Positions 1 through 64,000 of a DNA stretch of 64,000 nucleotides are shown piece by piece. The stretch spans positions 2,520,001 to 2,584,000 of the forward strand of contig NZ_CP012946.1 of assembly GCF_001402875.1 (NCBI RefSeq). Direction: 5' to 3'. A program made the position numbers and the translations under genes. Under the pieces are notes generated by a model. That model was not told where the DNA came from. It searched no databases and worked only from the letters and a program-made list of their open reading frames with translations. Origin of the DNA: Blastochloris viridis. GTDB lineage: Bacteria > Pseudomonadota > Alphaproteobacteria > Rhizobiales > Xanthobacteraceae. The stretch's first letter is position 1. Each line of letters begins with the position of its first letter.

Positions 1-1
1 G

Positions 2-196
2 CTGGCGGTGCGGAACACCGGCAACATGCGCTGGAAGCGGTTCTTCTATCGCACGCTGTGCGAGGCCGACGGCTTGGTGATGTGCACCACGCCGGTGTGC
101 TCGGCCTGCGGCGATTTCGAAAGCTGCTTTGGCGAGGAGACCGGCGAAAGCCGGCTCGCACGCATCCGCCGCGCCAGCGAAGTCGTGCGAATCTAG
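2..196 (+). CDS. nifQ: NifQ, C-terminal end (partial at window start)
   Basis: Only the last 64 residues are inside the window; the reading frame is open from base 2. The tail carries the NifQ metal-binding signature C-x4-C-x2-C-x5-C (MCTTPVCSACGDFESCFG), preceded by the family's conserved MRWKRFFY segment. NifQ is a molybdenum-binding iron-sulfur protein that delivers Mo for assembly of the nitrogenase FeMo-cofactor in the cytoplasm. It sits upstream of the iscA-nifU-nifS-nifV-nifW operon, which fits. The gene start is off the window, so promoter and full length are unknown. Confidence 0.88.
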   Translation: MAVRNTGNMRWKRFFYRTLCEADGLVMCTTPVCSACGDFESCFGEETGESRLARIRRASEVVRI

Positions 197-218
197 CGCG
201 AGCCTTGTCCCCTTTGTC

Positions 219-252
219 ATCCCGGACGGCGCGGCCCGCGCCGAGCCGGGAT
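219..252. repeat. REP-like palindrome downstream of nifQ
   Basis: An imperfect stem-loop (ATCCCGG arm at 219-225, CCGGGAT arm at 246-252, with GC-rich inner pairing) starts 22 bases after the nifQ stop. This type of palindrome is scattered in many Hyphomicrobiales genomes. It could also end nifQ transcription, but no T-run follows. Confidence 0.5.
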
Positions 253-295
253 CGTTCAACAGGTATTCGCCTCCCTGCTGAACGGCCCCGGGTCT

Positions 296-315
296 GGCGG
301 AACCATGGTTCCGCC
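296..315. repeat. Perfect 20-bp palindrome in nifQ-iscA spacer
   Basis: GGCGGAACCATGGTTCCGCC is a perfect self-complementary sequence. It lies between nifQ and the sigma-54 promoter of the iscA operon. It could be a protein-binding site or part of an intergenic repeat; nothing further can be said from sequence. Confidence 0.45.
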
Positions 316-361
316 GCCCGGGGCGACGCGTTTGGGCGCGCCACGGCAGCTCCCACCCGAC

Positions 362-416
362 AAACCCGACAATCCGCCGGCGTCGCCTTTGCGACGGCGC
401 AGCCTGTGTCGGGTTT
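362..416. other. Two-tier stem-loop upstream of the iscA promoter
   Basis: AAACCCGACA (362-371) is exactly complementary to TGTCGGGTTT (407-416). The enclosed 35 bases contain a second GC-rich hairpin around GCGTCGC/GCGACGGCGC. The structure ends about 55 bases before the predicted -24 element. It may separate nifQ transcription from the downstream operon. No canonical NifA site (TGT-N10-ACA) was found in this 327-base spacer. Confidence 0.4.
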
Positions 417-469
417 CGCCCAATCCGGCAAAGCGAGACAACACAACGGTTCGCGGCCATCGGCCCGGC

Positions 470-485
470 CGGCACGGATGTTGCT
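470..485 (+). promoter_or_regulatory. Sigma-54 (-24/-12) promoter for iscA-nifUSVW
   Basis: CGGCACGGATGTTGCT matches the RpoN consensus TGGCACG-N4-TTGCW with exact GG-N10-GC spacing (GG at 471-472, GC at 483-484). It lies 38 bases upstream of the iscA start codon, as expected for a NifA/RpoN-driven nif operon. Transcription should begin around position 495-497. Confidence 0.8.
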
Positions 486-523
486 TGGGTTCCCGGCAAC
501 AAATGTCGGTCGAGGAGCCAGTT

Positions 524-844
524 ATGATCGTGCTCACCCAGGAAGCCGCGAACGCCGTCAAGTCGGCGATGGCCAAGACCGGGAAGGAAGACGCCGGCCT
601 GCGCATCATGGTCGAGTCCGGCGGTTGCGCCGGCTACAAATACCTGATCGGGCTCGATCCCGCCCCGCGCGAGGACGACGCCGTGATCGAGACCTCAGGC
701 GTCAAGGTGTTCATCGACCCGACCTCGCAGCCACTGGTCGAGGGTCTGCAGGTCGGCTTCGTCGAGAGCTTCGAGGGCTCCGGCTTCACCTTCGAAAATC
801 CCAATGCCGCGGCGAAATGCTCGTGCGGCAAATCGTTCTGCTGA
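524..844 (+). CDS. iscA: Nif-associated IscA/HesB-type Fe-S assembly protein
   Basis: A 106-aa A-type iron-sulfur carrier. The three conserved cysteines of the family are present: Cys35 in SGGCAGYKY and the C-terminal Cys99-Ser-Cys101 pair (CSCG), plus a last Cys106. The start at 524 is chosen because GAGGAG lies 7 bases upstream; an in-frame ATG at 503 would add seven residues and has no such site. It is the first gene of the sigma-54 operon leading to nifU, nifS, nifV and nifW. This placement matches the nif-specific IscA (often called IscN or HesB) that helps build clusters for nitrogenase. The assignment to the family is firm; the nif role rests on context. Confidence 0.9.
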   Translation: MIVLTQEAANAVKSAMAKTGKEDAGLRIMVESGGCAGYKYLIGLDPAPREDDAVIETSGVKVFIDPTSQPLVEGLQVGFVESFEGSGFTFENPNAAAKCSCGKSFC

Positions 845-872
845 AACGCCCGTTCTGCTGAGGGAGGCTGCC

Positions 873-1208
873 ATGCTCGCCACTGCCGAACCACGCCGCA
901 CCACGCTCGAGCTGCCGCGCCGCACCGGCGCGCCGGCGCCGCGCCCGGTGCCGCCGGCAATCACGCTGGACGCGGCACAGATCGCGCTGATCGCCGAGGA
1001 AATCGAGGCGATGCGCCCGCGCTTCCAGCGCGACGGCGGCGACATCGAGTTCGACCGCGTCGAGGCCAACACCGTGTTCGTGCGCATGACCGGCGCCTGC
1101 TTCGGCTGCCAGCTGGCGGCCGTGTCTGTCAGCGGCGTGCAGATGAAGCTGATGGAAGCGTTGAGCCTGCCGGTGCGGGTGGTGCCGGTCGGAATGGGTC
1201 GCGGCTGA
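873..1208 (+). CDS. nifU: Short NifU-type (Nfu domain) Fe-S scaffold
   Basis: A 111-aa protein containing only the C-terminal Nfu domain of NifU, with the cluster-binding Cys76-x2-Cys79 in GACFGCQ. Classical NifU is about 300 aa and has an N-terminal IscU-like domain and a central [2Fe-2S] domain; both are absent here. The first 30 residues are a Pro/Arg-rich lead-in. The start at 873 follows AGGGAGG with good spacing, 28 bases after iscA. Located between iscA and nifS, it probably carries or transfers clusters formed by NifS to nitrogenase maturation proteins. Short NifU forms paired with IscA are known in alphaproteobacterial nif clusters, so this is not a truncation artefact. Confidence 0.87.
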   Translation: MLATAEPRRTTLELPRRTGAPAPRPVPPAITLDAAQIALIAEEIEAMRPRFQRDGGDIEFDRVEANTVFVRMTGACFGCQLAAVSVSGVQMKLMEALSLPVRVVPVGMGRG

Positions 1209-1220
1209 CCGGAGGGCGTC

Positions 1221-2459
1221 ATGAACGCGACGGCTCTCGAGGCGGCCTGCGACGCGCCGATCGGCGCGGATCAGGACGCCGATGCCAATGCCGGCCCGGT
1301 CTATCTCGACGCCAACGCCACGACGCCGATGGCCCCCGCCGTGCTGGCGGCGATGCTGCCCTACTTCTCGGCCGAGTTCGGCAACCCCTCCTCGCCCTAC
1401 GCCGCCGGCGGCCGCGCCCGCGCCGCCGTAACCGAGGCGCGAGCCCGCGTCGCCGCCGCGATCGGCGGCGAGGATTCGGAAATCGTCTTCACCTCCGGCG
1501 GCACCGAGGGTGCCAACGCCGCCATTCGCGCCGCGCTGAAGGCCAACCCCAAGCGGCGGGTGCTGGTGACCACCGCGGTCGAGCACGCTGCGGTGCGCAC
1601 CCTCGCCGACCGGCTGGAGACCCGCGGCGTGATCGTGCGCCGGGTGCCGGTGGAGTCGACCGGTGCGCTCGACATCGCCGCGTTCGAGGACGCGCTTGGC
1701 CCCGACGTTGCGGTGGTGTCGGCGATGTGGGCCAATAACGAGACCGGCACGCTGTTTCCGGTGGCCGAGCTCGCCGAGCGGGCCAAGGCCGTGGGGGCGC
1801 TGTTCCACACCGACGCGGTGCAGGCCGCCGGCAAGCTGACGATCGACGTCGCCGCCACCGCGATCGACCTGTTGTCGTTCTCCGGCCACAAGCTGCACGG
1901 CCCCAAGGGCATCGGCGCGCTCTATGTCCGCCGCGGCCTGAAATTCTCGCCGCTCATCGTCGGCGGCCGGCAGGAGCGCGGCCGGCGCGCCGGCACCGAG
2001 AACGTGCCGGCCATCGTCGGGCTCGGCGTCGCCGCCGAGCTGGCGGCCGCGGCCGATTGGTCCGGCGTCCAGGCGCTGCGCGACCGCCTCGAAGCCGAGC
2101 TGATGGCGCGGATCACCGCCGCCATGGTGCTCGGCGACCGCGGCGCGCGGCTGCCCAACACCTCCTGCATCGCCTTTGCCGGCGCCGACGCCGAGGCGGT
2201 GCTGCACCGGCTCGACCGCGCCGGCATTGCCGCCGCGTCGGGCGCGGCGTGCTCGTCGGGCTCGATCGAGCCCTCCCACGTACTGCGCGCGATGGCGGTG
2301 CCGGACACGTTCGCCCGCGGCGCCGTCCGCTTCTCGCTCAGCCGTGACACCACCGCCGCCGACATCGACCGCGTGCTCGCGGTGGTGCCCGCCATCGTCG
2401 CCGACCTCCGCCCCCCCTGCCGCCGACCCTCGCCGTCCCCGGAGAAGCTCCATGCCTAA
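1221..2459 (+). CDS. nifS: Cysteine desulfurase NifS
   Basis: A 412-aa class V aminotransferase-fold enzyme that removes sulfur from cysteine, via PLP, to feed nitrogenase cluster assembly. Visible motifs are the PLP-binding lysine Lys224 in [12 protein letters not shown], His121 in the TAVEHAAV segment, and the catalytic Cys344 in SGAACSSGS. That loop is the class I (NifS/IscS) type. An N-terminal extension of about 25 residues precedes the usual start ([10 protein letters not shown]); a GGAGG-type ribosome site 5-6 bases before 1221 supports the longer start. It follows nifU by 12 bases and overlaps nifV by 8 bases, so the two are translationally coupled. Confidence 0.96.
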
Positions 2460-3609
2460 GCTCTCGACCTCCCGCCCGGTGGTGCTCGCCGACACCACGC
2501 TGCGCGACGGCGAGCAGGCACCGGGCGTCGCCTTCACCGCCGCCGAGAAGCTGGCAATCGCCCGCGCCTTGAGCCGTGCCGGTGTGCGCGAGATCGAGAT
2601 CGGCGCCCCGGCGATGGGCGCCGATGAGATCGCCGCCATCCGCGCCGTGGTGGCGGAAAACCTGCCGCTGATGCCGATCGCCTGGTGCCGGATGACCGAA
2701 GCCGACGTCGACGCCGCGCTCGCCACCGGCGTGCCGATGGTCAACGTGTCGATCCCGGCTTCCGACATCCAGCTCGCCGCCAAGCTCAAGGCGGGCCGCG
2801 CCTTTGCGCTCGCCGCCATCGCGAAGGTGGTGCCCTACGCCCGCCGCCGCGGCCTTGACGTGGCGGTGGGCTGCGAGGACGCCTCGCGCGCCGACCCCGC
2901 CTTTCTGATCGAACTTGCGCGCGCGGCCAAGGCCGCCGGCGCGCGCCGGCTGCGCATCGCCGACACCCTCGGCGTGCTGGAGCCGTTCTCGACGTTCGAG
3001 CTGTTCCAGCGGCTTGCCGCCGAGACCGACCTCGAACTCGAAATCCACGCCCACGACGACCTCGGCCTTGCCACCGCCAACACCCTGGCCGCCGTGCGCG
3101 GCGGCGCCTCGCATGCCTCCGTCACCGTGCTCGGGCTCGGCGAGCGCGCCGGCAATGCCGCGCTGGAGGAAGTGGCGATGGGGCTCGCCCAGCACCATGG
3201 CTGCGACACCGGCATCCACTTCGCCCGGCTCGGCGCGCTGGCGATGATGGTCGCCAAGGCTGCCGGCCGCACCATTCCCAAGGGCAAGGCGATCGTCGGC
3301 GAGCACATCTTCACCCATGAATCGGGCATCCACGTCGACGGGCTGATGAAGGACCGCCGCACCTATCAGGCGCTGGACCCGGCGCTGCTCGGCCGCGACC
3401 ATGTTATCGTGGTCGGCAAGCATTCCGGCACCGCCGGCATCGGCGCCGCGCTGGCCGAGCTCGGCCTTGCCGCCTCGGCGAGCCAGATCCGCGCCATCCT
3501 GGCCCAGGTGCGCCGGCGGGCCGCCATGACCAAGCACACCGTCAATGCCGAGGAACTCGCCGGCATCTGGCGCGAGATCTGCGGCGCCGACGTCGCCGCC
3601 TGCGCTTAA
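2452..3609 (+). CDS. nifV: Homocitrate synthase NifV
   Basis: A 385-aa enzyme that condenses acetyl-CoA with 2-oxoglutarate to homocitrate, the organic ligand of FeMo-cofactor. It shows the family's first signature [15 protein letters not shown] (residues 14-28), the metal-binding HAHDDLG segment, and [14 protein letters not shown]. The length equals typical NifV. The ATG at 2452 lies inside the nifS stop region (8-base overlap) and is preceded by GGAGAAG; the much longer in-frame open frame upstream is the nifS shadow. Isopropylmalate synthase or a lysine-pathway homocitrate synthase are alternatives by family, but the nif operon position decides for NifV. Confidence 0.95.
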
Positions 3610-3624
3610 TGTGAGGATGTGACC

Positions 3625-3975
3625 ATGACCTGCACCCACACCCCCGACCTGGCACCCGACGTGATGACCAAGCTTCGCTCGGCCGGCTCGGCCGAGGAAT
3701 TCTTCGCCCTGCTCCAGCTCGACTACGATCCCAAGGTGCTCAACGTCGCCCGCCTGCACATCCTCAAGCGGATGGGCGAGTACCTCGTTGGTGAGGACAT
3801 CGACGGCCTGCCCGCGCCGATCGCCGCGGCGCGCTGCCGCGCCGTGCTGGAGCGGGCCTATGAGGAGTTTCTCACCACCACACCGCTCGAGGCACGGGTG
3901 TTCAAAGTGCTGAAGACCGCGGTCGAGCCGCCGAAGCCGCCGGCGTTCGTGCCGTTCGACGCGCTGCTGAAATAG
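3625..3975 (+). CDS. nifW: Nitrogenase-stabilising protein NifW
   Basis: A 116-aa protein of the NifW family, with the conserved AEEFFALL.LDYDPKVLNVARLHILKRM region (residues 23-51) and a Pro-rich C-terminus. NifW associates with MoFe protein and protects it from oxygen damage. ATG 3625 is preferred (GTGAGG 8 bases upstream); an in-frame GTG at 3619 is the alternative. It is the last gene of the operon begun by iscA; the following 680 bases are intergenic repeats. Confidence 0.92.
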   Translation: MTCTHTPDLAPDVMTKLRSAGSAEEFFALLQLDYDPKVLNVARLHILKRMGEYLVGEDIDGLPAPIAAARCRAVLERAYEEFLTTTPLEARVFKVLKTAVEPPKPPAFVPFDALLK

Positions 3976-4197
3976 GCGAGCGACGTCCGCTCGACAGCGA
4001 TCCCGGAGCTGACCGATATGCCAAGGCTGCGTCCGGCCTTGAGCATGGCGTTGTCGAGCTGAAGATAACCTTGGCATGTTGCGGTGCCGCAATCCCCACG
4101 TGCGGGGCATCGTCGGCGCAAGCCGTCGTCGTGCCGCACGAAGGCGTTGGCGCGATTGACAGCATCCCGCTCCGGCAACCGGACGATGGACGATTCC

Positions 4198-4429
4198 GAG
4201 GCCGTGAAGGCTGAGCTTTCTCGGTCTCATGATGAGGAGGCTGCCACCGGGTCGCGCCGCAGGCGCGCCCGATGACAGGCTCCGCGGCCGTCTCGAACCA
4301 TGGGGCCATGGGGCCGACCTCGGCTTTTTAAGTCCGCTTCATCCTTCGAGACGCCCGCTGTCGCAGGCTCCTCAGGATGAAGCGAGTTGGCGGCGGAGGA
4401 AGGTCAAGCTCAAAGGCCGCGGGAATTAT
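4198..4429 (+). repeat. Dispersed double-hairpin repeat, copy A
   Basis: First of four copies (others at 13211, 24870 and 49847). It begins GAGGCCNTGAAGGCTGA and ends CAAAGGCCGCGGG. Two palindromes are present: one around CTCATGATGAGGAGGC...GCCGTCTCGAACCATG, and one around CATCCTTCGAGACGCCCGC...GGCTCCTCAGGATGA. This copy differs from the others by about 35 extra bases between the arms of the first hairpin. With the next element it fills most of the 680-base nifW-porin spacer; 3976-4197 shows nothing recognisable. Confidence 0.8.
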
Positions 4430-4541
4430 CCGGTTTCCGTTTGATCAGCTCGGCTCTTTCTTCCCTCCCGCAAGGGGAGAGGGAAAAGACGCGCCCCTCG
4501 GCCAACGGCAGTTCCGAGCTGATCAACCGGAAACCGTATTA
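4430..4541. repeat. Long inverted repeat enclosing a small hairpin
   Basis: CGGTTTCCG-TTGATCAGCTC (about 4431-4452) is repeated in inverted orientation as GAGCTGATCAACCGGAAACCG (about 4515-4536). Between the arms is a second hairpin, CCCTCCCGCAAGGGGAGAGGG. It abuts repeat copy A directly. It looks like a small non-coding repeat element of unknown origin. Confidence 0.5.
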
Positions 4542-4601
4542 CAGAAAGCTCGGGGATTGGCTCGATCGGCCGCGTCGGCGCACGGCCCGGAATGCCACGA
4601 C

Positions 4602-4636
4602 AAAAAACCCCGGCGGTTGCCCGCCGGGGTTCTTCT
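4602..4636 (-). terminator. Rho-independent terminator of the porin gene
   Basis: On the - strand, AACCCCGGCGG-GCAA-CCGCCGGGGTT is followed by a T-run (the AAAAAA at 4602-4607 on the + strand), 22 bases after the porin stop codon. Confidence 0.88.
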
Positions 4637-4657
4637 CAAGACAACAGCGTCGCCGGA

Positions 4658-6142
4658 TCAGAAGTTCCGCTGAACGCGGAGCATGCCGGAGAAGATGTCT
4701 TCGTCGTTCTGGTAATAAGCCTTGCCGTCCGGATCGAAGTCGCCACCGACGTCGATCTTGCTGTACAGAAGTTCGACACCGATATCGAGGTTGCGAACCG
4801 GCGACCACGTGGTGTTGAAGCCGATCTGGTACAGGTTGAAGTCACGCGCGGTCGAGTAGTAACCACCCGTGCCAACGGTAGCACCGGCGTAGTTGGTCAC
4901 ACCGACGACTTCCGGAACGTCGACCGACGAATAGCCGCCGAACAGGGTCGACCGCAGACCGGGCGTCCAGAAGTGACGGAAGTCGGCGCGGATGGTCCAG
5001 GCCGAGACCTTCTCGATGCTGCCGGTCACCGGGTCGACATAGCCATCGGCCAGATCGACAACCGCGCCGGAGGTGCCGCGGATGATGCCGAGGCCAGGAC
5101 GACCGCCATTCTGGTTCTGACCGCTGAGACCGGTGTACTCGGTCGCGCCGTCAGCGTAGCTGCCCTGAACGATGAACTGATCGCCCTTGGTGAGAGAGTC
5201 GAGGTTGAAGGTGATGCCGGCACCGATGGCGAAGCCATAGTCGGTGTCGTTATCTTCCGCACGGGTGAAGCCGGCAACCTGAGCAAGATCCGAGGTATCG
5301 GACCGGAGCTGGTGGATGGCGCCGGAGAGCTGGGCCGAGCCCCACGACTGATCGATGCGGATATTGGCGACGAATTCCGGCATCGCCAAGCCAGCCTGGG
5401 CCAGGGTGCCGTCCGTATAGGAAACGTGGCCAGTGCCGTTGTCGAGATCGAAGGTGTCCGGAGTGGTGAGACCAGCCCGGGCCTGGATCTGACTGCGGCG
5501 GTTGGCAGCGTCTTCAGCCGCGATCGTCACCGACAGGCCGTTGCCGAGCGAGGCGGTGTAAGCGAACACGTTGTTCAGCTTGTTCGAGCCGACATTCGCG
5601 GTCACGAACGTGCCGAGGCCGGTCGAAAAGTCGAAGAACGACTGAACGTAGCCGAAGGTGAAGCCGGCGAACTGGATGAAGGCACGGTCCATATCGACTG
5701 CGCGAGACGACACAGAGTTGGTCAAGGTCGAAGACCCGCCAGCCGAGTCGTTGCTCACATAGAAGCGGCCGTAGGAGCGCAGCGTGCCATATTCGGTACG
5801 GGTGCGGGCGTCGAGGTCGATCGCGACGCGGGCGCGGGTGGTGGTCAGATCGTCCGCGCGATCGTAGGAGACGTTGCCGTCCTGCGTGATGTTGTTCTGG
5901 CCGATGTACAGCGGAGCGGTGCCGCCGTTCGCAAAGGCAGTGTAGTAGTCAGCGCGCAGATAGCCGCCGACCTTCAAGCACACGTCGGTGCCCGGGATGT
6001 AGTAGAAGCCGGCGCCGTAGGCGTCGCAAACCTTGACGTACTCAACGGCCTTGGACTTGGCCGGAAGATCAGCCGCTTGAGCACTGGCAACCGCCACGAG
6101 ACCCGCCGCGGAGCCGAGGAGAAGGCTCTTCACGATAGACAT
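4658..6142 (-). CDS. Outer-membrane porin (rhizobial porin family)
   Basis: A 494-aa beta-barrel porin. The first 24 residues are a clear signal peptide (MSIVKSLLLGSAAGLVAVAS, then AQAA/DLPAK). The mature N-terminus carries the family hallmarks of Bradyrhizobium-type porins: VCDAYGAGFYYIPGTDVCLKVGG, with two cysteines, and then a RADYY strand. The C-terminus ends in Phe (MLRVQRNF), as is usual for BamA-assembled barrels. The start at 6142 is set by a GGAGGT site; the open frame extends upstream without support. It is monocistronic, with its own terminator. It would allow diffusion of small hydrophilic solutes; its place inside the nif region is probably incidental. Confidence 0.93.
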   Translation of the reverse strand: MSIVKSLLLGSAAGLVAVASAQAADLPAKSKAVEYVKVCDAYGAGFYYIPGTDVCLKVGGYLRADYYTAFANGGTAPLYIGQNNITQDGNVSYDRADDLTTTRARVAIDLDARTRTEYGTLRSYGRFYVSNDSAGGSSTLTNSVSSRAVDMDRAFIQFAGFTFGYVQSFFDFSTGLGTFVTANVGSNKLNNVFAYTASLGNGLSVTIAAEDAANRRSQIQARAGLTTPDTFDLDNGTGHVSYTDGTLAQAGLAMPEFVANIRIDQSWGSAQLSGAIHQLRSDTSDLAQVAGFTRAEDNDTDYGFAIGAGITFNLDSLTKGDQFIVQGSYADGATEYTGLSGQNQNGGRPGLGIIRGTSGAVVDLADGYVDPVTGSIEKVSAWTIRADFRHFWTPGLRSTLFGGYSSVDVPEVVGVTNYAGATVGTGGYYSTARDFNLYQIGFNTTWSPVRNLDIGVELLYSKIDVGGDFDPDGKAYYQNDEDIFSGMLRVQRNF

Positions 6143-6474
6143 AGGTAACCTCCGAATTCTCTCTCTCGTTCTGATGGAGCGGGTGCTGTCCGCAGTGTTG
6201 CCACCTGGGAAGTTCCCCAAACCCCTTGCCCAGTCGTTACTAACCTATCGATTCTTCAGATCGCTTCGGCAGTCCGGTCCGGGGCGAGGCGGGGTTCCCC
6301 CCTCCGTCGCAACGCCAACATGGCCCGGCATTGTTTCGCAATCAACGATTCGGAACGCTTCCAACCGGTTCTGGCGCCGCATTTCCAGGACGTGTTGCAT
6401 TCATGCCACTGGCGGTTGGGGGTAACGCGCGGTTACCGCATCCGTCGGATCGGCCAAGCCGGCGTTTGTGCTCC
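6143..6474. other. Intergenic region between porin and ureE
   Basis: 332 bases with no gene. They hold the porin promoter and leader (GGAGGT ribosome site at its left end) and the 3' end of ureE transcription. No convincing -35/-10 pair, terminator or conserved RNA was recognised. Confidence 0.3.
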
Positions 6475-7044
6475 TTAACCCTTGTGGCCGCAGCCGCATT
6501 CGCCGTGATGGTGGTGCGCATGATCGGGCTGCCGGCCGTGCTGATGCCCGGGCGCGTCCTCGCCATGGGAGGCGCAGCCGCAGCTCTGGGCGTCGTGATC
6601 GTGGCCGTGGTGGTCGTGGTGCGCCGGCTCGGGGGCGAACGGCCGCTCGACCGCGACGGCCATGCCACCTTGGCTGCGCACCAGCTCGGCCAGCGCGGCG
6701 TCGTGCGGAATGAACAATGCGTCCTCGCCGACCTCGACCGCGACGTGGCGGCCGCCGAGCTGCCAGGCGAGCCGGAGCAGGCGGGCGGAGGCGTTGGCCG
6801 TGACGCGGAACAGCCGTTCCGGGGCCGCGACCACCTTCACCAGCCCACCGTCATCCAGCTTCAACGCGTCGCCATCAGCCAGCAGCACCGTCCTGCCGAG
6901 CGCCAGCACCAGCTCGCGGCCGCCGTCGGTTTTGATGCGCCCATCGCCGCACACCCGCGCGCGATGGTCCAGGGTAACGGTTTCGACGACCCGCTCGTCC
7001 CTTACGGCAGGACGGCGGACGACGTGGGCGGCGCGCAGCGACAT
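6475..7044 (-). CDS. ureE: UreE urease accessory / nickel chaperone with His-rich tail
   Basis: A 189-aa UreE family protein. The N-terminal half has the family pattern VTLDHRARVCGDGRIKT...GDAL.LDDGGLVKVVAAPE; the second domain has LLRLAWQLGGRH. The final 45 residues are rich in His, Asp and Cys (HHDHHGHDHD, HAHHHHGECGCGH) and would bind several nickel ions. Family knowledge: UreE delivers Ni2+ to apo-urease through UreG. The start at 7044 is chosen by AGGAG 8 bases upstream; the open frame runs further without a start site. hupE lies upstream in the same direction but 480 bases away. No urease structural gene is in the window, so the client could also be a hydrogenase. Confidence 0.85.
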   Translation of the reverse strand: MSLRAAHVVRRPAVRDERVVETVTLDHRARVCGDGRIKTDGGRELVLALGRTVLLADGDALKLDDGGLVKVVAAPERLFRVTANASARLLRLAWQLGGRHVAVEVGEDALFIPHDAALAELVRSQGGMAVAVERPFAPEPAHHDHHGHDHDAQSCGCASHGEDAPGHQHGRQPDHAHHHHGECGCGHKG

Positions 7045-7234
7045 CGGGCGAACTCCTGCTTGAATATCCTCGGCAACCAAGCGGCCTCGCGGAAGTAATA
7101 TGACAGCCCGGACTTCGACAGAACGTCGGGCAAAGGTGGAAGCGGCCCGGCGACAACGCCTCACGCGGCGGTTGATCGCGCTTGATACGAGGTCCGGTTG
7201 ATCCCCTCCTGATCTCGGGAACCAATCCTCGCCG

Positions 7235-7320
7235 GACGAAGCCTTGATCGGAAAAGGGACTTTTCGACGGCCGCGACGACGAAACGCCGGCCTGATCGGA
7301 ACCACGGCCGGCTGCCGCCG
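7235..7320 (+). repeat. Second dispersed repeat family, copy 1
   Basis: TTGATCGGAA, then a G-run, then ACTTTTCGACGG, then CGACGACGAAAC.CCGGCCTGA. A matching stretch occurs at 41527-41600. It fills part of the 480-base ureE-hupE spacer (7045-7524). The rest of that spacer shows only the palindrome at 7479. Confidence 0.55.
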
Positions 7321-7478
7321 CCGATGGCCTGATCAGCCGGACTTCGTCCCTCAGACAAAAGCCGAAGCCGGGCTCGCGGTTCCGGTGACCCGGCATGCGG
7401 GAGGGGCCGCACCGTCGTCCCGGCGGCACCGCGCGCAATACCGCCGTTGCGTGCTCGTCCCGACGGCGGAGGCGCAAG

Positions 7479-7502
7479 GCGGGCCGGCTTAAGCCGGCCC
7501 GC
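7479..7502 (-). terminator. Perfect 24-bp palindrome after hupE
   Basis: The sequence is fully self-complementary (arms GCGGGCCGGCTT / AAGCCGGCCCGC) and lies 23 bases downstream of the hupE stop. It could act as a transcription terminator or 3'-end stabiliser, although there is no T-run. Confidence 0.5.
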
Positions 7503-7524
7503 AATATCGCGCGCCGCTGGCGGG

Positions 7525-8151
7525 CTACGCCACCAGCAGCACCACGCCGAGCGCGGCGGCCGCGCCGCCCGCCACCCGGCCGAGAATCCGGCGGTCGGTG
7601 CGGATCAGACCCACGCCGAGGCCGATGCCAATGATGTGGATCAGCGCGGTCGAGAGCGAGAAGCCGGCGACATAGAACCAGAAGTTTTGGTCCGGCGCCT
7701 CGGCACCGTGGGCAAAGCCGTGAAAAAAGGCGAAGCCCGCCACCACCACCGCGCCGAGCGCCAGCGGCGGGCGAATGCCGAGCGCGAGCAGGCTGCCGAC
7801 CGCGATCAGCGAGCCGGTGATCACCATCTCCACCGCCGGCACCTCCACCGCATCGTGGGCGACGACGGCGCCGACGACCATCGCCGCCACGAAGGCGAGC
7901 GGCCACCACAACACGCTGCGGCCGCCGGCCAGCGCCGACCACAGCCCGACGCACAGCATGGCGACCAGATGGTCCGGCCCGGTGATCGGGTGGAGGAAGC
8001 CTTCGAGCGGAGAAAAGGTGTCGCCATGGCCGGTATGGGCGAGCGCCGGCGTGGCGGCCAGCGCCGCCAGCGCGAACAGGCCGAGGCCAAGCGCGCGCCC
8101 GCGGCCCGCCGTCCCGGCGGTCGGCTCCGTCGTCGTAATGGGCGTTGTCAT
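7525..8151 (-). CDS. hupE: HupE/UreJ family nickel permease
   Basis: A 208-aa integral membrane protein. Residues 1-38 hold a hydrophobic leader ending in ATPALAHTGHGD. The signature motif HPITGPDHLVAM (about residues 54-65) is the nickel-binding HPxxGxDH of the HupE/UreJ family. About six further transmembrane segments follow, with a second histidine patch FFHGFAHG. Family role: nickel uptake for NiFe-hydrogenase or urease. With ureE downstream in the same direction it forms a small nickel-handling pair. The start at 8151 follows GGGGAG. Confidence 0.88.
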   Translation of the reverse strand: MTTPITTTEPTAGTAGRGRALGLGLFALAALAATPALAHTGHGDTFSPLEGFLHPITGPDHLVAMLCVGLWSALAGGRSVLWWPLAFVAAMVVGAVVAHDAVEVPAVEMVITGSLIAVGSLLALGIRPPLALGAVVVAGFAFFHGFAHGAEAPDQNFWFYVAGFSLSTALIHIIGIGLGVGLIRTDRRILGRVAGGAAAALGVVLLVA

Positions 8152-8367
8152 AGGCAGTCACTCCCCGAGGAACCGCTTCATTATCCGTGCGGCTGCAACC
8201 ATCGTAAACACGACCATGGGACGTTGCAAAGGCTGCACGGGATGGCCTTTCGGCCGATGGCGCGGTCGGCTGGACCCACGGCCAGCGCGAAACGGCGGGG
8301 CGTCGGGCCGCAGCCATCCGGCTGCCCGGCAGCGGTCTCGGAAAATTCGCGCGCGGCGGTCCTTTGC

Positions 8368-9552
8368 CTAAAGCCGCTCCAGCGGCGGGCCGACATAGAC
8401 CTCGGCGAGCGCCGCCGCCGCGGCGCGCGAGGACACCAGGTGCTCCAGGTCAGCGAGTTGGCGGCGCAGGTCGAAGGCGTTGTCGCGCGGATTGCGGTGC
8501 AGCACCTGGGTCATCCACCACGAGAAGCGCTGCGCCGCCCACGCCCGGTTCAGGCAGATGTCGGAGTAGCGCTCCAGCAGGCTGGCGTCGCCCGACTTGA
8601 AGAACTCGGTCAACCCGCGCGCCAGCACGCGTGCGCCGGCGATGGCGAGGTTCATGCCCTTGGCTCCGGTCGGCGGCACCACGTGGGCGGCGTCCCCTGC
8701 GAGGAACAGCCGGCCATAGCGCATCGGCTCGGCGACAAAGGCGCGCAGCGTGGTCAGACTCTTCTGCAGCACCGCACCTTCCGTCAGCACGATGCCGCTA
8801 TCGTCGCCGGCGAGACGCTGGTCGAGCTCGTCCCAGATGCGAGCATCCGACCAGTGCCCGAGGTTCTCGTCCGGATTGACCTGGAAAAACAGCCGCGCGA
8901 CGTGCTGCGAGCGCATGCTGGCCAAGGCGAACCCGCTGGGATGGTGGGCGTAGATCAGCTCGTCAGCGGGCGGCGGGGCGGCAGCAAGGATACCTAGCCA
9001 GGCCAGCGGCAAAATCCGCTCATAGACCTGCAGAGCACCCGGCGGAATCGACGGCCGCGCCACGCCGTGGAAGCCGTCGCAGCCGGCGATGACGTCGCAA
9101 CTGAGGACGTGGCGGTGGCCGGCGTGGCGGAAATGGATGCTCGGCCGCTTGCTCTCGATGTCGGTCAAGGTGACGTCGGAGACCTCGAAGCGGATGTCGC
9201 CGCCGGCAGCACGCCGCGCGGCGATCAGGTCCTTCACCACCTCGTGCTGGCTCCACACCACCACGCCGCGGCCGTCGAGCAACTCGGCGAAATTGATGCG
9301 ATGGACGGCGCCGCCGAACAGAAGGCCAATGCCGTGGTGGACCAGCCCCTCGCGCTCCATGCGATCGCCGAGGCCGGCCTCCACTAGCAGCCGGGCAATG
9401 GCGTGCTCCAGCACGCCCGCCCGGACCCGGCCCTCGATGGCGGCCTGCGGCTGCGCTTCGAGCACGACCGACTCGATGCCCTCCCGCTGTAGCATGTGGG
9501 CCAGAAACAAACCGGCCGGCCCGGCTCCGACGATCCCGACTTGCGTCCGCAT
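8368..9552 (-). CDS. pobA: 4-Hydroxybenzoate 3-monooxygenase
   Basis: A 394-aa flavoprotein hydroxylase converting 4-hydroxybenzoate to protocatechuate with NADPH and O2. The FAD-binding GxGxxG is at residues 9-14 (GAGPAG). The NADPH/FAD DG motif appears as DVIAGCDGFHGVAR, and the second FAD motif as GRLFLAGDAAHVVPPTGAKGMNLA. The length matches PobA (about 390 aa). It stands alone: no pobR or protocatechuate genes are adjacent, and it is not part of the nif operons even though it lies just after nifT in the same direction. Being oxygen dependent, it is functionally at odds with its nif neighbours. Confidence 0.93.
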   Translation of the reverse strand: MRTQVGIVGAGPAGLFLAHMLQREGIESVVLEAQPQAAIEGRVRAGVLEHAIARLLVEAGLGDRMEREGLVHHGIGLLFGGAVHRINFAELLDGRGVVVWSQHEVVKDLIAARRAAGGDIRFEVSDVTLTDIESKRPSIHFRHAGHRHVLSCDVIAGCDGFHGVARPSIPPGALQVYERILPLAWLGILAAAPPPADELIYAHHPSGFALASMRSQHVARLFFQVNPDENLGHWSDARIWDELDQRLAGDDSGIVLTEGAVLQKSLTTLRAFVAEPMRYGRLFLAGDAAHVVPPTGAKGMNLAIAGARVLARGLTEFFKSGDASLLERYSDICLNRAWAAQRFSWWMTQVLHRNPRDNAFDLRRQLADLEHLVSSRAAAAALAEVYVGPPLERL

Positions 9553-9856
9553 ACGCCATCTCCCGCCGCGATACCGGCCGCCGGAGCAACGCTCAACGCC
9601 GTCGGGCCGACCTCACCGACCGCCCTCCCGGTTCGGGAGGGCGATCTCGCACGTCCATCCAAACGCAGGCGGGCATCGCCAGTGTCAGCATGGGCGTTCG
9701 ATCCTAGGAGATAATGTAGCAGACCCTACCCACCTACGGTCACCGCTACGCCCCGGCGGCGACAAAAAAAGGCGGGGCAATATCGGCTCCGGGAGGTCGC
9801 GTCGCGATCCCGGACACCGTCCGGGCACTCCGGCGGCGGGGAAAACGGCCAGTTGG
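9553..9856. other. Intergenic region nifT-pobA with perfect hairpin at 9621-9643
   Basis: 304 bases. CGCCCTCCCG-GTT-CGGGAGGGCG (9621-9643) is a perfect 10-bp stem, 69 bases upstream of the pobA start and inside its probable leader. An A-run at 9764-9770 (a T-run on the - strand) lies after nifT, but no clear stem precedes it. The hairpin may end nifT transcription or affect pobA. Confidence 0.45.
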
Positions 9857-10063
9857 TCAACTCTCGAGCTTCTTGGCCTCCACCGTCACCGGCAGCTTGG
9901 TGTCAGCCGGCATTTCGGGCAGCCCGAGCACCCAGCCGTTCTTCAGCTTGATCCAGCCACCCCATAACTCTTCCTTCTCGACGGCGACGATCGGCTCCTC
10001 CAGGTCCTTCTTCGGGGCGTAGGCGGACAAGCCCTTCTCGGTCTTGCGGATCATCACCTTCAT
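9857..10063 (-). CDS. nifT: NifT/FixU
   Basis: A 68-aa protein with the NifT/FixU pattern: MKVMIRKTEKGLSAYAPKKD at the start, then EE..WGGWIKLKNGW and a PADTKLPVTVEAKKL end. Its exact role in nitrogen fixation is unknown; it is conserved beside nifZ and nifB. It is the last gene of the nifB operon, 18 bases after nifZ. Confidence 0.93.
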   Translation of the reverse strand: MKVMIRKTEKGLSAYAPKKDLEEPIVAVEKEELWGGWIKLKNGWVLGLPEMPADTKLPVTVEAKKLES

Positions 10064-10081
10064 GGACTGCTTTCCTTGAGC

Positions 10082-10390
10082 TTATGGGCCAGGTTCGATG
10101 CGGGCGGGCGGCGTCACCGGTTCAGCGACCTTGTCGAGGCTGACCAGTTCCTTGCCCCGCATGCCGACGATGGTGCCACGGTCGACGAATTCGACCGCGT
10201 AGACGTAGAAGCGCTGGAGAAAGGAGCCGATGTCGCGCACGTAGCCGACGTCGCCCTTGGCGACCAGCACCTCGCCGATCTCCTTCAGCGGGTAGGTGCC
10301 GTCATTCTTGACGTATTTGGTAGCGCGCACCTTCTCGCCAGGAGAAAAGACCGGCGGATCATAGACTTCCATCGGCTCGTCGGTGATCAT
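10082..10390 (-). CDS. nifZ: NifZ
   Basis: A 102-aa NifZ family protein, with the conserved FSPGEKVRATKYVKNDGTYP and GDVGYVRDIGSFLQ segments. NifZ works in maturation of the P-cluster of MoFe protein. It overlaps the preceding LRV gene by 4 bases (ATGA), indicating coupled translation, and is followed by nifT. Confidence 0.93.
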   Translation of the reverse strand: MITDEPMEVYDPPVFSPGEKVRATKYVKNDGTYPLKEIGEVLVAKGDVGYVRDIGSFLQRFYVYAVEFVDRGTIVGMRGKELVSLDKVAEPVTPPARIEPGP

Positions 10391-11160
10391 GTCGGCTTTC
10401 CTTTCGAAAGCTCGGCCCAGCGCACACGGGCCTTGTCCCGCACTTCCGGGTCGGGATCGTCGATCAGCTTCACCAGCGCCGCCGCCTCGCCGCGCTCGGC
10501 GACCGCGTAGCGCACCCGCAGATCGCGATCGGTCACCAGCGCCAGCAACTGCGGCGGCGGCAGCCGTTCGGCGACGGCGAGCCGCACCAGCGGGTCGATG
10601 TCGAGCGCCATCACCGGCAGAAATTCCTCGCCGATGCGCAACGCCACCTCGCCGCGCACCTGCGGATCGGGGTCACTCATCGCGATCGGCAGCGCGTCGG
10701 TCGGCGCCCGCCGCACCGCGATGATGCGGACAAGGTAATCCTCATCGCCGAACATCGCCACCAGCGCCGCCCCTTCGAGCCGCTGGGCGAGGACGGCGCG
10801 CACCTTGCGGTCCGGGTCCTGCTGCAGGGAAACAATGCGGGAGACCGGCAGCCGGTAGGCCACCATCGCCCGCACGTCGGATTCGGGGTCGTTCAGCAAC
10901 GGCGTCAGCGTGAACACGCTGGCGTGCTTGGCCGCCAGCACCCGAACCTCGAAATAGGGATGGTCGAGGTAACGCGACGCGAGATCGGGATTGGTCGAAA
11001 AGAAGCCGTCGATACGCTTGGAGCGGCGGTCCCGGACGCAGACCCGGCCGAGGTCGCATCGTCCCTCCTGCCGGATCTCGTCGTGAGGGCAGTCACCGCA
11101 GGACACCGGCCGGCCGAGCCAGTCGACGGTGTCCTGCCCCGGTACCGCCCGTCCGTTCAT
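10387..11160 (-). CDS. 4Fe-4S cluster protein with leucine-rich variant (LRV) repeats
   Basis: A 257-aa protein. The N-terminus has four cysteines, Cys21-x2-Cys24-x10-Cys35-x5-Cys41 (CGDCPHD...CDLGRVC), the cluster-binding domain of the Azotobacter LRV protein. The rest is built of about eight 24-residue helical repeats of the type DPDPxVRxxVAxRLPxxxLxxL. Family knowledge: LRV repeats form a curved all-helical scaffold; the biological role is unknown. ATG 11160 overlaps the ferredoxin stop by 4 bases (ATGA), so it is chosen over the upstream in-frame start at 11205. It is embedded between fdx and nifZ, so a nitrogenase maturation or protection role is likely but unproven. Confidence 0.88.
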
Positions 11161-11348
11161 TTCGCCGGCACGCAGGTCTTCGGAACCGGGCACACCGCCA
11201 CGCACTTCGGCGCTTCACCGTCACACTCGGTGCACTTTGCGGCATCGACGATGTAGATGTCGCCCTTCATGCGGATGGCCCCATTGGGGCATTCGAATTC
11301 ACAAGCCCCACACACGGTGCACTGCGAAGAGACGATTTTGTAAGCCAT
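11157..11348 (-). CDS. 2[4Fe-4S] ferredoxin, nif-linked
   Basis: A 63-aa bacterial-type ferredoxin. The cluster motifs are [12 protein letters not shown] (residues 10-21) and [16 protein letters not shown]. The second has an eight-residue insertion between its second and third cysteine (C-x2-C-x8-C-x3-C), as in the FdxN/ferredoxin III group found beside nifB. It probably supplies electrons to NifB or to nitrogenase. It follows nifB by 106 bases and is coupled to the LRV gene by a 4-base overlap. Confidence 0.93.
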
Positions 11349-11454
11349 GATTCACTCCTATCCTGAAAGTTGGATCTGAAAGGTCTGATTGATTTGTTAC
11401 CGTCGTGGCCCTTCGGATTTGATTCAATCCGGCTCCCGTGTTCGGCCGTTCGCC

Positions 11455-12927
11455 TCAAGCAGACAACGCGCGCGGCGCTGCGCCAAAAGCCTGCGCATAG
11501 TAGGCTGAAATCGCAGTCTCGATATAGTCGTGAGCATACGTGTCACTGACCTTGAGGCCGGCCGATTCGAGTTTGCGCTTGGGGCAATCGCCGATCTTGG
11601 CGACGAGCACAACATCGACGCCGGCAAGCGCCGCGATAGCCGCATCCAGCGCCTTCTCCTCGCCGTCACCGCCCTTGCAATAGACGTCATCGAGTCGGCG
11701 CACGCCGACGAAGCCAATGCCGTCCGGCGAGACCCGGTAGAGCTGGAACTCGCGGGCGTGGCCGAAGTGCTGATTGACGCGGCCGCCGCCGCGCGTCGCC
11801 ACCGCCACGGTGAGCTGCGTCGCCGCCGCTGCGACTTCAAGGTCCGCCGCCTTTTTCGCCGCGGCGCGGTCCTCGCGCTCGCGCGCCACCACGTCGCGAT
11901 AGGCCTCGCGCTTCGAGGCGTCGTAGGCGACCGTCTCGGGAATCCTGTCGAGCATGAACTGCTGGCCGCGATCCTCGCCAAGCAGGCCAACCGCATCGGC
12001 ACGACACTGCCGGCAATGGCGCATCAGCTTGGCGCCGCCGCCGCATTTTTCCTGCACCGCCTCAAGCTCGGCATGGCTCGGCCCGCGCTGGCCGGTGAGT
12101 CCGAAATGGGTGCCGTGGGCGGGGTCGGAAATCAGCGGCATGATGTTGTGCAGGAAGGCGCCGCGCTTGGTCACCTCCGCATTCACCACCGCCAGGTGCT
12201 CGTCGTTGATGCCGGGGATCAGCACCGAATTGACCTTCACCAGAACGCCGCGCTTGGTCAGCATCTCAAGACCGAGCATCTGGCGCTCGTGCAGGATCCG
12301 CGATGCTTCAAGGCCGGTGTGGCGGCGACCGTTGAAATAGATCCACGGATAGATTTTTTCGCCGATGGCAGGGTCGACCATGTTGATGGTGATGGTGACG
12401 TGGTCGACGCTCATCGCCGCCAGGTCCTCGACGTGATCGGGCAGCGCAAGGCCGTTGGTCGAGACGCACAGCTTGATGTCGGGAATGGCGGCGGCAACCA
12501 TCTCGAACGTGCGCTTGGTGCGCGTCCAGTCGAACAGCGCATCGCCCGGCCCGGCAATGCCGAGCACCGAGAGCTGCGGCACCTCGTTCGCCACCGTCAC
12601 CACCTTGCGCAACGCCTCCTCCGGCGTCAGCCGCTCCGACACCACGCCGGGCCGGCTCTCATTGGCGCAGTCAAACTTGCGGTTGCAGTAGTGGCACTGA
12701 ATGTTGCAGGCCGGCGCAACCGCGACATGCATGCGGGCGAAGAAGTGATGCGCCTCCTCCGAGTAGCACGGGTGGTCCTTGATGCGCGCCCAGATCTCCG
12801 GCGGCAGATCGCCGGCGCCGGCATCCGAACCGCACGAGGTCGAGGTGCAACCGCCCTGGGACAACTGCTGACGCATCTCATCGACCGATGTCGTCGCAGT
12901 GAGAGCATTGAGCGGAACAAAAGCCAT
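11455..12927 (-). CDS. nifB: Radical SAM FeMo-cofactor core synthase NifB
   Basis: A 490-aa enzyme that fuses two [4Fe-4S] units with a sulfide and carbide into NifB-co, the precursor of FeMo-cofactor. The radical SAM motif C-x3-C-x2-C is at Cys74, Cys78 and Cys81 (ACNIQCHYC). The SAM-binding GPGDALFD stretch and further cysteines for auxiliary clusters (CRQCRADA) follow. A NifX-like domain occupies roughly residues 365-480 (VAVATRGGGRVNQHFGHAREF...). The start is MAFVPLNAL, in a leader containing a -24/-12-like element and three NifA sites. It heads the operon nifB-fdx-LRV-nifZ-nifT. Confidence 0.97.
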   Translation of the reverse strand: MAFVPLNALTATTSVDEMRQQLSQGGCTSTSCGSDAGAGDLPPEIWARIKDHPCYSEEAHHFFARMHVAVAPACNIQCHYCNRKFDCANESRPGVVSERLTPEEALRKVVTVANEVPQLSVLGIAGPGDALFDWTRTKRTFEMVAAAIPDIKLCVSTNGLALPDHVEDLAAMSVDHVTITINMVDPAIGEKIYPWIYFNGRRHTGLEASRILHERQMLGLEMLTKRGVLVKVNSVLIPGINDEHLAVVNAEVTKRGAFLHNIMPLISDPAHGTHFGLTGQRGPSHAELEAVQEKCGGGAKLMRHCRQCRADAVGLLGEDRGQQFMLDRIPETVAYDASKREAYRDVVAREREDRAAAKKAADLEVAAAATQLTVAVATRGGGRVNQHFGHAREFQLYRVSPDGIGFVGVRRLDDVYCKGGDGEEKALDAAIAALAGVDVVLVAKIGDCPKRKLESAGLKVSDTYAHDYIETAISAYYAQAFGAAPRALSA

Positions 12928-12959
12928 GGCGGGTCTCCAGGGGCGGGTGCAAATCCCCT

Positions 12960-12975
12960 TTCAAGCCGCGTGCCA
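12960..12975 (-). promoter_or_regulatory. Sigma-54-like promoter of nifB (weak -12)
   Basis: On the - strand, TGGCACGCGGCTTGAA has a perfect -24 half (TGGCACG) with the right spacing, but the -12 half reads TTGAA rather than TTGCA. The invariant GC is therefore GA. It lies 33 bases upstream of the nifB start and is backed by three upstream NifA sites. Confidence 0.6.
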
Positions 12976-13020
12976 CGCCGGAAATTACGCTGGATGAAGG
13001 GTTTACCGGCGGCGGCGCAC

Positions 13021-13036
13021 TGTCATGGCCGCGACA
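13021..13036 (-). promoter_or_regulatory. NifA upstream activator sequence 1 (nifB)
   Basis: TGT-CATGGCCGCG-ACA is an exact TGT-N10-ACA NifA site, about 46 bases upstream of the -24 element of nifB. Confidence 0.75.
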
Positions 13037-13039
13037 TCG

Positions 13040-13055
13040 TGTCGGAATTCCGACA
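13040..13055 (-). promoter_or_regulatory. NifA upstream activator sequence 2 (nifB), fully palindromic
   Basis: TGT-CGGAATTCCG-ACA is an exact NifA site whose ten central bases are also self-complementary. It starts 4 bases beyond site 1, so NifA dimers could bind side by side. Confidence 0.82.
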
Positions 13056-13152
13056 AAGCACGCGCATCAGGCCGACATTCTGCCAATGCGTTGCAGACGC
13101 GCGTCGGGTTTGTCGGGGCGGAACGGCGTGATCGGTAAATCGCTGGCGCAGA

Positions 13153-13168
13153 TGTACCGAAACGGACA
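13153..13168 (-). promoter_or_regulatory. NifA upstream activator sequence 3 (nifB)
   Basis: TGT-ACCGAAACGG-ACA matches TGT-N10-ACA exactly, about 180 bases upstream of the nifB -24 element. This is within the usual range for DNA-loop activation. Confidence 0.7.
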
Positions 13169-13210
13169 AACCGCCGCGACGCCAAGCATGGCATGACAGC
13201 GGCGGTCTTC

Positions 13211-13388
13211 GAGCTTGACCTTCCACCGACGCCCGTTCGCCTCGTTCTAAGGAGCCCGCGAAAGCGGGCGTCTCGAAGGATGAGGCAGACTTGAGGGCTG
13301 AAGTTGGCCTCATGGTTCGAGACGGCTGCTTCGCAGCCTCCTCACCATGAGGCCAAGAAAGGTCCGCCTTCAGGGCCTCGGGTATGAC
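13211..13388 (-). repeat. Dispersed double-hairpin repeat, copy B (inverted)
   Basis: Same element as copy A but in reverse orientation. The palindromes are seen as CATGGTTCGAGACGGCTGC/GCAGCCTCCTCACCATG and GGAGCCCGCGAAAGCGGGC. It lies between the nifA 3' end and the NifA sites of nifB, and may insulate nifB from nifA read-through. With the promoter and the three UAS it fills the 570-base spacer. Confidence 0.82.
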
Positions 13389-13499
13389 AACCGAGTAGGT
13401 GGCGCCGTGAGGCATCACCGCTCACGATGCCGACATTTGGTCGCCGCACCGGGCAACCCGTCAGGCGGCGAATACCGTTCCGCCTCGTTCGATGGCGCA

Positions 13500-15266
<1,767 letters not shown>

Positions 15267-15331
15267 CGTTTTATTCCCGTCGGTCGTGGGCGGCGCTCCG
15301 GTTCCTCGTTGCTACGTCCAGTGGCCCAATC

Positions 15332-15351
15332 TGGATGCCATCATGCATCCA
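15332..15351. promoter_or_regulatory. Inverted repeat in the fixR-nifA spacer
   Basis: TGGATGC-CATCAT-GCATCCA has perfect 7-bp arms, 66 bases upstream of the nifA start codon, within the 308-base spacer 15267-15574. It could be a regulator site or an RNA hairpin in the nifA leader. No second sigma-54 promoter or FixK box was found in this spacer. Confidence 0.4.
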
Positions 15352-15574
15352 AATCGTCGGCTTGTCGTGCCCAGCTTGTTGGCGGCGCTGCCGAAACCTC
15401 GTGCGGACGGTCACGTATTGATGCGCCCTGCCGTTGTGGCACAGCTTGAAACTCTGCCACACCTTTGATCGATTCGACGCCGACGCTACAGCGGAATTTT
15501 CTTTATTCCAGCTTGAATATAGGCCGATTCCAACAATTTAATGACCGCGCCGCGCCGGTGGGTTGCAGCCAGCC

Positions 15575-16414
15575 TCACAGATGTTGGCCGCCATTGATCT
15601 CGATCTCGGTGCCGGTGACGTAGCTCGCCGACGTCGAGCACAGAAAATAAATCACGTCCGCAACTTCTTCCGGTGTGCCAATCCGCCGCATCGGAATGGT
15701 GGGCTCCAGCCGGGCCGCGGCTTCGGGCGACAGGATTTCGGTCTTGATCTCGCCCGGCGCGATGGCGTTGACGCGGATGCCGTGCGGGGCGAAGTCGTGC
15801 GCCATCTCGCGGGTGAGGCACGCCAGCGCAGCCTTCGATGTCGCGTAGGCGGTGCCGGCGAACGGATGGACACGCGATCCGACGATCGAGGTGACGTTGA
15901 CGACGCTACCGTTCGCGGCGGCGAGTTCGTCGAACAACCCGCGCGCCAGCAGCATCGGCGCGAGAAAGTTGACGTGGAGCACGTTCATCCAGGCGTCGAC
16001 CGGCGTGACCAGCGAACTCATGCGCTTGCCGCTTTCGGTTTTCGGCGAGATGCCAGCATTGTTGACCAGCGCATTGAGCGGCCCGCCGCGAAGCTTGGCC
16101 TTGATGTCGAGGATGGCGAGTTGCAGCGCGCGGCGATCGCCGAGGTCGACCTGGACGTGGTCGCCCGGCCCCTCCTCCCACGGGCAGCGCTGGCGATTGA
16201 AGGGCTGGCGCGAGCAGGTGATGATGCGCCAGCCCGCATCGGAAAACCGCCGCACGGTGGCGTGGCCGATGCCGCGCGAGGCGCCGGTGATCACCATGGT
16301 CTTGCCGGCGTCGGGGAGGTGGTGCGGAGGCGGGTGCGCCGCGGCCTCATCGCCGGCGTGGAACGGGCAGCCGGCGGCCTCGGTGGACGGCGGGGGCGAA
16401 GGAGCATCGGTCAC
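15575..16414 (-). CDS. fixR: FixR, short-chain dehydrogenase/reductase upstream of nifA
   Basis: A 279-aa SDR family protein when started at GTG 16414. The cofactor motif is ITGASRGIGHA, then NNAGISP, the catalytic YxxxK in GTAYATSKAAL, and a C-terminal INGGQHL. Its position immediately upstream of nifA in the same direction matches the Bradyrhizobium fixR-nifA operon, and the CPFH lead-in is as I recall for FixR. The substrate is unknown and fixR is not essential for fixation in the family. The open frame extends to 16654. That part contains the sigma-54 promoter at 16476-16491, so translation must begin downstream of about 16465; GTG 16414 is the best candidate. Confidence 0.85.
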   Translation of the reverse strand: MTDAPSPPPSTEAAGCPFHAGDEAAAHPPPHHLPDAGKTMVITGASRGIGHATVRRFSDAGWRIITCSRQPFNRQRCPWEEGPGDHVQVDLGDRRALQLAILDIKAKLRGGPLNALVNNAGISPKTESGKRMSSLVTPVDAWMNVLHVNFLAPMLLARGLFDELAAANGSVVNVTSIVGSRVHPFAGTAYATSKAALACLTREMAHDFAPHGIRVNAIAPGEIKTEILSPEAAARLEPTIPMRRIGTPEEVADVIYFLCSTSASYVTGTEIEINGGQHL

Positions 16415-16475
16415 GGCGTCGGCCTTGGCATCTGGGCTGGGGACGGGGCGCGGGCAGCAGCTACCCCCAATATAA

Positions 16476-16491
16476 AGCAATTTGCGGGCCA
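16476..16491 (-). promoter_or_regulatory. Sigma-54 promoter of fixR-nifA
   Basis: On the - strand TGGCCCGCAAATTGCT has GG-N10-GC spacing and only one deviation (C for A) from the TGGCACG-N4-TTGCT consensus. The predicted transcript start is near 16465, about 50 bases before the fixR GTG. Confidence 0.78.
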
Positions 16492-16552
16492 GGGTGCTGC
16501 CAAGTTGCAGGCAGGTCTCTGTCACCGCCGTTTCACAATGGCGCACCGGCTT

Positions 16553-16568
16553 TGTCGCGCGGCTGACA
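16553..16568 (-). promoter_or_regulatory. NifA upstream activator sequence (fixR-nifA)
   Basis: TGT-CGCGCGGCTG-ACA is an exact TGT-N10-ACA site, 62 bases upstream of the -24 element. It implies that NifA activates its own operon under low oxygen, as in Bradyrhizobium. Confidence 0.75.
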
Positions 16569-16833
16569 ACAGTGCGGCGGCTGCGCCCTCCCCGGCGCCG
16601 ATTGACGATGGTTGCAGCCATGTTCAAGCTTAGGCCGCCGCGGCGCAGTGTCACGCGAATTCTTGCGGATCGGCAGCGGCGACAGAACTATCGAGTTGAT
16701 TTCGCCTGCTTCGCCCACAGTTTTGGCAGGTTCACTTTAAAAACGACGGCAGACGGCCGGAAGAACTCTAGAACGCGATCCACACTATCCCCTGGCGCGC
16801 CGGCCTCCGTTTGGACTAGCTCGAAAGTGGACA

Positions 16834-16863
16834 TGGACATGCCTATGGTAGTGGCACTATAAG
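16834..16863 (+). promoter_or_regulatory. Possible sigma-70-type promoter of nifJ
   Basis: TGGACA (16834-16839) and TATAAG (16858-16863) are separated by 18 bases, about 95 bases before the nifJ start. TGGCAC at 16852-16857 resembles a -24 element, but no TTGC follows at the right distance and no TGT-N10-ACA site was found in 16656-16955. NifA control of nifJ is therefore not supported by sequence. Otherwise nothing is visible in this 300-base spacer. Confidence 0.35.
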
Positions 16864-16955
16864 CGCGCCGTGGCGGAAAGGCAGGCAGCCGTGCGGTAGT
16901 GTGATGCTCCTGAGGAGCGGCCGCGCGCCACCAGAAAATCCAACGGACGCGGTAC

Positions 16956-19900
16956 ATGAACGCAAAGTATCCTGGCATTCCCAGCGTAATCCACGGCAAC
17001 GGCGCGGTTGCCCAGGTCATGGGCCACGTCTGCGGCGGAGTTATCGGCTATCCGATCACCCCCTCCACCGAAATTTCAGAGCTTTACGAATCGTTCCGAG
17101 CGTCCGGCGGCTGCAACGTCTGGGGCAAGCACCCGTTCTTCTTCGAGCCGGAGGGTGAGCACTCAGCCCAGTCGGGCGCGCTCGGCGCAGCGCTGACCGG
17201 CGGCAAGTACGTCTCCAACGCCTCCTCCAGCCAGGGCATCCTCTACGGCCTGGAGTCGCATTACGTCACCGTCGGCAAGCGGGTCGGCGGCTTCGTGCTG
17301 CAGGTGGCCGCCCGCGTGGTCTCCAAGCACTCGCTGAACGTGATGGCCGGCCACGACGACGTCTACGCCCTCCTCCAGTCCGGCTACACCATCCTGTTCG
17401 GCTCCAACCCGCAGGAGGCCGCCGACCTCGCCGCCATTTCCTACAAGGTGAGCGCGACCTCGCTGATCCCGGTCACCAACGCCATGGACGGCTTCGCCAC
17501 GTCGCACATGATGAGCGAAGCGCTGATGCCGGAGCCCGATCTGCTCCGCGAGTACCTCGGCGACCCCGCCGGCCGCATCAAGTGCCCGAGCGTGGCGCAG
17601 GAGATCCTGTTCGGCGCCAAGGGCCGGGTGTTCCAGCTCAAGCAGTATCTCGCCAAGCGCCAGGGCGACCTCGACCCCGACGGCTTCCTTAAGGTCAAGG
17701 AATATCTCGACACCTATGCCGAGGCGGTCGAGGCCGACAATGACGGCGGTCTGGTCGAGGCCACGCTGCGCTGGCTCCCCGAGGAGTTGCACCGCCAATG
17801 GCGCCGCCAGTGGGTCAACGCCTACGAGAAGGGCACCCGCCAGCGCGTGCCGGCGCTGGTCGACATCAACAATCCCGGCCTCACCGGCGGGGTGCAGAAC
17901 CAGCCCGACTTCCAGGCCGGCTCGGCCGACCACCGCACCCACTTCGTCTCTGAAGTGCCGCGCCTGGTGCGCGAGGCGATGGCCGAGTATTCGGCGCTCA
18001 CCGGCCGCGAGTACAAGCCGGTCCACACCTTCATGTGCGAGGACGCCGACCATGTGGTGGTCGGCCTCGGCTCGGTGACCGACGACGCCGAAGCGGTCGC
18101 CACCTATCTGCGCGGCCAGGGCAAGAAGGTCGGCGTGGTTTCGGTGAAGCTCTTGCAGCCGTTCCCCGAGGCGGAGCTGGTCGCAGCCTTGGTGGGCAAG
18201 AAGGCCGTCACCGTGCTGGAGCGCTCCGACGTCACGGCGCTCGCGAGCTTCGTGACCCAGGCGCTGTTCAAGGGCGTCGAGAACGCCTCCGGCGAGCGCC
18301 ACCCCGGCATTCCGGCCATCAAGAGCCTGCCCAAGATCACCACCGCGATCTTCGGCCTCGGCGCCCACGATCTGCAGCCGCGCGATCTGGTCGCCGCGTT
18401 CAAGAACATGGAGACCAAGAACGCGCCGTTCGTCTATCTCGGCTCGCAGTTCTATTCGAAGACCCCCTCGCCCAAGCTCGCCGCGTTGCAGGAGCGGCTC
18501 AAGGCCGCCTATCCCGACACCGAGCTGATGGCGCTCGAGACCGAGCCCAACCCGAATCTGTTGCCGCCCTCGGCTTTCCGCGTGCGCTTCCATTCGGTCG
18601 GCGGCTACGGCACCATCGCCACCGGCAAGCTGCTCACCGACATCCTGGCCGGCGCGCTCGACCTGCACTCCAAGGCCGCGCCGAAATACGGCTCGGAAAA
18701 GAGCGGCGCGCCGACCAACTATTACATCACCCTCAGTCCCGAGCATGTGAAGCTCACCAACGCCGACCTTGAGGACGTCGAGATCGTCATCTCGCCGGAC
18801 CACAAGGTGTTCAGCCACGCCAATCCGCTGCGCGGGCTGATCGAAGGCGGCACCTTCATGATGCAGTCGAACCTCACCCCGCTCGAGGTGTGGAAGGAAC
18901 TGCCGGCGAAGGCGCGCAAGACCATCCGCGACAAGAACATCAAGATGTTCATCGTCGACGGCTTCGCGGTGGCCAAGCGCCATGCGCCGACGCCGGAGCT
19001 CGAGACCCGCATGATGGGCATCGCCTTCATCGGCGCGGTGTGCGGCCACGTCGACCGCATCGTCGCCGACGCCTCGCGCGATGCCATGCTGACCAAGATC
19101 CGCCAGCAGATCGCCAAGAAGTTCGGCTCCAAGGGCCAGGCCGTGGTCGACGGCAACATGGCGGTGATCAAGGAAGGCCTGGAGGCGACCCAGCGGCTCG
19201 ACTACACCCAGCCGGAATTCGCTGCCGTCGAGGCGGAGACCACCGCCAAGGCCGCGCGCACCGTCGCCATCTCGGCCGCGATGTGCCGCACCAACGGCAT
19301 GGCGGCGAGCGAGGGCATCTTCGATCGCGAGTACTATGACGAGGTGATGGCGGCGCCGTTCCGCGACGGCACCATCGCCGAGGCCCCGGTGCTGCCGGGC
19401 ATGGGCATGTTCATGCCGGGCGGCTCGGCCGCGTGGAAGGACAAGGGCCTGTTCCGCCGCGACGTGCCGGACTTCAACCCCGACCTTTGCACCGGCTGCA
19501 TGGAATGCGCACTGGTGTGTCCGGACGCGGCGATCCCCAACACCGTCCACGACATCCGGGATCTGCTCGCGACCGGCATCACGCACCTCGACGTGCCGGA
19601 GGCCCAGCGCGAGGCGCTGCGCGCCCAGCTCTATCCCTTGAGCGAGGCGGTGCGCGAAATCTACACCGCCACCAAGGACGCCAAGGCGTTCCACGAGGTG
19701 GTGGCACAGGCGGTGGCGACCATCGACACCGACAACGCCACCTTGAAGCGCAATCTCGGCCGCCTTGCCGAGACGCTGACGCTGTTGCCGGTGGCGCGCA
19801 CCCGGCCGTTCTTCGACGCCATGGAGAAGGACAAGGTCGGCAGCGGCGGCCTGTTCTCGGTGGCGGTCGACCCGTGGAAGTGCTCGGGCTGCCTGGAGTG

Positions 19901-21935
19901 CATCGACGTCTGCGGCCCCGGCGCGCTGAAGGAGCGTCAGCAGGACGCCGCCCTGCTCGACACGCTGCAGGCGCGCTTCGAGTTCCTCAGCCACACCGCC
20001 AATACCCCGGCCCGCTTCACCGAAGGCGCGCTGAAGGACGGCGGCGACATCAAGCGGCTGATGCTCGACCGCGCCAACTACTACTCGACCACCGGCGGTC
20101 ACGGCGCCTGCCGCGGCTGCGGCGAGGTCACCGCGATCCGTCTGGTGATGGCGTCCAACCACGCCATCCAGACCAAGCGCCGCAAGGATCATCTGCGCGA
20201 ACTCGAGGCGCTGATCGATCAGCTCAAGGTCAAGCAGGCCTCGGTGCAGGCCGATACCGCCCGTCGCGACCGCATCGCCGCCGCGATCAAGACGCTGGAA
20301 CGGCGGCAGTTCCTGCTGGAAAGCGGCCCGACCGGCAACGGCCCGGCCTCTGCGGTGGTGGCCAACGCCACCGGCTGCTCGAGCGTCTATGCCTCGACCT
20401 TCCCGTTCACCCCCTACAACGATCCGTGGGTGAACAGCCTGTTCCAGGACACCCCGGCTGTTGCCAAGGGCCTGTTCGAGGGCTTGACCGCATCGGCGGT
20501 CGACGACGTCAAGGCGCTGCGCGTCGCCCGGCTGGAGCTGGCCGACGCCTATGACTCGAGCGTCTACGACAAGCCGTTCAAGACGCTGAGCTGGAAGGAC
20601 TTCACGCCGGACGAAATGACGCTGCTGCCGACCGTCGTCTCGATGGGCGGCGACGGCGCCACCTACGACATCGGCTTCGGCGCGCTGTCGCGCCTGCTCG
20701 CCACCTCGACCCCGATCAAGGTGGTGGTGCTGAACACCGGCGTCTATTCCAACACCGGCGGCCAGACCTCGACCGCCAGCCTCACCGGCCAGGACTCCGA
20801 CCTGTCGCGGTTCGGCAGCGCCCATTCGGGCAAGCAGGAAGACCGCAAGGAACTCGGCCTGATCGCCGCGTTCCACCCCAACGTGTTCGTGGTGCAGACC
20901 TCGACCGCGGTGCAGGGCCACTTCCTGAAGAGCGTGATGGAGTACCTCAACCACACCTCCTCGCCGGCGGTGCTCGACGTCTACACCCCCTGCCAAGCCG
21001 AGCACGGCATTGCCGACGCCGCGGCGGCGCGCCGGGCCCGCCTCGCCGTCGAAAGCCGGATGAGCCCGGTGTTCGTGCACGACCCGCGGCGCACCGACGG
21101 CCTGCGCAGCCGGTTCTCGCTCGAGGGCAACCTCGACATCGACAAGGATTGGACCACCACCACCCTCACCTATGTCGAGGATGGCGTGACCAAGCTGATG
21201 CAGGTGCCGCTGACCCCGGCCGACTTCGCGCGCGACGAGACCCGCTTCCAGAAGCAGTTCCGCAAGCTCAAGGACGACACCAATGCGGTGGCGATCCATG
21301 ATTTTGTCGACCTGCCGCACGCTGAGCGGGCCGGCAAGACGCCGTTCGTGTGGGCGACCGACGACAGCCAGAAGCTCATCAAGCTCGAGGTGTCGAACGC
21401 CATCGTCCATCTGGTCGAAGAGCGCCGCAAGTATTGGCGGACGCTGCGCTACCTGGCCGGCCGCGAGATTGCCCAGCTCGGCGCCGATCACCGCACCGAG
21501 CTGGCAGCGCTGCAGCAGCGCTACGAGCAGGCGATGACGGAGAAGGAGTCCTCGCTCGACACCATCGCCCGCGCGATGAGCGAGCTGGCCGCCGCCTCCA
21601 ACGCGCCCGCCAACGGCGCGCTGGCCACTGCGCTGTCGCCGTTCGGCGGCGCGGCGGCTCCGACTCAGGCGGCCGCGCCGGCGGCGGCCACCAACGGCTC
21701 GGGTGCCGGCGTCCCGTTCATCCACGACGAGGATGTCGAGAAGTGCACCAACTGCAAGACCTGCTACCAGCAGGTCTCGGAGCTGTTCGAGAGGACCGTG
21801 ATCGTGTCGGACGGCGGCACCAAGGAGGTCGCCCACACTATTCCGGGGGCTTTGGAGAAGGTGGCGGTCACCGCGGACCTCAAGACCCGCGTGGCCCGCG
21901 TCGCCGCCAACTGTGATGCGGAGATCATTCGATGA
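16956..21935 (+). CDS. nifJ: Extended NifJ-type pyruvate:ferredoxin oxidoreductase
   Basis: A 1659-aa protein; ordinary NifJ is about 1180 aa. It oxidises a 2-oxoacid (probably pyruvate) with CoA and TPP and passes low-potential electrons to ferredoxin or flavodoxin. In order it has: the domain I motif GYPITPS (31-37); a central domain with FHSVGGYGTIATGKLL (about 545-560); two [4Fe-4S] motifs at Cys845/848/851/855 and Cys976/979/982/986; and the proximal cluster ligands Cys1052, Cys1055, Cys1141 and Cys1346. The TPP motif is GGDGATYDIG...NTGVYSNTGGQ (1231-1270). Oddities: a charged, probably coiled insertion between Cys1055 and Cys1141; over 100 residues between the two ferredoxin motifs; and a C-terminal extension with an Ala/Pro linker (about 1550-1585) and a ferredoxin-like tail (Cys1597, 1600, 1603, 1653). 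Its stop overlaps the next gene by 4 bases. Confidence 0.9.
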   Translation: MNAKYPGIPSVIHGNGAVAQVMGHVCGGVIGYPITPSTEISELYESFRASGGCNVWGKHPFFFEPEGEHSAQSGALGAALTGGKYVSNASSSQGILYGLESHYVTVGKRVGGFVLQVAARVVSKHSLNVMAGHDDVYALLQSGYTILFGSNPQEAADLAAISYKVSATSLIPVTNAMDGFATSHMMSEALMPEPDLLREYLGDPAGRIKCPSVAQEILFGAKGRVFQLKQYLAKRQGDLDPDGFLKVKEYLDTYAEAVEADNDGGLVEATLRWLPEELHRQWRRQWVNAYEKGTRQRVPALVDINNPGLTGGVQNQPDFQAGSADHRTHFVSEVPRLVREAMAEYSALTGREYKPVHTFMCEDADHVVVGLGSVTDDAEAVATYLRGQGKKVGVVSVKLLQPFPEAELVAALVGKKAVTVLERSDVTALASFVTQALFKGVENASGERHPGIPAIKSLPKITTAIFGLGAHDLQPRDLVAAFKNMETKNAPFVYLGSQFYSKTPSPKLAALQERLKAAYPDTELMALETEPNPNLLPPSAFRVRFHSVGGYGTIATGKLLTDILAGALDLHSKAAPKYGSEKSGAPTNYYITLSPEHVKLTNADLEDVEIVISPDHKVFSHANPLRGLIEGGTFMMQSNLTPLEVWKELPAKARKTIRDKNIKMFIVDGFAVAKRHAPTPELETRMMGIAFIGAVCGHVDRIVADASRDAMLTKIRQQIAKKFGSKGQAVVDGNMAVIKEGLEATQRLDYTQPEFAAVEAETTAKAARTVAISAAMCRTNGMAASEGIFDREYYDEVMAAPFRDGTIAEAPVLPGMGMFMPGGSAAWKDKGLFRRDVPDFNPDLCTGCMECALVCPDAAIPNTVHDIRDLLATGITHLDVPEAQREALRAQLYPLSEAVREIYTATKDAKAFHEVVAQAVATIDTDNATLKRNLGRLAETLTLLPVARTRPFFDAMEKDKVGSGGLFSVAVDPWKCSGCLECIDVCGPGALKERQQDAALLDTLQARFEFLSHTANTPARFTEGALKDGGDIKRLMLDRANYYSTTGGHGACRGCGEVTAIRLVMASNHAIQTKRRKDHLRELEALIDQLKVKQASVQADTARRDRIAAAIKTLERRQFLLESGPTGNGPASAVVANATGCSSVYASTFPFTPYNDPWVNSLFQDTPAVAKGLFEGLTASAVDDVKALRVARLELADAYDSSVYDKPFKTLSWKDFTPDEMTLLPTVVSMGGDGATYDIGFGALSRLLATSTPIKVVVLNTGVYSNTGGQTSTASLTGQDSDLSRFGSAHSGKQEDRKELGLIAAFHPNVFVVQTSTAVQGHFLKSVMEYLNHTSSPAVLDVYTPCQAEHGIADAAAARRARLAVESRMSPVFVHDPRRTDGLRSRFSLEGNLDIDKDWTTTTLTYVEDGVTKLMQVPLTPADFARDETRFQKQFRKLKDDTNAVAIHDFVDLPHAERAGKTPFVWATDDSQKLIKLEVSNAIVHLVEERRKYWRTLRYLAGREIAQLGADHRTELAALQQRYEQAMTEKESSLDTIARAMSELAAASNAPANGALATALSPFGGAAAPTQAAAPAAATNGSGAGVPFIHDEDVEKCTNCKTCYQQVSELFERTVIVSDGGTKEVAHTIPGALEKVAVTADLKTRVARVAANCDAEIIR

Positions 21936-24772
21936 GCACCGTCTCCCCTCAAGAGCCGCCCCGTGACGAGCTGATCCGCTACGCCCGCTCGACCTCAACC
22001 CTTGCGGCGACGCGCAGCGAGCTGGCTCAGCTCGAACAGACCCAGGCGGTCGAGCTGTTCAACAAGCAGCTCGAACTGCTCAAGAAGCGGCTCCTCAGCG
22101 ACCCCAAGTCGCTGAGGACCACGTTCGTCGCCGATGGCGTGACAGCCATCGCCTGGGAGTTCCAGCAGGAGGAACTGGGTGCGGCGTTCACCAAGACGCT
22201 GTGGGAGCTTCTCGTTCGCGACGACGAGATGAGCACGGTGCTGTTGCGCTTCATCTGGGCGATGCCGCTCAAATTCAAGCGCAAGTTCATCAAGGCGATC
22301 GACGACCATCTGTCCGACCGCTACCCGATGTTCAAGGGCCTCTCCGAGGGCTGGCCGGGCGAGACCTTCATCCCGCCCTACATCCGCCCGCCGGAGGAGC
22401 GCTCGACCGACTTCGAGCTGGTAAACACCGGCTATCTCGGCTACCGCGCGCTGGGCTACTCGACCCGAGAGGTCGAGCTGTTCGTGTGGCTGGAGGTGCT
22501 GCGCGACAAACAGTGTACGGACAAGCCGTGCGAGCTCGGCGTGCTGATCCACGGCAAGTCCGAGCCGAAGGGCGGCTGCCCGGTCAAGATCCACATCCCC
22601 GAGATGCTGGATCTGCTCGGCCAGGGCAAATTCCGCCAGGCCCTGGAGCTGATCGAGGGCTGCAACCCGCTGCCGAACGTCACCGGCCGCGTCTGCCCGC
22701 AGGAACTGCAGTGCCAGGGCGTGTGCACCCACACCAAGCGGCCGATCGAGATCGGCCAGCTGGAGTGGTTCCTGCCCGAACACGAGAAGCTGGTCGGCCT
22801 GTCGCCTGAGGAGCGCTTTGCCGGCGTGGTGTCGCCGTGGGCGATGGCCGACAAGCCGCCGATCGCGGTGGTGGGCTCGGGGCCCTCGGGCCTCATCAAC
22901 GCCTACCTGCTGGCGGCCGAGGGCTACCCCGTCACCGTGTTCGAGGCGTTCCACGAGCTTGGCGGCGTGCTGCGTTACGGCATCCCCGAGTTCCGCCTGC
23001 CCAACACGCTGATCGACGACGTGGTCCAGAAGATCACCCTGCTCGGCGGCCGCTTCGTCAAGAACTTCGTGGTCGGAAAGACCGCGACGCTCGACGACCT
23101 CAAGACCAACGGCTTCTGGAAGATCTTCGTCGGCACCGGCGCGGGCCTGCCGACCTTCATGAACGTGCCGGGCGAGCACCTGCTCGGCGTGATGTCCGCC
23201 AACGAGTTCCTCACCCGCGTCAACTTGATGCGGGCGATCGACGACAAGTACGAGACCCCGGTGCCCGACACCAAGGGCAAGGAGGTGTTCGTCATCGGCG
23301 GCGGCAACACCGCGATGGACGCCGCACGCACCGCCAAGCGCCTGGGTGCCAACGTCACCATCGTCTATCGCCGCACCAAGGCGGAAATGCCGGCCCGCGT
23401 CGAGGAACTGCACCACGCGCTCGAGGAAGGCATCAACCTTGCCGTGCTGCGGGCGCCGAGCGAGTTCATCGGCGATGAGAAGACCCACTTCGTCACCCAC
23501 GCGGTGCTCGACGTCAACGAGCTCGGACCAGCCGACAAATCGGGCCGGAGAGCGCCGGTCAAGACCGGCAAGACCGAGCGGGTGCCGGTCGACCTCGTGA
23601 TCATGGCGCTGGGCAACACCGCCAACCCGATCATGAAGGAGGCCGAGCCGAGCCTGAAGACCTCGAAGTGGGGCACCATCGAGATCGACCAGGGCACGCA
23701 GCTCACCTCGATTCCGGACGTCTATTCCGGTGGTGACGCCGCCCGCGGCGGCTCCACCGCCATTCGCGCGGCCGGCGACGGCCAGGCGGCGGCGCGCCAG
23801 ATCGTCGGCGAGATTCCGTTCTCGCCGGCCGAGATCAAGCACCGGGTCGAGAAGGCGGCGCGCTACACCGAGCTTGGCCAGGTCAAGCAGACCATCGTCG
23901 ACAAGGTCGAGCTTGCCGGCGGCATCGTCGAGTTCAAGGTGCGTGCGCCGATGGTGGCGCGCTCCGCCCTGGCCGGCCAGTTCGTGCGCGTTCTCGCCTG
24001 GGACGACGGCGAACTGATCCCGCTGACGCTGGCGGACTGGGACGCCGAGGCCGGCACCATCGACCTCGTCATCCAGGGCATGGGCACCTCGACGCTGCTC
24101 ATGAACAAGATGGCGATCGGCGACGCCTTCGCCGGCATCGCCGGCCCGCTCGGCAAGGCCAGCGAGCTGCACAAGTACGCCGACGACGAAACGGTGGTGT
24201 TCACCGCCGGCGGCGTCGGCCTGCCGCCGGTCTATCCGATCGCCCGTGCCCACCTCGAGCTCGGCAATCATGTCACGCTGATTTCGGGCTTCCGCTCGGC
24301 CAATCTGTTGTTCTGGACCGAGGCCGACGAGCGCGTCGGCCTGCTCAAGGCCAAGTACGGCGACCAGCTCGACGTGATCTATACCTCGAACGACGGCACC
24401 TTCGGCATCAAGGGCTTCGTGACGGGGCCGCTTGAGGAGATGCTCAAGGCCGGCAAGGTCTCCAAGGGCCGCAAGATCGCCGAGGTCATCACCATCGGCC
24501 CGCCGATGATGATGCGGGCGGTGTGCGACCTGACCAAGCCGTACGGCGTGAAGACGGTGGCGAGCCTCAACTCGATCATGGTCGACGCCACCGGCATGTG
24601 CGGCGCCTGCATGGTGCCGGTGATGATCGACGGCAAGCTGGTGCGCAAGCACGCCTGCATCGACGGGCCGGAGATCGACGGCCACATCATCGACTGGGAC
24701 AAGTTCCTGCCGCGCTTTGGCACCTTCAAGGTGCAGGAGCAGCGCTCCAGGGAAGCCCACGGCCTGGCCTGA
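21932..24772 (+). CDS. Single-chain NfnB-NfnA-like NAD(P)H:ferredoxin oxidoreductase (GltD-SudB fusion)
   Basis: A 946-aa flavoprotein. Residues 1-190 match nothing I recognise. Residues 195-270 hold GltD-type cysteines for two [4Fe-4S] clusters (Cys195, 200, 216, 244, 255, 261, 265; GRVCPQELQCQGVC). Residues 312-630 are the GltD/NfnB domain, with FAD motif VVGSGPSGL (314-322) and NAD(P) motif VIGGGNTAMDAART (454-467). Residues 650-930 are an NfnA/SudB/PyrK-like FAD-NAD(P) module ending in DATGMCGACMV...HACIDGPEIDGH, an Asp/Cys [2Fe-2S] site (Asp885, Cys890, Cys893, Cys909). In Nfn and Sud enzymes these modules are separate subunits. ATGA coupling to nifJ suggests a complex moving electrons between NAD(P)H, the 2-oxoacid and ferredoxin for nitrogenase. 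A plain glutamate synthase role is unlikely, since no GltB is present. Confidence 0.82.
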   Translation: MSTVSPQEPPRDELIRYARSTSTLAATRSELAQLEQTQAVELFNKQLELLKKRLLSDPKSLRTTFVADGVTAIAWEFQQEELGAAFTKTLWELLVRDDEMSTVLLRFIWAMPLKFKRKFIKAIDDHLSDRYPMFKGLSEGWPGETFIPPYIRPPEERSTDFELVNTGYLGYRALGYSTREVELFVWLEVLRDKQCTDKPCELGVLIHGKSEPKGGCPVKIHIPEMLDLLGQGKFRQALELIEGCNPLPNVTGRVCPQELQCQGVCTHTKRPIEIGQLEWFLPEHEKLVGLSPEERFAGVVSPWAMADKPPIAVVGSGPSGLINAYLLAAEGYPVTVFEAFHELGGVLRYGIPEFRLPNTLIDDVVQKITLLGGRFVKNFVVGKTATLDDLKTNGFWKIFVGTGAGLPTFMNVPGEHLLGVMSANEFLTRVNLMRAIDDKYETPVPDTKGKEVFVIGGGNTAMDAARTAKRLGANVTIVYRRTKAEMPARVEELHHALEEGINLAVLRAPSEFIGDEKTHFVTHAVLDVNELGPADKSGRRAPVKTGKTERVPVDLVIMALGNTANPIMKEAEPSLKTSKWGTIEIDQGTQLTSIPDVYSGGDAARGGSTAIRAAGDGQAAARQIVGEIPFSPAEIKHRVEKAARYTELGQVKQTIVDKVELAGGIVEFKVRAPMVARSALAGQFVRVLAWDDGELIPLTLADWDAEAGTIDLVIQGMGTSTLLMNKMAIGDAFAGIAGPLGKASELHKYADDETVVFTAGGVGLPPVYPIARAHLELGNHVTLISGFRSANLLFWTEADERVGLLKAKYGDQLDVIYTSNDGTFGIKGFVTGPLEEMLKAGKVSKGRKIAEVITIGPPMMMRAVCDLTKPYGVKTVASLNSIMVDATGMCGACMVPVMIDGKLVRKHACIDGPEIDGHIIDWDKFLPRFGTFKVQEQRSREAHGLA

Positions 24773-24805
24773 GCGCCGGCCGGCGGCGACGGGACACCAA
24801 CAACG

Positions 24806-24836
24806 AAAGCTCCGGCCCTGCGGCCGGAGCTTTTGT
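24806..24836 (+). terminator. Rho-independent terminator of the nifJ operon
   Basis: AAGCTCCGGCC-CTGC-GGCCGGAGCTT followed by TTTG, 34 bases after the stop of the Nfn-like gene. Confidence 0.9.
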
Positions 24837-24869
24837 ATTGCGGCTTGGTCGGACGGCCGGCGTGTCTAA

Positions 24870-25063
24870 TACCCGAGGCCCTGAAGGCTGACCTTTCCTC
24901 GGCCTCTGGTGAGGAGGCGGCAAACACAGCCGTCTCGAACCATGGGGCCGACCTCAGCTTCTTTAAATTCGCCTCATGCTTCGAGGCGCCGGCTGTCGCG
25001 GGCTCCCAGGATGAGGCGAACTGGCGTCGGTGGAAGGCCAAGCGCAAAGGCCGCGGGTATTAC
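24870..25063 (+). repeat. Dispersed double-hairpin repeat, copy C
   Basis: It runs from GAGGCCCTGAAGGCTGACC to AAAGGCCGCGGGTATTAC, with both palindromes present. Its right end overlaps the 3' end of the receiver-protein gene: the TAA stop of that gene (25060-25062, - strand) lies inside the repeat. Confidence 0.82.
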
Positions 25064-25521
25064 GGCGGTGGCGGCGCTGCCGCCTCATCCGGCCGCGGCA
25101 TGGCGCGGGTGTGGTAGAGGCGCATGTTGCAGGGTGGCTGCCGCGGCGGCCGGCCGTCCAGCACGTCCTCGGCCACGCCGACCGCCTCCGCCAGCGAGCG
25201 GGCGGTGAACGGCTTCACCAGGCAGCCGAGCGCAAATGCCTCCGCGTCGGTGCCCGGCTCGGCGCCGGTGACGAACAGGCAGGCAATGCCGCGCGCCTTG
25301 AGGGTGGCGGCCACCGACACCCCGGCATAGCCGCTGACGAGATGGAGGTCGACCAACGCCAGATCCGGCGGGCGCACCGCATGCACCCGCAATGCATCTT
25401 CAACGTCATCGGCGACGCCGATCACGTTATAGCCTGCATCCTGGAGGATTTCGGCGGCGTCCAGCGCCACCATAATGTCGTCCTCGACAACTAATATCCG
25501 GAGAGACCTGTTCCCGATCAT
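25060..25521 (-). CDS. Single-domain response regulator (receiver only)
   Basis: A 153-aa receiver protein. The acidic pocket is EDD (residues 13-15: VVEDD), the phospho-acceptor Asp is in LALVDLHL (about residue 58), the Thr of the switch is in FVTG, and the Lys is in CLVKPFT. There is no output domain. The last 25 residues after the receiver are Pro/Ala-rich, and the stop codon is supplied by repeat copy C, so the tail may have been altered by the repeat. No histidine kinase is nearby, and the partner is unknown. Such stand-alone receivers act by protein-protein contact in general stress or chemotaxis-like signalling. Confidence 0.82.
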   Translation of the reverse strand: MIGNRSLRILVVEDDIMVALDAAEILQDAGYNVIGVADDVEDALRVHAVRPPDLALVDLHLVSGYAGVSVAATLKARGIACLFVTGAEPGTDAEAFALGCLVKPFTARSLAEAVGVAEDVLDGRPPRQPPCNMRLYHTRAMPRPDEAAAPPPP

Positions 25522-25677
25522 TTCCCGTCCGGATCACCCGCGCTTGAGTTATCGATACTGGCAAGACAACGGCGTAGGGTTGTTCTCGTTCCCCAGTTTA
25601 GCTTGCGTAGGGCTACGTACGACAAAGTGCGCGAAAGTTCCTGCAACGCGTACGGCGCAGGCAAGCGTATGACGCCG

Positions 25678-27270
25678 TTACGGCTTCGGTGCGGCCACAT
25701 TCTTGATCTTGGGGTGGTTGGTGACGTCGTATCTGATGTCGAACCCGTTGCGCATGGCGTAGGCGATGCTCTGGACGTGCAACGGTACATAGACGGTGTC
25801 CTCGCGTAACTGCTGCCAGATCGCGACCATGGCGGCTTTGCGCCGGTCGCGGTCGACCTCGGTGCCCAGCGCCGCGATCCGATTATCGATGTCGGGATTG
25901 GAATAGCCGGCGACGTTCCAGGCACCGTCGGTCGCGGTGCGAGTGCGATAGAGGTTGGTGAAGACGTAGGAACTGTCAAAGGTGATGATGCCCCAGCCGA
26001 GCAGGAACAGGTCGCACTCGCCGCGATGCAGCGCCAGGAAATGGACACTGTGCGACTGCGTCACCAGCCGGGTGCGGATGCCGATGCGACGCAGCATGCC
26101 AACCACCGACTGGCAAATGCCTTCGTCATTGACGTAGCGGTCGTTGGTGCAGTGCAGGGTGACGGTGAAGCCGCGCTGATATCCCGCCTCGGCGAGAAGA
26201 CGTTTGGCCTTGGCCGGATCGAACGGCGGCGGCGCGCCGAGTTCGGCCGTCCAGCCCACGGTCAACGGAGTGGCGAGGATGCCGACCGGCAGCGCATGGC
26301 CGCGCATGGTGAGTTGGCGGATCGCCTCGCGGTTGATAGCGAGGTTGACCGCCTCGCGGACCCTCTGGTCGCCGAACGGGTTGCGCCCCTTGACGTCGGA
26401 TGACGCCAGTTCGGGCCGGCCGAGGTTGAAGCCGAGGAAGATCACCCGGTTTTCCGCGCCGATGTCGACCTTGATGCCTTTGGCGGCCTTGAGGCGCTCG
26501 ATGTCGTGCGCCGGCACGTCCTGCACGAAATCGACCTCGTTCGACAGCAGCGCCGCGATGCGGGTGGTGTGTTCGGGAATCGGCCGATAGACGATCTCGC
26601 TCACCGCCAGCGGCACCTCTCGCCGCCCCCAATACGCCTCGTTGCGCGTCAGCACGGTGCGCTCGCCCGGCTCGCGATGCGTCACCAGATAGGGCCCGGT
26701 GCCATTGGCGTGTCGGGTGGCGTAGGTCTCGCCGCCATCCTTCGGATTCTGCGGCTCGGCGACGCCGTGGGTCTCGGACCATCCCCGGTCGAGCATGAAC
26801 AAGGTGGAGAGGTTGTCGATCAGCAGCGCATCCGGGCTCGCGGTCTTGATGCGGACGGTGAGAACGTCAACCGCGATCACGGTTTCGATGCCGAGCAGCA
26901 CCGACCGCCAGTCGGAACCGGGCGCGCGGGCGCGCGCAAGCGAGAACACCACGTCCTCGGCGGTGAAAGCGCTGCCGTCGTGGAACCGGACATCCGGCCT
27001 GAGCTTGAACTCCCAGACCGTAGGATCGTCCGGCAGCACCTGCCAACTCACCGACAGCGCCGGCACAAGTACGCCGTCGCCGTCGCGGATCACCAGCGTC
27101 TCGTAGACCGAATGCAGCAGCGCGTTGTTGGCGCCGGTATTGCTGACGTGCGGGTCGAGGGTGGTGGCGTCCTGGGAGCGGGCCCAGCGCAGGGTGAGCG
27201 CGTCAGTGTCGGATGAAGCAGCGCAAACCATCGCCAGCGCTGCAATAAAAATAAGCGGTCCAAGCCGCAT
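25678..27270 (-). CDS. ABC transporter substrate-binding protein, peptide/nickel family (SBP_bac_5)
   Basis: A 530-aa periplasmic binding protein. The signal peptide is MRLGPLIFIAALAMVCAA. The body has the family landmarks: TLDPHVSNT near the N-terminus, WEFKLRPDVRFHDGSAFTAEDVVFS (about 95-120), GTGPYLV, and the C-terminal R.A..YS.P..D. The start at 27270 is chosen for the signal peptide; the open frame continues 30 codons upstream. No permease or ATPase genes are adjacent, so the ligand cannot be assigned; oligopeptides are the usual ligands. It is divergent from the M20 hydrolase gene, which would suit peptide or amide use. Confidence 0.85.
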   Translation of the reverse strand: MRLGPLIFIAALAMVCAASSDTDALTLRWARSQDATTLDPHVSNTGANNALLHSVYETLVIRDGDGVLVPALSVSWQVLPDDPTVWEFKLRPDVRFHDGSAFTAEDVVFSLARARAPGSDWRSVLLGIETVIAVDVLTVRIKTASPDALLIDNLSTLFMLDRGWSETHGVAEPQNPKDGGETYATRHANGTGPYLVTHREPGERTVLTRNEAYWGRREVPLAVSEIVYRPIPEHTTRIAALLSNEVDFVQDVPAHDIERLKAAKGIKVDIGAENRVIFLGFNLGRPELASSDVKGRNPFGDQRVREAVNLAINREAIRQLTMRGHALPVGILATPLTVGWTAELGAPPPFDPAKAKRLLAEAGYQRGFTVTLHCTNDRYVNDEGICQSVVGMLRRIGIRTRLVTQSHSVHFLALHRGECDLFLLGWGIITFDSSYVFTNLYRTRTATDGAWNVAGYSNPDIDNRIAALGTEVDRDRRKAAMVAIWQQLREDTVYVPLHVQSIAYAMRNGFDIRYDVTNHPKIKNVAAPKP

Positions 27271-27505
27271 TCCCCTGCCCCCAATCGAACACTTAAGTAA
27301 TGGTATTGGATAGCACGTCTCGACCTGAACGCTTTGGACCCAACACTTCGGGGGAATCAAAGGATAAGCCGTGTTTCAGGTCGTGTCACCTGCAGCACGC
27401 CCGGAACATGTTGACCGCGCCGCCGCACCAGCGTTCATTGAAGCGGTCCGCCCACAGTGCCACCCGATCGGTGGCCCACCCGTGCCCTCGGTCCATGAGG
27501 TTTCC

Positions 27506-28675
27506 ATGCCGGTCGTCAATCGCGTCGCGGCTCTGACGGAGGAGATTTCGGCGTGGCGCCGCGACCTTCACCAGCACCCCGAGCTACAGTACGACCTGCC
27601 GCGTACCGCCGCCTGCGTGCGCGACCGGCTGACCAGCTTCGGGGTCGATGACGTGGTGCCCGGCATCGGTCGCACCGGCGTGGTCGGCGTCATCCACGGC
27701 CGCCGCCGCGATTCCGGCCGGGTGGTGGCGCTGCGCGCCGACATGGATGCGTTGCCGATCGAGGAACTCACCGGCCTGCCCTACGCCTCGATCACGCCCG
27801 GCAAGATGCACGCGTGCGGCCACGACGGCCACACCGCCATGCTGCTCGGCGCTGCGAAGTATCTTGCCGAAACCCGCAATTTCAACGGCACTGCGGTGGT
27901 GATCTTCCAGCCGGCCGAGGAAGGCGGCGCCGGCGCCAAGGCGATGATCGACGACGGCCTGCTGGAGCGATTCGGCATCCAGGAAGTCTATGGCATGCAC
28001 AACATGCCGGGCCTGCCGCTCGGCAGCTTCGCGACGCGACCGGGGCCGCTGATGGCCTCCGCCGACCGGGTGTTCATCGACATCGAGGGCAAGGGCGGCC
28101 ACGCCGCCCATCCGCAGGCCACCGTCGACACCGTGCTGGTCGGCGCCGCCATCGTCCAGACACTGCAGTCGGTGGTGTCGCGCAACCTCGACCCGCTGGA
28201 ATCGGGCGTGGTGTCGATCACCATGTTCCAGGCCGGCTACACCGACAACGTGATCCCGCAGACCGCTCATCTGCGCGGCACCTCCCGCGCCCTCACCCAC
28301 GAGGTGCGCGACCTGCTGGAGACGCGCATTCGCCACATCGTCGAGGCAACCGCGACGATCTACGGCGCCACCGCCCGCACCGACTACCGGCGGGACTATC
28401 CGGTGCTGCGCAATCATCCCCGCGAGACCGAATACGCGGTGGCGGTCGCGCGCGAGGTCGCCGGTCCCGATCAGGTCGCAGCCAATTTCACCCCGGTGAT
28501 GTGGGGCGAGGATTTCGCCTTCATGCTGGAGCGGCGGCCGGGGGCGCTGATCTTTGCCGGCAATGGCGAGCACTCCGCCGGCCTCCACCACCCCGCCTAC
28601 GATTTCAACGACCAGCTCATCCCGGCCGGGGCGTCCTACTGGGTACGTCTGGTCGAAACCCGAATGCCGGCATGA
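27506..28675 (+). CDS. M20 family amidohydrolase
   Basis: A 389-aa zinc amidohydrolase of the M20D group (hippurate, N-acyl-amino acid or indole-acetyl-amino acid hydrolases). Motifs are WRRDLHQHPELQYD at the N-terminus, ALRADMDALPIEE, the metal site MHACGHDGHTAMLLG with PAEEGGAGAKAM, and a final conserved histidine in GLHHPAYDFND. The start at 27506 (MPVVNRVAAL) suits the family; the frame is open 45 codons further. It probably acts in the cytoplasm (no signal peptide). The substrate is not predictable from sequence. It converges with the TusA-like gene 2 bases later. Confidence 0.9.
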   Translation: MPVVNRVAALTEEISAWRRDLHQHPELQYDLPRTAACVRDRLTSFGVDDVVPGIGRTGVVGVIHGRRRDSGRVVALRADMDALPIEELTGLPYASITPGKMHACGHDGHTAMLLGAAKYLAETRNFNGTAVVIFQPAEEGGAGAKAMIDDGLLERFGIQEVYGMHNMPGLPLGSFATRPGPLMASADRVFIDIEGKGGHAAHPQATVDTVLVGAAIVQTLQSVVSRNLDPLESGVVSITMFQAGYTDNVIPQTAHLRGTSRALTHEVRDLLETRIRHIVEATATIYGATARTDYRRDYPVLRNHPRETEYAVAVAREVAGPDQVAANFTPVMWGEDFAFMLERRPGALIFAGNGEHSAGLHHPAYDFNDQLIPAGASYWVRLVETRMPA

Positions 28676-28677
28676 TC

Positions 28678-28905
28678 TCAACGGTGGCGGATGGTGAAGA
28701 CATGCACCGCACCGTCCCGCTGATGGCCTTCGAGTGCGTGCCCGGTTTCGTGGCAGAGGTGGGGGATGTCGATCACGGACATCGGGTCGGTACAGCGCAC
28801 CTCCAGCACGCCGCCAGGGGCGATCTTCTCGAGCGCCTTGCGGGTCTTGAGCACGGGCAGCGGGCACTTCAGGCCCTCGAGGTCAAGCACGGTGGCGACG
28901 GTCAT
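28678..28905 (-). CDS. TusA/SirA family sulfur-carrier protein
   Basis: A 75-aa protein with the family signature [19 protein letters not shown], in which Cys14 of the CPxP motif is the persulfide-carrying residue. The TusA fold is completed by the [21 protein letters not shown] segment. Proteins of this group move sulfur for tRNA thiolation, molybdenum cofactor or sulfur oxidation; the His/Cys-containing PHLC variant is common in the YedF/TusA-like subgroup. It is divergent from cysA 86 bases away, which hints at sulfur metabolism. Confidence 0.9.
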
Positions 28906-28991
28906 GGCGGTGTTTTAGCGGGCTTCGTCCTGCCGGCAAATGGCCCCGCCCCCCCTCGCCCGGCGCCCTAACCCTGGATAGGCTTGCTCGC

Positions 28992-30044
28992 GTGGACATC
29001 CGGGCCGAAGGCATCAGCAAATTTTACGGGGATGCCGCCGCGCTGGCGGACGTTAGCGTGAGCGTGCGCGCCGGCGAACTGGTGGCACTGCTGGGGCCGT
29101 CCGGTTCCGGCAAGACCACGCTGCTGCGCATCGTCGCCGGGCTCGAGCACGCCGACGCCGGCCATATCTTTCTCGGCGGCGAGGATGCCACCGCCGTGCC
29201 GGTGCAGGCTCGCGGCGTCGGCTTCGTATTCCAGCACTACGCGCTGTTTCAGCATCTCACCGTGATCGACAACATCGCCTATGGCCTCAAGGTGCGGCCG
29301 CGCCGGCTGCGGCCTTCCCGCGCGGCCATCCGCGCCCGGGTGACGGAACTGCTCGAACTGGTGCAGTTGCCGGGCATCGAGAAGCGCTATCCCTCGCAGC
29401 TCTCCGGCGGCCAGCGCCAGCGGGTGGCGCTGGCACGGGCGCTGGCGATCGAGCCCAAGGTACTGCTGCTCGACGAACCGTTCGGCGCGCTCGACGCCAA
29501 GGTGCGGCGGGACCTCCGCCACTGGCTGCGCGACCTCCAAGAAAAGACCGGGCACACCGCGCTATTCGTCACCCACGACCAGGACGAGGCGCTGGAGATC
29601 GCCGACCGCGTCGCCATCCTCAACCACGGCCGGCTGGAGCAGATCGGCACGCCGGACGAGGTGTACGAGCAGCCGGTGACCGGGTTCGTCGCCGGCTTCA
29701 TCGGCGAGGCGGTGCGGCTGCCGGTGGCGGCATCCGGCGGGGTGCTGCGAATCGGCCCGCACCGGCTGGCGCTCGCGCCCGGCCAAGTGGTGCCCGGCCA
29801 AGTGGCGGACGGCGCGGCCGCGCTCTATCTGCGGCCGCGCGACCTAATGCTGGCCGAGGGCGGGAGCAACACGCTCCCAGCCGAGGTTGCCGCGGTGCGG
29901 CGGGCGGGGCCGAGCCGGCGGGCAATGCTTCGGTTCGGCGGCGGCCTGCCACTGGTGGAGATGGAGCTGCCGCCCGACGCCGCGCTCGCCAAGGGCGATA
30001 CCGTCCGGGTGGCGTTCGCCCGGTTGCGCCTGTTTGGCGCCTGA
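28992..30044 (+). CDS. cysA: Sulfate/thiosulfate-type ABC transporter ATPase
   Basis: A 350-aa ATP-binding subunit. Walker A is GPSGSGKTT, the Q-loop region [14 protein letters not shown], the signature [15 protein letters not shown], Walker [13 protein letters not shown], and the switch His is in [15 protein letters not shown]. The C-terminal 110 residues form a TOBE-type regulatory domain. The [23 protein letters not shown] pattern is that of CysA. The permease genes cysT and cysW and the binding protein are not adjacent, so it is an orphan here or works with permeases encoded elsewhere. Other MalK-like importers are possible clients. Confidence 0.82.
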
Positions 30045-30056
30045 GCGGCCTATCAA

Positions 30057-30082
30057 CAATCCGGCCGGACCGGCCGGATTCG
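30057..30082. terminator. Bidirectional hairpin between cysA and a small gene
   Basis: AATCCGGCCGG-ACCGGCCGGATT is a strong stem between the convergent ends of cysA (30044) and the 73-aa gene (30085). T/A runs are short. Confidence 0.7.
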
Positions 30083-30084
30083 TC

Positions 30085-30306
30085 TCAGTTGTACGCCGCT
30101 TCCGGGCGGCGGCCGACCCGCCGCTCGCGGGTCAAGGCCATCGCAGCCTGCTGGGCGGCACGGGGGTTGGCGAAGGAGCGCTGCTCGAGAGCGCCATAGG
30201 CCTGGAGCGACGCAAAGAACCGGAACGCCCGGTTCTCGTCCGGAACGACGATTCCGACCGTCTCGTCGTCGATTTCGATCACGAAGGCACCAGTGGAGGC
30301 GGTCAT
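30085..30306 (-). CDS. Small conserved protein of unknown function (73 aa)
   Basis: I do not recognise a named family. The 73-aa protein is MTASTGAFVIEIDDETVGIV at the N-terminus, then PDENRAFRFFASLQAYGALEQ and a basic C-terminus (TRERRVGRRPEAAYN). The start at 30306 is set by AGGAG 8 bases upstream; the longer open frame continues without a start signal. The mix of a short beta-type segment and an amphipathic helix resembles small soluble proteins common in Bradyrhizobium relatives. No signal peptide, membrane segment or metal motif is seen. Confidence 0.65.
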   Translation of the reverse strand: MTASTGAFVIEIDDETVGIVVPDENRAFRFFASLQAYGALEQRSFANPRAAQQAAMALTRERRVGRRPEAAYN

Positions 30307-30805
30307 GAAGGGCTCCTGCCGCTTGGACGGCGTAGATCGGCAAACCAAAGTTATCGACACAGCGCAGCTTCCAGGGGTTCGGCGCGACACGGTCTCCAAG
30401 TCGCAGCCGGCTGACGGAAGAGCAGGAAAACCCCAGGTCTCAGGCGTTACACCACGATAGATGCAAAAGAAACAGTTTCCATTCTGCCCATCCGGTGGCC
30501 GGCTGGCGGCGTGCGAGTTGCGAGCCGGCCCGCGCGGTGCGGCGCAAGCTCGTGACCCCACGCCGGCCGTGCCGGTTGTTGTCGGCTGTGCTGCGCGGTC
30601 CCTGTAGACGGCGAATCTGACGGCCGGATCGCAGCGCGATGACGGTTCGACTTTTCCTGTGCCTGGCCCGGCCCAGTGGCGGCGACGGGCTGCCATGGCG
30701 ATTTGGCGGCTGGACACCCAAGCCGGGCATGACCACAGTGCCGGCCGTTTTGCCCAGTCGGTGGAGGTGTCGTCGCGTCGTCAAGTGCGGCGGCTAAATA
30801 CTCGT
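30307..30805. other. Intergenic region, 499 bases
   Basis: It separates the divergent 73-aa gene and the MFS gene and must hold both promoters. Short open frames on the - strand have no ribosome site and atypical composition. No repeat, RNA gene or operator was recognised. Confidence 0.3.
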
Positions 30806-31993
30806 ATGTCCTTTTTCAGCTTCGCTTTCCCCTCGTCCACCCTCGAAACCGACTCCGGCCGAACCCTGTCGATCGCAGCCGCCATCGCGGCGGTGGCCGT
30901 GGTCGGCTTCGGCCTCAGCCTGTCGATTCCGCTGCTCACCTTCGAGCTGGAGCGCCGCGGCATCTCCTCGACCTGGATCGGCATCAACACCGCCACCGCC
31001 GGCATTGCCAACATCCTGGTGGCGCCGATGGTGCCGCGCCTGCTGCGCCAGCTCGGCGTCGTCACGCTGCTGCTGGCCGCCGGCGTGGTGGGCGCGGCCT
31101 CGCTGCTGGCGTTCAAGCTGGCCGACCCGTTCTGGCTGTGGTTCCCGCTGCGCTTCCTCGCCGGCGGCGCGCTGTGCGTGGTGTTCGTGGTGTCGGAGTT
31201 CTGGATCAACGCGGTGGCGCCCGAGCGCCGGCGTGGGCTGGTGATGGGCATCTACGCCACCACGCTGGCGTTCGGCTTCGCCGGCGGGCCGGGCCTGCTC
31301 GCGCTGATCGGCACCACCGGCTGGCTGCCGTTCCTGCTCGGCGCCGGCATCATCCTGTTGGCGCTGCTGCCGGTGGTGGCGGCCGCCCGCCTGGTGCCGG
31401 TGCTGGAGGCGACCTCCGAGCACGGCATCGGCCGCTTCGTCCTGATCGCGCCAACCGCCACCCTGGCGGCGCTGGTGTTCGGCGCGGTCGAGACCGGCTC
31501 GATGAGCTTTCTGCCTTTGCTCGGGCTCCGGCTCGGCATGGACGAGACCATGGCGGCGCTGCTGCTCTCCACCGCCATGCTGGGCAATGTCGCATTCCAG
31601 ATCCCGCTCGGCTTGCTATCGGATCGCACCGACCGCCGGCTGGTGCTGGCCGGCTGCGGCGCGGTCGGCACGCTCGGCGCCCTGGCGATGATGGCGGTGC
31701 CGCCGGGTCCCGCATTCCTGGCGCTGGTGTTCGTGTGGGGCGGCATCGTCGCCGCGCTCTATACCGTGGGGCTGGCCCACCTCGGCTCGCGCTATCGCGG
31801 CGCCGACCTCGCCGCCGCCAACGCCGCCTTCATCATGCTCTATTCGGTCGGCTTCACCCTCGGCCCGCCCGGGCTGGGCGCGGCGATGGACACCTGGAAC
31901 CCGTGGGGCTTCCCGGTGACGGTCGCGGTCTGCCTCGGGCTCTACACCGCGGTGGTGGCCGGCCGCCTGCTGCTCCGCCCCGAGCGAGCCTAG
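30806..31993 (+). CDS. MFS transporter
   Basis: A 395-aa integral membrane protein with about twelve hydrophobic segments in two six-helix halves. The first half has the MFS loop pattern PMVPRLLRQLG between TM2 and TM3 and the FLAGGALCVVFVVSEFWINAVAPERRRG stretch. The second half repeats it with GLLSDRTDRRLVL (the DRxxRR loop). The general layout is that of YcaD-like permeases, for which substrates are unknown. The start at 30806 (MSFFSFAFPSS) is the first that gives a proper cytoplasmic N-terminus; the frame is open upstream without support. Confidence 0.87.
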   Translation: MSFFSFAFPSSTLETDSGRTLSIAAAIAAVAVVGFGLSLSIPLLTFELERRGISSTWIGINTATAGIANILVAPMVPRLLRQLGVVTLLLAAGVVGAASLLAFKLADPFWLWFPLRFLAGGALCVVFVVSEFWINAVAPERRRGLVMGIYATTLAFGFAGGPGLLALIGTTGWLPFLLGAGIILLALLPVVAAARLVPVLEATSEHGIGRFVLIAPTATLAALVFGAVETGSMSFLPLLGLRLGMDETMAALLLSTAMLGNVAFQIPLGLLSDRTDRRLVLAGCGAVGTLGALAMMAVPPGPAFLALVFVWGGIVAALYTVGLAHLGSRYRGADLAAANAAFIMLYSVGFTLGPPGLGAAMDTWNPWGFPVTVAVCLGLYTAVVAGRLLLRPERA

Positions 31994-32096
31994 AGCATTT
32001 TCCGCACAAGTGGGTTCCGGTTGTGCGAAAGAAAATGCGAAATTACAAAGACCTAGAGCATCTGACCTGATGCAGTCAGGTCGGATGATGCTCTAG
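31992..32096. repeat. Pair of Hyphomicrobiales-type intergenic palindromes
   Basis: Two adjacent stem-loops follow the MFS stop. At 31993-32036, GCATTTTCCGCACAA...TTGTGCGAAAGAAAATGC. At 32053-32096, CTAGAGCATC-GACCTGA...TCAGGTCGGATGATGCTCTAG. Elements starting AGAGCATTTTCCG are widespread in rhizobial relatives. They may double as a terminator for the MFS gene. Confidence 0.75.
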
Positions 32097-32196
32097 CAAA
32101 TCGGCAGATCCGGTCGAATCGAGCGGATGGTCCCGGAGCTCGTTCGATCGGGTTTTCGCTTTTGCGGAAAACGCGCAGTGACAACGGACCGGGCGA

Positions 32197-34014
<1,818 letters not shown>

Positions 34015-34615
34015 GGGTCAGTCCCTAATGCGGTAACGGCGACCGGCGGTGGCGGCGCCGGCATCAACGAAAGTCAGCATGGCGAGGGAGGCATCTCGCA
34101 AGCATGGTGGCAAGCGTGGTTGGTCGCGCGGTGATAGCGGCCCGGCGAGGATTTCGCAAAGGCACGTTCTCGTTTGGCCCCTCGTCGAGCGGCGTCGAGC
34201 GGCTTCATTGCACCGAAGATCCTGCGTCGAACAATGAACTTTAAAGAATAGGTTTCCTCACCTCACGACGTGATTTCGCGGAAACTGACTTACCGAGCGC
34301 ACACGCCAAGCGTGTGCCCGGCTACCACTTCTCCGCCGCAGAAAAAGCTATTTTTTGTCATGGAAATCCCATTTTTATGCCAAATTTACGCCATTATACG
34401 AATCCAGGGTTACGGTTACGCGTAAGACTATGGGCTTATGGTTGAATTTCCGCGGGCCCCAAGCCCTGACGCAAGCGTCGCCGTTCGCCGCATTACGCCC
34501 AAATAAATGCCACTTTAGGTCAAACTCATTCAACTCAAGCGGGATAGTGCAGATGAATGGTCTTCAGCGTCCCGTTCGATGCCGCAAGAACAACTCTGCG
34601 GGCTTGGGTATTCCG
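34015..34615. other. Intergenic region with hairpin at 34299-34317
   Basis: About 600 bases, AT-richer than the surroundings near 34220-34420. GCACACGC-CAA-GCGTGTGC (34299-34317) is a perfect 8-bp stem. It should contain the divergent promoters of the ABC-F gene and the TAXI gene; no clear -35/-10 pair stands out. Confidence 0.35.
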
Positions 34616-35782
34616 ATGATCGAAGACTTGCATCGAGTAGGCGGACGATATCGTTGGTTTGGCATTCTGGCGGCGGCGCTGGCCGCTGCCGTCCTCGCCA
34701 TTGCGCCTGCGTCGGGGCAGAGCCGCAGTCACCGTTCCGAGGCCTCGCTCGCCAGCCTGAGCGAGCAGATAAACGCCAACACCATCGCCATCATCTCCGG
34801 CAACCTCAACGCCACCTACCTGTCGATCGCCTCTGACCTCTCCGCCGTGCTCGATGACGGCGACGCCTTCCGCGTACTGCCAATGGTCGGAAAGGGCGGC
34901 GGCCAGAACATCCGCGACGTGCGCTTCCTCAAGGGGGTCGATCTCGGCATCACCCAGTCGAACCTGCTCGGCTATTATCAGCGCACCAACGAGATCGGCC
35001 GCGTCGACGACAAGGTCAGCTACCTCGCCAAGCTCTTCAACGAGGAAATGCACGTGGTGGTGCGGGCCGATTCCGGCATCACTTCGCTGGTCGAGCTTGA
35101 CGGCAAGCGGGTCAATTTCAGCGACGTCGGCAGTGGCACCCAGTTCACCACGCGCGATTTTTTCCAGCGTCTCGGCATCGAGCCGGTCGAGGTCAATACA
35201 GGTCAGGCCGACGCCTTCGAGAAGCTGAAGACTGGCGAGATCGCCGCCAGCATCCTGATCGCCGGCAAGCCGACTGGATCGATGTCCAAAATCCGCGCCG
35301 AGGACGGCTTCCGCTTCTTGCCGGTGACCTTCAGCAAGCCGCTGCAGACCGACTACCTGCCCGCCACCCTCACCAGCCAGGACTATCCCAATATGATCCC
35401 GCCAGGCGCCGAGATCGAGACGGTGGCGGTGGGCGCGGTGCTGTTCGCGTACAACTGGCCGAAGAACACCGACCGCTATCGCCGCATCGAGAGCTTCATC
35501 GAGCACTTCTTCCCGCGGATCGCCGAGTTCCAGAAGCCGCCGCGCCACCCCAAATGGCGCGAGACCAACCTCGCCGCGGTGGTACCGGGTTGGACGCGTT
35601 TTCCGGCGGCTGAGGACTGGCTGCAGCGCAATACGCCTCCGCAACTCACGCGCGATACCTCGCGCGAGCAGTTCGAGCGCTTCCTTGCCAGCCGCAAGGC
35701 CGCCTCGGGAGACGCGCCGACCGACCGCGAACGCCTGTTTGAAGAGTTCCTGCGCTGGAACGGGACGCGCGAACGCCGCTGA
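34616..35782 (+). CDS. TAXI family TRAP-type solute-binding protein
   Basis: A 388-aa exported protein. A signal sequence (RYRWFGILAAALAAAVLAIAPASGQS) is followed by the TAXI pattern: NTIAIISGNLNATYLSIASDL, then DVRFLKGVDLGITQSNLL, LVELDGKRVNFSDVGSGTQFTTRDFF, and EKLKTGEIAASILIAGKPT. TAXI proteins bind dicarboxylates or amino acids and normally feed a fused DctQM permease; none is in the window. ATG 34553 in the same frame is an alternative start (21 more residues). The Sel1-repeat gene follows 100 bases later in the same direction. The pair may act in envelope signalling instead of transport. Confidence 0.82.
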   Translation: MIEDLHRVGGRYRWFGILAAALAAAVLAIAPASGQSRSHRSEASLASLSEQINANTIAIISGNLNATYLSIASDLSAVLDDGDAFRVLPMVGKGGGQNIRDVRFLKGVDLGITQSNLLGYYQRTNEIGRVDDKVSYLAKLFNEEMHVVVRADSGITSLVELDGKRVNFSDVGSGTQFTTRDFFQRLGIEPVEVNTGQADAFEKLKTGEIAASILIAGKPTGSMSKIRAEDGFRFLPVTFSKPLQTDYLPATLTSQDYPNMIPPGAEIETVAVGAVLFAYNWPKNTDRYRRIESFIEHFFPRIAEFQKPPRHPKWRETNLAAVVPGWTRFPAAEDWLQRNTPPQLTRDTSREQFERFLASRKAASGDAPTDRERLFEEFLRWNGTRERR

Positions 35783-35884
35783 CCGGAAGGGAAAGACCGT
35801 TGTTCATCGCCGCTAATGCTCAGACGGGGAGACATTCGGATCACGCCATGACCGTGAAGCACAGGATGTTGTGGAAGAGTAACC

Positions 35885-36829
35885 GTGAGTGCCATGAGCA
35901 ACGACGATGACTTCGACGAGCGGCTGAAATACGCCCCGCCCTGGGCGCGGCAGGCGGCCGCCCGCCCCCCCGCCGAGCCGTACGATGATCATCCGGTCGA
36001 TCTCGACCAGCATCGCCGCCGCGCGAATGCCTTTGACGGCGACGTCGCGCTGCGCGAGATGCGGGAGCGCTTGGCGCTCGATCCCGCCGCCATCCCGGGG
36101 CCACCTCTGAGGGTCCCAACGGCGCGGCCCTGGCGCACGGCCGTGCGTGTCTCCGTGGTCTCGACAATCGTCGCGGCCTCCGGCTTCGGTGCCTATCTGC
36201 TGGCGTCCACGTTCCTGAAGCCATCGTCCGCGGTCGCCCCGCCATCAATCGGCAAAGCGCCCGCGGCCGACGCCCGTCCTGCGGTGAAATCCGACCGCGG
36301 GGTGATCACGGCACTGGCGGTCGACGCCAGTTCGCCCCGCGTCGCTGCCCCGGCCGAGCCGACTCCGCCGCCGGGCGCGGGACAACCGGCCCCACCGGCG
36401 ATGCCAGTGACCGCCCCTGCGGCACCGCCCCCAGTGACGGTGGCGGTCGCGCCCAATCCGACGGCGCCTTCGACGCTATCGGCCACTCCGGTGCCGGACC
36501 ACGCCGCGCCTGAGCCAATTGTTGCCGCGCCGCCGGGCCCGCCGCTCGACCGCGAGGAGATTGCCACGCTGCTCGCACGCGGCCGCGGCTTCATTGCCAA
36601 TGGAGACATCGCCGCGGCGCGGCTGTTGCTGCGGCGGGCGGCCGACGCCGGCGACGCCTCGGCTGCGCTGATGCTGGGCTCCACCTTCGACCCCACCACG
36701 CTGCGTCCGCTCAAGGTGATCGGCACCGCGCCGGACGTCGAGCAGGCGCGCAAATGGTACAGGCGCGCCGCGGAGCTCGGCTCCGCCGAAGCTGGCCGTC
36801 GGCTCGACGAACTGTCGCGAGGACGTTGA
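35885..36829 (+). CDS. Single-pass membrane protein with Sel1-type repeats
   Basis: A 314-aa protein. An acidic, Pro-rich cytoplasmic part (1-80) is followed by one transmembrane helix (about 88-110, VRVSVVSTIVAASGFGAYLL), then a Pro/Ala-rich linker (about 115-225). The C-terminal domain has the Sel1/TPR-like pattern ARGRGFIANGDIAAARLLLRRAADAGDASAALMLGSTFDP and ARKWYRRAAELGSAEAGRRLDEL. The repeats should mediate protein contacts in the periplasm. GTG 35885 is used because GGAAGAG lies just upstream; ATG 35894 is possible. It is probably co-transcribed with the TAXI protein gene. No enzymatic function is visible. Confidence 0.78.
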   Translation: MSAMSNDDDFDERLKYAPPWARQAAARPPAEPYDDHPVDLDQHRRRANAFDGDVALREMRERLALDPAAIPGPPLRVPTARPWRTAVRVSVVSTIVAASGFGAYLLASTFLKPSSAVAPPSIGKAPAADARPAVKSDRGVITALAVDASSPRVAAPAEPTPPPGAGQPAPPAMPVTAPAAPPPVTVAVAPNPTAPSTLSATPVPDHAAPEPIVAAPPGPPLDREEIATLLARGRGFIANGDIAAARLLLRRAADAGDASAALMLGSTFDPTTLRPLKVIGTAPDVEQARKWYRRAAELGSAEAGRRLDELSRGR

Positions 36830-36888
36830 ACGCCGGCACTGAACGTCAGCGTTGACCGCCGTCAAGCCGCCGGTCTGGCGCCGGATCA

Positions 36889-36954
36889 GCGTCCTTGAGC
36901 AGCGGCGGGCGGCCGAAGGTAAGGCCGATATTGCGGAGTTCGCGCAGCGGCGGC
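36889..36954 (-). pseudogene. Remnant of an ABC-F gene 5' end
   Basis: About 57 of 65 bases match the 5' coding end of the ABC-F gene (33944-34008) in the same orientation. Read on the - strand it would encode ELRNIGLTFGRPPLLKDA, then a stop codon follows a few residues later, with no ABC domain. It is a decayed fragment from a duplication or a lost paralogue. The rest of the spacer 36830-37232 shows nothing recognisable. Confidence 0.7.
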
Positions 36955-37232
36955 GTGATGGACTGCGTGGCGCGGCCGCGGACGACAACCGCTACAACCC
37001 GGACCCAGCCAGATTATCGCCACTAAAGGAAGCAAAATACACTCTTTGGTTGATGTTTGTCGACTTCTTGAGCTCAGGGTAACCTATTGTAAGGCGTATC
37101 TTCCCCTATTTGTTGAACTTAATTGCTTCGTTACCGTGGTTCCCTAGAGTTCCTGCGTCGTATGGCGATAACGCCCGGATTCCGTTGGTGTTCGGTCGAT
37201 TTCGCGTCGGTGCGAGCAGGATAAGCCACCCC

Positions 37233-39524
37233 ATGACTCATCCGCGACCGAGCGCTGTTGTTGGAACCCTTGCAGTTATCGCGGCACTTACCGTCGCGAT
37301 AACACTACCTCTCGGGCTGGGTTGGCTGTCTTACAGACACGCCAGCGAAATATTGGCCAGCCGGGTCGCTGTTGCTGCCGATCATCTTGGCGTCTATGCT
37401 GGCGACTACACCGCGTGGCGCCAGCATCCGGCCTCGATCGCCGCCGTGCTGATGCCGCAGGGCGGCGCCCCCAACGTCGCCTTCCGTGTGTACGACGCCG
37501 CCGGGGTGCCCGTCGCCGACGTCGGTGCGACCGGCAACCGCTTCACCATGATGCAGACGGTACCGGTGCGCGCGATGGGCGAGACCGTCGCGTTCATCGA
37601 GGCGCGGGCTCCGCTGGGGCCGCTGGTACGTCAGATCGCACTGGTGACGGCGCTGGGCGTGGTGCTCGGGTTCCTGATCCATTTCGCGGTGCGGCGGTTT
37701 CCGCAGCGCATGCTGGACCGCGCGCTCGACGAATTGGAGCGTGCCAATTTCGACGTCCGCGCCAAGAACGCCGAACTTGAGACGGCCAACCAACAGCTCC
37801 GTCGCAAGCAGGAGGAGTTCAGGGAGGTCGAGGTCGAGTTGCGCACCCAGAACTATCGGTTCGACCTTGCTCTCACCAACATGTCGCACGGCCTGTGCAT
37901 GTTTGACGACCAGCACCGGCTGATCGTCTGCAACCGAACCTATCAGCTGATGTACCGACTGCCGGATGCGCTGGTCCGGCCGGGGACCTCGCTGCGGGCG
38001 ATGCTGGAGCACCGTATCGCCCACAATACCGCCGGCGTCGGCGATCCCCAGCACAGCTTGACGGAAATGCTCGAGAGCGTTCGCGGCCACGGCCCGCGCG
38101 ACTATGCGCGCGAACTGATGGATGGCCGCATCATCGCCATCTCGCAACGCACGATGGCCGACGGCGGCTTAGTCTGCATTCACGAGGACATCACCGAAAA
38201 GCGGCGCGCGGACGCCCAGATCGCGCACCTCGCCCGTCACGATCTCCTGACCGACCTGCCCAACCGCGTGCTCCTGCGCGAGGAGACCGAGGTTGCGCTG
38301 AGCCGGACGCGCCGCCACACCGACGGCTGTGCGCTGCTGATGCTCGACCTCGATCGCTTCAAGGCGGTCAACGAGGCGCTCGGCCATCCCGCCGGCGATG
38401 AGCTGTTGCGTGAAGCCGCAAGGCGGCTGCGCGCCTGCGTGCGCGCCGAAGACCTCATCGCCCGCCTGGGCAGCGACGAATTCGCCGTGCTGGTGCGCGA
38501 GGGCAAGCACCCCGAGGATGCCATCGCGCTGGCGAAGCGCATCATCGAGGCCATCGCCGAGCCGTTCGCGCTGGAGGGCCGCCTGATCATGCCCTCGGTC
38601 AGCGCCGGCATTGCGGTATCGCCCACCGACGGCGTCCATCCCGACCACTTGCTCAAGAATGCCGATCTCGCGTTGCGCCGCGCCAAGGCCGACGGCGGCG
38701 GCTGCTTCCGCCTGTTCGAGCGGGAGATGGACGCCAAGGTGCAGACGCGCCGCGCGCTCGAACTCGACCTGCGGATTGCCTTCCGCAACAACGAGTTCGA
38801 GCTGTTCTTCCAGCCGCTGGTCCAACTCGCAGGCGGCCGCCTGAGCGGCTTCGAGGCGCTGATCCGTTGGCGCCATCCCGGCCGTGGCCTGGTGCCGCCC
38901 GGCGACTTCATCACCATCGCCGAGGAGATCGGCCTGATCCTGCCGCTCGGCGAATGGGTGCTGCATGAAGCCTGCCGCGAGGCGGCGTCTTGGCCTGACG
39001 ACATCAAGGTCGCGGTCAACCTGTCGTCGGAACAGTTCAAATCGGGGGCAGCGCTGGCCGGCGCGGTGACGGAGGCGCTTTCTGCGTCGGGACTGCCGGC
39101 CCGCCGGCTGGAGCTGGAGATCACCGAGTCGGTGCTGCTGGCCGAGAGCGCCGAGACGCTGGCGACACTGCACCAGCTGCGCGCGCTCGGCCTGTCGGTA
39201 TCGCTCGACGACTTCGGCACCGGCTACTCGTCGCTGAGCTATCTGCGCAAATTCCCGTTCGACAAGATCAAGATCGACCAATCGTTCGTGCGCGAACTCT
39301 CGACCCGCAGCGACTGTACCGCGATCGTGCGGGCTGTTGCCGACCTTGCGCGCACGCTCGGCATGGCCACCGTCGCCGAGGGCGTCGAGACCCTCGACCA
39401 GATGCACGCTCTCCGCGAGCTGGGGTGCGTCGAGGGGCAGGGCTATCTGTTCAGCCGGCCGGTGCCGGCCGCCGACGTGCTCGGCCTTATTCACGATCAC
39501 CAGACCGTGGCGCGCGCGGCGTGA
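37233..39524 (+). CDS. Membrane-anchored PAS-GGDEF-EAL protein
   Basis: A 763-aa cyclic-di-GMP signalling protein. Two transmembrane helices (about 10-35 and 135-160) bracket a short periplasmic sensor region. A coiled coil (about 180-215) and a PAS domain (FDLALTNMSHGLCMFDDQHRLIVCNRTY) follow. The GGDEF domain (about 335-490) has RLGSDEF in place of GGDEF, so cyclase activity may be reduced. The EAL domain (about 510-755) keeps EALIRWRHP, the metal-site NLS and ELEITES, DDFGTGYSSLSYL and AEGVET, so phosphodiesterase activity is likely. The start at 37233 (MTHPRPSAVV) gives a proper first helix; the frame is open 41 codons upstream. The input signal is unknown. Confidence 0.9.
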   Translation: MTHPRPSAVVGTLAVIAALTVAITLPLGLGWLSYRHASEILASRVAVAADHLGVYAGDYTAWRQHPASIAAVLMPQGGAPNVAFRVYDAAGVPVADVGATGNRFTMMQTVPVRAMGETVAFIEARAPLGPLVRQIALVTALGVVLGFLIHFAVRRFPQRMLDRALDELERANFDVRAKNAELETANQQLRRKQEEFREVEVELRTQNYRFDLALTNMSHGLCMFDDQHRLIVCNRTYQLMYRLPDALVRPGTSLRAMLEHRIAHNTAGVGDPQHSLTEMLESVRGHGPRDYARELMDGRIIAISQRTMADGGLVCIHEDITEKRRADAQIAHLARHDLLTDLPNRVLLREETEVALSRTRRHTDGCALLMLDLDRFKAVNEALGHPAGDELLREAARRLRACVRAEDLIARLGSDEFAVLVREGKHPEDAIALAKRIIEAIAEPFALEGRLIMPSVSAGIAVSPTDGVHPDHLLKNADLALRRAKADGGGCFRLFEREMDAKVQTRRALELDLRIAFRNNEFELFFQPLVQLAGGRLSGFEALIRWRHPGRGLVPPGDFITIAEEIGLILPLGEWVLHEACREAASWPDDIKVAVNLSSEQFKSGAALAGAVTEALSASGLPARRLELEITESVLLAESAETLATLHQLRALGLSVSLDDFGTGYSSLSYLRKFPFDKIKIDQSFVRELSTRSDCTAIVRAVADLARTLGMATVAEGVETLDQMHALRELGCVEGQGYLFSRPVPAADVLGLIHDHQTVARAA

Positions 39525-39725
39525 CCGGGCTGCCGACGCGGCGGCTAGAACATCACCCTGTCCGTCCTACCGACCGAGGACGCCGCCGGCCTGCGCGCCT
39601 TGCACAAGCTGCGCTCGCGCGGGTGTCGATCTCGCGGGGGGCGATTTCGGCGGCCGGAATACGAAACTCCGGCGCATCGATCAGAACTCGTTTCGCCAGA
39701 CTGGAGCAGCGCAGCGGCGGAACGC

Positions 39726-39753
39726 AAAACTCCGGCCGATGCGGCCGGAGTTT
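39726..39753. terminator. Terminator between convergent GGDEF-EAL and rlpA genes
   Basis: AAACTCCGGCC-GATGC-GGCCGGAGTTT with A and T flanks serves both directions. It lies 200 bases after the GGDEF-EAL stop and 97 bases after the rlpA stop. The bases between hold only short unsupported frames. Confidence 0.8.
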
Positions 39754-39849
39754 CCTGTCAATTGGGGGTGGCTGGGCTGAAGCCCGGCAGAGGTGACGGC
39801 GGGTCTCCGCGTCGCGTCGACGCGCTGGAACCCGTTGGCCGGAAGCGCC

Positions 39850-40257
39850 TCAGCTCAGCCGCTCGATGCGAACTTGCGTCACGCCGCGATCCACGAAACC
39901 CAGTTCGCGTGCGGCGCCATAGGACAGGTCGATAATGCGGCCACGAATGAAAGGCCCGCGGTTGTTGATGCGGACGACGACAGCGCGGCCATTGCGAAGG
40001 TTGGTGACGCGAACCTGCGCACCAAACGGCAACGAGCGGTGGGCGGCGGTCATCGAATTGCGATCGAACCGTTCGCCGTTGGCGGTGCGACCGCCATGAT
40101 GGCCGTCGTTGTGCCCATAGAATGAAGCCGCACCAACACCGGCCGGCTTTGCATTGGTTTGCGGTTCTGCGTGCAAGGCGACCGAACTCGCGGCAAGCAC
40201 GACGCAGCCAATTGCTGCAGCATAAAGCCGATTGCGGCTCAAGAGATTATTCTTCAA
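39850..40257 (-). CDS. rlpA: RlpA-like septal ring lytic transglycosylase / DPBB protein
   Basis: A 135-aa exported protein: signal peptide [20 protein letters not shown], then a double-psi beta-barrel domain. Family landmarks are [74 protein letters not shown]. The catalytic-type Asp in RIIDLS and the His in AAHRSLP are present. No SPOR domain follows, so it is the short form common in alphaproteobacteria. The family cleaves peptidoglycan lacking stem peptides or acts as a barrel-fold lipoprotein; the lipobox cysteine here (GCVVLAA) is not typical. Confidence 0.87.
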
Positions 40258-40601
40258 GATGTACCCCCTTGTTGAAGATTAAAGTCCTTCACTCACCTCC
40301 GATGATTCATCCGATTTCCAAAAGCCTCCGGATGATCTGTGATCGCTTTTGCCGGCGGTATTTGGCAAAAAAATGGCCGCAAGTCATGGATGAACTGGGC
40401 CAAAAATCGCAGAATTGGTAAACAACGACGCCGGCGATGCCCGGGGCAAGGCATGAACCGCTGTTGAAACCGTATTTTATCCAATGTGTTCTTCCCTCTG
40501 GTTGCCGAGCGCGCGGGGGCGCGAAAACGGTTCGAGCCAGAAGGGCTGCAGGCTCCGTTGCGACCTGCCGTTGGGCCGACTAATGTCATGTCTCTCGCGC
40601 C
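40258..40601. other. Intergenic region rlpA-tRNA
   Basis: 344 bases. They hold the rlpA promoter (- strand) and the tRNA promoter. No operator, repeat or small gene was recognised. Confidence 0.3.
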
Positions 40602-40677
40602 GGGCCCGTAGCTCAATGGTCAGAGCCGGCGGCTCATAACCGCTTGGTTGCAGGTTCGAATCCTGCCGGGCCTACCA
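40602..40677 (+). tRNA. tRNA-Ile with CAU anticodon (lysidine type; Met-CAU less likely)
   Basis: 76 bases including encoded CCA. The cloverleaf is: acceptor GGGCCCG / CGGGCCT, D arm GCTC...GAGC, anticodon arm CGGCGGCTCATAACCGC with anticodon CAT, and T arm CAGGTTCGAATCCTG. The anticodon loop CTCATAA and the variable/T region (TTGGTTGCAGG) resemble tRNA-Ile2(CAU), whose C34 is modified to lysidine so that it reads AUA. The first acceptor pair is G1-U72. Confidence 0.9.
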
Positions 40678-40783
40678 GCGCGCGCATGCCGTTTCACCGA
40701 CCCGGTCGGGTGGTCGCCGTCGCTTCGTCCTTGAAGGCGGCGCGAAATCGCGGCAAAGCTCGGCTGCAAAATCGGAGTGCGCC

Positions 40784-41476
40784 ATGGTCCCCGTTCGCCT
40801 TTTCGTCGCCATCGCCGCGTCGCTGGTGCTGACCGGCCCGCTTGCCGCCCAGCCCGCTCCCCGCCTGATCACCGTCATCGGCGAAGCCGCACTGGCGGCC
40901 GCGCCCGACCGCGCCTTCGTCACCGCCGGCGTCACCTCTCAGGGCAAGTCGGCCCGCGACGCGCTGACCGCGAACGGCCGCACCATGGCCGAAGTGCTGC
41001 GCGCACTGGACGCCTTCGGGGTGCCGGCCAGCGACGTCAGCACCACCGAGGTGTCGGTGCAGCCGCTCGTTTCCAGCCCGAAGGACGGCGACCGCGCCCG
41101 CCGCGTCGTCGGCTACACCGTGAGCAACGAGGTGAACGTCCAGCTGACCGATCCCGCCAAGCTCGGCGAGGCGCTCGACAAGCTGGTCGCCGCCGGCGCC
41201 AACCAGATTTCCGACGTCCGGTTCGGCTTTGCCGACGAGGCCAAGCGCCGCGACGCGGTGCGCGCCGCGGCGGTGAACGAGGCGAGGCGCAAGGCCGAGC
41301 TCTACGCCACCGCCGCCGGCGCCCGTCTCGGACGGGTGATGGCGCTGTCCGAAGTCAACGCCGCGTCGCCGCGACGGGCGCTGATGCTGCACGCCACCGG
41401 CGATGCGGTGCCGGTCGCGCCGGGCACCATGAGCCTGGACGTCCAGGTGTCGGTCACCTGGGAACTCGACAACTGA
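40784..41476 (+). CDS. SIMPL-domain (DUF541) periplasmic protein
   Basis: A 230-aa exported protein. The signal peptide MVPVRLFVAIAASLVLTGPL-AAQ is followed by the SIMPL/DUF541 domain over the whole mature part: ITVIGEAALAAAPDRAFVTAGV, YTVSNEVNVQLTDPAKLGEALDKLVAAGANQISDVRF, and the terminal LDVQVSVTWEL. E. coli relatives are linked to oxidative-stress resistance; biochemical function is unknown. It is a single gene directly after the tRNA, with no close partner. Confidence 0.9.
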   Translation: MVPVRLFVAIAASLVLTGPLAAQPAPRLITVIGEAALAAAPDRAFVTAGVTSQGKSARDALTANGRTMAEVLRALDAFGVPASDVSTTEVSVQPLVSSPKDGDRARRVVGYTVSNEVNVQLTDPAKLGEALDKLVAAGANQISDVRFGFADEAKRRDAVRAAAVNEARRKAELYATAAGARLGRVMALSEVNAASPRRALMLHATGDAVPVAPGTMSLDVQVSVTWELDN

Positions 41477-41526
41477 TGCGATTTGCCGCGTGATCGCACG
41501 TGATCACGGAAATAGCGTCGTCGAGA

Positions 41527-41600
41527 ATCTTTGATCGGAAGGGGATTTTTCGGCGAACGGACGACGAAACTCCGGCCTGAGTGGCCGGATTTCGTTGATC
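41527..41600. repeat. Second dispersed repeat family, copy 2, with terminator hairpin
   Basis: It shares TTGATCGGAA, a G-run, TTTTTCGGCG, then GGACGACGAAAC.CCGGCCTGA with the copy at 7235. Its end forms the stem TCCGGCC-TGAG-TGGCCGGA, which can terminate both convergent neighbours. Confidence 0.55.
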
Positions 41601-41643
41601 CGTTCGCGCCCTGCGCGACTTCGGGCGAGCGGTCCTCGGGCGA

Positions 41644-42618
41644 TCAGTGAAGCCGGGGGCGGCGGAGGAAGGCATCGCGTGCGGCGGAGTGCACCCGCGC
41701 TTCGATGACGCGGCCCTCGCGCCACAGCCGCAGCGGCACTTCGACGCCGGCCGGGCCGAGCGCCCATATTTCGCGGAACAACTCGGCGAGATCGGTGGTC
41801 GCGACCTCGCCGACGGCGAGCACGACGTCACCGATCTGCAGCCCGGCCTGCACTGCCGGACCGCGCTCGACAAGGCCGATCACAGTCAGGCTGTCGTCGA
41901 GGTCGCTGGCAAGCATGCCGAGCCAGGGCCGCGGCGGCCGTTGCGGCCTGCCGAACGCCAGCAGATCGCCGAGGATCGGCGGCAGCAATTCGATCGGCAC
42001 CATCATGTTGATCGGCTCGCTGCCACCGCCGCGCAGGGCGCGCTCCAGGTGCAACGAGCCGATGCCGATCAGTTCGCCGCTCGGCGCGATCAACGCCGTT
42101 CCACCCCAAAACGGGTGCGCCGGCGCGGTGAACAGAGCCTCATCGAGCAGGTATTCCCAATAGCCGGCGAACTCCTGCTTGGCGATCACCCGCGCCGCCA
42201 GCGAGCGCGACCGGCCGCCGGAGGCTGCGACCAGCGCCGCGCCGCCGACCGCCACCGATTTCGAGTGGCCCATCGGCAGCACCGGCAGGTCGAGCCGCCC
42301 CAGCGCCTGCACCAGCCCAAAGCCGGTTTCGTGGTCGTAGCCAATCGGATCGCCCTGGATCAGCCGCCCGTCGCGACAGGCGATCCACACCGTGTCGGCC
42401 TCGGTGATGAGATAGCCGACCGTCAGCACCACCCCCTCGCGGATCACCACGCCGTGGCCGGCGCGCTCGGTACCAAGCACCGGCGCGGTGAAGGCATCGG
42501 CCGGGACGGTCGTGGACAGGCCGACCACCGCATCGAAAACGTGGTCGAGGTCGAACCGCCAATCTCCCGGTCGCGGCTGCAGGTCGGCCGCAACCGCCCA
42601 GTTTTCGATCTGAGTCAT
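41644..42618 (-). CDS. HtrA/Deg-like PDZ protein lacking the protease triad
   Basis: A 324-aa protein with a trypsin-like domain (about 20-215) and one PDZ domain (about 230-310, PWLGMLASDLDDSLTVIGLVERGPAVQAGLQIGDVVL). The fold markers of HtrA are recognisable, but the active-site positions are changed. The TNHHV segment reads TVGYL (about 66-70), the Asp segment reads ETGFGLVQ, and GNSGGPL reads FWGGTALI (about 170-177). It should therefore be a non-cleaving binding protein. No signal peptide is present from the start at 42618, which follows an ideal GGAGGT site, so a cytoplasmic location is likely. No operon partner is seen. Confidence 0.8.
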   Translation of the reverse strand: MTQIENWAVAADLQPRPGDWRFDLDHVFDAVVGLSTTVPADAFTAPVLGTERAGHGVVIREGVVLTVGYLITEADTVWIACRDGRLIQGDPIGYDHETGFGLVQALGRLDLPVLPMGHSKSVAVGGAALVAASGGRSRSLAARVIAKQEFAGYWEYLLDEALFTAPAHPFWGGTALIAPSGELIGIGSLHLERALRGGGSEPINMMVPIELLPPILGDLLAFGRPQRPPRPWLGMLASDLDDSLTVIGLVERGPAVQAGLQIGDVVLAVGEVATTDLAELFREIWALGPAGVEVPLRLWREGRVIEARVHSAARDAFLRRPRLH

Positions 42619-43265
42619 GAGGCACCTCCGCATCCGGTTAGATGGTCCGCCCAGCTCCACCGGCAAGCGCCGGTCGCTTAAAACTGAAGACAGCCAAAAA
42701 TTGAAAGACCAGCCAAGCCAAAGCGGCGCAGTCGCCCCACTCGCCGGCTTCCGCCGGAGCCAGCTCGCCATTCCTTTGCGTCCGGCACCATTATCATTTG
42801 CTGATTATTACCTGTCATTTATCGAAAGAACCGTTCAGCGGACCCTACGTTCCCTGAACTCAACGGGACCAAAACAGGCCGGACCTCGATGAGGTACGGC
42901 AACGGCAAGAACGCCATCGGCGCCCGCCCAGACCGGAGACACTGGCGGCCAGCGTGGGGACGCAACGAACTGCCTCGGCCAGGCATCGCCGCTGGAACGA
43001 TGGCGGCCCACGTGTCTCGGGCGGGCGGCTACCCACCGGCGCCAGTGTTGGTTTAGCCGAACACAGCGACAATCTTGAATGAAAGACGTTATCCGTCTGC
43101 AAAGACCTGGCTTCGCGGTGCAACAAAGCTTAGCAATAGACAAAGCTTGATCGTAACCTGTATTTCTTTTCTGAACGCTTGTTCAGATTATTATGCAGCT
43201 CACGTCTGAAACAATGTCTTAATCAATGAGTTTTCGGTCCATCCCACGGGATCGGAGGATCGATC
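42619..43265. other. Intergenic region with palindromic operator-like site at 43171-43186
   Basis: About 650 bases. CTGAAC-GCTT-GTTCAG (43171-43186) is a perfect 6-bp inverted repeat of the kind bound by TetR-type repressors, 80 bases before the 159-aa secreted-protein gene. The left end carries the ribosome site of the PDZ protein gene. A 102-codon frame on the - strand lacks a ribosome site and any family match and is not called. Confidence 0.4.
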
Positions 43266-43745
43266 ATGAAGCTCAATATGTTTACTCGAACCGTGACTGC
43301 TACGGCGCTCTCGGCGGTCATGTTGGCAGGCGTCGCGGCGACCTCGGCAGAGGCGCAACCGCGCCACGGCTACCGCGGCGGGGCCTTCCACGCCAGCCAC
43401 GGCGGCTGGCGCGGCGACCGCGGCTGGTACGGCAACCGTTGGGTCAGCAACCGCGGCTGGTACGGCAATCGCGGCTGGTACGGCAATCGCTGGGCCAGCA
43501 ACCGCGGCTGGGGCTGGAACCGCGGCTGGGGCAACAACTGGGGATGGGGCGCCGCCGGCCTGATGAGCGGCCTGACCCTGGGCGCGTTGGCGAGCAACTC
43601 CGGTTGGGGCTATGGCAGCGGCTATTATGGCAGCGGCTATTATGGCGCCGGCTATTATGGCGCCGGCAGCGGCTATTATGGCGCGGCCTGGGGCGAGCCG
43701 GTCTACTATCCCGGCACATACTATCGCCGCTGCATCTGCCGCTGA
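43266..43745 (+). CDS. Secreted Gly/Tyr/Trp-rich repeat protein
   Basis: A 159-aa exported low-complexity protein of no named family. The signal peptide (about 1-30, ending SAEA) is followed by repeats of RGWYGNR, at least three in tandem, then a GWG-rich part. A short hydrophobic segment (GAAGLMSGLTLGALA) and tandem SGYYGAG-like units come next, and it ends in the two-cysteine tail YYRRCICR. The start at 43266 follows GGAGGATCG. Such proteins are found in cell envelopes of Hyphomicrobiales, with unknown role. It has its own downstream hairpin. Confidence 0.78.
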   Translation: MKLNMFTRTVTATALSAVMLAGVAATSAEAQPRHGYRGGAFHASHGGWRGDRGWYGNRWVSNRGWYGNRGWYGNRWASNRGWGWNRGWGNNWGWGAAGLMSGLTLGALASNSGWGYGSGYYGSGYYGAGYYGAGSGYYGAAWGEPVYYPGTYYRRCICR

Positions 43746-43810
43746 CGTCGCCCGCCGGCCTGCGGGCCTGGACGGAACCGGTGTTCTGACGGCAGGTCCG
43801 GAAAATCGAG

Positions 43811-43835
43811 CGCCGCCGTGGCCGTCACGGCGGCG
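43811..43835 (+). terminator. Terminator-like hairpin after the Gly/Tyr-rich gene
   Basis: CGCCGCCGTG-GCCGT-CACGGCGGCG followed by TTCTG, 66 bases after the stop codon. A similar stem occurs after the next gene. Confidence 0.6.
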
Positions 43836-44308
43836 TTCTGCCGCACTCCACCCGCCGTCAGGCGGCTTCGCTCTCGGATCAAAATAAATTTCAAAAAATG
43901 CGTGGCCTTGCCACCCCTCGACAGAGGCATGGCGCGAAAACACCATCCGACCGGGCGCATTTCTTAGAAAATTTCCGGCAGCGACCAAAACCTTCCAGGG
44001 GCGAAACCTCCGCCGCTTCTGGACGCAATGGGCCGACGCCATCTGGACAGTATTGCGTTGTTCGTCGGCCCGCAGTGGCGGCGCCCGGCGTCCCGCCCCA
44101 CCTCTTCTCTCACGGGCAGTGCTGGCGGGCAGTTGCTTGGTCATCGTTCGGCCCAAGCTGCGGCGGAAATCCGGCAATGACGCGAAATTCGCGCCTCGAT
44201 ACTGGAATTTCGCTCCTCATTCATCTAGATCACGCCAGACTTAACTGGCGCCGGATGTTGCGGACGTCTATATTGAGTCCCGTATCGCGTTCGTGTGGGG
44301 TGTCGACG
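43836..44308. other. Intergenic region before the Pro-rich secreted gene
   Basis: About 470 bases without a supported gene. It should hold the promoter of the 106-aa gene; no clear motif was found. Confidence 0.3.
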
Positions 44309-44629
44309 ATGATCGTCCGACCTGTGCTCAACAAGGCGTTGGCCGCGGGGCTTGCAGCTGCGGTGCTGCTGGCCACGGTGCCGGCGCAGGCGCAGCCGCC
44401 CTATCCCCCGCCCGGCCCGCCCTACGGCTATCGGCCGCCGCCGCCGCGTCATCATGGTGGGGATGCCGGCGCCGCCGCGGCGCTGGGCCTGTTGGGTGGC
44501 ATTGCGGTCGGCGCCGCCATCGCCGGCTCGCAGCCGCCACCCCCGCCGCCGCGGCAGTGCTGGTTGGAGCGCCGCAAGGTGTGGGTCGACGGCCACCGCG
44601 AATGGGAAGAGGTTGAAGTCTGCCGCTGA
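44309..44629 (+). CDS. Secreted Pro-rich small protein
   Basis: A 106-aa exported protein of unknown function. The signal peptide is MIVRPVLNKALAAGLAAAVL...PAQAQ. A Pro-rich stretch (YPPPGPPYGYRPPPPRHH), a Gly/Ala hydrophobic segment (AAALGLLGGIAVGAAIAG) that may insert in a membrane, and a C-terminal patch with two cysteines (QCWLERRKVWVDGHREWEEVEVC) follow. The same organisation (glycine-zipper-like segment plus a CW...C tail) is common in small envelope proteins of Bradyrhizobium relatives. The next hairpin terminates it. Confidence 0.75.
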   Translation: MIVRPVLNKALAAGLAAAVLLATVPAQAQPPYPPPGPPYGYRPPPPRHHGGDAGAAAALGLLGGIAVGAAIAGSQPPPPPPRQCWLERRKVWVDGHREWEEVEVCR

Positions 44630-44657
44630 ACCTTCCCGCCTCCGTGAGGTTCAGTGC

Positions 44658-44694
44658 AAACGCCGCCGTGTTCCCCTGCACGGCGGCGTTTTTC
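44658..44694 (+). terminator. Rho-independent terminator
   Basis: AAACGCCGCCGTG-TTCCCCTG-CACGGCGGCGTTTTTCTG: a strong stem with a T-run, 30 bases after the Pro-rich gene. Confidence 0.9.
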
Positions 44695-44856
44695 TGTTCG
44701 GACGGCAGCGCCGCCTCGCCGATTCACCCCATCGCACCGGCGGCGCCGCGGTGACCACACCAAGCCTGACGCCCCAGGCCCTTGCTCTGGAAGCACATTT
44801 TTAAGGCGGTGGTTTGCGCTTTGCGCATACGGCGCCAAGCGCTCTATGGTCGAAAG

Positions 44857-45963
44857 ATGCCGACCTTCACCCCCGAACAGGATGCCGCGCTCACCGCAGT
44901 GGCGCAGTGGCTGAAAAACCGCCCCAATGGCGCGACCCAGGTGTTCCGGCTGTTCGGCTATGCCGGCACCGGCAAGACCACTTTGGCGCGCCATATCGCC
45001 GAGGGCGTCGACGGCACGGTGAAATTCGCCGCCTTCACCGGCAAGGCGGCGAGCGTGATGCGCCAGCGCGGCTGCGACGGCGCCACCACCATCCATTCGC
45101 TGATCTACAAGGCGCAGGAGAGCGAGGAGGAGATCCCGAGCTTTCAGCTGTGGGACGACGCGCCGGCCTCCAAGGCCAGGCTGATCATCGTCGACGAATG
45201 CTCGATGGTGGACGAGGAGTTGGGCCGCGACCTGCTCTCGTTCGGTGTACCGGTGCTGGTGCTGGGCGACCCGGCGCAATTGCCGCCGATCCAGGGCGGC
45301 GGCTTCTTCACCGCCTCCAACCCGGACGCCATGCTGGAGGAGGTCCACCGCCAGGCGGCCGGCGATCCGATCATCCGGCTGTCGATGACGGTACGCACCG
45401 GCGGCCGCCTCGCCCCCGGCGAATGGGGCGACACCCAGGTGGTGCGGCGCGATACGCTCGATCCGCAGCGGGTGATCGGTGCCGAGCAGGTGCTGGTCGG
45501 CCGCAACAACACCCGCCGGGCCTATAACCAGCGCCTGCGCGAGCACCGCGGCTTCACCGACCCGTTGCCGGTGGCGTCCGACCGGCTGGTGTGCCTGCGC
45601 AACAACCGCAAGAAGGGCCTGTTCAACGGCGCGCTGTGGTCGGCGGTCGAGGCAACGCCCGGCCGCACCAAGGCGATCGTCAAGCTGGTGCTGAAGCCCG
45701 AGGACGACGGCCGCAGGAAGCCGCTGAAGGTGTCGGTGCGTTCCGAGTGCTTCCTCGGCGGGCTGGAGCAACTCGACTGGCAGATGCGCCGCAACTTCGA
45801 TGAGTTCGACTACGGCTACGTGCTCACCGTCCACAAGGCACAAGGCTCGCAGTGGGACGACGTGGTGCTGTTCGACGAGAGCTTCGCCTTCCCCGACAGC
45901 CGCGCCCGCTGGCTCTACACCGGCATCACGCGGGCGGCGAAGCGGCTTTGCGTGGTGGTGTAG
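44857..45963 (+). CDS. RecD-like ATP-dependent DNA helicase (AAA_30/UvrD_C_2)
   Basis: A 368-aa superfamily 1 helicase-like ATPase. Motif I is GYAGTGKTT (near residue 35), motif Ia FAAFTGKAASVMRQRG, motif II IIVDECSMVD, and motif III VLVLGDPAQLPPI. Motif V/VI appears as DYGYVLTVHKAQGSQWDDVVLF and WLYTGITRA. The length is much shorter than RecD2; it contains the AAA_30 core and the UvrD_C_2 end with no N-terminal domain. Small stand-alone relatives are common in alphaproteobacteria and in phages. ATG 44857 is used; the frame is open 25 codons upstream. No RecB or RecC gene is nearby. Confidence 0.87.
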   Translation: MPTFTPEQDAALTAVAQWLKNRPNGATQVFRLFGYAGTGKTTLARHIAEGVDGTVKFAAFTGKAASVMRQRGCDGATTIHSLIYKAQESEEEIPSFQLWDDAPASKARLIIVDECSMVDEELGRDLLSFGVPVLVLGDPAQLPPIQGGGFFTASNPDAMLEEVHRQAAGDPIIRLSMTVRTGGRLAPGEWGDTQVVRRDTLDPQRVIGAEQVLVGRNNTRRAYNQRLREHRGFTDPLPVASDRLVCLRNNRKKGLFNGALWSAVEATPGRTKAIVKLVLKPEDDGRRKPLKVSVRSECFLGGLEQLDWQMRRNFDEFDYGYVLTVHKAQGSQWDDVVLFDESFAFPDSRARWLYTGITRAAKRLCVVV

Positions 45964-45985
45964 GACGACATTCTCTATGCTGCCT

Positions 45986-46834
45986 CTATGATGCGCCCTT
46001 CAGAATTGCCGCCATTTCATAGCCCTCCCTTGTAATTTGAAAAACCTCCCCTTTATGACTGATGTCATTGATAAATCCATTTTTCTCAAGGTCCCTAAGC
46101 GCACCTTCCCAGGAGGCACGTGAACGAGAGTTATTGCTTTCAATGAATTGCTTTCCATTCGCCTGAATTTCCACGCCTCCTAGAAATTTTAAATACAAAG
46201 CTTGACCAGAACGATCTTCCGAAATTTCAGAAAGAAGCGCCCTTGCTTCTGCAGACATTGCTGGAATCTTATTAAAAATTATATTCGAACCATCACCAGC
46301 AGATTGCTTTGTGATGTCATTTGTATAGATTTTGCTATTTAATTTTGCCGACAGCTGACGCAGGAATTCTTGGGCAAATTCCGATTGGCCGTCATAGTAA
46401 CCTATTAACCCTTTATTCTTCAGTGATCTTTCAAAATTCTTTAATGCAGCGTACTGCCCTGCATCAACGCTTTCCATACGCACAGGCGCAGAAGAGAAAT
46501 AAATCATCGTCGATTTACCTGTTGCGATATGCCTTTCGATCTCCTCAACGGTCCCGCTATCAGCCTCACCTGTTGGTGTCCCCAAACGGGTCCAAAAAAT
46601 CGCGACTAAAATATCTGCCTTATCAAGAATCTGGTCATTCAATACGCTTTGTGCACGACCCCCCATATCAGGATGAGAGTGCGTCTCCCACCCCAGGGGC
46701 TGCAAAATCATTTTGCGCGAAAAAGAATTAATAGCGTTCCACTGAAATATTGCATTTTTTACAATATTTCTCTCAGCTACAACATCACTTGGGGAAGCAA
46801 TCATGACATTATAAACCGTTGCGTTGTATGCCAT
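45986..46834 (-). CDS. DUF4062-like protein (TIR/deoxyribosyltransferase-like fold), foreign gene
   Basis: A 282-aa cytoplasmic protein. Residues 5-170 look like the DUF4062-type domain: VYNVMIASPSDVVAERNIVK, LGWETHSHPDMGG, ADILVAIFWTRLGTPTG, DSGTVEEIERHIATGKSTMIYFSSAPV. The C-terminal 100 residues (MSAEARALLSEISEDRSG...WEGALRDLEKNGFINDISHKGEVFQITREGYEMA) resemble a winged helix. Similar N-terminal domains occur with STAND NTPases and other proteins suspected of antiviral defence; the role here is unproven. The DNA is near 40% GC, against about 65-70% around it, so the gene is probably acquired. It has no partner gene. Confidence 0.75.
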   Translation of the reverse strand: MAYNATVYNVMIASPSDVVAERNIVKNAIFQWNAINSFSRKMILQPLGWETHSHPDMGGRAQSVLNDQILDKADILVAIFWTRLGTPTGEADSGTVEEIERHIATGKSTMIYFSSAPVRMESVDAGQYAALKNFERSLKNKGLIGYYDGQSEFAQEFLRQLSAKLNSKIYTNDITKQSAGDGSNIIFNKIPAMSAEARALLSEISEDRSGQALYLKFLGGVEIQANGKQFIESNNSRSRASWEGALRDLEKNGFINDISHKGEVFQITREGYEMAAILKGAS

Positions 46835-47023
46835 GGTTAGAATTCCTTTTTTTCAAATTCTAGTTTACGAAAATTTCAGGTCAATCAAAAATTGTCTTCC
46901 TCTTTCCCATCCGCGCCCGATCCAGCCGCACCAGGGCGTTGACGCGCCGCCGCCAGCGCGGTGTCCACGCGGTTGAATGGCGTTCGGGCTCCGGCGCAGC
47001 CAAGCACGCCCATCAGCCGCGCT

Positions 47024-47854
47024 TCAGAACAGAATGTCGGCCAGAAAGCGCAGCGACACCAATGTGAGAAACACGCCGAAGGCGATCTCAAGCCGGCGGC
47101 GCGGCAAGCGGTGGGCGAGGCGGGCGCCATAGGGCGCGGCGAGCGTCGCGGTCGGCGCGATCAGGATGACGCCGATCAGCGAGACGAAGCCGAGCGAGAA
47201 CGGCGGCAGCGCTGCCATGTGCGGCCAGCCGGCGATGATGTAGCCGAGCGCGCCGGGCAGCGAGATCAAGACGCCGAGCCCGGACGAGGTCGCCACCGCG
47301 GTGTGGATCGGCTTGTTGTAGAGGGCGAAGACCATGTTGGCCATGGCGCCGCCGCCGACCCCCATCAGGGTCGAGGCGATGCCGATGCCGAAGCCGTAGC
47401 CGCGGAGCGCCGCCGGCCCCGGCAGATCGTCGGCGATGCGCCAGTCGTCGCGGCCGGAGAAGGTCTTGATCACGATGGTGGTCGCCACCGCCACGAACAC
47501 CAGCTTGAGCACCACGGCCGGGGCGTAGGCCGCCACCACGCCGCCCACCACCACCCCGGCCACCACCGGCAGCGCCCACACCTTCAGCACGTCCAGCCGC
47601 ACCGCGCCTTTCTTCAAATGGGCGCGAAACGATTGGATCGAGGTCGGGATGATGATGGCGAGCGAGGAGCCGACCGCAAGGTGCATGCGCACCTCCTCCG
47701 GCACCCCCAGCACCTGGAACACCTGATAGAGCACCGGCACGATGACCGCGCCGCCGCCGACACCGAACAGCCCGGCCATCAGCCCGGTGATGACGCCGGC
47801 CGCGATCAAGGCGGCGGCGAGCACGGCAAGTTCGCCGAGAGGAATATCGATCAT
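47024..47854 (-). CDS. TSUP family permease (TauE/SafE)
   Basis: A 276-aa membrane protein with about eight transmembrane helices in two related halves. Each half has the family's glycine-rich signature: GLMAGLFGVGGGAVIVPVLYQ near the N-terminus and IGIASTLMGVGGGAMANMVF in the second half. Members export sulfite, sulfoacetate or other organosulfur anions, or take up similar anions. The dusA gene lies 13 bases upstream in the same direction, so they may be co-transcribed, without an obvious functional tie. Confidence 0.9.
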   Translation of the reverse strand: MIDIPLGELAVLAAALIAAGVITGLMAGLFGVGGGAVIVPVLYQVFQVLGVPEEVRMHLAVGSSLAIIIPTSIQSFRAHLKKGAVRLDVLKVWALPVVAGVVVGGVVAAYAPAVVLKLVFVAVATTIVIKTFSGRDDWRIADDLPGPAALRGYGFGIGIASTLMGVGGGAMANMVFALYNKPIHTAVATSSGLGVLISLPGALGYIIAGWPHMAALPPFSLGFVSLIGVILIAPTATLAAPYGARLAHRLPRRRLEIAFGVFLTLVSLRFLADILF

Positions 47855-47867
47855 GTCCGAGTTCCGA

Positions 47868-48932
47868 TCAGGCCGCGATGTCGCCGTGACCGCCGGCGGC
47901 GATCTCGGCCAGAGCGGCGCCGATCACCTCGACGCCGGCGCCCGGCTTGGTGGCGCCCTCCGCCAGCATGCGGCGGAAGCGGCGGGCGCCGGGCACGGCA
48001 TGGAAGGCGCCGACCATGTGGCGCGTCACCGCCGACAGCCGGCCGCCGCTGGCGAGGTGGGCCTCGCAATAAGGCACCATGCGCTCGATGGCCTCGGCCA
48101 TGTCCGCCACCGGCGCCGGCTCACCGAACAGCGCGGGGTCGACCTGCAAGAGCCGCCACGGTTCCTGATAGGCAGCCCGGCCCAGCATGACGCCGTCGAC
48201 GTGGTCGAGGTGGCCGCGCGCCGCCTCGATGTCGGCGATGCCGCCATTGAGGATGATCGGAAGGCTCGGGTGGGCCCGCTTCAGGCGATAGACCCGGTCA
48301 TAGTCGAGCGGCGGCACGTCACGGTTCTCACGCGGCGACAGGCCCTGAAGCCAAGCCTTGCGGGCGTGCACGATCAAGGCATCGACCCCGGCGGCCACCG
48401 CCGCCTCGCTGAGCGCGTCAAGCGCCGCCTCCGCGTCCTGTTCGTCGACGCCGATGCGGCACTTCACCGTGACCGGAAGCTTGACGGCGGCCTTCATCGC
48501 CGCGACGCAGTCGCCGACCAACTGTGGCTCGCGCATCAGGCAGGCGCCGAACCGGCCCTCCTGCACCCGGTCGGACGGGCAGCCGACATTGAGGTTGATC
48601 TCGACATAACCGAACGCCTCGGCGATGCGGGCGGCCTCGGCCAGCGCCGTGGGGTCGGAGCCGCCGAGCTGGATCGCAACCGGCTGCTCCTCCGCCGCAA
48701 AGCCGAGCAGGCGCGCCTTGTCGCCGAAGATCACCGCGCCGGTGGTGAGCATCTCGGTATAGAGCAGCGCATGGCGGGTAAGCTGGCGGTGGAAGAACCG
48801 ACAATGGCGATCCGTCAGGTCAAGCATCGGTGCAACGCAGAAGCGCCAGACACTGCAATCGTTGGATATTATGGGATTTTGGCGACCTGAGTCTTCTACT
48901 TCGGCGCCCGTCTCGCCCCGACCAAGTTCCAA
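47868..48932 (-). CDS. dusA: tRNA-dihydrouridine synthase A
   Basis: A 354-aa FMN enzyme that reduces uridines in the tRNA D-loop (positions 20/20a in E. coli DusA). The family motifs are RFCVAPMLDLTDRHCRFF, QLGGSDPTALAEAARIAE, EINLNVGCPSDRVQEGRFGACLM with the catalytic Cys, VHARKAWLQGLSPRENRDVPPLDY, and RHMVGAFHAVPGARRFRRML. The length is slightly greater than E. coli DusA. The start is uncertain: ATG 48932 is the only ATG upstream of the conserved core, and it gives a 30-residue lead-in. Confidence 0.94.
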   Translation of the reverse strand: MELGRGETGAEVEDSGRQNPIISNDCSVWRFCVAPMLDLTDRHCRFFHRQLTRHALLYTEMLTTGAVIFGDKARLLGFAAEEQPVAIQLGGSDPTALAEAARIAEAFGYVEINLNVGCPSDRVQEGRFGACLMREPQLVGDCVAAMKAAVKLPVTVKCRIGVDEQDAEAALDALSEAAVAAGVDALIVHARKAWLQGLSPRENRDVPPLDYDRVYRLKRAHPSLPIILNGGIADIEAARGHLDHVDGVMLGRAAYQEPWRLLQVDPALFGEPAPVADMAEAIERMVPYCEAHLASGGRLSAVTRHMVGAFHAVPGARRFRRMLAEGATKPGAGVEVIGAALAEIAAGGHGDIAA

Positions 48933-49242
48933 CGATTATCTCCCGTTTCCGTGTCGCACACAGCGCAACCGCCCGCCCGCGCCGGCGGCCAAGCGCCGGC
49001 CCGCGACGCGCCGGACCTCTTATCAGGCGAGACGGCGCGAGCGTCTACCGTGAGACAGGCCGGCAACACGCTCGTGATCGCCCCGGCGCTCACCGCGCCG
49101 GCGCCTCTGGCACCCGTCATCGCCACCGCATCCGGCGCCAGCCCAACAAATCCTATCGACGGAACCGGGTTGGTATGGATGAATTGGAGTCGGCCGCCCG
49201 GTTCCATGACGACACCAGAAATGACGTTAGGAGCATGAAACG
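48933..49242. other. Intergenic region dusA-membrane protein gene
   Basis: 310 bases between divergent genes. It holds both promoters; short frames are not supported by ribosome sites. Nothing else was recognised. Confidence 0.3.
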
Positions 49243-49818
49243 ATGACCGCCGAGCAATCCAACGCCAACCCTGCTCATTCGCGGTTTCACCCGCGCCCGT
49301 TCCTTATGAGAGAATGGCCGTACCTGCTGATTTTGCTCTTTGGTCTGTTTGGCGTCGCCTACACGAGTATTTCCCAAACACCGATGCGGGGATATTGGAT
49401 CGCGCTCACCCCTTTCATCGGACTCGTTTGCATCATCATCCGGTGGCGCGACGCCGCGGACCGCGACGAACGGCTGCACCTCGTTTGGACGCAGTGCCTG
49501 CATTGGGTTGCGGTGCTGCTGTCCATGCAGCTGTTGTTCATCGCCGATGTCGCTCGGATGATGAATTCTGATGCCAGCGCCCTTTCTGTTCTGACGTTGC
49601 TCGGCCTCGGAACGTTTCTAGCTGGCGTCCATATCGGATCCTGGCGAATCTGCCTGGTCGGCGTCATTCTCGGCGCCGGTGTGCCGGAGATCGCATGGCT
49701 GGAGCAGTCCGCCTTGTTTCTTCTCTTGGTCGTTGTCGTCTTGGTCGGAATCGTCGCCCCGATCATCTGGCACAGCACCCACAATTTCTGGCATCATACG
49801 CCCCGCGCGAAGCCCTGA
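49243..49818 (+). CDS. Unknown integral membrane protein
   Basis: A 191-aa protein with five likely transmembrane helices (about 25-42, 48-67, 80-102, 112-135 and 150-175). I recognise no family. The N-terminus (residues 1-22) is polar, and the C-terminus HSTHNFWHHTPRAKP is His-rich. The start at 49243 has GGAGC upstream. The codon use looks somewhat less GC-extreme than in its neighbours. It is followed directly by repeat copy D. No neighbour suggests a function. Confidence 0.72.
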   Translation: MTAEQSNANPAHSRFHPRPFLMREWPYLLILLFGLFGVAYTSISQTPMRGYWIALTPFIGLVCIIIRWRDAADRDERLHLVWTQCLHWVAVLLSMQLLFIADVARMMNSDASALSVLTLLGLGTFLAGVHIGSWRICLVGVILGAGVPEIAWLEQSALFLLLVVVVLVGIVAPIIWHSTHNFWHHTPRAKP

Positions 49819-49846
49819 ATTGCCAGTCGGCGCTGGGTCGGACTCA

Positions 49847-50031
49847 GAGGCCCTGAAGGCTGACCTTTCTCAGCCTCATGGTGAGGAGGCGGCAAAAGCA
49901 GCCGTCTCGAACCATGGGGCCGACCCCAACTCCAAAGTCGCCTCATCCTTCGAGACGCCCGCTTTCACGGGTTCCTCAGGATGAAGCGAGCCGGCGTCGG
50001 CGGAAGGTCACTCAAAGGCCGCGGGCATGAC
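49847..50031 (+). repeat. Dispersed double-hairpin repeat, copy D
   Basis: GAGGCCCTGAAGGCTGACC through CTCAAAGGCCGCGGGCATGAC. It is the cleanest copy: hairpin 1 CCTCATGGTGAGGAGGC...GCCGTCTCGAACCATGGGG, hairpin 2 CATCCTTCGAGACGCCCGC...GGGTTCCTCAGGATGA. It lies between convergent genes. Confidence 0.85.
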
Positions 50032-50067
50032 AAGGACAATCCCGGCATAGCCTTCTGGAATCAGCGA

Positions 50068-51219
50068 TTACATCGACCCGTCATCAGGTCTACCCGATGC
50101 CGACGTTTGAGGATCTGCCGCCACCGGCTTCGCGATATAAAAGGAACTCGCATAATATTGCTTCAATGCGAAGCGCACGATCACGCCGATCGCTGCCGCC
50201 AGCGGCACGGCAATCAACAGGCCGACGAACCCGAACAGATTGCCGAACCCGAACAGCGCGAACATGACCCAGACCGGGTTCAGGTCGACCCGCCGGCCAA
50301 CCAAGACCGGCGAGAGCAGATAGTCCGCGATGGTCTGGCCGACCAAAAAGATCGCGGGAACGGCCAGGATCAAGGTCCAGTCCGGCCAGAACTGCGCGAT
50401 CGCCACGCAGGTGGACACGACCAGCCCGGTCAACGACCCCAAGTAGGGGATGAAGCCGATCAGGCCTGCTGCCGCCCCGATCAGAACACCATGGTTGAGA
50501 CCAAGGATCGACAGCGCCGTGGCATAGAACGCCGCCATGATAAGACACAGCGCGCCGTTTCCGAGCACGAAGCCGCCAACCTTCTGGTCGATCTCGGCGG
50601 CGAGCGCCCGGACGGTGTCGCGCTGGGCCGGCGGCACCCAATTGTCGATGACCGCTTTGATTTTGCGCCAGTCATAGACGAGGTAACAGGTCACGATCGG
50701 GGTCACGATCGCGAGGGACAACACCGAGATCAGTTCTTGTCCGCCGGACCACGCCGAGCGCAACACTTCGCCCAGCCAGTTGTTCGTCAACTTCATCAAA
50801 TCGCTGATGGATGACTCGGCGTAGCCGAGGCCTTCTCCGACGATCTTGCTCAGCCACGGTCGGCTCGGATCGGTCGCCAATCCCTGCATTTGCTTGATGT
50901 ACAGGGGAAAATTGTCGACGAAATAGACGAGCTCACTGACGATGATCGGGCCGGTCAGAGCAAACAGGATGATAAATCCGGCAAGAAAACTGAAGACAAG
51001 CGCCAGCGTGGCGATAAGCCGGTTCAAGCCCAGCCGCTCCAACCACGTGGCCAGAGGGTCGAGCAAATAGGCCAACGCCGCACCGGCGACGAACGGCAGC
51101 AGCACCTCGCGCAACAGCACAACAACGCACGTGAGCGCCGCGAGCACTGCAATCCAAAAAGCGATCGGCCTTGCGAGGGTCACGTAAGTAGTATGCCGAC
51201 ACCGCTCGCCCCAAGTCAA
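50068..51219 (-). CDS. AI-2E family transporter (PerM-like)
   Basis: A 383-aa integral membrane protein. The family landmarks are an N-terminal pair of helices with LLPFVAGAALAYLLDPLATWLERLGLNR, a long cytoplasmic or amphipathic middle, and the conserved C-terminal GLIGFIPYLGSLTGL and DYLLSPVLVGRRVDLNPVWVMFALFGFGNLFGFVGLLIAVPLAA. Relatives export autoinducer-2 (TqsA) or act as sodium/proton antiporters. It follows the decarboxylase operon by 124 bases in the same direction. A Na+/H+ antiporter role would make sense beside a sodium-pumping enzyme, but this is inference. The start could be GTG 51183. Confidence 0.87.
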   Translation of the reverse strand: MTWGERCRHTTYVTLARPIAFWIAVLAALTCVVVLLREVLLPFVAGAALAYLLDPLATWLERLGLNRLIATLALVFSFLAGFIILFALTGPIIVSELVYFVDNFPLYIKQMQGLATDPSRPWLSKIVGEGLGYAESSISDLMKLTNNWLGEVLRSAWSGGQELISVLSLAIVTPIVTCYLVYDWRKIKAVIDNWVPPAQRDTVRALAAEIDQKVGGFVLGNGALCLIMAAFYATALSILGLNHGVLIGAAAGLIGFIPYLGSLTGLVVSTCVAIAQFWPDWTLILAVPAIFLVGQTIADYLLSPVLVGRRVDLNPVWVMFALFGFGNLFGFVGLLIAVPLAAAIGVIVRFALKQYYASSFYIAKPVAADPQTSASGRPDDGSM

Positions 51220-51343
51220 ATATCACCGGGGTCGGCCGCGCCGGGCCGGAGCACGGACGCCCCACAATCCACGGGACGGCGGCAGCGTCACGCCGCCGTC
51301 CCGAGCCGTGAGGCCAGAGGTCAGGCGCGTCGCGGCGCCAGCG

Positions 51344-52555
51344 TCACGTCCCCCTGAGCAGGCTGATCAGGATGCCGGCGAACACCGCGCTGGTGATGAC
51401 GCCGCTGATGTTGGCGCCCAGCGCGTGCGGCAGGATGATGGCGTTGGGATTGTCGTGGCTGACGATCTTCTGCGCCACCTTGGCGGTGGTCGGCACGCAC
51501 GACACCGCGGCAATGCCGATCACCGGATTGTATTTGCCGCCGGTGAGCCAATAGAGCACGTAGCCGCCAAGCAGGCCGCCGATCGCGGAGAACGTCAGCG
51601 CCAGGATGCCGAGAATGAGCAGGATCAGCACCTTGGGGTCGAGGATGGTGTTCGCCTCGCACAGCACGCCCAGCACAAGGCCGAGGAAGAAGGTGGCGCC
51701 GTACAGCACCTGGTTGGAGAACAGGTCGTAGAAATAGGTCAGCCCGCTCTCGCGAATGATGACGCCGAGGAACAGGCTGAGAAACAGCGGCGCCGCCACC
51801 GGGAACAGCAGCGAGAACAGCACGCAGGCGAGAACGGCGAACACCATCTTCTCGCTGCTGGAGATCGGCCGCAAATTCTCGGTCGGCATCTGGATGGCGC
51901 GCAGCCGCGCCGGCACCAGCGCCCGCACGATGTAAGGATAGCCGCCATAGGTGAGGCCGAGATAGAGATAGCCGACCACGGTGATGGCGACGAAGATCTC
52001 CGGCGCCAGGATCAGCGAGGCGAACAGCACCATCGGCCCGTCGGCGCCGCCGATGGTGGCGGTCGCCGCGGCCTGGTTGAGCGGCAGCCCGAGCATGACG
52101 CCGATCGGCAGCGTGACCAGGGTGCCGAGTTCGGCGCACACCGCCAAAAACATGCTGCGGAACGGCCGCTGCATCACGTAGCCGACATCGAGCAGCGTGC
52201 CGATGCCGAGGAAGACGAGGCAGGCGATCAGGCCGTTCGAGAACATCAAGGTGTAGATCGGCTGCAGCCAATCGATCTGCAGGATGTTGACGACGGCGTC
52301 GGTGCCGCTCGCCAGCGGATCGAGAAACAGCGTGCCGGTCTTGCCGTCCTGGAGAAACATCACGCCGGCATTGACCGTCGCCATGCCAAGGCCCATCGGC
52401 ACCATCAGCAAGGCTTCGAGCACGCCCTTGTGGCCGAGATAGACCAGCGTGATGCCGAGGAAGATCAGGAACACCCGTCCGACCAGGATGTGCGGCTCGG
52501 CCGCGGCGAGCGTCGCAATGCCCTGGAACAGGTCGAGGACCGAGATGTCGAGCAT
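51344..52555 (-). CDS. oadB: OadB-type decarboxylase ion-pump subunit, copy 2
   Basis: A 403-aa membrane protein of the oxaloacetate/methylmalonyl-CoA decarboxylase beta-subunit family, with nine or so helices. It keeps the key aspartate in TIGGADGPMVLFA (OadB Asp203 region) and the ion-channel helix motif GANISGVITSAVFAGI near the C-terminus. It also keeps the asparagine and glycine of the Na+ path. In this family decarboxylation of carboxybiotin drives export of Na+. The start at 52555 is set by AAGGAG 9 bases upstream. It is the last gene of the operon and is clearly a paralogue, not a duplicate, of the OadB at 52997-54229. Confidence 0.92.
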   Translation of the reverse strand: MLDISVLDLFQGIATLAAAEPHILVGRVFLIFLGITLVYLGHKGVLEALLMVPMGLGMATVNAGVMFLQDGKTGTLFLDPLASGTDAVVNILQIDWLQPIYTLMFSNGLIACLVFLGIGTLLDVGYVMQRPFRSMFLAVCAELGTLVTLPIGVMLGLPLNQAAATATIGGADGPMVLFASLILAPEIFVAITVVGYLYLGLTYGGYPYIVRALVPARLRAIQMPTENLRPISSSEKMVFAVLACVLFSLLFPVAAPLFLSLFLGVIIRESGLTYFYDLFSNQVLYGATFFLGLVLGVLCEANTILDPKVLILLILGILALTFSAIGGLLGGYVLYWLTGGKYNPVIGIAAVSCVPTTAKVAQKIVSHDNPNAIILPHALGANISGVITSAVFAGILISLLRGT

Positions 52556-52587
52556 GGCAGCGGCTCCTTGGCGGGGTAACGGGCGCG

Positions 52588-52923
52588 TCAGCGGCGGGGG
52601 GCGTGCGAGGCGTGGTGGCGGGTGCGCGACTCGCGTGCCCAGTCCTGGCCGGATTGGGCGGCGCCGAGATGGATGATGCGGTGGCGCGGCAGCATGACGT
52701 GCACCGCGGCGGTGATGGCCGCCACCACCGCGGCGCGGTCGTCCTGCACCGGCATGGCGAAATCCGGCGGCGGCGCGACCTTCTTGCGCTGGCTGCGGGC
52801 CAGCACGGCGACGATGGCGCTGATGATGCCGGCGCACAGCGCGCTGATGGCGGCCATCAGCACGAACGCGACCCCCACGGTCTGGAGCGCGAGAAACGTC
52901 GCCTCGCCCATGCCCTCGCCCAT
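52588..52923 (-). CDS. oadG: OadG-type gamma/delta subunit, copy 2
   Basis: A 111-aa single-pass protein: one helix (VGVAFVLMAAISALCAGIISAIVAVLA), a short Pro linker, then a C-terminal domain ending HRIIHLGAAQSGQDWARESRTRHHASH. The C-terminal pattern H-R-x-I-x-x-G...WA-x-E-x-R-x-x-x-HASH is shared with the OadG-like protein at 54825-55172, so the two are paralogues. OadG anchors the carboxyltransferase to the membrane pump and binds a metal ion through its C-terminal histidines. Starts at 52962 or 52911 are also possible. Confidence 0.8.
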   Translation of the reverse strand: MGEGMGEATFLALQTVGVAFVLMAAISALCAGIISAIVAVLARSQRKKVAPPPDFAMPVQDDRAAVVAAITAAVHVMLPRHRIIHLGAAQSGQDWARESRTRHHASHAPRR

Positions 52924-52996
52924 ACAAGCCTCCGGGTTGGCGGCGCCGGCCTCATCCGGCACGCAGCAGAAAGGGTGTCGCCGGCGGCAGAACCCG

Positions 52997-54229
52997 TCAA
53001 TTCCCGGCGAGTGAATGAACCAGCGCCAGCATCACCGCCGCTGCCGCCACCGAGCCGATCTGGCCGCCGGTATTGGCGCCCATCGCGTGCATCAGCAGGT
53101 GGTTCTGGCGGTCGTGCTTCTGGCCCTCGACCTGCACCACCCGCGCCGCCATCGGATAAGCCGAAATGCCGGCGGCGCCGAGCAGCGGGTTGATGCGCCC
53201 GCCCGAAAACAGGCACATCAGCTTGCCGAAGGTGACGCCCGCCACGGTATCGAGGCAGATGGCGAAAAAGCCCAGCCCGAAGATGGCGAGCGTCGACAGG
53301 CGCAGGAAATTCTCGGCCGCCATGGTGGCGCCGATGGCAAGGCCGAGAAACAGCGTGGTGATGGAGAGGATCTCGTTCTGCGACGCCTTGACCAGACGGC
53401 TGACCACGCCGCACTCGCGCAGGAAATTGCCGAGCATGATCGCGCCCATCAGCGGCAGGCCCTTGGGTGCGATCAGGCCGGTGATGACGGTGGCGACGAT
53501 CGGAAACACCAGCCGCGCCGCCGGCGACACCGAGTTCTTCAGCTCCGGCATGCGGATGCGGCGCTCCCTGTCGGTGGTCAGCGCCCGCATGATCGGCGGC
53601 TGGATGATCGGCACCAGCGCCATGTAGGAATAGGCCGCCACCGACACCGGGCCAAGCAGCTCGGGCGCGTAGCGCGAGGCGACATAGATCGCGGTCGGCC
53701 CGTCGCAAGCGCCGATGATGGCGATGCTCATCGCCTGCAACTCGGAGAAGCCGACCGCTAAGGCCAGCAGCAGCGTGACGAACACGCCGCACTGGCCGGC
53801 CGCGCCAAGCAGCAGGATCTTCGGATTGGCGAGCAGCGGGGTGAAATCGGTCATCGCGCCGATGCCGATGAAGATCAACAGCGGGAACAGCTCGTTGGCG
53901 ACGCCGAACTGAAAGAGCGTGCGCAGAAAGCCGGTCTCGGTCTGCGCCATCTCCTTGGCGGCGTCCGGCACGAGGTCGAGCAGCTGCAGGGTCTGGCGGG
54001 TGGCGGGCTCCAGGCCCTGCTGCATCAACTCGCTGTAGGGAATATTGACCAACAGGCAGCCGAAGCCGATCGGCACCAGCAGCAGCGGCTCGACATTCCG
54101 CTTCGCGCCGAGATAGATCAGCGTGGCGCCAACCGCCATCATCGCGAGGTTCTTCAGGCCGGCCAGCGTCAGCAGCGCCTGGACACCGACGGTCAGCCCC
54201 GCGAGGCCGTCGAGAATGGCGCCGAGCAT
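52997..54229 (-). CDS. oadB: OadB-type decarboxylase ion-pump subunit, copy 1
   Basis: A 410-aa membrane protein. The first helix pair has NLAMMAVGATLIYLGAKRNVEPLLLVPIGFGCLLVNIP. The key aspartate lies in AIIGACDGPTAIYVA, and the C-terminal channel motif reads GANTGGQIGSVAAAAVML. It differs from copy 2 in both motifs (ACDGPT against GADGPM, NTGGQIGS against NISGVITS), so the two pumps are long-diverged. The start at 54229 (MLGAILDGL) is 13 bases after the stop of the 45-aa gene. Confidence 0.92.
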   Translation of the reverse strand: MLGAILDGLAGLTVGVQALLTLAGLKNLAMMAVGATLIYLGAKRNVEPLLLVPIGFGCLLVNIPYSELMQQGLEPATRQTLQLLDLVPDAAKEMAQTETGFLRTLFQFGVANELFPLLIFIGIGAMTDFTPLLANPKILLLGAAGQCGVFVTLLLALAVGFSELQAMSIAIIGACDGPTAIYVASRYAPELLGPVSVAAYSYMALVPIIQPPIMRALTTDRERRIRMPELKNSVSPAARLVFPIVATVITGLIAPKGLPLMGAIMLGNFLRECGVVSRLVKASQNEILSITTLFLGLAIGATMAAENFLRLSTLAIFGLGFFAICLDTVAGVTFGKLMCLFSGGRINPLLGAAGISAYPMAARVVQVEGQKHDRQNHLLMHAMGANTGGQIGSVAAAAVMLALVHSLAGN

Positions 54230-54242
54230 CACCCCTCCCCGC

Positions 54243-54380
54243 TCACCGTGACCCGTCATCGGTGGATACGGGGAAGATCCGCTTCAACAGGCTGATGGAG
54301 CCGACCAGCACCGCCAGCATGAGGAAGGTGCCGGCGACGCCGCCGACCATCATCACCAACCCGAACGACCATTTGTCCAT
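54243..54380 (-). CDS. 45-aa single-helix protein in the decarboxylase operon
   Basis: A short frame, easy to miss. It begins MDKWSFGLVMMVGGVAGTFL, continues as a second hydrophobic stretch (MLAVLVGSISLLKRIF) and ends PVSTDDGSR. It has one transmembrane helix followed by a positive patch, the shape of the short OadG forms and of the small MmdD/MmdE-type subunits of sodium-pump decarboxylases. It lies 24 bases after the biotin carrier gene and 13 bases before oadB copy 1. The operon position and tight spacing support it as a real gene. Confidence 0.72.
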   Translation of the reverse strand: MDKWSFGLVMMVGGVAGTFLMLAVLVGSISLLKRIFPVSTDDGSR

Positions 54381-54404
54381 GCTGCCCCCGACCGCTGGCG
54401 CCGT

Positions 54405-54791
54405 TCAGGAAATCGTCACCAGCGGCTGGCCGCTGTCGACGGCATCGCCGGCGTTGACCAGCACCTCGGTCACGGTGCCGCCCTTGAAGGCGAAGATCGA
54501 GGTCTTCATCTTCATCGCCTCGAGCACGCAGATTTCCTGATCGGCCACCACGGTGTCGCCTGGCTTGACCGCGACCGACACCACCACGCCGGCCAGCGGC
54601 GCGCGCTGGGCCTCGCCCGCGCCGGAAAATGCCGCCGGCGCGGGCGCCGGCCCGGCCGACACCACCGGGCCGGCCATCGCCACCGGCGCGGACGGCGGAG
54701 CGTACGGCGCGGCGGGCTGTTCCCCGGTCACCTCCTCGACGAGAACGTCGTAGGCCTTGCCGTCGACGGTGATGCGAAGATGTCTGATCAT
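54405..54791 (-). CDS. Biotin carboxyl carrier protein of the decarboxylase
   Basis: A 128-aa protein: an N-terminal domain (1-27, MIRHLRITVDGKAYDVLVEE), an Ala/Pro-rich flexible linker (28-60), and a biotinyl domain (61-128) with the biotinylated lysine in VLEAMKMKT. It carries the carboxyl group from the carboxyltransferase to the membrane pump. The length and layout match MmdC/GcdC type carriers. No biotin carboxylase gene is present in the operon, in line with a decarboxylase. Confidence 0.93.
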   Translation of the reverse strand: MIRHLRITVDGKAYDVLVEEVTGEQPAAPYAPPSAPVAMAGPVVSAGPAPAPAAFSGAGEAQRAPLAGVVVSVAVKPGDTVVADQEICVLEAMKMKTSIFAFKGGTVTEVLVNAGDAVDSGQPLVTIS

Positions 54792-54824
54792 GATCGTTTC
54801 CTTGAAGGCGCGAGCACGGACCGG

Positions 54825-55172
54825 TCAGGCGTGAGGCGTATGTGAAGCGTGTTGACGCTGGCGGATCTCGGTGGCCCAGGCGGAGTCGTGCGGCCACTCG
54901 CCGATATAGATCAGGCGGTGCGAGCCGACGATGGCGTAGGCCGCCGCCGAGATCGCCGCCACGATCGAGCCGGGAATCGTGCGCGGCACCGATGGCGCCG
55001 CCGGCGGCAGGGCGGCGACCTCCGCCGCGGCCCTGCGCCCGAGCATGACGGTGACCGTGACGATGGCAGTCAGCGCGGCCACCACCACCGTCAGCAGCAC
55101 CAGCAGCAGCGCCGTCAGCTGCAGCAGCACGGCCGGATCGGACAGGGCCAGGGCGTAGGCGTCTTCCATCAT
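54825..55172 (-). CDS. oadG: OadG-type gamma/delta subunit, copy 1
   Basis: A 115-aa single-pass protein. The helix (about 17-43) is LQLTALLLVLLTVVVAALTAIVTVTV. The C-terminal part ends HRLIYIGEWPHDSAWATEIRQRQHASHTPHA, paralogous to the tail of the OadG-like protein at 52588. It lies directly after the carboxyltransferase gene (19 bases), the usual position of the delta subunit in methylmalonyl-CoA decarboxylase operons. Confidence 0.82.
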   Translation of the reverse strand: MMEDAYALALSDPAVLLQLTALLLVLLTVVVAALTAIVTVTVMLGRRAAAEVAALPPAAPSVPRTIPGSIVAAISAAAYAIVGSHRLIYIGEWPHDSAWATEIRQRQHASHTPHA

Positions 55173-55191
55173 TGCCGGACCACCGAGAACG

Positions 55192-56754
55192 TCACAGCGG
55201 GATCAGACCGTGCTTTTTGGCCGGGCGCAACTCGCGTTTGGAGAGCAGCTTGCGCAGCGCCAGCGACACCATCGCCCGCGTCATCTCCGGCTCGATGATG
55301 TCGGTGATGTAGCCCTTGGACGCGGCAAGATAGGGCGAGGCGAACTCAGCGCGGTAGTGCTCGACGAACTCGCGGCGCTTGGCCTTCTTCAGCTCCGGGT
55401 CCTCGATCGCCTTGAGATCGCGGCTGTAGAGGATGTTGACGGCACCTTCCGCACCCATCACCGCAATCTCGGCGGTGGGCCAGGCGAACACCACGTCGGC
55501 GCCCATCTCCTGGCTGCACATGGCGAGGTAGGAGCCGCCATAGGCCTTGCGGGCAACCACGGTGACCTTGGGAACGGTGGCGGCGGCATAGGCGAACAGC
55601 ATCTTGGCGCCGTGGCGGATGATGCCGCTGCGCTCCTGGTCGATGCCGGGCAGGAAGCCCGGCACGTCGACGACGGTGACCAGCGGCACGTTGAAGGCGT
55701 TGCAGAAGCGGATGAAGCGGGCGCCCTTGTCGGAAGAGTCGATGTCGAGGCAGCCGGCCTTCTCCATCGAATTGTTGGCGAGCACGCCGACCACGACGCC
55801 CTCGATGCGACCGAAGCCGACGATCAGGTTCCTGGCGAAGCTGGCGTGGATTTCGAGCAGCACGCCATTGTCGAGCACGCGCCGGACGATGGCGTGCATG
55901 TCCATCGGCTCGGAGGCGTCGGACCTGACCAGCGCGTCGATGCCATCATCCGGGCCGAAGTCGATTTCCGGCCGCGGCGCGTGGGGCGGATCGTCGGTGT
56001 TGTTGCTGGGCAGATAGGACAGCAACTGGCGGGCGATCTCGATGGCATGGCGGTCGTCCTCGGCGAGCAGGTGGACGTTGCCGCTGACGGAGGCGTGCAT
56101 GTCGGCTCCGCCGACGTCGTCCATGCTGACATCGCGGCCGGACACCGATTTGATCACCTGCGGGCCGGTGATGAACATCTGCGCGTTGGTGCGCGTCATG
56201 ATGATGAAGTCCATCAGCGCCGGCGAATAGGCGGCGCCGCCGGCGCAAGGCCCGGCGATGATGGCGATCTGCGGCACCACGCCCGACAGCTCGACGTTGC
56301 GGTAGAACACCTCGCCATAGCCGGACAGCGCGTCGACACCCTCCTGGATGCGGGCGCCGCCGGAATCCTTGAAGCCGACCAGCGGCGTGCCGTTCTTGAG
56401 GGCGTAGTCCTGCGCCCACACGATCTTTTGGGCGTGCATCTTGCCCAGCGTGCCGCCGACCGACATGAAGTCCTGGCTGAAGGCGGCGACCTGGCGGCCG
56501 TCGACATGGCCGGTGCCGACGACCACGCCGTCAGCGGGAATGTCCTTGTCGGCCAGGTCGAAGGCTTGCGAGCCGTGGCGGATGTGGGCGCCGTATTCCT
56601 GGAAGGTGTCCTCCTGGAAGAAGGCGGCGAGGCGCTCGCGCGCCGTCAGCAGTCCTTTGCCATGCCGCTCCTGGATTTTCTTCTCGCCGCCCGCGGCCAG
56701 AAGCTGTTCGCGACGCTTCAGGAGCGTGGCACGCAATTTCTCATCAAGCGGCAT
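55192..56754 (-). CDS. Acyl-CoA carboxyltransferase (methylmalonyl-CoA decarboxylase alpha / PccB family)
   Basis: A 520-aa crotonase-fold carboxyltransferase. N-terminal half: GLLTARERLAAFF, QDFMSVGGTLGKMHAQKIV, LVGFKDSGGARIQEGVDALSGYGEVF with the acyl-CoA oxyanion loop GPCAGGAAYSPA. C-terminal half: the biotin-side loop VVDVPGFLPGIDQE, ARKAYGGSYLAMCSQ, and PTAEIAVMGAEGAVNILY. The full-length (both halves) form is that of PccB/MmdA. With OadB pumps and no biotin carboxylase it should transfer CO2 from an acyl-CoA (methylmalonyl-, malonyl- or glutaconyl-CoA) to biotin. The substrate is not decided by sequence. The start at 56754 is preferred over 56787. Confidence 0.88.
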   Translation of the reverse strand: MPLDEKLRATLLKRREQLLAAGGEKKIQERHGKGLLTARERLAAFFQEDTFQEYGAHIRHGSQAFDLADKDIPADGVVVGTGHVDGRQVAAFSQDFMSVGGTLGKMHAQKIVWAQDYALKNGTPLVGFKDSGGARIQEGVDALSGYGEVFYRNVELSGVVPQIAIIAGPCAGGAAYSPALMDFIIMTRTNAQMFITGPQVIKSVSGRDVSMDDVGGADMHASVSGNVHLLAEDDRHAIEIARQLLSYLPSNNTDDPPHAPRPEIDFGPDDGIDALVRSDASEPMDMHAIVRRVLDNGVLLEIHASFARNLIVGFGRIEGVVVGVLANNSMEKAGCLDIDSSDKGARFIRFCNAFNVPLVTVVDVPGFLPGIDQERSGIIRHGAKMLFAYAAATVPKVTVVARKAYGGSYLAMCSQEMGADVVFAWPTAEIAVMGAEGAVNILYSRDLKAIEDPELKKAKRREFVEHYRAEFASPYLAASKGYITDIIEPEMTRAMVSLALRKLLSKRELRPAKKHGLIPL

Positions 56755-57116
56755 GATCGAATCCGTTCCGGAACCAAGCTTCGGCAAAACAGGATTTCAG
56801 TGTGGCGCCCGCCTGTCCACCTCATCGTGACGCCCGAGCCTCGGGCCTGGCAGTCTCGACCTTGGTTCGTCGCCCTTGGATCGCGAGCCGGGCTCGTTCG
56901 TTCGGCTCGCAACAGTCGGACGGTGGAGTTTGGGCCGTCGTGGAATTGGAATCTTGGGATGTCGAACCGGGCGTCGGGAGCAGGGTAGATACCGGCGGCG
57001 CAGTTTGAAAGCCGGGCGATGCCAAAAGCAGCAATAACCCGTCCGATTGACGCGACGCTGACGGTAAATCGCCGCAGCCCCGGAGCCGGCCGGTTTGGCG
57101 TTCCGGCGCGCCGGTC
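56755..57116. other. Leader region of the decarboxylase operon
   Basis: 362 bases between the iclR-type gene and the carboxyltransferase gene, both on the - strand. A small stem GCCCGAG-C-CTCGGGC lies at 56834-56848. It should contain the operon promoter and the operator for the IclR protein, but no convincing palindrome was identified. Confidence 0.35.
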
Positions 57117-57971
57117 TCAGGCGGCCGATGGCCGGCAGGCCGGCAGCGGCCGTGGCGCCGGCCGATCGCCGGCATCGGCCCCGGCGTCGCCGAGCCGAAG
57201 CGACAAGGCGGCGGCCGCCGCCGTCACCTGGTCGCAGACCCGCGCAAGCTGGTCGCGGTCGGCGCGCATGGTCGGCATCGAGCAGCTCAGCGCGCCGATC
57301 ACGGCGCCTGAATGATTGCGAATCGCCGCGGCTACGCCGACGACGCCGGGCTGGTGCTCCTCGCGGTCGATCGCAAAGCCCTGACGGCGGACGAGGCCCA
57401 GATTCTCGACCAATTCATCCTTGGAACGGATGGTGACGTCGGTGAAGGCCTGGAGCCCCTTGTCGGCCAGGATGCGGTTCAGCTCGGTTTCCGGCAGCCA
57501 CGCCAGGATCGCCTTGCCGGTGGCGGCGGCGTGGGCAGCGCCGGCCTTGGTGGCATTGTCGGTGACCACGCGAACCGCGTGCTGGGAATCGAGCTTGGCC
57601 ACCGTGGTCAGGTCGTGGCCGCGCAGCACGTCGAGATGGACGGTCTCGCCGGTGCCCTGGTTCAGCGACCGCAGCGTCGGCATGGCAATCTGGACCAGAT
57701 CAATCATTGCCGCTCGCGAGCGCGACAGCTCCAGCGTCTTGTTGCCGAGAAAATAGGTCCGGCCGCGCGGATTCTGGCCGACATAGCCGCGATCGAGCAG
57801 GGTCGAGATCAGGTGGTGGCAGGTCGAGGTGTTGAGATGAGTCGCGCGGGCGATCTCGTTCAGCCGCATCTCGTCGGCGCCGGTGGCCAGCACTTCCAGG
57901 ATGTCGAGCGCACGTTCGACGGACTGGATGGTCCGCCTCTCGTCAGGCATCGCTGCAACGCCCTCCGTCAT
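57117..57971 (-). CDS. IclR family transcriptional regulator
   Basis: A 284-aa regulator: an N-terminal winged helix-turn-helix (about 10-70, RALDILEVLATGADEMRLNEIARATHLNTSTCHHLISTLLDRGYV) and a C-terminal effector-binding IclR domain (about 85-260, with AAATGKAILAWLPE, GFAIDREEHQPGVVGVAAAI and ALSCSMPTMRADRDQL). The Pro/Ala-rich tail is extra. It lies directly upstream of the decarboxylase operon in the same direction and probably controls it in response to an organic acid. The start at 57971 is preferred over 57998. Confidence 0.92.
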   Translation of the reverse strand: MTEGVAAMPDERRTIQSVERALDILEVLATGADEMRLNEIARATHLNTSTCHHLISTLLDRGYVGQNPRGRTYFLGNKTLELSRSRAAMIDLVQIAMPTLRSLNQGTGETVHLDVLRGHDLTTVAKLDSQHAVRVVTDNATKAGAAHAAATGKAILAWLPETELNRILADKGLQAFTDVTIRSKDELVENLGLVRRQGFAIDREEHQPGVVGVAAAIRNHSGAVIGALSCSMPTMRADRDQLARVCDQVTAAAAALSLRLGDAGADAGDRPAPRPLPACRPSAA

Positions 57972-58356
57972 GAATTCCTCCGACCCCAGACCCTTCAAGC
58001 AAGGACCAAAGTCCTTTCCGTGCCCGGCGAAGAATCGACTGGCACCCTTGTAGAGTCAAGGAAACCGCATGATTTTGGAGGAATTGCGCAAGAGCGGAAT
58101 TTTTCGCCCGGCAGCCGTTGTCACGAGAAATTTGTGCAGGCCGGAGCGCCAATCGTCTGGTCCTTTGCAGCGCAACTCACGACGGTTGCGCTGCAGCGAC
58201 GAATTTTCCCCGGATATCGACTTTCCCTGATATCGCATCGTGCCGTCGCAGTCTTCTAAACTCGAACCGTGCGAGCAGGTGTTGCCTCACCCCGCCGTCA
58301 TCGCGAGGCCGAAGATCCTGCCGGCATTTGCGGTATCGGGGTTCGAGGGTCGGCCG
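57972..58356. other. Divergent promoter region iclR/aas
   Basis: 385 bases. They hold the promoters of the regulator (- strand) and of the acyltransferase/acyl-ACP synthetase (+ strand). GTG 58240 begins an open frame into aas but lacks a ribosome site. No operator-like palindrome stands out. Confidence 0.3.
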
Positions 58357-60489
58357 ATGGTTGTGTTTCGTTTCGTGATGCGACTGCTGCTGCGCGCTGT
58401 GTTCCGACTCAAGATTGTTGGGCGGGATCATCTCACGTCTACTGCCGCGCAGCCGCGCCTTTATGTGATCGCCCATGACAGCTGGCTCGACCCGCTGATC
58501 GGCTACGTCCTGCTCGGCCGCGATGCCCTGCACGTATTGCCGGCGGCAGCGGCGGCCAAATGGTACCTGCGCTGGATGCTGCCCCGCGGCATCGCCGTGC
58601 TGGCGCCGACCGACAATCGCGAGGCGGTAAAACTGCGGCGTTTGGCCGCGGACCGGCATACCGTCGTTGTCTACGCGCCGAACGGCGCGGTGATCGAGGG
58701 CGACGAGCTTCAGGCGGTTCAGGACATCGCAGTGCTGGCCGATCGAATCGGCGCCGAGGTGGTGCTGATGCGGCTCGGCGGGCTCGAGCGTTCGCCCGCC
58801 ACGCTGCACGCCGAGACCGCGATGCGCCGGCGCTGGCTGCCGAAGGTGACGGTCACGGTCGAGGCGCCGCGGCGGCTCGACCTCGGCAACACCCTCGGCA
58901 AGACGCGCCGGATCGCTGCCGGTCGGGCGCTCTACCTCGCGCTGTCCGACCTCCGCTTCCGCACCGCCGACACCAACCGCACGCTGTTCGGCGCGCTACG
59001 GGGGGCGGCGGACCGCTACGGCTCCGGCCACCCGGCGCTGAGCGACTCGATGGGCGCCGCCTTCAGCTACCGCACGCTGCAGATCGGCGCGCTGGTGCTC
59101 GGCCGCCTGCTGGCGCGGCGGCTGTGGCCGGGCGAGACGGTCGGCGTGCTGCTGCCGAACGCGGCCGGCACCGCTGTCACCTACTTCGCGCTGCAGTCGG
59201 TCGGCCGAGTGCCGGCAATGCTCAATTATACCGCCGGCGCCGCCAACATCATCATCGCCTGCCGCTCAGCCCAGGTCCGGCTGGTGCTAAGCTCGCGGGC
59301 GTTCGTCGAGCGGGCGCAGCTGCAACCTCTGATCGCGGCGCTACAAACCGAAACCACCATCATCTGGCTGGAGGACATCCGCGCCAAGGTCGGCCGGCTG
59401 CAGAAGCTGCGCGGGGTGCTGAGCTACCTGTTCTGGCGCCCGCGCGGCAAGCCGGACGATCCCGCCACCGTGGTGTTCACCTCGGGCTCGGAGGGCTCGC
59501 CCAAGGGCGTCGTGCTGTCGCATCGCAACATTCTCAACAACAGCGCCCAGGTCGCCTCGCGCATCGCGTTCGGTCCCGAAGACAAGCTGCTCAGCGTGCT
59601 GCCGGTGTTCCACTCGCTCGGGCTCACCGCCGGCATGGTGCTGCCGCTGGTGGCGGGGGTGAAGCTGCACTTCTACCCCTCGCCGCTGCACTACAAGCAG
59701 GTGCCCGAGCAACTGGTCGCAACCAAGGCGACCATCTTCTTCGCCACCGACACCTTCCTCGCCGGCTACGCCCGCAACGCCTCGCCCGAGGCGTTCAGTT
59801 CGGTGCGGCTGATCGTGTCCGGCGCCGAGCCGGTGCGGGCTGATACGCGGCGGGTCTACCGCGAGCGCTTCGGCCTGCAATTGCTCGAAGGCTACGGCAT
59901 GACCGAGATGGCGCCGGTGGTGGCGGTGAACACGCCGATGTTCAACCGCGACGGCACGGTGGGGCCGCTGCTGCCCTTGATCGAGATCCGGATGGAGCCG
60001 GTGCCGGGGCTGGAGGGCGGCGGCCGGCTGTGGCTGAAGGGGCCGAACATGATGCTCGGCTATCTCAGCAGCGACCGGCCGGGCGTGCTGGAGCCGCCCC
60101 ACGACGGCTGGCACGATTCCGGCGACGTGGTGGAGATCGACGCCGACGGCTACGTCGCCATCCGCGGCCGGGTGAAGCGTTTTGCCAAGATCGCCGGGGA
60201 GATGATCTCGCTCAACGCGGTCGAGGCGATGGTTGCCGAGCTGTGGCCGGAGGACAGCCACGCCGTGGTGGCGGTGCCCGACCCGCGGCGCGGCGAGCGC
60301 GTCGTGCTGCTGACCACCCGCATTGCGGCGCGCCGCGGCGACGTCGCCGCCTACGGCCGCAACCGCGGCGCCAGCGATCTGATGGTGCCGAGCGACGTCA
60401 TCGTCATCGACCAGGTGCCGCTGCTCGGCTCCGGCAAGACCGACCACGTCGCCGCCCGCAGGCTGGCCTGCGCGCGCATGTCGGCCTAA
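58357..60489 (+). CDS. aas: Bifunctional lysophospholipid acyltransferase / acyl-ACP synthetase
   Basis: A 710-aa inner-membrane protein. N-terminal domain (about 1-190): PlsC-type acyltransferase with the H-x4-D motif IAHDSWLDP and the following GAVIEGDE. C-terminal domain (about 230-710): AMP-forming acyl synthetase with the P-loop FTSGSEGSPKGVVLSH, GYGMTEMAPVV, and the hinge DSGDVVEIDADGYVAIRGRVKRFAKIAGEMI. This is the architecture of E. coli Aas, which recycles lysophosphatidylethanolamine using fatty acids activated on ACP. ATG 58357 aligns with the Aas N-terminus. It is monocistronic, with a perfect palindrome after it. Confidence 0.9.
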   Translation: MVVFRFVMRLLLRAVFRLKIVGRDHLTSTAAQPRLYVIAHDSWLDPLIGYVLLGRDALHVLPAAAAAKWYLRWMLPRGIAVLAPTDNREAVKLRRLAADRHTVVVYAPNGAVIEGDELQAVQDIAVLADRIGAEVVLMRLGGLERSPATLHAETAMRRRWLPKVTVTVEAPRRLDLGNTLGKTRRIAAGRALYLALSDLRFRTADTNRTLFGALRGAADRYGSGHPALSDSMGAAFSYRTLQIGALVLGRLLARRLWPGETVGVLLPNAAGTAVTYFALQSVGRVPAMLNYTAGAANIIIACRSAQVRLVLSSRAFVERAQLQPLIAALQTETTIIWLEDIRAKVGRLQKLRGVLSYLFWRPRGKPDDPATVVFTSGSEGSPKGVVLSHRNILNNSAQVASRIAFGPEDKLLSVLPVFHSLGLTAGMVLPLVAGVKLHFYPSPLHYKQVPEQLVATKATIFFATDTFLAGYARNASPEAFSSVRLIVSGAEPVRADTRRVYRERFGLQLLEGYGMTEMAPVVAVNTPMFNRDGTVGPLLPLIEIRMEPVPGLEGGGRLWLKGPNMMLGYLSSDRPGVLEPPHDGWHDSGDVVEIDADGYVAIRGRVKRFAKIAGEMISLNAVEAMVAELWPEDSHAVVAVPDPRRGERVVLLTTRIAARRGDVAAYGRNRGASDLMVPSDVIVIDQVPLLGSGKTDHVAARRLACARMSA

Positions 60490-60503
60490 ACGGAGGGCCT
60501 GAC

Positions 60504-60533
60504 GCGAAATCCGGCCGCGCGGCCGGATTTCGC
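60504..60533 (+). terminator. Perfect 30-bp palindrome after aas
   Basis: A fully self-complementary stretch (left arm GCGAAATCCGGCCGC, right arm its reverse complement) starts 15 bases after the aas stop. It is probably a terminator or REP-like element; no T-run follows. Confidence 0.6.
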
Positions 60534-60642
60534 GGCCGGTCACCGAAAGGCTCTTTCCGACCCGGAGTTTTCGGCGAGATTGGTGCCGGGATCGCGATGC
60601 GGTCTCCGGACGTTGCATTCCGCCCCGCCAGAGCATCCCCCG

Positions 60643-62034
60643 ATGGCCAGCGAAAAAGAAATCGTCACCTCCGTTTCGATCGTCGCGAGCGGAACGCTCG
60701 CCGCCGCCAAGTTCGGCGCCGGCGTGATGATCGGCAGCCTCGCCTTGATCGGCGACGCCCTCCACAGCCTGATCGACCTCGGCGCCACCGTCGTCACCTG
60801 GTTTGCGGTGCGCATCGCCGACCGGCCGCCCGACGAGAACCACCAATACGGCCACGGCAAGGTCGAAAGTCTGGCGGCGCTGGTGCAGAGCGCGCTGCTG
60901 TTCCTGGTCGCCGGCGGCATCGCCGTCGAGGCGGTGCAGCGGCTCTACACCCCCGCCGCGCCGATGACGGTCTCGGTCATTCCGTTCGTCGTGCTCGGCG
61001 TCGAGATGGTGGTGAATGGCTGGCGGGCGCTGGCGCTGCGGCGGGTGGCGATCAAGACCGGCAGCCAGGCGCTGGCCGGCGATGCGCTGCATTTCGCCTC
61101 CGACTTCTTCGGCTCGATCCCGGTGCTGATCGGCATCGCGCTGTCCTATGCCGGCTACGGCTGGGGCGACGCGGTGGCGGCGATCGCGGTGGCGGTGCTG
61201 ATCTCGGTGCTCGCCGTCCGGCTCGCCCGGCATACCATCGACACCCTGCTCGACACCGCCCCGAGCGGCGCGGCCGAGCGCGTCACCGCCGCGCTGCGCG
61301 ATATCGACGGCGTGGTCGGCATCGACCGGGTGCGTACCCGGCAGGTCGGCCCCCAGCACTTCGTCGAAGCCGCGGTGTCGGTGCCGCGCACCCACACCAT
61401 GGAGCGGATCGGCGAGACCAAGGCGGCGATCCAGGCCACCGTCGCCAAGCTGCTCGGCGAAGCCGACGTCACGGTGACGACCAAGGGCGTCGCGCTCGAC
61501 GAGGAGACCATCCAGGAGCGCATCCACGTCATCGCCGGCAACCGCGGCCTCGCCATCCACCACGTCACCATCCACCAGCTGCCCGAGCGGCTGGCCATCG
61601 CGTTCGACCTCGAGGTCGACGGCGCCATGACGCTGGCCAGCGCCCACGAGGTCGCCACCGCGCTCGAACACGCCATCCGCGAGAAGCTTGGCCCCGGTGT
61701 CGAGGTCGAGACCCACATCGAGCCGCTACAGGCGCAGCCGCTGTCCGGCAGCGAAGCCGACAGCAAGTCGATCGCGGCGACGCTGCGGTCGCTGTCGGTC
61801 GACGACCCGCTATTGTCCGACATCCACAATGTCCGGCTGCGCCGTGGCCCCGACGGGCTGATCGTCAACTTTCATTGCCGGGCGGACGGCAAGGCCGGCA
61901 TCGCCGCGGTGCATGAGGCGGTCGACCTGCTGGAGCGCCGCCTCAAGGCCGCGGCCCCCGACGTGATCCGGGTGATCGGCCACGCCGAACCGCGGCGGCA
62001 GCTATTGCCCGAACAAAATGCCGTTATGGAATGA
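60643..62034 (+). CDS. Cation diffusion facilitator (Zn2+/Cd2+-type exporter)
   Basis: A 463-aa inner-membrane metal exporter with six transmembrane helices in residues 1-200. The transport site is formed by HSLID in helix 2 and HFASD in helix 5, an HD-HD site typical of zinc/cadmium-selective members. A histidine-containing loop (DENHQYGHGK) follows helix 2. The cytoplasmic part is unusually long (about 260 residues): one ZT_dimer domain (VVGIDRVRTRQVGPQHFVEAAVSV) and further cation-efflux-type repeats. The start at 60643 (MASEKEIV) is used. Its 3' end overlaps the convergent alcohol dehydrogenase gene by 11 bases. Confidence 0.9.
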   Translation: MASEKEIVTSVSIVASGTLAAAKFGAGVMIGSLALIGDALHSLIDLGATVVTWFAVRIADRPPDENHQYGHGKVESLAALVQSALLFLVAGGIAVEAVQRLYTPAAPMTVSVIPFVVLGVEMVVNGWRALALRRVAIKTGSQALAGDALHFASDFFGSIPVLIGIALSYAGYGWGDAVAAIAVAVLISVLAVRLARHTIDTLLDTAPSGAAERVTAALRDIDGVVGIDRVRTRQVGPQHFVEAAVSVPRTHTMERIGETKAAIQATVAKLLGEADVTVTTKGVALDEETIQERIHVIAGNRGLAIHHVTIHQLPERLAIAFDLEVDGAMTLASAHEVATALEHAIREKLGPGVEVETHIEPLQAQPLSGSEADSKSIAATLRSLSVDDPLLSDIHNVRLRRGPDGLIVNFHCRADGKAGIAAVHEAVDLLERRLKAAAPDVIRVIGHAEPRRQLLPEQNAVME

Positions 62035-63034
62035 GCACCGCCGCGCCCTCGAGGCGGCCCTCGCGCAGGTCGGCCAGCGCCTGGTTGGCCTGCGCCAGCG
62101 GATAGCGCACGATGGCGGTGGTCAGGCCGGCGCGCGGGGCGACTTCCAGGAACGAGCGGGCGTCCTCGCGGGTGAGGTTGGCGACCGAAACCAGCTGTCG
62201 CTCCTGCCATAGCAGGCGATAGGGGAAGCTCGGCACGTCGCTCATGTGGATGCCGCCGCACACCACCCGGCCACCCTTCTTGACCGCCTTCAGCGCCGCC
62301 GGCACCAGCGCCCCGACCGGGGCGAAGATGATGGCGGCGTCGAGCGGCTCGGGCGGCGCCTCGTCGGAGCCGCCCGCCCATGACGCGCCGAGCCGGCGGG
62401 CGAAGTCCTGCGCCGCCCTGTCACCCGGCCGGGTGAAGGCGAACACCCGCCGGCCCTGCCAGTGCGCGATCTGGGCCAGGATGTGGGCGGCCGCACCGAA
62501 GCCGTAGAGCCCGAGGGTCCTCGTCTCCGCCGCCCCCTCCCCCGCCATTCCCGCCGTCGCCATGCGGTAGGCGCGCCAGCCGATCAGCCCGGCGCACAGC
62601 CACGGTGCCAAGTGGGCGTCGTCCTCCGCCTCCGGCAGCGGCACGACGTAGCGGGCGTCGGCGACGGCGTGGCTGGCGTAGCCGCCATCGCGGGTATAGC
62701 CGGTGAAAAGCGGCCGGTCGCACAGGTTCTCGCGGCCGGAGGCGCAGTAGGGGCAGACGCCGCAGGTGAAGCCGAGCCACGGCACGCCGACCTTGGCGCC
62801 GAGCGCCAGGCCGCCGACGCCGGCGCCCAGCGCCGCCACCCGCCCGACCACCTCGTGGCCCGGCACCAGCGGCAGCGCCGGATCGGGCAGCTCGCCGTCG
62901 ACGATATGAAGGTCGGTGCGGCAGACGCCGCAGGCGGCGACCTCGACCAGCACCTCGCCGGGGGCCGGCTGCGGCGTCGGCCGCTCGTGCGGCACCAAGC
63001 CATCGCCGGGACGTTTGAGCACCATGGCATGCAT
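62024..63034 (-). CDS. Zinc-dependent alcohol dehydrogenase (MDR family)
   Basis: A 336-aa medium-chain dehydrogenase. Catalytic zinc ligands are in ACGVCRTDLH and PGHEVVGRV. The structural zinc lobe is CGVCPYCASGRENLC (C-x2-C-x2-C-x7-C). The Rossmann motif is LYGFGAAAHILAQIA rather than the usual GxGxxG, as in the AdhA-like zinc-binding group. It should oxidise or reduce primary alcohols or aldehydes with NAD(P). The start at 63034 (MHAMVLKRPG) fits the family. Confidence 0.9.
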   Translation of the reverse strand: MHAMVLKRPGDGLVPHERPTPQPAPGEVLVEVAACGVCRTDLHIVDGELPDPALPLVPGHEVVGRVAALGAGVGGLALGAKVGVPWLGFTCGVCPYCASGRENLCDRPLFTGYTRDGGYASHAVADARYVVPLPEAEDDAHLAPWLCAGLIGWRAYRMATAGMAGEGAAETRTLGLYGFGAAAHILAQIAHWQGRRVFAFTRPGDRAAQDFARRLGASWAGGSDEAPPEPLDAAIIFAPVGALVPAALKAVKKGGRVVCGGIHMSDVPSFPYRLLWQERQLVSVANLTREDARSFLEVAPRAGLTTAIVRYPLAQANQALADLREGRLEGAAVLIP

Positions 63035-63172
63035 GTCCCCGCCTCCCGTGCCGCTCCGCCCTCGCCCGCCGCACCGCCCTCGCGGCGCGGCCATGCCGCC
63101 CGCGCAGTTCGAGCGGCTTTCGCATGGTCGGCGAACAGTTTACACCCGAGCTTCCAGATACCGAGAGTCACG

Positions 63173-64000
63173 ATGCGAACTGACGCCCGTCCCGTCCGCT
63201 TGACGGATTATCGCCCCCCCGACTGGCTGGTTGATCAGGTCGAACTCGATTTCCGCCTGCATCCGACGGACACGCGGGTCACGGCCAAGCTGTCGCTCAG
63301 GCCCAACCCGGCCGGACGGCTCGACGCGCCGATCGTGCTCGACGGCGACGGCCTGACCCTGACCGGCCTCGCCCTGGACGACTGGCCGCTCGGACCCAAC
63401 GCCTTCGAGGTCACGCCAAACGCGCTGACCATTCCGGTGCCGCCGCCGCGGCCGCTGGTGCTGACCATCTCGACCCGGATCGATCCCTCCGCCAACACCC
63501 AGTTGATGGGGCTCTACCGCTCGCGCGGCACCTATTGCACCCAGTGCGAGGCCGAGGGCTTCCGCCGCATCACCTATTTTCCCGACCGCCCCGACGTGCT
63601 GGCGGTCTACACCACCCGCATCGAGGCCGAGCGCGCCGAGGCGCCGGTGCTGCTCGCCAACGGCAATCTGGTCGAGGCCGGCGACGTTCCCGGCACCTCG
63701 CGCCACTTCGCAGTGTGGCGCGATCCCTTCCCCAAGCCGTGCTATTTGTTCGCCCTGGTCGGCGGCAGCCTCGCCGCGGTGCGCGACCGCTTCGTCACCG
63801 CCTCGGGGCGGACGGTCGAGCTTGCCATCTATGTCGAGCCCGGCAACGAGGGCCGCTGCAGCTACGCCATGGACGCGCTGAAACGCGCCATGCGCTGGGA
63901 CGAGACCGCGTTCGGCCGCGAATACGATCTCGACGTGTTCAATATCGTCGCCGTGTCCGACTTCAACATGGGCGCGATGGAGAACAAGGGCCTCAATATC
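63173..64000 (+). CDS. pepN: Aminopeptidase N, 5' part (runs off window)
   Basis: The first 276 residues of an M1 metallopeptidase of the E. coli PepN type; full length would be about 870-880 aa. The N-terminus (MRTDARPVRLTDYRPPDWLV) and the following beta-sandwich (VDQVELDFRLHPTDTRVTAKL) fit the family. The substrate-binding GAMENKGLNI motif lies at the very end of the window. The zinc-binding HEXXH is downstream and out of view. It would cleave N-terminal residues from peptides in the cytoplasm. Confidence 0.95.
   Translation, partial: MRTDARPVRLTDYRPPDWLVDQVELDFRLHPTDTRVTAKLSLRPNPAGRLDAPIVLDGDGLTLTGLALDDWPLGPNAFEVTPNALTIPVPPPRPLVLTISTRIDPSANTQLMGLYRSRGTYCTQCEAEGFRRITYFPDRPDVLAVYTTRIEAERAEAPVLLANGNLVEAGDVPGTSRHFAVWRDPFPKPCYLFALVGGSLAAVRDRFVTASGRTVELAIYVEPGNEGRCSYAMDALKRAMRWDETAFGREYDLDVFNIVAVSDFNMGAMENKGLNI

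Follow-up and report, generated by a model that had tools for sequence, protein, structure and literature searches.

The window analysed here, a 64,000-nucleotide stretch of the Blastochloris viridis genome, contains a gene for a giant PFOR-like protein lying 5′ of a gene that fuses NfnL- and NfnS-type modules. The pair and its flanking elements are laid out as follows:

16824..16875, + strand: upstream block, kept in three Blastochloris genomes (the window, G001 and G002)
16956..21935, + strand: PFOR-like gene, 1659 aa (ORF call, domains, 6cin profile alignment)
21932..21935, + strand: ATGA shared by the PFOR and Nfn genes (read from the sequence)
21932..24772, + strand: single-chain Nfn gene (NfnL, then NfnS), 946 aa (NF009415/PRK12779; 5jca_L, 5jca_S)
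24803..24836, + strand: hairpin 3′ of the Nfn gene, likely terminator (folding, terminator scan)

Both reading frames have the coordinates and lengths given in the initial annotation and their GC3 pattern is that of genuine genes (codon-position GC of 0.64/0.45/0.92 for PFOR and 0.64/0.42/0.93 for the Nfn fusion). The 4-base overlap and the domain content described there, PFOR-type in the first gene and NfnL/NfnS-type in the second, also hold. A common terminator for the two genes, claimed as well, is likely but not certain: the hairpin is strong (−28.6 kcal/mol, z −4.95), but its T-run lies mostly within the stem, the terminator scan scored it on the − strand only, and terminator-like sites around the pair occur at chance level (5 found versus 6.4 expected). 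By eye, the upstream block contains TGGACA (16834-16839), an 18 bp spacer and TATAAG (16858-16863), and it also overlaps a weak GG-N10-GC; a promoter scan of the upstream region returned no site by its own rule.

A profile search of the first protein identified the Pfam domains POR_N, PFOR_II, POR, 4Fe-4S and TPP. With these domains, three cluster sites and TPP motifs it belongs to the PFOR superfamily, and it scores below the TIGR02176 equivalog cut-off (407 bits versus 911). Conservation was counted in an alignment of the window with 68 loci, shorter pieces being dropped:

17040..17552, + strand: PFOR domain I (POR_N) with T35, E66 and R120 (Pfam, 6cin profile, alignment)
19488..19520, + strand: first 4Fe-4S motif of domain V, C845, C848, C851 and C855 (69/69 PFORs)
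19539..19814, + strand: ~73-aa insertion between the halves of domain V (profile 861-954 versus 702-722 of 6cin)
19881..19913, + strand: second 4Fe-4S motif of domain V, C976, C979, C982 and C986 (69/69 PFORs)
20151..20351, + strand: ~60-aa insertion within domain VI, beside a proximal-cluster Cys (profile 1065-1133 versus 822-829 of 6cin)
20631..20978, + strand: TPP-binding domain with GGDG and YSNTGGQ (Pfam, 6cin profile, alignment)
21606..21731, + strand: Ala-rich variable linker (mean pairwise identity 0.30)
21732..21932, + strand: C-terminal single-cluster ferredoxin-like domain with C1597, C1600, C1603 and C1653 (Fer4_15, alignment)

Domains, cluster cysteines and TPP motifs are those of 6cin and 1b0p, which we take to be the PFORs of Moorella thermoacetica and Desulfovibrio africanus. 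The window protein exceeds 6cin (1171 aa) by 488 aa, owing to the insertions, of which that in domain VI matches no Pfam family above cut-off, and the C-terminal ferredoxin-like domain. T35, E66 and R120 presumably lie at the substrate/TPP site, and the conservation of T35 and R120 is consistent with pyruvate as the predicted substrate.

The C-terminal domain went unmentioned in the initial annotation and was found in this analysis. Fer4_15 scores 25.8 bits in the whole PFOR (cut-off 22.4) and 19.6 bits, below cut-off, in the domain alone, for which the best PDB match is weak (E 0.034). Its four cysteines are present in 68/69 PFORs, Ser replacing C1600 in 1/19 in A2. One close unpaired PFOR paralogue (68% identical) lacks the domain, and a gene for a 64-aa dicluster ferredoxin adjoins it 3′; this 'no partner, no tether' pattern is seen in that one paralogue only. 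In family-sample carrier G432, the PFOR match stops at residue 1528. Searching similar-length proteins with the domain gave 88 matches, 30 with a PFOR name and most on short contigs; the 10 on contigs >20 kb might be separate genes.

The second protein scores 1845 bits against NCBIfam NF009415 (PRK12779; cut-off 1519) over residues 11-946, and its Pfam domains are Fer4_20, Pyr_redox_2, NAD_binding_1 and DHODB_Fe-S_bind:

21932..22501, + strand: N-terminal domain of ~190 aa (no Pfam family above cut-off)
22505..22579, + strand: distal 4Fe-4S site, D192, C195, C200 and C216 (80/80 sequences)
22694..22765, + strand: proximal 4Fe-4S site, C255, C261 and C265, with Glu ligand E278 (alignment)
22862..23779, + strand: NfnL FAD/NADP-binding region with R355 and R480-R481 (Pfam, 5jca, alignment)
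23894..24751, + strand: NfnS-like module with FAD-strand E694, P697 and T699 (5jca_S, alignment)
24584..24658, + strand: 2Fe-2S site, D885, C890, C893 and C909 (aligned to 5jca_S)

Residues were counted across the window and 79 of the best 80 of 341 loci that encode some Nfn relative, shorter pieces again being dropped. All 80 of these sequences from the best 80 of 341 share the proximal motif GRVCPQExQCx3C with its Glu ligand (C255, C261, C265, E278), the arginines R355, R480 and R481, and E694, P697 and T699 of the FAD strand ERxPxT, which has Leu instead of Arg. R355 is presumably the N5 arginine of NfnL, and R480/R481 its NADP phosphate arginines. The Asp and three Cys of the 2Fe-2S site are found in 79/79 sequences that include the region. 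Where canonical NfnL has a distal-site Cys, D192 is invariant (80/80, best 80 of 341), and the window reads RDx2C-x4-C-x15-CPV rather than RCx2Cx4Cx3CPV; the canonical site also lacks the 12-aa insert that precedes the last Cys in the fusion. The change to D192 could hinder electron transfer. Compared with NfnSL/NfnAB of Pyrococcus furiosus (5jca) and Thermotoga maritima (4ylf), the fusion has the same domains, E126-type proximal ligand, Asp-plus-three-Cys 2Fe-2S site and NADP arginines, whereas those enzymes consist of two subunits, have an all-Cys distal motif and lack its kind of extra N-terminal domain. E278 aligns with E126 of P. furiosus NfnL, a proximal-cluster ligand according to the excerpted text of PMC9503767. 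Apart from the distal ligand and the FAD-strand Arg, the cluster ligands and NADP/flavin motifs of the fusion are those that an electron-bifurcating Nfn should have.

The initial annotation took known Nfn to consist of two separate subunits, but fused forms are already catalogued (NF009415, NF009414, NF009413; Liang et al. 2019, PMC6405883). The excerpts of PMC6405883 used here describe a 'Pattern C' Nfn, a single chain in the order NfnL-NfnS, exceeding other fusions by ~200 aa and reported from Actinobacteria, Alpha- and Gammaproteobacteria; they also name R. palustris among facultative organisms with Nfn homologues. The window protein, a PRK12779 member, agrees with Pattern C in order and length (C-terminal NfnS, ~200 aa more than Pattern B), and the fusion is not new. 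It departs from the NfnB distal motif given in the same excerpts, which has four Cys, by having Asp first. A PFOR partner of Pattern C is not described in those excerpts, where PFOR occurs only once, among the abbreviations explained for the gene-arrangement figure; that figure may already draw an nfn-PFOR neighbourhood. They further state that the function of Nfn homologues is not deducible from sequence alone. No description of the pair appeared among the open-licence PMC titles and abstract starts listed, weak evidence of novelty. To what was known, this analysis adds the conserved PFOR ferredoxin-like domain, the unpaired paralogue without it, Rnf-flanked homologues and the invariant D192.

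The PFOR and fused Nfn genes form a pair, nearly always overlapping, that occurs in many proteobacteria. PFOR lies ≤212 nt 5′ of the fused Nfn in 77/80 loci (best 80 of 341), and a 4-base overlap was counted in 63/76 loci versus 52/452 control ORFs; the locus count somewhat favours overlap, the start nearest the overlap position being taken at each locus, and the control required an exact overlap. All three exceptions are Thiosymbion, with no PFOR in the upstream 10 kb, 1.7 kb and 0.3 kb of sequence at hand; a PFOR matching to residue 1659 is encoded elsewhere in the genome. Among 149 genomes of the window's own family, PFOR is present in 20 and Nfn in the same 20, and in a PFOR-side sample of 397 genomes, 5 from one other genus (59-60% identity) are likewise paired with a fused Nfn. 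Protein distances of the two partners correlate at 0.93 (0/999 permutations). The pair is inherited as a unit. Its distribution is patchy, since each protein was found in 0/288 other genomes of a class sample (E 1e-200 for Nfn, 1e-100 for PFOR); carriers include Rhodopseudomonas, Accumulibacter, Propionivibrio and Cohaesibacter. Gene clusters besides the pair reach ≤8/80 loci (best 80 of 341), giving no third conserved gene. A natural PFOR-Nfn single chain was also considered and rejected, no fused frame occurring among the loci read.

The upstream comparison covered 67 regions: that of the window and those of 66 loci in which residue 1 could be placed and 350 bp of sequence preceded it. FNR-type sites are enriched 5′ of PFOR (18/67 versus 4/430) and seen in several lineages, 10 of the 18 coming from one genus; neither the window nor B. 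sulfoviridis has one. CRP-like sites are also in excess (18 versus 6.6 expected), partly at the same loci. Neither NifA sites (3/67 versus 3.5 expected) nor sigma-54 sites (12/67 versus 12.6 expected) are enriched, and the window has no NifA site and sigma-54 matches only with 3 mismatches.

We give about an even chance to a two-protein redox module that would carry electrons from pyruvate through the tethered ferredoxin and the fused Nfn to NADPH at low oxygen. Using TPP and CoA, PFOR would oxidise pyruvate or another small 2-oxoacid, and single electrons would cross its three clusters to the ferredoxin-like domain tethered at its C terminus. In a physical complex of the two proteins, this domain would hand them to the Nfn distal cluster (D192/C195/C200/C216), from which they would pass through the proximal cluster (E278) to the bifurcating FAD. 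In the other branch, electrons from NADH would enter via the S-FAD and the 2Fe-2S cluster with its Asp ligand; NADP+ would be reduced. The net reaction would be pyruvate + CoA + NADH + 2 NADP+ -> acetyl-CoA + CO2 + NAD+ + 2 NADPH, the module being active at low oxygen. On this best reading, the locus would be a pyruvate:NAD(P) system under oxygen control that has its ferredoxin tethered and probably confurcates to NADPH. A parallel drawn earlier to the eukaryotic pyruvate:NADP+ oxidoreductase (PNO) is apt as to function, the proposed aim being alike: pyruvate electrons reach NADP+ without free ferredoxin. PNO unites PFOR and a flavin reductase domain in a single chain, whereas here there are two chains, a ferredoxin tether and Nfn.

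The pair could instead serve pyruvate synthesis, with PFOR working in the carboxylating direction, which we consider unlikely. Several carriers, going by their names, are presumably purple non-sulfur bacteria or acetate users. PFOR is reversible, and the excerpted text of PMC8307300 gives pyruvate synthase roles in acetate-grown purple bacteria, including that of Rhodospirillum rubrum NifJ. However, FNR-type control suits anaerobic pyruvate oxidation at least equally well, no other gene is a widespread neighbour of the pair, and known Nfn runs in vivo towards NADPH in the excerpts of PMC6405883.

A dedicated nitrogenase donor, from which pyruvate and NAD(P)H electrons would exit as reduced ferredoxin for NifH, is improbable. 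In Blastochloris, 1.7 kb separates the start of the pair from that of nifA, with nifB behind it, and Rhodopseudomonas loci lie near molybdate-uptake-type genes (a name assigned in this analysis). Within its own family the pair does track with nif: nifD occurs in 19/20 carriers versus 23/129 others (among these 23, one scored below cut-off), and in 5/6 carrier versus 8/35 other genera, so a role in nitrogen fixation is possible there. Among wider carriers, by contrast, nifD exceeds the family cut-off in 19/48 (23/48 including fragments and relatives), a proportion below the true share for all carriers because the left-out purple genera mostly have nif; the pair is not restricted to diazotrophs. 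This set comprised 50 of the 80 loci, for which 48 genomes, many of them incomplete MAGs, were searched, leaving out L009-L025 (mostly Blastochloris, Rhodoplanes and Rhodopseudomonas, covered by the family sample) and 13 others. The named isolates Tropicimonas sediminicola, Cohaesibacter celericrescens and Aliiruegeria haliotis gave no nifD match. Moreover, nif neighbours occur in 1/80 loci (best 80 of 341; tblastn with the window NifA, NifB, NifZ and NifW), that of Blastochloris itself; NifA and sigma-54 sites are not in excess; fixA- and fixX-like genes stand directly 5′ of nifHDK in the same genome; and for electron export, a ferredoxin on a tether would be an odd design. Co-occurrence, neighbours and upstream sites do not support a nitrogenase-specific role as the general one, nor, in that sense, the original proposal that the pair serves to power nitrogenase. 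A search for FixX (PF05187) gave an additional short match in Blastochloris and in a small number of other genomes, but a single match in most Rhodopseudomonas, and rnfC was found in 0/43 family genomes (20 carriers and 23 nifD-positive non-carriers). Phototrophy was rejected as a common factor, pufM being present in only 5/48 wider carriers.

Mere operon sharing, with PFOR reducing free ferredoxin, Nfn an independent transhydrogenase and the C-terminal domain structural, would fit the three Thiosymbion loci and the weak ferredoxin match, but it has little probability given the conserved overlap, the co-varying distances and four cysteines kept at the end of a variable linker.

Returning to the pyruvate-to-NADPH module, if it is correct, the so far uncharacterised Pattern C Nfn gains a partner, a substrate and a setting, and a further case of PFOR physically coupled to electron bifurcation is added. 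The pair, once taken for a nitrogen-fixation device, looks instead like anaerobic pyruvate-to-NADPH wiring. It would provide facultative proteobacteria with an anaerobic NADPH source, for which polyhydroxyalkanoate synthesis is an example of use, and would offer a natural ferredoxin tether for engineering.

More tentatively, the pair may be a hard-wired confurcating pyruvate:NADP+ oxidoreductase in which pyruvate electrons bypass the free ferredoxin pool and reach an Asp-ligated distal cluster of the fused Nfn through the tethered ferredoxin, so that anaerobic pyruvate oxidation would use up NADH and give two NADPH, the long PFOR possibly having an exchangeable outlet, Nfn or Rnf. Two distant PFOR homologues (36% identity; genomes G700 and G777) sit between rnfB- and rnfC-type genes; they are likewise long and end in a ferredoxin-type domain (Fer4_13, 33.4 and 37.1 bits; cut-off 24.5), whereas their partner is the membrane Rnf rather than Nfn. 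In these two genomes only, the same kind of PFOR is joined to another ferredoxin:NAD oxidoreductase.

Both reading frames of the initial annotation, their coordinates and their ATGA overlap were recovered as given, in a window placed at 2,520,001–2,584,000 of a 3.72-Mb genome of one contig:

16956–21935, + strand, long PFOR gene (1,659 aa)
21932–24772, + strand, single-chain Nfn gene (946 aa)

Codon composition is gene-like for both, and the best protein matches (90% and 89%) come from Blastochloris sulfoviridis, which identifies the genome as a Blastochloris. Upstream of the pair lie nifA (754 bits, cut-off 529), nifB (666, cut-off 344), nifW (144, cut-off 117), a nifS-like gene slightly below its cut-off (528 versus 531) and an ORF that, by eye, appears nifZ-like. 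Beyond the window on its left side lie nifH (452 bits, cut-off 394) and nifD, directly preceded by fixA- and fixX-like genes whose ETF-beta and FixX model matches fall below cut-off. Between nifW and nifB (window 4658–9552) the nif cluster is interrupted by a Porin_2 gene and one of 4-hydroxybenzoate 3-monooxygenase type; a putative HupE-like ORF in this region, named by eye, had no match among NCBIfam models.

Identification of the first protein as a PFOR rests on domain content, its 407 bits falling below the TIGR02176 cut-off of 911. Relative to the reference structure 6cin it is 488 residues longer, with insertions after domain I and between both 4Fe–4S motifs, ~60 residues within domain VI and ~216 residues at the C terminus. 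All 69 sequences keep its 12 cluster cysteines, D1233 and N1266 unchanged, and every sequence that includes the region keeps T35, E66 and R120. Near the C terminus, an Ala-rich linker is variable (mean pairwise identity 0.30) and the domain after it conserved (0.63), with C-x2-C-x2-C...C complete in 68 of 69 PFORs (exception, locus L080); one of the 19 proteins in alignment A2 has Ser instead of C1600. This domain is likely, rather than proven, to be a ferredoxin, because Pfam Fer4_15 passes its cut-off of 22.4 bits in the full-length protein (25.8) but not in the excised domain (19.6).

The downstream gene encodes a single-chain Nfn (NCBIfam NF009415) in which residues 201–624 and 655–939 match NfnL and NfnS of Pyrococcus furiosus (5jca_L and 5jca_S); a Pfam search of residues 1–190 gave no family above cut-off. 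Conserved features include the proximal Glu ligand (E278, equivalent to E126 of NfnL), the Asp-ligated 2Fe–2S site, R355 and both NADP arginines. Whereas the distal cluster motif of canonical NfnL, and of two-gene Nfn from relatives (loci L007 and L008), is RCx2Cx4Cx3C, the fused protein has RDx2Cx4C, an insertion and then CPV. The aspartate, D192, is invariant in 80/80 fused Nfn proteins and kept in five more distant homologues. Because the invariant ligands otherwise amount to six Cys and one Glu for two 4Fe–4S clusters, D192 is the obvious candidate for the eighth ligand.

To what extent the two genes travel together was assessed in the best 80 of 341 genome loci with relatives of Nfn. The view that they always do held in 77 of 80, where PFOR adjoins Nfn upstream on the same strand (≤212 nt), and failed at three Candidatus Thiosymbion loci, which had no PFOR in the upstream sequence examined (10 kb at L066, 1.7 kb at L057, 0.3 kb at L081). 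Each of these symbiont genomes encodes a PFOR elsewhere, matching to residue 1659 at 64–65% identity; a second PFOR-like protein, 27–28% identical, is also encoded elsewhere. A 4-base overlap is present in 63 of the 76 loci where it could be measured, versus 52 of 452 other ORFs, and PFOR and Nfn protein distances correlate at 0.93 (69 pairs, window included). Within the window organism's family, Nfn occurs in 20 of 149 genomes and PFOR in the identical 20, side by side by coordinates. Nine genomes of a 397-genome phylum sample matched PFOR: two are Blastochloris, five belong to one other genus (59–60% identity, likewise paired with Nfn) and two match at 36%; 288 other genomes of the class gave no match to either protein at the thresholds used. 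Two contigs of one Gammaproteobacteria MAG (L018 and L019) both bear the pair, whole or in part, with 83% identity to that of the window, which suggests transfer of the pair or misbinning.

PFORs outside the pair are informative about the C-terminal tether. A second PFOR in family genome G011 (1,551 aa, 68% identical; L091, G011:C174, 965–5863) ends ahead of the linker, thus lacking the domain, and is followed on the same strand by a gene for a 64-aa dicluster ferredoxin. At their C termini, the 36% homologues, L116 (G700:C1) and L115 (G777:C11), retain Fer4_13 domains scoring 33.4 and 37.1 bits (cut-off 24.5). Each is flanked on one side by an RnfB-like gene and on the other by an RnfC gene (RnfC_N, 89.5 and 98.3 bits); in G777 an RnfD-type gene comes next. 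Given this tetherless paralogue and these Rnf-flanked tethered PFORs, the tether, in the small number of cases seen, accompanies a ferredoxin:NAD(P) oxidoreductase whose gene is adjacent or, as in Thiosymbion, at another site in the genome.

The simplest reading of the pair is a PFOR wired to Nfn through its own ferredoxin domain: electrons would pass from PFOR to that domain and on to Nfn, which would deliver them to NADP+ with NADH as co-donor, at low oxygen. Cofactors are assigned to the motifs by homology to NfnSL and PFOR; complex formation, electron route and direction are inferred. Possibly the module instead exports electrons to nitrogenase. The proposed tracking with nif genes was borne out in the window organism's family, where nifD and the pair are associated (Fisher test, 1.5e-11 by genome and 0.008 by genus); this association may owe something to a common anaerobic lifestyle in addition to function. 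The tracking did not extend to 48 wider carriers, many of them MAGs and chosen after mostly nif-positive purple genera were left out: nifD exceeded cut-off in 19 and pufM was found in 5, with named isolates among those without nifD. A reverse direction, in which the module makes pyruvate, is also possible.

We examined 67 regions of 350 bp upstream of PFOR. FNR-type sites (TTGAY-N4-RTCAA) occurred in 18, versus 0.05 expected from shuffles (26 versus 2.5 with one mismatch), 4 of 430 regions preceding other ORFs at the same loci and 9 of 3,668 other windows. The 18 loci comprise ten Rhodopseudomonas, three Cohaesibacter, four betaproteobacterial and one Acetobacteraceae. CRP-like sites also exceeded expectation (18 versus 6.6), at loci partly shared with FNR-type sites. 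Neither NifA-type sites (3 observed, 3.5 expected) nor sigma-54-type sites (12 versus 12.6; stricter, 4 versus 2.3) were clearly enriched in these regions.

Earlier work shows that Nfn is not known solely as two subunits, as the initial annotation had held: Liang et al. 2019 (PMC6405883) catalogue fused Nfn of this layout as 'Pattern C', its properties there described as uncharacterised, and the abbreviation PFOR appears in a gene-arrangement figure legend of that paper. Poudel et al. 2018 regard all Nfn homologues, one from Mobiluncus among them, as bifurcating. The fused layout is already known; the tether, the Asp-192 change and the FNR link are without description among the literature matches listed.

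In three Rhodopseudomonas loci (L014, L017 and L024), SBP_bac_11, BPD_transp_1, HTH_1+TOBE and single TOBE genes, which we would name molybdate-uptake-type (Mod), lie ~0.5–4 kb upstream of PFOR. Upstream of PFOR in the window and in the B. sulfoviridis locus (L009), the FNR-type site is absent, one mismatch included. A block conserved in Blastochloris there overlaps a weak GG-N10-GC and may be taken as a sigma-70-like promoter. A tandem TGGACATGGACA at window 16828–16839, identical across three Blastochloris genomes, is a possible regulator site.
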